Source: Oscillospiraceae bacterium (lineage in GTDB: Bacteria > Bacillota > Clostridia > Oscillospirales > Oscillospiraceae). From it: a DNA stretch of 19,534 nt. The notes beneath the pieces were generated by a model. It was not told the DNA's origin. It searched no databases and was given only the letters and a program-made list of their open reading frames with translations. Position numbers and translations under genes: made by a program. Numbering within the stretch: the stretch's first letter is position 1; every line of letters starts with the position of its first letter. Below, piece by piece: positions 1-19,534 of this stretch. The stretch covers positions 1 through 19,534 of the forward strand of contig JAFZQQ010000331.1 of the NCBI GenBank assembly GCA_017620315.1. The letters are read 5' to 3'.

Positions 1-32
1 AAAGGATGCTGTTCCAACAATATAAAGATGCT

Positions 33-48
33 TGCACGAAAGCGTGCA
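33..48. repeat. Short perfect hairpin, function unknown
   Basis: TGCACG, AAAG, CGTGCA: a 6-bp stem with a four-base loop in the gene-free first 89 bases of the window. There is no T tract on either side, so it is not an obvious terminator. I see no gene in 1-89. Confidence 0.3.
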
Positions 49-89
49 GAAATGAAAGACCGGTTAAACGGCAGCAAACAGACAGACAA

Positions 90-140
90 CGATAAAAACG
101 GGACGCCGCACGGCTGCACGGCGTCCCATGATTTTTATCG
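90..140 (-). terminator. Rho-independent terminator of the ABC exporter operon
   Basis: A 9-bp perfect stem (GGGACGCCG at 100-108 with CGGCGTCCC at 119-127) lies just past the stop codon of the last minus-strand gene. On the minus strand it is followed by GTTTTTATC. The flanks are themselves complementary (CGATAAAAA at 90-98, TTTTTATCG at 132-140), so the element could also stop plus-strand transcription arriving from the right. It closes the exporter operon. Confidence 0.88.
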
Positions 141-142
141 CT

Positions 143-2083
143 TTATTCCAGCTCAAACGCTCCGGTGTAGAGCTGGTAGTAGGTGCCCTTTTCTTCAATC
201 AGATGCTCGTGACTGCCGCGCTCAATGATCTTTCCGTGATCGAGAACCATGATGACGTCGGAGTTCATGACCGTCGAGAGACGGTGGGCGATAACGAAGA
301 CCGTGCGGCCCTCCAGGAGCTTGTCCATGCCGCGCTGGACGATCGCCTCGGTGCGCGTGTCGATTGAGCTGGTCGCCTCGTCGAGGATCATCACGGGCGG
401 ATCAGCGACCGCGGCACGGGCTATGGCGATCAACTGACGCTGACCCTGAGAGAGATTTGCGCCGTTGTTCGTCAGCTCGGTGTCATACCCCTTGGGCAGA
501 CGGGTGATAAAGTCGTCCGCACCGGCAAGCCTTGCCGCCTCACGGCATTCCTCGTCGGTCGCGTCTAACTTGCCGTAGCGGATGTTGTCCATCACCGTGC
601 CGGTAAAGAGGTTTGTCTCCTGCAAAACGAGCCCGAGAGAGCGGCGGAGATCAGATTTCCTTATCTTGTTGATGTTTATACCGTCGTAGCGGATCTTGCC
701 GTCCTCAATGTCATAAAACCGGTTTATGAGATTGGTGATGGTCGTCTTGCCCGCGCCGGTCGCGCCGACAAAGGCAACCTTTTGTCCGGGCTCGGCGAAG
801 ACGTTGACGTCGGTGAGTACCTGCTTGCCTTCGACATACGAGAAATCGACGTCCACAAGCCTTACGTCGCCCTTGAGCTCGGTGTAGGTGAGCGTGCCGT
901 CGCCATGGGGATGCTTCCAGGCCCAGTGACCGGTGTGATGCTCCGCTTCGGTGACCGTGCCGTCAGGTTCGATCTCGGCATTAACCAGAGTAACATAGCC
1001 GTTGTCGGTCTCGGGCGCTTCGTCCATCAGAGCGAAGACGCGCTGCGCGCCGGCGATGCCCATCACGACTGCGTTCACCTGCTGTGTGAGCTGATTGAGG
1101 TTGCCGGTGAACTGCTTGGTCATATTCAGAAATGCGACAAGAATGGAAATGTCGAGCGCCATGCCGGAAACGGACGGATTCGGAAGCCCCGCGAGAAGAT
1201 ATGCGCCGCCGAGCACGGCGATGAGAACGTAGAGAATGTTGCCGATGTTCATGATAACGGGGCCGAGCGAGTTGGCATAGGCGTGCGCACGGCGCGCGTT
1301 TTCACAAAGCTCTTCGTTAAGCTTATCAAAGTCGTCGGCTGCGGCCTTTTCGTGATTGAAGACCTTGACGACCTTCTGACCCGCCATCATCTCCTGAATA
1401 AAGCCCTCCGTTGCCGCGACAGACTTCTGCTGCGCAACAAAGAATTTGGCGCTGCCGCCGCCGAGCTTGCCGGACACGAGCATCATCGCGGCGACGCCGA
1501 GGAGTATCATCCCCGTAAGAGGCAGGCTGTACCACAGCATGATGAAGAAAGCCACCAGGACGATAGCGCCGGAGCGCAGCACTGCGGGGATTGACTGTGA
1601 AACCAACTCGCGCAGTGTGTCGACGTCGTTGGTGTAGTGGCTCATGATGTCGCCATGCTTGTGCGAATCAAAGTAGCGGATGGGGAGGTCCTGCATCCGG
1701 TCAAAAAGACGACGGCGCAGCTTATCGAGAAAGCCCTGCGTCAAAACAGCTCCAAGCTGCGTTTGCAGAACGACCGCGATGAGCGAGAGACAGTACAGTA
1801 CGATCAGCGGTGTGATCTGCCTGACGACAAGCACCTTGGCAGCCGCCCAGTCGCCGCTTGCGGTCCACTCGCGGATAATGGCAATGATCTTTTGCGTGAA
1901 AATGGTCGGAATGGCGGATACCGCCGAGGAAAAGAGCGTCAGCAGGCACACGGCGGGGAAGAGGCGAGGATAGAATTCAGTCACCAGACGCAGCGTGCGC
2001 CGGAGCGCGGAAGCGTCGAGCTTGGGACGGCCGCGCTTGCTGAATTCTGTATCCGCGCTGTAACGGGGATTAGCTCGCGGCAT
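143..2083 (-). CDS. Heterodimeric ABC multidrug exporter subunit, catalytically canonical half (BmrD/LmrD/TM288-like)
   Basis: A 646-residue half-transporter: N-terminal six-helix exporter transmembrane domain followed by an ATPase domain. Visible motifs are Walker A GATGAGKTT (K446), the Q-loop in VLQETNLF, signature LSQGQ, Walker B with the catalytic glutamate present (MILDEATSS, E569), and the switch histidine in VIAHR (H600). The signature is non-canonical (LSQGQ in place of LSGGQ), and this defect complements those of the partner gene, as in known asymmetric heterodimers. An extra segment containing HTGHWAWKHPHGDG sits between membrane domain and ATPase, which I recall from Firmicute members of this family. 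The start at 2083 is chosen because GGGAGGTG lies a few bases upstream; the in-frame ATG at 2113 lacks a comparable site. The start overlaps the stop of the partner gene by 14 bases, so translation is probably coupled. The exported substrate cannot be read from sequence; lipophilic drugs are typical of the family. Confidence 0.93.
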   Translation of the reverse strand: MPRANPRYSADTEFSKRGRPKLDASALRRTLRLVTEFYPRLFPAVCLLTLFSSAVSAIPTIFTQKIIAIIREWTASGDWAAAKVLVVRQITPLIVLYCLSLIAVVLQTQLGAVLTQGFLDKLRRRLFDRMQDLPIRYFDSHKHGDIMSHYTNDVDTLRELVSQSIPAVLRSGAIVLVAFFIMLWYSLPLTGMILLGVAAMMLVSGKLGGGSAKFFVAQQKSVAATEGFIQEMMAGQKVVKVFNHEKAAADDFDKLNEELCENARRAHAYANSLGPVIMNIGNILYVLIAVLGGAYLLAGLPNPSVSGMALDISILVAFLNMTKQFTGNLNQLTQQVNAVVMGIAGAQRVFALMDEAPETDNGYVTLVNAEIEPDGTVTEAEHHTGHWAWKHPHGDGTLTYTELKGDVRLVDVDFSYVEGKQVLTDVNVFAEPGQKVAFVGATGAGKTTITNLINRFYDIEDGKIRYDGININKIRKSDLRRSLGLVLQETNLFTGTVMDNIRYGKLDATDEECREAARLAGADDFITRLPKGYDTELTNNGANLSQGQRQLIAIARAAVADPPVMILDEATSSIDTRTEAIVQRGMDKLLEGRTVFVIAHRLSTVMNSDVIMVLDHGKIIERGSHEHLIEEKGTYYQLYTGAFELE

Positions 2084-3821
2084 TCGCTTCACCTCCCTTC
2101 GTTTGCTGCTCATAGGTTTCGCGATAAATGCTGCTCGACGTCATCAGCTCGTCATGTGTGCCGGAGGCGGCGATGTGCCCGCCGTCCATCACAAGAATGA
2201 GATCGGCGTCCTTGACCGAAGCGACGCGCTGGGCGATTATGAGCTTGGTCGTTTCGGGAATGTAGCTGCGGAAACCCTCGCGTATCAGCGCGTCGGTGCG
2301 GGTATCGACCGCGCTGGTCGAATCGTCCAGAATAAGTATTTTCGGCTTTTTGAGCAGCGCGCGTGCAATGCACAACCGCTGCTTTTGTCCACCGGAGACG
2401 TTTGTGCCGCCCTGTTCGATGAGTGAATCGTAACCCTTGGGGAAGAGCTTTATAAACTCGTCCGCCTGCGCGAGTTTGCAGGCGGCGGCAAGCTCGTCGC
2501 CGGTCGCGTCCGGGTTGCCCCAGCGGAGGTTATCGGCAATCGTACCTGAGAACAGCTCGTTTTTCTGGAGAACCATGGCTACGGCGTCGCGCAGAGTTTT
2601 GAGGTCATAGTTACGCACATCGACGCCGCCGACGCGAACGGTGCCCTCCGTCGCGTCATAAAGACGCGGAATGAGCTGCACAAGCGTCGATTTGCCGACG
2701 CCGGTGCCGCCGAGGATACCGACGGTCATGCCGGAGCGGATGTGCAGGTCAACGTCGCTGAGCGCGTATTTTTCCGCCGCAGCTGAGTATTTGAAGCTGA
2801 CGTTTTCAAAGTCGATCGAGCCGTCTTTTACTTCAGCCACGGCATTTGTCTCGGGACTGCTGAGCACGGGAACCTCGTCAAGCACCTCACAAATACGTTT
2901 CGCGCTCTCCGCTGACATCGTGAGCATAACGTAGATCATCGAGAGCATCATCAAAGACATGAGGATCTGCATACCGTAGGTGATCATTGCGCTGATCTGT
3001 CCTACGTCAATGAGCGTGCCGTGCGAGGTGATGACCAGCTTTGAGCCGACAAGCAGCACAAACACCATATTGGCGTAGATACAGGTCTGCATAAGCGGCA
3101 TATTGCAGGCTACGATACGCTCGGCACGGGTAAAGTCGTCGCGAATGTCGGTGGATGCCCTGGCAAATTTGCTCTTTTCGTATTCCTCGCGCGAAAAGCC
3201 CTTTACCACGCGCATTGCACGCACGTTTTCTTCCACCGATTCATTCAGCCGGTCATATTTCTTGAACACCGCACGAAACGCAGGCATTGCATTTTTTGCA
3301 ATCAGCGCAAAACCAAATGCCAGTACGGGAATAATGACCACAAGGCTGGTCGCGAGAGCTCCGCCCATGACGTAGGCCATTATGATTGAGAAGATGAGCA
3401 TAAGCGGTGAGCGCACAGCGATGCGGATGAGCATCATGAACGCCATCTGCACATTGTTGACGTCTGTGGTCATGCGCGTGACGAGCGACGAGGAAGAGAA
3501 GTGGTCGATGTTCTCAAACGAGAATCCCTGCACGCGGTGGAACAGGTCGTGCCGAACGTTTTTGGCGAAGCCGGACGCCGCACGCGCAGAAGTAAAGCCG
3601 GCCAGACCGCCGCAAGCGAGCGACGAGATCGCAAGAGCCACCAGTACAGCGCCGAGACGCAGCACAGCGCTCATTTCGATGCCGGCCTTTATCTCGTTGA
3701 CGAGGCGAGCCGTCAGGAACGGTATGATCGCCTCAATGACAGCCTCGCCGATTATGAACAGCAACGTCAGAAGGGCGGGCCTTTTGTATTCGCGAACGCA
3801 CGCGGAGAGCTTTCTCAGCAT
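2070..3821 (-). CDS. Heterodimeric ABC multidrug exporter subunit, degenerate-site half (BmrC/LmrC/TM287-like)
   Basis: A 583-residue half-transporter with an exporter transmembrane domain (about residues 1-310) and an ATPase domain. Walker A is GGTGVGKST (K377) and the signature is an intact SGGQ (VSGGQKQR). Two catalytic positions are degenerate: Walker B reads ILDDSTSAVD, so D500 replaces the catalytic glutamate, and the switch histidine is a glutamine (IIAQR, Q531). This is the pattern known from TM287/288-, BmrCD- and LmrCD-type exporters, where one ATP site holds nucleotide and the other hydrolyses it. The two genes should therefore form an obligate heterodimer. The start at 3821 is chosen because AAAGGAGG lies about seven bases upstream; in-frame ATGs at 3839 and 3845 sit before or within that site. 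A promoter lies at 3869-3897. The stop overlaps the start of the next gene. Confidence 0.93.
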   Translation of the reverse strand: MLRKLSACVREYKRPALLTLLFIIGEAVIEAIIPFLTARLVNEIKAGIEMSAVLRLGAVLVALAISSLACGGLAGFTSARAASGFAKNVRHDLFHRVQGFSFENIDHFSSSSLVTRMTTDVNNVQMAFMMLIRIAVRSPLMLIFSIIMAYVMGGALATSLVVIIPVLAFGFALIAKNAMPAFRAVFKKYDRLNESVEENVRAMRVVKGFSREEYEKSKFARASTDIRDDFTRAERIVACNMPLMQTCIYANMVFVLLVGSKLVITSHGTLIDVGQISAMITYGMQILMSLMMLSMIYVMLTMSAESAKRICEVLDEVPVLSSPETNAVAEVKDGSIDFENVSFKYSAAAEKYALSDVDLHIRSGMTVGILGGTGVGKSTLVQLIPRLYDATEGTVRVGGVDVRNYDLKTLRDAVAMVLQKNELFSGTIADNLRWGNPDATGDELAAACKLAQADEFIKLFPKGYDSLIEQGGTNVSGGQKQRLCIARALLKKPKILILDDSTSAVDTRTDALIREGFRSYIPETTKLIIAQRVASVKDADLILVMDGGHIAASGTHDELMTSSSIYRETYEQQTKGGEANAAS

Positions 3822-3868
3822 ACGCCGCCTCCTTTCCATCGGCAATTATTGTAACAGCACAATATAGT

Positions 3869-3897
3869 ATTATATTGGTATGAACTTACAAAAGCAA
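3869..3897 (-). promoter_or_regulatory. Sigma-A-type promoter of the ABC exporter operon
   Basis: On the minus strand TTGCTT (3892-3897) and a consensus TATAAT (3869-3874) are separated by exactly 17 bases. This places the transcript start near 3862, about 40 bases before the chosen ATG. The -35 is weak and the -10 perfect. It lies in the 125-base gap behind the GTPase-nuclease gene. I see no convincing terminator in that gap, so read-through from the upstream gene is possible as well. The leader is short and holds no obvious leader-peptide ORF. Confidence 0.65.
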
Positions 3898-3946
3898 GCA
3901 AACAATTTGTGAACACTCAAAAAGGATAGAAAAATGACGAAAAGCG

Positions 3947-6556
3947 CTATTCCTTTACAGATGCTATTTCTCCCAGCTTTAGGTTGCTTCTGCTCCGAGC
4001 GTTGAACTGCTCAACCAGCGAAGCTATCTCAACGCTTGCGGTCTCGACCTCAGCATGGAACGCTACGGCGGAAATGCGCGCGGCACCGTGCCCGAGGATG
4101 ATGAGCTGTTCAAGATTGTCGCTGGTCGCGACGCGGATGCGGCGCTCGCGCCGAAGCTCGTAGGTTGCCCGCTCGATGTAGGAGTCGGCAGTTTGCGCCT
4201 CTTTGGTATATACGACCTTAATGCCGTTCACGGTCTCGACCGAGCCGCGATTGCCCTTGACCTTATAGGCGTCGAACACAAGGATCGTTACGCAGCCGCG
4301 GAAGGCACGGAAGTTTGAGAGTATGTCAACAAGCGCAGAGCGCGCGGCGGCGATATCGAGCTGCGCAAGCCTTTTCAGCTCGTCCCAGGCAAAAATGATG
4401 TTATAGCCGTCGACAAGCAGGTATTCCGTGCCGCCGACTGACAGCTCAACATTGTATTTGCGCTCATCGAGCGAGGTTCGTGCGGGCGGCTTAGCCGGTT
4501 CAAAAGCTTTGCGTTCCACCTTGCCGTAGGTGCGCTCAAAAATCGCCTGAAGCTCGGCGTCGTCGCCGTGTTCGCGCGTGCTTTTCTGTACGGCCGCCGA
4601 ATCAGCATCCGCTTTCCGGGAGTCGAGGCGGATCGAGCTCGTGAGGTGCATTTTCGCGCCGGCCTCGTTCCAAGGTATCGTCACGCTTCCGCCATGCTCG
4701 CAGAATACCGAGGAGGATGGATTGTCGACGTCTCTTTCAGGGTCATAGCCCGTTTGCGCCGCCGTTTTTACAGAGTCTGCACAGGGCTCGTAGCCATGCA
4801 CTGTGCAGCTTATCCGTCCGAGCCCCTTGGTGTAAACCGCAAGCTCATTTGCATAACCGCGCAGCGCCGAGACCGGAGCGTGTCCCGTCAGGATCGTCAG
4901 CTCGCCGGAGGTCCCCGACACGTCGACCGTGCCGCTCATGCCTTGAATGTCGTTCATGGCATGACCGACGCAGCTGCCGGGAAGCTCGATGCAAAAGTCG
5001 TAGTACGGCTCGAGAAGAATGCTTTCCGCCTGCATGAGCCCCTGACGTATCGCGCGGCAGGTCGCCTGACGGAAGTCTCCGCCCTCCGTATGCTTCAGAT
5101 GTGCGCGTCCTGCAACAAGCGTGATCCTGACGTCGGTGAGGGGAGAGCCGGTCAGTACGCCAGGATGCTCGCGCTCAAAAATGTGCGTGAAAATGAGCCT
5201 CTGCCAGTTGAGCGCCAGATAATCCGTTGAAACCGCGGATGCGGCGCTTATCCCGCTGCCGCGCGGCGCCGGTTCGATGAGAAGCTGCACCTCGGCATAA
5301 TGACGAAGCGGTTCAAAGTGCCCCATGCCGATTACGGGCGTCGCTATGGTCTCGCGGTAGACTATGCTGCCTTCGTCAAAGCCGACTTTATAACCGAAGC
5401 GGTCAAGGATAAGACGCTGAAGGATCTCAAGCTGTATCTGCCCCATAAGCCGGAGACGCAGCTCTTTTGAATGCTCGTCCCAAACGAGCTGCAGCGAAGG
5501 GTCCTCGTCCTCAAGCTCGCGTAGCCGCGGAAGAGCAGAATGTGCGTCCACTCCCTCCGGCAGTATCATTCTGTATGACAGCACAGGCTCCAACGCAGGC
5601 TGAGCAGTTTCTGCGGCGGCGCCGAGAGACTGGCCGGGGCGTGTATGGGTAAGTCCCGTTACCGCGGCAACAGTTCCGGCGTGAAGCTCGTCTGCGGGGC
5701 GAAACTTTTCACCGGAATAAAGACGGAGTTGATCCGCCTTCTCGCTGAAGGCCTCGCCGTTTACCGTGTACGAAAGCGGCGTTTTGGCCCGAAGCGTGCC
5801 GCCTGTGACGCGCAGCCAAGTAAGCCTTGTGCCCTGCGCGTCACGGCTGATTTTGAATACCCTCGCGCCGAACTCGCCGCCATCTTCTGCGGATGGAGCG
5901 AATCGTGCCAACGCGTCAAGGAATTCTTCCACGCCTTCGAGACGCAGTGCGGAGCCGAAAAAGACAGGGCAGAGCTTCCGCTCCCGAATAAGAGCTCGGA
6001 GCGTGTCGTCGTCAAGCGCGCCGGAGCCGAGATAGCGTTCAAGCGCAGCCTCGTCGCACATCGCGGCGTTTTCGTCACGCTTTTCGGAGAGAAAATCCAC
6101 ACAGCCGGGAAGCGAAGCTGAGAGCGAGGAAAGGATTGCGTCTCTGTCTGATCCGGGCAGGTCGAGTTTGTTCACAAAAATAAACGCGGGCAGGGAATAG
6201 CGTTCCAAAAGGCGGATGAGCGTCCGCGTGTGGCTTTGCACGCCGTCGGTTCCGCTGATGACAAGAATCGCACAGTCAAGGACCGACAATGCACGCTCCA
6301 TCTCGGCGGAAAAGTCGACATGTCCTGGAGTGTCGAGCAATGTAAAGTTAACATCCTTTGCGGAAAACAGAGCGGTTTTTCCGAATATCGTAATTCCGCG
6401 TTCCTTCTCAAGGATGTCGGTATCAAGAAACGCGTCGCCGTGGTCGACGCGCCCAATTGTGCGCCGGGCGCCTGAGGTGTAGAGCAGAGCCTCCGAAAGC
6501 GTGGTCTTTCCCGCGTCGACATGCGCAAGGATACCGACCACAGTGTTTTTGCCCAT
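3947..6556 (-). CDS. TetM/EF-G-like translational GTPase fused to a C-terminal Rae1/YacP-type NYN endoribonuclease
   Basis: 869 residues, against about 640 for TetM/TetO. The GTPase domain is intact: AHVDAGKTT (residues 11-19), RGITI (53-57), DTPGHVD (75-81), NKLD (129-132) and GSA. EF-G domains II-V follow to roughly residue 620, then a linker containing NPSSSVFCEHGG. From residue 712 the chain matches Bacillus Rae1 (YacP), as I recall that sequence: LLVDGYNII, VFDAY, VVYTKE, TADSYIE and ATSDNLEQ. The acidic nuclease residues D716, D762, D791 and D813 are present. Known biology: TetM-type proteins bind the ribosomal A site, and Rae1 cuts mRNA there during translation; I infer a GTPase-delivered, ribosome-dependent nuclease. 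In domain IV the TetM loop SPVSTPADFR corresponds to LKHTEGGDFR (L487-H489), so the tip proline tied to tetracycline release is absent and true tetracycline resistance is doubtful. The start is the ATG at 6556, seven bases after GGAGG; the GTG at 6562 is too close to that site. Confidence 0.92.
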   Translation of the reverse strand: MGKNTVVGILAHVDAGKTTLSEALLYTSGARRTIGRVDHGDAFLDTDILEKERGITIFGKTALFSAKDVNFTLLDTPGHVDFSAEMERALSVLDCAILVISGTDGVQSHTRTLIRLLERYSLPAFIFVNKLDLPGSDRDAILSSLSASLPGCVDFLSEKRDENAAMCDEAALERYLGSGALDDDTLRALIRERKLCPVFFGSALRLEGVEEFLDALARFAPSAEDGGEFGARVFKISRDAQGTRLTWLRVTGGTLRAKTPLSYTVNGEAFSEKADQLRLYSGEKFRPADELHAGTVAAVTGLTHTRPGQSLGAAAETAQPALEPVLSYRMILPEGVDAHSALPRLRELEDEDPSLQLVWDEHSKELRLRLMGQIQLEILQRLILDRFGYKVGFDEGSIVYRETIATPVIGMGHFEPLRHYAEVQLLIEPAPRGSGISAASAVSTDYLALNWQRLIFTHIFEREHPGVLTGSPLTDVRITLVAGRAHLKHTEGGDFRQATCRAIRQGLMQAESILLEPYYDFCIELPGSCVGHAMNDIQGMSGTVDVSGTSGELTILTGHAPVSALRGYANELAVYTKGLGRISCTVHGYEPCADSVKTAAQTGYDPERDVDNPSSSVFCEHGGSVTIPWNEAGAKMHLTSSIRLDSRKADADSAAVQKSTREHGDDAELQAIFERTYGKVERKAFEPAKPPARTSLDERKYNVELSVGGTEYLLVDGYNIIFAWDELKRLAQLDIAAARSALVDILSNFRAFRGCVTILVFDAYKVKGNRGSVETVNGIKVVYTKEAQTADSYIERATYELRRERRIRVATSDNLEQLIILGHGAARISAVAFHAEVETASVEIASLVEQFNARSRSNLKLGEIASVKE

Positions 6557-6619
6557 CTTCACACCTCCGAGACCGAATGGCAGTTATTTGCCGCTTCGTA
6601 TGCGGCGTCAGCAAAAAGA

Positions 6620-6648
6620 ATTATAAAATAAGAGCCGCCGCATTTCAA
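6620..6648 (-). promoter_or_regulatory. Sigma-A-type promoter of the GTPase-nuclease gene
   Basis: On the minus strand TTGAAA (6643-6648) and a perfect TATAAT (6620-6625) are separated by 17 bases. The transcript would start near 6613, giving a leader of about 57 bases. The leader contains a small hairpin (GCCGC/GCGGC pairing 6590-6594 with 6602-6606) ahead of the GGAGG site. The -35 faces away from the tRNA promoter, whose -35 begins only 12 bases further right. Confidence 0.75.
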
Positions 6649-6660
6649 CCAACAAATAGC

Positions 6661-6689
6661 TTGCTCAATGATAATACCTGTGATAAAAT
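6661..6689 (+). promoter_or_regulatory. Promoter of the tRNA-Leu gene
   Basis: TTGCTC (6661-6666) and TAAAAT (6684-6689) are separated by 17 bases, placing the transcript start around 6696, about 13 bases before the mature tRNA 5' end. It diverges from the promoter of the GTPase-nuclease gene. Confidence 0.65.
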
Positions 6690-6708
6690 ATAAAGCCGCT
6701 GATGATTT

Positions 6709-6791
6709 GCGGGTATGGCGGAATTGGCAGACGCGCCGGATTTAGGTTCCGGTGGGCGACCGTGCAGGTTCAAATCCTGTTACCCGCACCA
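6709..6791 (+). tRNA. tRNA-Leu, anticodon UAG, CCA encoded
   Basis: The acceptor arms GCGGGTA (6709-6715) and TACCCGC (6781-6787) pair fully and are followed by A and an encoded CCA end (6788-6791 reads ACCA). The anticodon stem CCGGA/TCCGG (6736-6740 with 6748-6752) encloses a seven-base loop TTTAGGT with anticodon TAG at 6743-6745, which decodes CUN leucine codons. A longer variable arm (6753-6763), as expected for class II tRNA-Leu, precedes a T arm with loop TTCAAAT closed by GCAGG/CCTGT. Confidence 0.97.
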
Positions 6792-6823
6792 AAAACCGAC
6801 GTGTCTCGACACGTCGGTTTTTT
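6791..6823 (+). terminator. Rho-independent terminator after tRNA-Leu
   Basis: A 10-bp perfect stem (ACCGACGTGT at 6795-6804, ACACGTCGGT at 6809-6818) with a CTCG loop runs directly into a T tract ending at 6823. It starts at the last base of the tRNA and ends the single-tRNA transcript. Confidence 0.92.
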
Positions 6824-6853
6824 GTCCGCCGTATACGGACGATGCGGAGCAAC

Positions 6854-6882
6854 TTGATTATTGTCCGGTTTTATGATATAAG
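6854..6882 (+). promoter_or_regulatory. Extended -10 promoter of the WG-repeat exoprotein gene
   Basis: TTGATT (6854-6859), a 17-base spacer, then TATAAG (6877-6882) preceded by TGA, so the -10 is of the extended TGnTATAAx kind. The transcript would start near 6889, some 50 bases before the ATG at 6942. Confidence 0.6.
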
Positions 6883-6941
6883 TAATACAGCAAATCTGTG
6901 TGAACGCGGTTCAAGACAAATCATGCAAAGGAGATTTGAAC

Positions 6942-8792
6942 ATGAAAAAAGCATTTTCCCTGTTTCTGGCGCTGGTATTGATCTTTGCGCTGGCGGGCTC
7001 GGCTTTCGCGTCGGGCAGCACCGAGGCGGTTCCCCTTGAATACGACGACGCGTTCGACTTTTCCGATGGAATGGCTGTTGTGATGAAGGACGGCAAATAT
7101 GGCTTCATCGACCTGACCGGCAAGGAGGTAGTGCCCTGCAAGTACGACTATGCCTGGAGCTTTACCTGCGGCTTTGCGAGGGTCAGCGTGGGCGGCGGTG
7201 CGCCTACGGAGGACAGCGAGTTCGGAGGCGGAAAGCTGGGCTATATCGACAAGACCGGCAAGGAGATTACGGCAATCATTTACGACAAAGCGTATGAGTT
7301 CGACGAGGAAGGTTATGCGCCTGTCGTGAGAAAGGACGCCGGAGTCGGATTTATCGACAGAACCGGCGCTGAGGTCGTGCCATGCCGGTACGAGTCCGTC
7401 GGCAGATTCTATGAAGAAGGCCTTGCGGCGGTGAAGCTGGACGGCAAGTGCGGCTTTGTCAACACGAGCGGCGAGTTGGTCGTGCCTTGCATTTACAATG
7501 CGGAGAAAGCCTTTAACGAAGGCGTTGCGAGGGTGCAACTTGACGAAAAGTGGGGCTTTATCGACGTGACCGGCGCCGAGATCGCACCCTGCAAGTTTGA
7601 AAACGCGCACAGCTTTTACGAAGGCGTTGCCAGAGTACAGCTCGACGGCAAGTGGGGGTATATCGACAAGACCGGCAAGGAGGTCATACCGTTCCTGTAT
7701 GAGAGCGCGACCAACTTTACAAACGGCGTTGCGAGAGTCAAGCTGGACGGCAAATACGGCCTGTACGACAAGACCTGCAAGCAGATCCTGCCCTGTAAAT
7801 ACGATAATCTCAACAGCTTCAAAAACGGATACTCCGCAGTGTGCCTGAATGGAAAATGGGGTTTCATCGACATGACCGGCAAGGAGATCGTGCCCTGCAC
7901 CTATGAGTCCGTCGGCGATTTCAAGGAAGGCTTTGCAGCGGTGAAGCTGGACGGCAAGTGGGGCTATATCGACGCGACCGGCAAGGAAGTCGTGCCCTGC
8001 AAGTACGACGGGACCTATCAGTTTGCCGAGGGTATGGCCAGAGTCGATCTGAACGGTAAGAGCGGCTTTGTCGACGCGACCGGCAAGGAGATCGTGCCTT
8101 GCAAGTATGATTATGCATGGGACTTCTCCGGCGGCGTCGCTGATGTGAACATCGGCGGAGAGACCGACGAGGACGGCTTTGTTGTCGGCGGGACATACGG
8201 CTTTGTCGACAAGACCGGCAAGGAGGTCATCCCCTGCAAGTATGAGGGAAGCAGCGGCATGCAGGATGGCTTTGTCGTACTGCTTTTGGACGGGAAGTAC
8301 GGCGTTCTCGACGCAACCGGCAAGGAGGTCGTTCCGTTTGAGTATGACGATGTTGGATTGTTCTGCGAGGGCATGGCAATCGTCATGAAGAATGGCAAGT
8401 ACGGCTATATCAAGCTTGTCGATGATGCGGGAATCACGAACAGCATTTCAGTCACGGTTGGCGGAAAGGCTGTCGAGTGGCCGGACGCCGTGCCGTTCAT
8501 CGACGAGAACAACCGCACAATGGTGCCGCTTCGCGCAGTTGCCGACGCGCTTGGCTTAAAAGTCGAATGGGACAAGGTGAAGCGCGAGGCATCCTTCACT
8601 GACGGGACGAAGACGATCTATTTCCCGATAGACAGCGCCGAAGCACATACGTCCGACGGCACCGTGATCAAGATGGATACGTCTGCGATCATTGTGGACG
8701 GCAGGACCTTTGCGCCGATCCGCTACCTCGCGGAGTTCTTCGGACATACCGTCGGCTGGGACAAGCTGACGCGCACGGTCATAATTGAATAA
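6942..8792 (+). CDS. Secreted WG-repeat protein with C-terminal copper-amine-oxidase-like stalk domain
   Basis: 616 residues. A classic signal peptide (MKK, hydrophobic core, AFA cleavage site after residue 23) is followed by about 12 full WG repeats and one partial, each near 35 residues and built around K-x-G-[FY]-[IV]-D-x-T-G-K-E-[IV]-V-P-C-K-Y. One spacer is longer and carries a charged glycine-rich insertion (repeat 10 to 11, GGETDEDGF); a similar insertion occurs between repeats 1 and 2. The last 115 or so residues match the copper-amine-oxidase N-terminal-like domain of clostridial exoproteins (NNRTMVPLRAVADALG, DGRTFAPIRYLAEFFG); that domain is not an enzyme by itself. A structural or binding role at the cell surface is inferred; no ligand can be named. 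The start at 6942 is set by AAAGGAGA seven bases upstream and by the signal peptide beginning there. It stands alone between its own promoter and terminator. Confidence 0.9.
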   Translation: MKKAFSLFLALVLIFALAGSAFASGSTEAVPLEYDDAFDFSDGMAVVMKDGKYGFIDLTGKEVVPCKYDYAWSFTCGFARVSVGGGAPTEDSEFGGGKLGYIDKTGKEITAIIYDKAYEFDEEGYAPVVRKDAGVGFIDRTGAEVVPCRYESVGRFYEEGLAAVKLDGKCGFVNTSGELVVPCIYNAEKAFNEGVARVQLDEKWGFIDVTGAEIAPCKFENAHSFYEGVARVQLDGKWGYIDKTGKEVIPFLYESATNFTNGVARVKLDGKYGLYDKTCKQILPCKYDNLNSFKNGYSAVCLNGKWGFIDMTGKEIVPCTYESVGDFKEGFAAVKLDGKWGYIDATGKEVVPCKYDGTYQFAEGMARVDLNGKSGFVDATGKEIVPCKYDYAWDFSGGVADVNIGGETDEDGFVVGGTYGFVDKTGKEVIPCKYEGSSGMQDGFVVLLLDGKYGVLDATGKEVVPFEYDDVGLFCEGMAIVMKNGKYGYIKLVDDAGITNSISVTVGGKAVEWPDAVPFIDENNRTMVPLRAVADALGLKVEWDKVKREASFTDGTKTIYFPIDSAEAHTSDGTVIKMDTSAIIVDGRTFAPIRYLAEFFGHTVGWDKLTRTVIIE

Positions 8793-8807
8793 TAACGTCA
8801 ATGTCTG

Positions 8808-8861
8808 AAAAGCCGGCAGCGCTGGCCTCTGTGCGGGAGGCAGGCGCTGCCGGCGCGTTTT
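8808..8861 (+). terminator. Large nested-hairpin terminator after the WG-repeat gene
   Basis: An 11-bp perfect stem (GCCGGCAGCGC at 8812-8822 with GCGCTGCCGGC at 8844-8854) encloses a second inner stem (GCCTC/GAGGC) across a two-base internal loop. It is followed by GCGTTTTC. The stem is very stable but the T run is short (four), so it may also act as a 3'-end stabiliser. It lies 20 bases past the stop codon. Confidence 0.75.
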
Positions 8862-8956
8862 CAAAGCTGTATGACGAGCCGATAACGGATCGGACATTTA
8901 ATTGATATATGGCAGCTTCCTGCACATACGGCACCGGACAAATGGCGTAAAAGGCC

Positions 8957-8984
8957 TTGAAAAAAACGGAAAAACGCATATAAT
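8957..8984 (+). promoter_or_regulatory. Promoter of the hybrid-kinase operon
   Basis: TTGAAA (8957-8962) and a perfect TATAAT (8979-8984) are separated by 16 bases, placing the transcript start near 8991 and giving a leader of about 25 bases before the ATG at 9016. The 95 bases between the preceding terminator and this promoter show no gene or clear repeat. Confidence 0.72.
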
Positions 8985-9015
8985 AGATAATGAATGATTG
9001 TCAGGAGCGAATGCC

Positions 9016-12000
9016 ATGAAGAAATGGATGTTTGAACTGAATTTGGGCAATATTCTGCTGATCTTGTTCTGCGCAGGAATCAATCTTCTCGGCGGGTGGA
9101 TCGCAGAAAGATTTTTTCTTCCAATATGGCTGGATTCGGTGGGCACCTTTATCTCCGCCGTTATGCTCGGACCTGTCGCGGGGGCGCTCTCCGGCGGGCT
9201 GATGAATGTGGTCGCCGATTTTTTTGCCCCGGGCGAGATATGGTATGCAATCGTCAGCATCGGCGGCGGCATTGCGGTCGGGCTTTCCTTTCCGCGAGGT
9301 CGGAAGGTCGAGCCCTTTTCCGTGATTGCCACCGCTCTTTTGGCGGGAATTGTTATGACGGTCATTTCCACGCCGCTCAATATGTATTTTAACGGCGGCT
9401 ATATCGGCCATCCGTGGGGAGACGCGCTTGTGGATATGCTCTCGCAGTATATCCATGTGAAAGGCGTATGCTGCCTTGCGGGCGGGCTTTTTGTCAATAT
9501 GCCCGACAAGGCGCTGAGCATTGTCATAGCAATGAGTATTCTGTATTTCGTGCAAAAAAGGAAAACTGCCAGAGACAGGGAAAAAGAGACAAGCGGCGAC
9601 AAGCAGGCTAAGTTGTCTGCGATCCTGCTTCTCACCGGAGCTTCGCTGGCGCTTCTGTCTGTTCCCGCCCGCGCGGCCGACTTTAGCTCGGAATACTCGG
9701 CGTATGTCTATGGGAGAGACAGCGGGCTTTCCGTCATAGAGATCAACGCTATTATGCAGTCCTCGGACGGGTACATTTGGGCGGGGGCTTATTCCGGCTT
9801 GTACAGATTCAACGGCTCGTCCTTTGAGCGGATCTATATTGACGAGAAGGTCAACAATGCTATCTGCCTGATTGAGGACGGCAAGAGCAGAATGTGGATA
9901 GGCACCAACGACAGCGGTACGGTCTGTTATGACCCTAAAACGGGAGAGGTGACGGTTTTCTCCTTGACCGAGGGGCTGACCTCCGGCTCCGTGCGCGCGC
10001 TTTGCGACGACGGAAGGGGAAATATTTACGCAGGTACGGCGGCGGAGCTGTGCAGGATAAACGCCGACGGAACGGTCACCGTATTTAAGGGCGTTCCGGA
10101 GCTTTTCGGAGTTTATTCGATGACGTGCCTCGGAAACGGACGGATCGCGGGCGTGAACTCCTCCGGGACGCTTTTTGTCCTGGACGACGGAAAGGTTGTT
10201 TACTCCGGGGAACATGAAGGAACCGAGATAAGCTATACCGCTGTCTGCTGCGGCGGGGATTCCGAACTGATCGTCGGCACATCGGACAATGAGCTTGCCA
10301 GATTCTCCGCCCGAAAGGACGGAACGCTGCGACATGTCGTTACAATCTGCATCCCAGAGCTTAACGACATCAACAGGATACTGTACGATACAAAGGAGTG
10401 CGGCTATTTTCTCGCTGCCTCCAGAGGTATTGCTTTTCTTGACCACAACCTCAAAACGACGATACTGACCCGCGACGATTTCGGCTACTCTGTATCTGAC
10501 GTGATACGCGATTATCAGGGAAATATCTGGTTTTCGTCGAGCAAGCAGGGCATTATGAAGCTTTCTTATAACCCGTTTATGGATGTTTTCTGCAAGGCAG
10601 GATTGGAAAGCACTGTGGTCAACGCCGTTTTGAACGACGAAAACAAGCTGTACATCGGCACTGACGAGGGAATGATCCTCCTTGACCTGGTGACGTGGAA
10701 GACGATAAACAACACCGCGACGGATTTCCTTGAGAACGAGCGCGTTCGCCATCTGATGAAGGACTCCAAGGGCAACATCTGGGTAAGCACCTACGGAAAG
10801 AACGGGCTTGTCCGCATCTCGCCCGACGGGAGCATAAAGGCGTTCGACAACAGCGACCGGGCGGTGCTCGGCAGCAGATTCCGCTTTGCCGTTGAGTTGA
10901 GCGACGGAACGATACTGGCAGCGTCGACGGAGGGACTGAATTTTCTCAGCGATGGAAAGGTCGTCAAGACAATGGGCGCTCAGGACGGGCTGAGACTGCC
11001 GAGGATACTCTGCGCTCTCGAGTGCGGCAACGGCTCGATACTTGTCGGTTCGGACGGCGACGGAGTGTACGTTATTCGCAACATGAAGGTCATCGGTCAC
11101 ATCGGCACGGAACATGGTCTTCAATCGCTGGTGGTGCTTCGCATAGCGCAGTGCGGGCGCGGATACTTATATGTGACGAGCAACGGCCTGTATTATCAGG
11201 GCCCGGATACTGCAAATGAAGCGGCAAGAAGGCTGAAAGCCTTCCCATATCCAAACAACTACGACGCCTATTTCTCCGACGACGGCATGGTGTGGATCAG
11301 CTCAAGCGCAGGAGTATACATTGTCGATGCAAAGAAGCTTGCCGGCGACAAGGAGTATAGCTGCGTATTACTGGATCATCACCGCGGCTTTGACACAACG
11401 CTCACGGCAAACGCCTGGAACTGTGTGCAGGGTGACGAGCTGTACCTCTGCTGCTCCGACGGAGTAAGGAAAATAAATACAAAGACATATGACGGATTGG
11501 ACAACAACTACAACATCGTTATGTCCTCGCTGATGGTTGAGGACAAGCCTGTAGAACTTGTTGACGGCGTTTACCAGTTGCCATCCGGACAGGGCAGGCT
11601 GCAACTTCACCCCTCGGTGCTGAATTACGCATTGTCCAACCCACTGATCCATATCCATCTTTGCGGTATGGACGACCGCGGCATCACGATGCATCAGAAC
11701 GAGATGACCTCCGATTATTATACCACGCTCTCTTACGGCGACTACAATGTGAGCGTTCAGGTGCTTGACGAGTTTACGGGCGAGGTGCTGAAAGAGGCTG
11801 ACTTTGCACTGCACAAGGAGGCCGAGCTGTACGAGTTGACTTATTTCCGCATTTATTTGCTTACGGTCTGCGCGCTGCTGGTCGCGTTCCTCGCGTGGAT
11901 GATCGCAAAGATGAGTAATATGGCGATAATCCATCGCCAGTACGACCAGATCAAGGAGGCAAAGGAGGAGGCCGAGCTCGCAAACAAGGCTAAATCGCGC

Positions 12001-13824
12001 TTCCTTGCCAACATGTCCCATGAGATACGCACGCCGATAAATGCCGTGCTTGGCATGGATGAAATGATAATGCGCGAGAGCAGCGAAAAGGAAATAAGAG
12101 AATACGCAGCGGATATCTATACGGCTGGCAATACGCTGCTTTCGCTTATAAACGACATTCTGGACTCCTCGAAAATCGAATCCGGAAAGATGGAGATCGT
12201 CCCGGTGGAGTACGAGCTTGCGTGGCTTGTGAAGGATCTTGGGAACATGATCTCGCAGCGCGCGCACAAAAAAGACCTCAAACTTGAGATATCCGTCGAC
12301 GAAACGCTGCCGACGGCGGTCTTCGGCGATGACGTCCGCGTGAGGCAGGTCATCACAAATATACTTACAAACGCCGTCAAGTATACCCCTTCGGGCACAG
12401 TTTGGTTCCGCGTAGGCGGTGTGAGGGAGGATAACGACGTTATCCTGCACGTCGAGGTCGAGGACACGGGTATCGGCATCAAGGAGGAGGATCTGCCGAA
12501 GCTCTTTGAGGCATACGAACGTATTGAGGAGAGCCGGAACCGCAATATAGAAGGCACAGGCCTCGGCCTGAACATAACGATACAGCTTCTTGCGATGATG
12601 GGCAGTAAGCTGGAGGTCGAGAGCGTCTATGGCAAAGGCTCGAAGTTTTTCTTCGATCTGCGGCAGGGAATAGTAGACCCGACGCCGATAGGAAACTACG
12701 CAGAGAGCCTGAAGGCAGATGTGAAACGGTATCACCACGAGGGAGCGTTCATAGCACCGGACGCCAGAGTGCTGGTCGTTGACGACAACGATATGAACCG
12801 CAAGGTGTTCAAAAGTCTTCTCAAGGTGACGCAAGTGCAGATCAGCGAAGCGTCAAGCGGAATGGAAGCGCTTGAGCTTGCTGCGAACGAGCACTTCGAC
12901 ATGGTGTTCATGGATCACATGATGCCGGAGATGGACGGCGTTGAGGCGATGCACCGTATGCGTGAAATAGAAGACTATGACAAGATACCTATACTGGCGC
13001 TGACCGCAAACGCGGTGACGGGAGCAAGAGAGAGCTATATTGAGGAGGGGTTTGACGGGTTCCTCCCAAAGCCCATCGTATCGGACAAACTGGAGCATTC
13101 GCTGTGGGAGTTTCTGCCACAGGAGATGCTCAAGCCGTTTGAGCACCGCGAGGGCGACGCAGAAACGGCAGCCGCGGCTGCCGTGCCGGAGGATCTTCCC
13201 TCCGTGGACGGGCTGGACTGGAACTACGCATGGATGCATCTTCCGGAAAGAGAGCTGCTTGAAACAACGATCCGCGAGTTTCGCGACGTCATACCGTTGC
13301 AGGCGGATAAGCTTGACAGGATGTGGAGGAAGATAGAGGACTCCGGTGGGGACGACGCCATGAGCGCCTATCGCATCCAGGTGCATGGCATGAAGAGCGC
13401 CGCGGCAACAATAGGCATAGTTCCGCTTGCGGGCATGGCAAAGATGCTGGAGTTTGCCGCGAGGGACAGCGACCGCGGGAAGATAACAAGGCTTCACGAC
13501 GTCTTTATTTCCGAATGGCGTTCTTACTCGGAAAAGCTCAAGGGCATTTTTGGTAATGACGAAGCGGAGAACGGTGAGGGCAGGGAACCGGCGGACTTGG
13601 ATATGCTTCTTGCAATGTTTTCAATGCTCAGAGCCTCGCTGGAGGACTTTGACATAGACACTGCCGACGAAACAATGAAAAAGCTTCGCTCTTACAGCTA
13701 TCCTCCGGAGGCGGAGCAGCTTATCCCGCTGCTCGCGGCTGCTGTGGCCGATATTGACGAGGAGGCTGCGAACGAGGCGATGGAAAAAATGGAAGAAGCG
13801 ATGAAGTCCGGTTTGCCGGCTTGA
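9016..13824 (+). CDS. Hybrid two-component sensor kinase: ECF S-component-like membrane domain, propeller sensor, kinase, receiver, HPt
   Basis: 1602 residues. Residues 1-185 form a multi-helix membrane domain resembling ECF transporter S components (LDSVGTFISAVMLGPVAGAL is characteristic). After a basic, charged cytoplasmic linker comes a hydrophobic helix (199-217) ending VPARAADF, which looks like a former signal peptide. Residues about 220-855 carry two-component propeller repeats (GYIWAGAYSGLYRF, MWIGT, GNIWFSS, GNIWVSTYGKNGL, MVWISSSAGVY). A Y_Y_Y-like domain (about 860-935) and a membrane helix (944-964) follow. The cytoplasmic part has HisKA with H1002 (MSHEIRTP), HATPase with N1119, D1150 (DTGIG) and GTGLGL (1180-1185), a receiver with D1300 (FMDHMMPEMDG) and an HPt domain with H1457 (HGMKSAA). 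All phosphotransfer residues are present. Unlike Bacteroides sensors of this type it has no AraC output, so phosphate must leave through the HPt. The start at 9016 is set by AGGAG eight bases upstream. The next gene follows after 28 bases. Confidence 0.92.
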   Translation: MKKWMFELNLGNILLILFCAGINLLGGWIAERFFLPIWLDSVGTFISAVMLGPVAGALSGGLMNVVADFFAPGEIWYAIVSIGGGIAVGLSFPRGRKVEPFSVIATALLAGIVMTVISTPLNMYFNGGYIGHPWGDALVDMLSQYIHVKGVCCLAGGLFVNMPDKALSIVIAMSILYFVQKRKTARDREKETSGDKQAKLSAILLLTGASLALLSVPARAADFSSEYSAYVYGRDSGLSVIEINAIMQSSDGYIWAGAYSGLYRFNGSSFERIYIDEKVNNAICLIEDGKSRMWIGTNDSGTVCYDPKTGEVTVFSLTEGLTSGSVRALCDDGRGNIYAGTAAELCRINADGTVTVFKGVPELFGVYSMTCLGNGRIAGVNSSGTLFVLDDGKVVYSGEHEGTEISYTAVCCGGDSELIVGTSDNELARFSARKDGTLRHVVTICIPELNDINRILYDTKECGYFLAASRGIAFLDHNLKTTILTRDDFGYSVSDVIRDYQGNIWFSSSKQGIMKLSYNPFMDVFCKAGLESTVVNAVLNDENKLYIGTDEGMILLDLVTWKTINNTATDFLENERVRHLMKDSKGNIWVSTYGKNGLVRISPDGSIKAFDNSDRAVLGSRFRFAVELSDGTILAASTEGLNFLSDGKVVKTMGAQDGLRLPRILCALECGNGSILVGSDGDGVYVIRNMKVIGHIGTEHGLQSLVVLRIAQCGRGYLYVTSNGLYYQGPDTANEAARRLKAFPYPNNYDAYFSDDGMVWISSSAGVYIVDAKKLAGDKEYSCVLLDHHRGFDTTLTANAWNCVQGDELYLCCSDGVRKINTKTYDGLDNNYNIVMSSLMVEDKPVELVDGVYQLPSGQGRLQLHPSVLNYALSNPLIHIHLCGMDDRGITMHQNEMTSDYYTTLSYGDYNVSVQVLDEFTGEVLKEADFALHKEAELYELTYFRIYLLTVCALLVAFLAWMIAKMSNMAIIHRQYDQIKEAKEEAELANKAKSRFLANMSHEIRTPINAVLGMDEMIMRESSEKEIREYAADIYTAGNTLLSLINDILDSSKIESGKMEIVPVEYELAWLVKDLGNMISQRAHKKDLKLEISVDETLPTAVFGDDVRVRQVITNILTNAVKYTPSGTVWFRVGGVREDNDVILHVEVEDTGIGIKEEDLPKLFEAYERIEESRNRNIEGTGLGLNITIQLLAMMGSKLEVESVYGKGSKFFFDLRQGIVDPTPIGNYAESLKADVKRYHHEGAFIAPDARVLVVDDNDMNRKVFKSLLKVTQVQISEASSGMEALELAANEHFDMVFMDHMMPEMDGVEAMHRMREIEDYDKIPILALTANAVTGARESYIEEGFDGFLPKPIVSDKLEHSLWEFLPQEMLKPFEHREGDAETAAAAAVPEDLPSVDGLDWNYAWMHLPERELLETTIREFRDVIPLQADKLDRMWRKIEDSGGDDAMSAYRIQVHGMKSAAATIGIVPLAGMAKMLEFAARDSDRGKITRLHDVFISEWRSYSEKLKGIFGNDEAENGEGREPADLDMLLAMFSMLRASLEDFDIDTADETMKKLRSYSYPPEAEQLIPLLAAAVADIDEEAANEAMEKMEEAMKSGLPA

Positions 13825-13852
13825 GAATGATCAGAAAGGGAAGGCGTTTGTT

Positions 13853-14629
13853 ATGATGAAAAAAATCGTCCTGATCGGAAAGATGAACGAGCATCTAAAG
13901 AACACATACGAGTACCTTCGCAAATATTTCTATGTGCAGCTCTGCGCAGAGGGAGCGCAAAAAGCACTCGGCATGGTCAAGGTCATAGAGCCCGACATCA
14001 TCGTGATCAGCCTTGAAGGCTTTTCAAGCTTGGAGCAGGTGATCTTTGCGGGACTTCAGAAGGACTGCTTTAGGATCCCTGTGATCACCTTTGGAACCTC
14101 TATCGAAAAGCAGTTGTTTCGCATTTACTACAATGACGGACAGTTTGAAAACTATGAAGGCGTAATTGACCCTGCAGCGGCATTTTCGGCTGTGTGCAAA
14201 AAGCTTGGGCTAAACCCGGATGCTGCCGTATCTGTGGTTCCGCCTGACGACAACAGAAAAAAGGTGCTTGTCGTCGACGACAATGCCTCAACGCTGCGCA
14301 GCATAAAGAGCATGCTTGAAGAAAAATACAACGTCACACTTGCAAATTCCGGAATGAAGGCGATGACCTCCATAGGCAAAAACCGGCCCGACGTTATTTT
14401 GCTGGACTATGAGATGCCGGTTTGCGACGGCAGACAGACGCTTGAAATGATCCGCGCCGACGAGGACTTGAGCAGTATTCCGGTGATCTTCCTCACAAGC
14501 GTCAACGACAAAGAGCACATCCATGCGGTGATAAAGCTGCTTCCTGCAGGTTATCTTCTCAAACCCGCCGTGCCTGAGAGACTGATAGAAACAATAGAAA
14601 AGGCGCTAGAGGGGAAGTCCTGCGTCTGA
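13853..14629 (+). CDS. Response regulator with degenerate and intact receiver domains, no output domain
   Basis: 258 residues. The C-terminal half (about 136-255) is a complete receiver: acidic pair D142-D143 (VLVVDDN), phospho-acceptor D185 (VILLDYEMPVCDG), the conserved serine in IFLTS and the lysine in LLKPA. The N-terminal half (about 3-115) follows the same alternating fold pattern (IVLIGK, DIIVISLEGF, IPVITFG) but has no aspartate where the acceptor should be, so I read it as a pseudo-receiver. No DNA-binding, cyclic-di-GMP or enzymatic output domain is present. Sitting 28 bases behind the hybrid kinase, it is the obvious acceptor or sink for the HPt domain; onward signalling would have to be by protein contact. 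GGGAAGG eight bases upstream sets the start. The stop overlaps the next start by one base (TGATG). Confidence 0.88.
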   Translation: MMKKIVLIGKMNEHLKNTYEYLRKYFYVQLCAEGAQKALGMVKVIEPDIIVISLEGFSSLEQVIFAGLQKDCFRIPVITFGTSIEKQLFRIYYNDGQFENYEGVIDPAAAFSAVCKKLGLNPDAAVSVVPPDDNRKKVLVVDDNASTLRSIKSMLEEKYNVTLANSGMKAMTSIGKNRPDVILLDYEMPVCDGRQTLEMIRADEDLSSIPVIFLTSVNDKEHIHAVIKLLPAGYLLKPAVPERLIETIEKALEGKSCV

Positions 14630-17172
14630 TGCGCCGTGATAGTCGTGAAAGCGTATCGGCAGCCGGGAGAATACGCTTTTTAAGGAGAGCGGCCGCACTT
14701 TGTATCGCCGTTTTATTTGCTTTTCCGCTTTTGCTCTCAGCAGCCGCGCAGGCAGAGAACCGGAATGATTCGCGCAAGTCTGACTGCCTTCTTGCAACAG
14801 AAGAGGATATAGCTCGGGTAAACGCAGCGGCACTTGAAACAAAAGAATGCGGGATGCACGATCTGAAGGCCGTTCCGCAGCAGCTTGACGGAATTGAGCA
14901 CTGCGCGGCACTGCAAAGAGAGATAACAACGATTCTGGAAGACACGGTGGAAGCTTCGGAAAGAGCTGCGCTTGAAGCCGCCTTCGCAAATTGTGCCGAT
15001 CCGTCGGCAGCCGAGAAAATGAGCGTTCGCTACGGAGTTGCGGTAAAGCTGACGCCGGTTTATGAGCTCCCGCTCGATGATCGTTACCGCGCCACGGTCG
15101 GTGATGGGATCGCAGCTATGATGCGCGTGAACGAGCCTGTCGTGATAATGACGGCTTCCGCGGACGGAAAACTTTATAATGTGACGACCGGCTGCTGCCG
15201 CGGATGGGTAAATTCGGAGGATATAGCGGTCTGCTCAGACAGGACTCAGTGGCTTGCGGCATGGGACGTTCCGGACGAGGCGAGGATAGTCTTTTACGGA
15301 AATACGAAAAGCTTTACCCGCGGTTTGTATGACAAGGGCTGGAACAGCGGAGATATTACGATGGGCGTTTCTCTCCGGCGCGCGGGACAGCGGAGCATTG
15401 GATGGCGAAAGACTGTCACTGCATTCCTGCCGATGAGAAGGGCTGACGGAAGCTATACCTGCAGGATCGTGCGCTTTTGCGGAGACGACAGGATCTCCGC
15501 AGGCTTTATGCCGCTTTGTGAGGATAACCTCGGAAAGGTGGTAAACGGCGCGTCGGCCGGCAGTAAAAACAGCCTGTCGGTGCGCAGCATTTTTGCATGC
15601 TTTGGACTTGAGCTTCCCGCAGGAGCGGAGGCGCTTGGCCTGCTTCCGGTTCCGGCAGCGGATGCTTCAAAGCTGTTTGCAGAGGAAAAAGAGGCGCTTG
15701 TCGCCTCTTTGCCCGTGGGAGCTTTGCTAAACACCGCTGAGGGACAAATGATCTACCTTGGCATGCACGAAGGAAAGCACGCTGCGGCGCCAACAGGTGA
15801 AAACTCCGGCTGTGCGGAAGCGGTCGACCTGGACGGCGTGCTTTCGGACGGAAGGACGCTCACCCTGACGCTGGAAAAAGTGATTTGTCCCTGGCGATGC
15901 GTTTCAGACGGAGAGAACGACCCACTCGGTGCTAAGCTTTGGTACCATGACAGTGCGTTATTCTGCCTCGAAAAGAGGCTGATGCGTTTGGACGGGAACG
16001 GCGGCTTTGCTCCGGACCAGACGGTCTGCTGCAAAGAGGCGCTGGATACTCTGTGGATGGCGCTGAACGGGACGGCAAAAGACAGGGGACAAGCGACAGC
16101 ATGGGCGCTTGAGCGTGGAATACTGAAAGAAGACCAGCTTGACGGCGTTTTGATGCGGGAAAGCCTTGCACTTATGCTATATAGCTTCTTTGATGAAACA
16201 GACAAAGAAACATCGGGATCGGGACTGTTCAAGGATGGCGGCAGCATATCTGACCGGGCAAAGCCCGCCGTCGCCTGGGCGGTGCGTTCGTTTCTTATGC
16301 AAGAAAGAAGCGACGGCTGCTTCGCCCCTGACACAGCGGTCACTCGCGCAGGGCTTGCGGCTGCTGTGAGGAAGGCGTGCCTTCTTATGGACAACAGAAA
16401 ATATACATTGGTTAACACCGTTGAGGTTGACGGAAGGCAGGGCATAGCTTGCGATGAAGACCATATCTGGGTGTCGGGTTCTTCGTCGCTGATCAAGTAT
16501 GACCGTAACTGGAATGCCCTTGCGGCAAATGCAGATGCGCTTGCGGGAGACTTTGACGCGCGTGTAAACCACATCGGCGATATCGACGTATACGGAAACA
16601 GGGTTTACTGTGTTGTTGAATATTTTCATAACGATGAAGCCGATGCGATCTACGTGGCAGTTTACGACGGCGACACGCTTGAATTGCTTTATTCCCGCGA
16701 GGTACCCTCGGAAAGTGGAATGACCGAGGCCTCGGGTGTCGCCGTGGATCCCGAAAACGGCATACTCTGGATATGCTCGTGGGCGCAGGAGGAATCCGGA
16801 CGGTACTTGTACCGTTTCAGCCTCGATGACCTTGATTATCTCGGAAGGGTCGGGATCACAAATGCACCAGGAAGGTTACAGGGCATCGCATGGCACAGGG
16901 GCATGCTGTATCTGTCCGCAGACGACGGTGCAGACGGCGGCGGATATGACAGCATTTACTCGGCGCTCATCACTGCGAGCGGAGACGGATTGACTCTGGC
17001 ACAGGAAAAGCTTATGAACGATATCCCGCATCTGGGCGAGCTTGAGGGACTGGCAATTGACGAAAAAGACGGACGTTTGCTTGTGCTTTGCAACAGTATT
17101 GAGCCGCGTGAGCTGAGCGGAAATAAAACGGAAAAGGAACGCCATGAGGTCAGTATCTATTCAATTCTGTAA
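14629..17172 (+). CDS. Exported SH3b/pseudo-NlpC-P60 protein with SLH repeats and C-terminal beta-propeller
   Basis: 847 residues with a signal peptide (long basic n-region, hydrophobic core about 21-38, likely cleavage after AQA at 42). Residues 50-430 match the layout of clostridial SH3b-NlpC/P60 wall hydrolases: an N_NLPC_P60-like start, SH3b (YGVAVKL from 135; SADGKLYNV, RGWVNSEDIA), a second SH3-like part (MGVSLRR, LPMRRADGSY, GFMPL) and an NlpC/P60-like fold (VRSIFACFGLELP, VGALLNTAEGQMIYLG). The usual DCSxxV catalytic cysteine is replaced (KNSLSV, 313-318) and the catalytic histidine of GHVMxYLG is missing (EGQM, 371-374), so it is probably a non-catalytic wall binder. Two SLH repeats (about 470-585; AWALERGIL, then SDGCFAPDTAVTRAGLA) would attach it to the wall. 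Residues 590-847 are propeller-like (IACDEDHIWVSG, GVAVDPENGILWICSW, GLAIDEKDGRLLVL). It is coupled to the response-regulator gene by a one-base stop/start overlap. No clear terminator follows. Confidence 0.78.
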   Translation: MRRDSRESVSAAGRIRFLRRAAALCIAVLFAFPLLLSAAAQAENRNDSRKSDCLLATEEDIARVNAAALETKECGMHDLKAVPQQLDGIEHCAALQREITTILEDTVEASERAALEAAFANCADPSAAEKMSVRYGVAVKLTPVYELPLDDRYRATVGDGIAAMMRVNEPVVIMTASADGKLYNVTTGCCRGWVNSEDIAVCSDRTQWLAAWDVPDEARIVFYGNTKSFTRGLYDKGWNSGDITMGVSLRRAGQRSIGWRKTVTAFLPMRRADGSYTCRIVRFCGDDRISAGFMPLCEDNLGKVVNGASAGSKNSLSVRSIFACFGLELPAGAEALGLLPVPAADASKLFAEEKEALVASLPVGALLNTAEGQMIYLGMHEGKHAAAPTGENSGCAEAVDLDGVLSDGRTLTLTLEKVICPWRCVSDGENDPLGAKLWYHDSALFCLEKRLMRLDGNGGFAPDQTVCCKEALDTLWMALNGTAKDRGQATAWALERGILKEDQLDGVLMRESLALMLYSFFDETDKETSGSGLFKDGGSISDRAKPAVAWAVRSFLMQERSDGCFAPDTAVTRAGLAAAVRKACLLMDNRKYTLVNTVEVDGRQGIACDEDHIWVSGSSSLIKYDRNWNALAANADALAGDFDARVNHIGDIDVYGNRVYCVVEYFHNDEADAIYVAVYDGDTLELLYSREVPSESGMTEASGVAVDPENGILWICSWAQEESGRYLYRFSLDDLDYLGRVGITNAPGRLQGIAWHRGMLYLSADDGADGGGYDSIYSALITASGDGLTLAQEKLMNDIPHLGELEGLAIDEKDGRLLVLCNSIEPRELSGNKTEKERHEVSIYSIL

Positions 17173-17178
17173 TAAGTC

Positions 17179-17208
17179 TTGACATTTGATATTGACCGCG
17201 CTTAAAAT
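17179..17208 (+). promoter_or_regulatory. Promoter of the thioredoxin-like lipoprotein gene
   Basis: A perfect TTGACA (17179-17184), an 18-base spacer and TAAAAT (17203-17208); read with 17 bases the -10 would be TTAAAA. The -10 lies inside an inverted repeat described separately. The start of transcription would be near 17215, about 77 bases before the ATG. Confidence 0.7.
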
Positions 17209-17213
17209 AAGCG
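17199..17213. promoter_or_regulatory. Inverted repeat over the -10 box, possible operator
   Basis: CGCTTA (17199-17204), AAA, TAAGCG (17208-17213): a perfect 6-bp inverted repeat spanning the -10 hexamer. It could bind a dimeric repressor. It is short, no second copy is evident in the window, and no regulator gene lies beside it. Confidence 0.35.
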
Positions 17214-17291
17214 TGTTTGCTTGCTGTGACCGGCATTTGCACAACTGCCGAAATAACATGAAAATAAACCGATTAAGGAGCCTAAAAAGAT

Positions 17292-18356
17292 ATGAGTTCG
17301 TTGATAAAGCGCATTTTGTCGCTGATACTTGTCTGCGCCGCTGTGTTATCGCTTGCGGCTTGCGGGAAAAAGCAGCAGAACGCGGAGAACGTAACGTCCG
17401 ATCAGCAGGACGCGGTGGGAAGCGGTGAAGAAGAACAGAGCGAGATAGACCTCTCCGCAGCGGGAGTGACCTTTACGCTTCCAAAGAGTTGGAAATCGTC
17501 TGACATAACGATCAGCGCTCAGGCGGATACCGTCGCGGACGGTATAACCGTGGCAAGCGCCGTTATGTATTCGCTCAGCGGTGATGAGGCGACGGCGCTG
17601 CAATCGAATTATGCCGACGACGTTGCCGAATACCAGCGGCAGATGGCTATGAGAACATACAATCTTTTTTATGTGTTTGGCCTGGACGGCGGACGCGGTG
17701 AGAAAGAGCTTCGCAATGTGCTTGCCGATCTGACGAGCGTGGAGGTCAAGATCAATAAGCTTGGCAAGGCCGGTGAATGGACGTTCTTTTCGGTGAAGGA
17801 GAACCTTCAGACCGCAGCTCCCGCTCAGGATAAAAAGGATGCGGTTGAGAGTGTCCTCTCGGACGTCGACACAGTCATCAAAAGCATGAAATTCTGTGAA
17901 CCGACTCCGTTTGAGCCGGCAGAGATTGGAAGTGAAATAGCTTTTATCACTGAGAGCCTTGATAAGAAGATCGTGTATGCTTCCGAGCTCTTTGCGGAGA
18001 ACAAGATTACGGTTATCAATATCTGGGAGTACAACGGCATTTCCTGCATACAGGCGCTTCCGGATTTCGGAAACCTCTATCGCGAATATGAGGAAAAGGG
18101 CTGCGGAATGATCGGCATAGTGCATGACTATGATGATGCGCTCATCGGTGACATCAGATTTGAAGCGGCAAAGGCAGGCGCAACCTATATGATGCTCAGA
18201 CCGTCGCACGACGTCGACGAGATATTGCCGACAAAAGGCTATCCCACGACATATTTTGTTGACAGAGAGGGCAAGATCCTTTGCGAGCCTGTTATCGGCG
18301 CGGACACGGAAAAATGCGCGGAGGTGCTCGACGAACTGCTTTCAAAGCTCGGTTGA
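17292..18356 (+). CDS. Lipoprotein with degenerate thioredoxin-like (TlpA-type) domain
   Basis: 354 residues. A lipoprotein signal ends in the lipobox LAAC (acylated cysteine C24) and is followed by a polar, flexible linker. Residues about 50-205 begin VTFTLPKSW and form a domain I do not recognise. Residues about 220-354 follow the TlpA/redoxin pattern: ITVINIWEYNG where enzymes have VVNFWATWCxxC, then a GMIGIVHDYDD strand, and the cis-proline segment GYPTTYFVDREG (P318). The CxxC motif reads GISC, so the first, nucleophilic cysteine is G249 and only C252 remains. A normal dithiol reductase mechanism is therefore excluded; a binding role or a one-cysteine reaction is possible. AAGGAG eleven bases upstream supports the start. 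It has its own promoter, and the next gene begins 47 bases downstream. Confidence 0.83.
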   Translation: MSSLIKRILSLILVCAAVLSLAACGKKQQNAENVTSDQQDAVGSGEEEQSEIDLSAAGVTFTLPKSWKSSDITISAQADTVADGITVASAVMYSLSGDEATALQSNYADDVAEYQRQMAMRTYNLFYVFGLDGGRGEKELRNVLADLTSVEVKINKLGKAGEWTFFSVKENLQTAAPAQDKKDAVESVLSDVDTVIKSMKFCEPTPFEPAEIGSEIAFITESLDKKIVYASELFAENKITVINIWEYNGISCIQALPDFGNLYREYEEKGCGMIGIVHDYDDALIGDIRFEAAKAGATYMMLRPSHDVDEILPTKGYPTTYFVDREGKILCEPVIGADTEKCAEVLDELLSKLG

Positions 18357-18403
18357 ATTTAGCGTAAAGCGTGAACTAAGCTTTATAATGGAGGTGTACA
18401 GAA

Positions 18404-19534
18404 ATGCCTGACAACGAAAGACGGATAGGAACTGTGGCACGCGGCGTACGCTGCCCGATCATACGAAAGGGTGACGACATCGCCGCAATCGCTGCGCAAA
18501 GCGTGCTTGAAGCTGCGCAGAGCGAGGGCTTTTCGCTGCGCGATCGCGACGTTATCGCCATCACCGAGTCGGTCGTTGCCCGCGCGCAGGGCAATTATGC
18601 CTGCGTAGAGGACATCGCCGCCGATATTCGCCTTAGGTTTGGCTCCGGGAATGAGAAGTGTCCCTGTCTCGGACTTGTTTTCCCGATTTTGTCAAGAAAT
18701 CGTTTTTCCATCCTGCTTCGCGGTATAGCTATGGGCTGCGAAAAGGTAATCATCCAGCTCAGCTACCCGTCTGATGAGGTCGGAAATGCGCTTGTTACAC
18801 TGGATCAGGTCGATGAGGTGGGAGTTGACCCGTACAAGGACGTGCTGAGCGCAGAGCGTTTCCGCGAGTTGTTTGGCGATACAAAGCATGAGTTTACCGG
18901 CGTCGACTATGTTGCCTATTACAATGATATCGTGACAGAGGCTGGAGCTGAGGCAGAAATCATATTTGCAAATCACGCGACGGATATCCTCAAGTATACA
19001 GACCGAGTATTAGCCTGCGATATTCAGACGAGAGAGCGCACCAAGCGCCTTTTGAAAAACGGCGGCGCTTCCGTTCTTTACGGGCTGGACGACGTGCTGT
19101 CCTTCAGCGTGAACGGCAGCGGCTATAATAAGAAATACGGTCTGCTCGGCTCAAACAAAGCTGCAGAAAACACCGTGAAGCTTTTCCCACGCGACTGTCA
19201 GAGAATTGTCGAGGACGTGCAGAAACGTATTCTGGACGCAACCGGAAAGCACGTCGAGGTAATGGTTTACGGCGACGGCGCATTCAAGGATCCGCAGGGG
19301 AAGATTTGGGAGCTTGCAGATCCTGTCACCTCTCCGGCATATACCGACGGGCTTGTCGGCACTCCGAACGAACTCAAGCTCAAATACCTTGCAGACGACA
19401 AGTATAAAGATCTGTCGGGCGAGGCTCTGAAGGACGCCATCAGCGCGGATATCAAGGCCAAAAAAGGTACGCTCGTCGGGAAAATGGCTTCGGAAGGAAC
19501 GACGCCGCGGCAGCTTACAGATCTTCTCGCATCG
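18404..19534 (+). CDS. F420-0:gamma-glutamyl ligase (CofE)-like protein, 3' end cut by window
   Basis: 377 codons remain open to the last base, so the gene is truncated by the window edge; family members I recall are about 400 residues, so perhaps 25 are missing. It starts at an ATG seven bases after GGAGGTG. The sequence follows the clostridial CofE-like family throughout: ITESVVARAQGNY, GLVFPILSRNRFS, QLSYPSDEVGNALV, FTGVDYVAYYND, SGYNKKYGLLGSNKA, MVYGDGAFKDPQGKIWELAD and TDGLVGTPNELKLKYL. CofE adds glutamate to coenzyme F420-0 in archaea and actinobacteria. Most Clostridia are not known to make F420, so the substrate here may be another molecule; this is inference. It may be co-transcribed with the lipoprotein gene, as no terminator lies in the 47-base gap. 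Confidence 0.87.
   Translation, partial: MPDNERRIGTVARGVRCPIIRKGDDIAAIAAQSVLEAAQSEGFSLRDRDVIAITESVVARAQGNYACVEDIAADIRLRFGSGNEKCPCLGLVFPILSRNRFSILLRGIAMGCEKVIIQLSYPSDEVGNALVTLDQVDEVGVDPYKDVLSAERFRELFGDTKHEFTGVDYVAYYNDIVTEAGAEAEIIFANHATDILKYTDRVLACDIQTRERTKRLLKNGGASVLYGLDDVLSFSVNGSGYNKKYGLLGSNKAAENTVKLFPRDCQRIVEDVQKRILDATGKHVEVMVYGDGAFKDPQGKIWELADPVTSPAYTDGLVGTPNELKLKYLADDKYKDLSGEALKDAISADIKAKKGTLVGKMASEGTTPRQLTDLLAS

Follow-up and report, generated by a model that had tools for sequence, protein, structure and literature searches.

What is the function of a protein in which a translational GTPase resembling the tetracycline resistance proteins carries a Rae1/YacP-type NYN nuclease on the same chain? 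The question is raised by a gene of the window, i.e., the whole stretch of DNA analysed here (19,534 nucleotides). This gene lies at 3947-6556 on the minus strand, starts with ATG seven bases downstream of a GGAGG (6564-6568), and encodes 869 amino acids. A preliminary description of this DNA had proposed that GTPase and nuclease share one chain and that the P-loop and the RGITI, DTPGHVD and NKLD motifs are intact; the open reading frame, the Pfam domains found in both halves and the location of all four motifs in the protein bear this out. The features of the gene are the following.

3947-6556, minus strand: fused gene for a translational GTPase with a Rae1/YacP-type NYN nuclease (869 amino acids; coordinates include the stop codon)
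5894-6541, minus strand: G domain (GTP_EFTU), residues 6-221, with P-loop, RGITI, DTPGHVD and NKLD (Pfam)
5384-5872, minus strand: EF-G domains II and III, residues 229-391 (Pfam; EF-G_D2 slightly under cut-off)
5027-5368, minus strand: EF-G domain IV (EFG_IV), residues 397-510 (Pfam)
5069-5101, minus strand: tip loop of domain IV, HLKHTEGGDFR, residues 486-496 (alignment)
4766-5017, minus strand: EF-G domain V (EFG_C), residues 514-597 (Pfam)
4637-4765, minus strand: C-terminal extension of the GTPase, residues 598-640, with SVFCxHG and similar (alignment, structure model)
4433-4624, minus strand: predicted disordered linker, residues 645-708 (pLDDT mostly below 50)
3983-4426, minus strand: NYN_YacP/Rae1-type nuclease domain, residues 711-858 (Pfam, sequence match, structure model)
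4409-4411, minus strand: codon of D716, presumed active-site aspartate (conservation)
4271-4273, minus strand: codon of D762, presumed active-site aspartate (conservation)
4184-4186, minus strand: codon of D791, presumed active-site aspartate (conservation)
4118-4120, minus strand: codon of D813, presumed active-site aspartate (conservation)
3950-3982, minus strand: C-terminal end, residues 859-869; lacks the LEKxR tail motif found in stand-alone Rae1 (motif search)
6620-6648, minus strand: promoter-like site TTGAAA-17-TATAAT, 11/12, upstream of the fused gene (consensus match only)

Along the protein, the Pfam families follow in the order GTP_EFTU (E = 1.2e-48), EF-G_D2 (0.7 bits under the Pfam cut-off), EFG_III, EFG_IV, EFG_C and NYN_YacP. 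This domain order and the G motifs, with a P-loop that reads AHVDAGKTT, are those of the EF-G-type translational GTPase superfamily. The AlphaFold model (mean pLDDT 81.1, pTM 0.62, 41 sequences in the alignment) has folded GTPase domains followed by an extension that is folded as far as residue ~640; the NYN domain is folded too, and the linker before it (~645-708) is modelled with low confidence. As a whole, the model matches EF-G structures in the PDB (Foldseek).

Directly downstream of the fused gene, on the same strand, lies an MsbA-type ABC exporter pair (window 143-3845, minus strand); one or both exporter genes follow the fused gene in eight of ten loci of the same genus, but not outside it. 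Rae1 of Bacillus subtilis likewise has a site of action close to an ABC exporter operon. We did not use an operon link between the fused gene and the exporters as functional evidence because it is absent outside the genus. A tRNA-Leu gene (6709-6791, plus strand) is divergent from the fused gene. Elsewhere, the window encodes a protein that combines a copper amine oxidase N-terminal domain with 13 stretches of WG repeat (6900-8792, plus strand), a hybrid histidine kinase of 1608 amino acids that has a receiver domain and two-component propeller repeats and whose N-terminus weakly matches ECF transporters (8998-13821, plus strand) and, after the kinase gene, a receiver-domain protein (13853-14629).

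The NYN_YacP match covers residues 713-858 (1.5e-47, 162.1 bits against a Pfam cut-off of 24.6). The sequence of the domain matches that of the B. subtilis Rae1 structure at 1.1e-22, with 37-38% identity over the fold, and this is the closest match of known structure. Structure prediction had been named beforehand as the check for an NYN/PIN fold, and it supported a Rae1 fold: the separately modelled NYN part matches the B. subtilis Rae1 crystal structures 5mq9 and 5mq8 in Foldseek, with an E-value of 1.7e-12 and TM scores of 0.74/0.79 for 5mq9_A. The aspartates were placed correctly at 716, 762, 791 and 813 in the preliminary description, and each is invariant in 42/42 fused and 36/36 stand-alone homologues, as well as in 79/79 further fused proteins from named records (80 loci, 79 of them with a readable open reading frame). 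Fold and aspartates are thus common to the fused protein and to B. subtilis Rae1/YacP; the latter stands alone and ends in a C-terminal EKWRR tail, whereas the former is joined to a GTPase and lacks the tail. In the accessible text of the publications on the B. subtilis protein, Rae1 is termed a ribosomal A-site endoribonuclease (PMC6613710), and the destabilisation of mRNAs by Rae1 is translation-dependent (PMC10100781, PMC6613710).

The fusion is real, occurs widely and has been reported before: a 2015 paper described ten clostridial species whose Tet proteins had acquired a YacP-like NYN domain, filed these proteins as Tet and suggested an antibiotic resistance involving RNase activity (accessible text of PMC4342817). 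The ten-species proteins have the same architecture as the protein studied here and probably belong to the same family. Our literature searches, which mostly did not cover subscription papers, turned up no further description of the fusion among the hits listed, nor did we find an experiment on any fused member. Neither the distinct GTPase family nor the replacement of Rae1, the missing tail or the wider count, all given below, is reported in the accessible part of PMC4342817. What is new here is the comparative evidence that the fusion is the Rae1 of these bacteria, and that its carrier GTPase does not belong with the Tet resistance proteins by score, tree and tip loop.

A count of genomes with this architecture, which the preliminary description had proposed, confirmed that the fusion is widespread. 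In a class sample of 393 genomes (the class taken as Clostridia from named relatives), NYN_YacP was found in 250 and had no match in 143. By open-frame length, 129 of the 250 (G000 included) have the fused form (frames of at least 700 aa; alignment confirmed the GTPase part in each of the 42 fused proteins that were read) and 112 the stand-alone form (at most 230 aa); nine, several at contig ends, fall in neither class (G083, G194, G210, G223, G228, G273, G299, G324 and G333). Frames with NYN_YacP were searched individually in 99 class-sample genomes and in five genomes with multiple matches. The phylum sample comprised 149 genomes, of which at least four were also in the class sample; the domain was found in 85 (84 over the cut-off), and the open frame is long in 11 and, with 308 aa, falls between the classes in G469. 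PF05991 is present in 120/120 homologues listed, out of at least 7994 scored, so the fusion is not a product of chance. Named carriers include Agathobacter rectalis, Monoglobus pectinilyticus, Ruminococcus flavefaciens, Intestinimonas butyriciproducens and Anaerovorax odorimutans. Two plasmid-labelled records, NZ_OY725736.1 (M. pectinilyticus) and NZ_CP143948.1 (A. rectalis), match 96-98% of the fused protein, and plasmids are a possible route of its spread. Two fused genes look interrupted, with GTPase and NYN in separate frames (L312 in G228 and L313 in G083), which may be true decay or assembly error.

Fused and stand-alone forms hardly ever share a genome. In the class sample, G322 alone has both forms intact, where ~37 such genomes would be expected under independence with kinship ignored, a statistic that is inflated by the relatedness among the sampled genomes. 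Second NYN matches in G158, G212 and G246 are under the family cut-off, and no genome of the phylum sample has two NYN_YacP matches (85 with the domain, of 149).

The genetic organisation around rae1 points in the same direction. In B. subtilis, rae1 is co-transcribed with yacO, which encodes an RlmB homologue (accessible text of PMC6613710). Among 18 stand-alone loci, 17 have sigH directly after rae1 and 15 have rlmB one or three open reading frames upstream; the fused gene of the window has other neighbours than this usual clostridial place of the stand-alone gene. In 12 of the 30 fusion genomes searched (the window's own included) rlmB and sigH adjoin, the other 18 being uninformative because the two genes are apart or were not found together. 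None of the 12 informative genomes has an intact rae1 between rlmB and sigH: 11 lack any NYN match in the slot and one, G408, has a decayed piece. This remnant lies at 2421-2594 of L137, and the extra NYN matches there correspond to it. In G322, which is separate from the 30, the slot holds an intact rae1 and the fusion is on another contig. G090, which shares its genus code with two fusion genomes, G158 and G291, has a filled slot and no fusion. The states of the slot look like a series of gain, coexistence, decay and loss, if the order suggested by comparing the loci is right, and the fusion seems to have replaced stand-alone Rae1.

The fused and stand-alone proteins also differ at the C-terminus. 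Stand-alone Rae1 ends in LEKxRR or similar, which we captured as L[EDQ][KREND]xR within the last 22 residues, a trait of the stand-alone proteins defined here rather than a published criterion. The motif is present in 35/36 stand-alone and in 0/42 fused proteins, and the window's protein lacks it. Nine of the 79 further fused proteins match it, and about three of them (L229, L254, L255) seem by eye to have a true degenerate tail. A stricter motif with a second basic residue is found in 34/36 stand-alone, 0/42 fused and 3/79 further fused proteins (L201, L242, L245). The profile of stand-alone Rae1 reaches its own end in 36/36 stand-alone, 16/42 fused and 15/79 further fused proteins; in part of the fused proteins the tail region is therefore there, in altered form. 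In B. subtilis Rae1, the tail is the EKWRR at 162-166, and within it falls R166P, one of the suppressors attributed to lost yacO or rae1 function (accessible text of PMC6613710). Most fused copies have lost the tail motif, and the GTPase may have taken over docking.

In the NYN tree, the 42 fused rows group together; two stand-alone rows, from G247 and G263, fall within this group or next to it. The position of these two rows suggested a fission of the fusion in both genomes (three changes). We set fission aside, since a single clade of fused NYN domains is compatible with the data (p-AU 0.21), the two proteins keep the tail and the GTPases of these genomes are outside the fused clade. The stand-alone NYN proteins of G247 and G263 may instead be relatives of the ancestor of the fusion.

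In the GTPase tree, a single clade (SH-aLRT 100) unites all 38 fused GTPases included. It belongs to a family that has unfused members of ~650 aa as well; neither the EF-G rows nor the clade that contains the Tet(M)-like rows falls within this family. The tree left out four rows of the window's genus, all but eight EF-G rows and two repeat fused genes, and its rows called tet were grouped by score, L170 alone among them having been checked against NCBIfam. Alignment A1 used 41 of the 42 fused proteins (L066 was dropped), and the GTPase model A2 was built with 12 of the 42. Elongation factor G shares with the fused protein the domain order, the GTPase motifs and the structural matches in the PDB, but forms a separate deep branch. 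The tips of domain IV differ as well: HLKHTEGGDFR in the fused protein, SPVSTPADFR in the Tet(M)-like rows, HEVDSSEMAF and similar in the EF-G rows. The form HxKHTxGGDFR is exact in 76/79 further fused proteins. Judged from sequence, the fused GTPase is thus a separate Tet-like family with its own domain IV tip. Unfused relatives occur in records of Ligilactobacillus salivarius and Paenibacillus cellulosilyticus. The unfused GTPases L163 (G216) and L280 (G326) are sister to the fused clade. Seven unfused members could be aligned, and they have the tip loop and the C-terminal extension in common with the fused proteins, so both traits seem to predate the fusion.

Taken with the apparent replacement of stand-alone Rae1, which strengthens the idea of a GTP-driven nuclease acting on mRNA in the A site, these observations lead us to regard the fused protein, with some confidence, as Rae1 in a new carrier: the GTPase would dock on the ribosome and deliver Rae1-type cleavage to the A site. 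The GTPase, Tet-like but of a separate family, would bind the ribosome where EF-G and TetM bind, with its domain IV reaching the decoding site. The linker would let the tethered NYN domain reach and cut what is presumably mRNA, in or beside the A site and probably on stalled ribosomes, and GTP hydrolysis could then release the factor. Ribosome rescue, mRNA quality control and self-limitation, the roles proposed in the preliminary description, would be candidate purposes of such cutting. The fusion would have arisen once, spread through Clostridia and made stand-alone rae1 dispensable. A more specific version is attractive, but we put it at somewhat below an even chance. In it, the GTPase part of a single-chain, GTP-driven endonuclease recognises the stalled ribosome, opens or clears its A site, passes the mRNA on to the tethered Rae1 domain and returns to its starting state through GTP hydrolysis. 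The protein would then be the usual Rae1 of these bacteria and would do in one bacterial chain what a rescue GTPase and an A-site nuclease do as a pair in eukaryotes. SmrB of Escherichia coli and Cue2 of yeast are A-site mRNA endonucleases of ribosome quality control with an SMR fold, and we know of no GTPase on the same chain in either. If our reading is right, the fused protein would likewise cut mRNA at or near stalled ribosomes. Against it count the lack of NYN_YacP in 143/393 genomes, which indicates that the function is dispensable, the two genomes that have an unfused GTPase but no NYN match, the lack of a significant co-occurrence of unfused GTPase and stand-alone Rae1, which the reading leads one to expect, the coexistence of both forms in G322 and the incomplete loss of the tail.

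The two halves could also do separate jobs, the GTPase working on the ribosome (removal of a blocking ligand, backup translocation or recycling) while the NYN domain rides along, with GTP uncoupled from cleavage. The genomes of the two sister GTPases, G216 and G326, have no NYN_YacP match, in keeping with a GTPase that works without the nuclease, the tip loop seems older than the fusion, and the predicted linker is long and disordered. An unfused GTPase is also found in 20/87 genomes with stand-alone Rae1, against 2/32, a co-occurrence that is not significant (p 0.059). It is concentrated in family f52, where 14/22 stand-alone-Rae1 genomes have the GTPase, and there is no signal outside it (6/65 against 2/32, p 1.0). 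We rejected this co-occurrence as a functional link: p reaches 0.02 (22/87 against 2/32) only when L294 and L293 are included, of which the former falls on the Tet side of the GTPase tree and the latter is a long basal branch. Separate jobs fit poorly with the 12/12 informative slots, among the 30 fusion genomes, from which intact rae1 is missing, and with the fact that most fused NYN domains have lost the tail motif. The empty slot and the lost tail together suggest that one part depends on the other. We regard uncoupled halves as rather unlikely; this account overlaps with the carrier reading that we prefer.

The suggestion in the accessible text of PMC4342817 that the protein protects ribosomes from tetracycline, with an RNase as an accessory, is much less probable still. 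The idea is not without basis. Some members are named as TetM/TetW/TetO/TetS family, as the preliminary description had believed of its relatives. Tet(M) and Tet(O) are likewise EF-G-like GTPases, and tet_protect is the best-scoring NCBIfam model for the fused protein. However, the score is 409.3 bits for a cut-off of 775, whereas the Tet(M)-like control L170 from the same data scores 853 with tet_protect and 1308. The fused protein further differs from Tet(M) and Tet(O) in its clade, its tip loop and the attached NYN domain, and the unfused family member L167 is only 28-32% identical to TetB(P), Tet(Q), Tet(36) and Tet(M). Because L167 and TetB(P) are 28% identical, we also rejected the idea that TetB(P) belongs to this family of GTPases. 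In an alignment read by eye, LKH at 487-489 does stand opposite the SPV of L170, the replacement from which the preliminary description had argued against plain tetracycline protection. The conclusion stands through the NCBIfam score, the separate clade and the different, conserved tip. The missing SPV is by itself a weak argument, because Tet(M) with all three SPV residues changed to alanine can remain active (accessible text of PMC4750697). On the score, the tree, the tip loop and the identities of L167 we rejected tetracycline resistance as the main function.

Cleavage of rRNA or tRNA rather than mRNA, shutting down or marking ribosomes under stress, is just as improbable: PMC4342817, in its accessible text, cites a proposed role of the domain in rRNA and tRNA maturation and suggests a test of RNase activity on rRNA, but Rae1, to which the domain is 37-38% identical, destabilises mRNAs in a translation-dependent way (PMC10100781, PMC6613710, as far as accessible), and the fused domain keeps the aspartates and seems to stand in for rae1.

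The gene is present in about a third of the class-sample genomes (129/393) and is sometimes named as tetracycline resistance, probably wrongly, and such misnaming would affect resistance surveys of gut metagenomes. If the carrier reading is true, the tail of stand-alone Rae1 is predicted to be its ribosome-docking part, replaceable by a GTPase, and the fusion would be a ready-made handle on the access of Rae1 to the A site of paused ribosomes.
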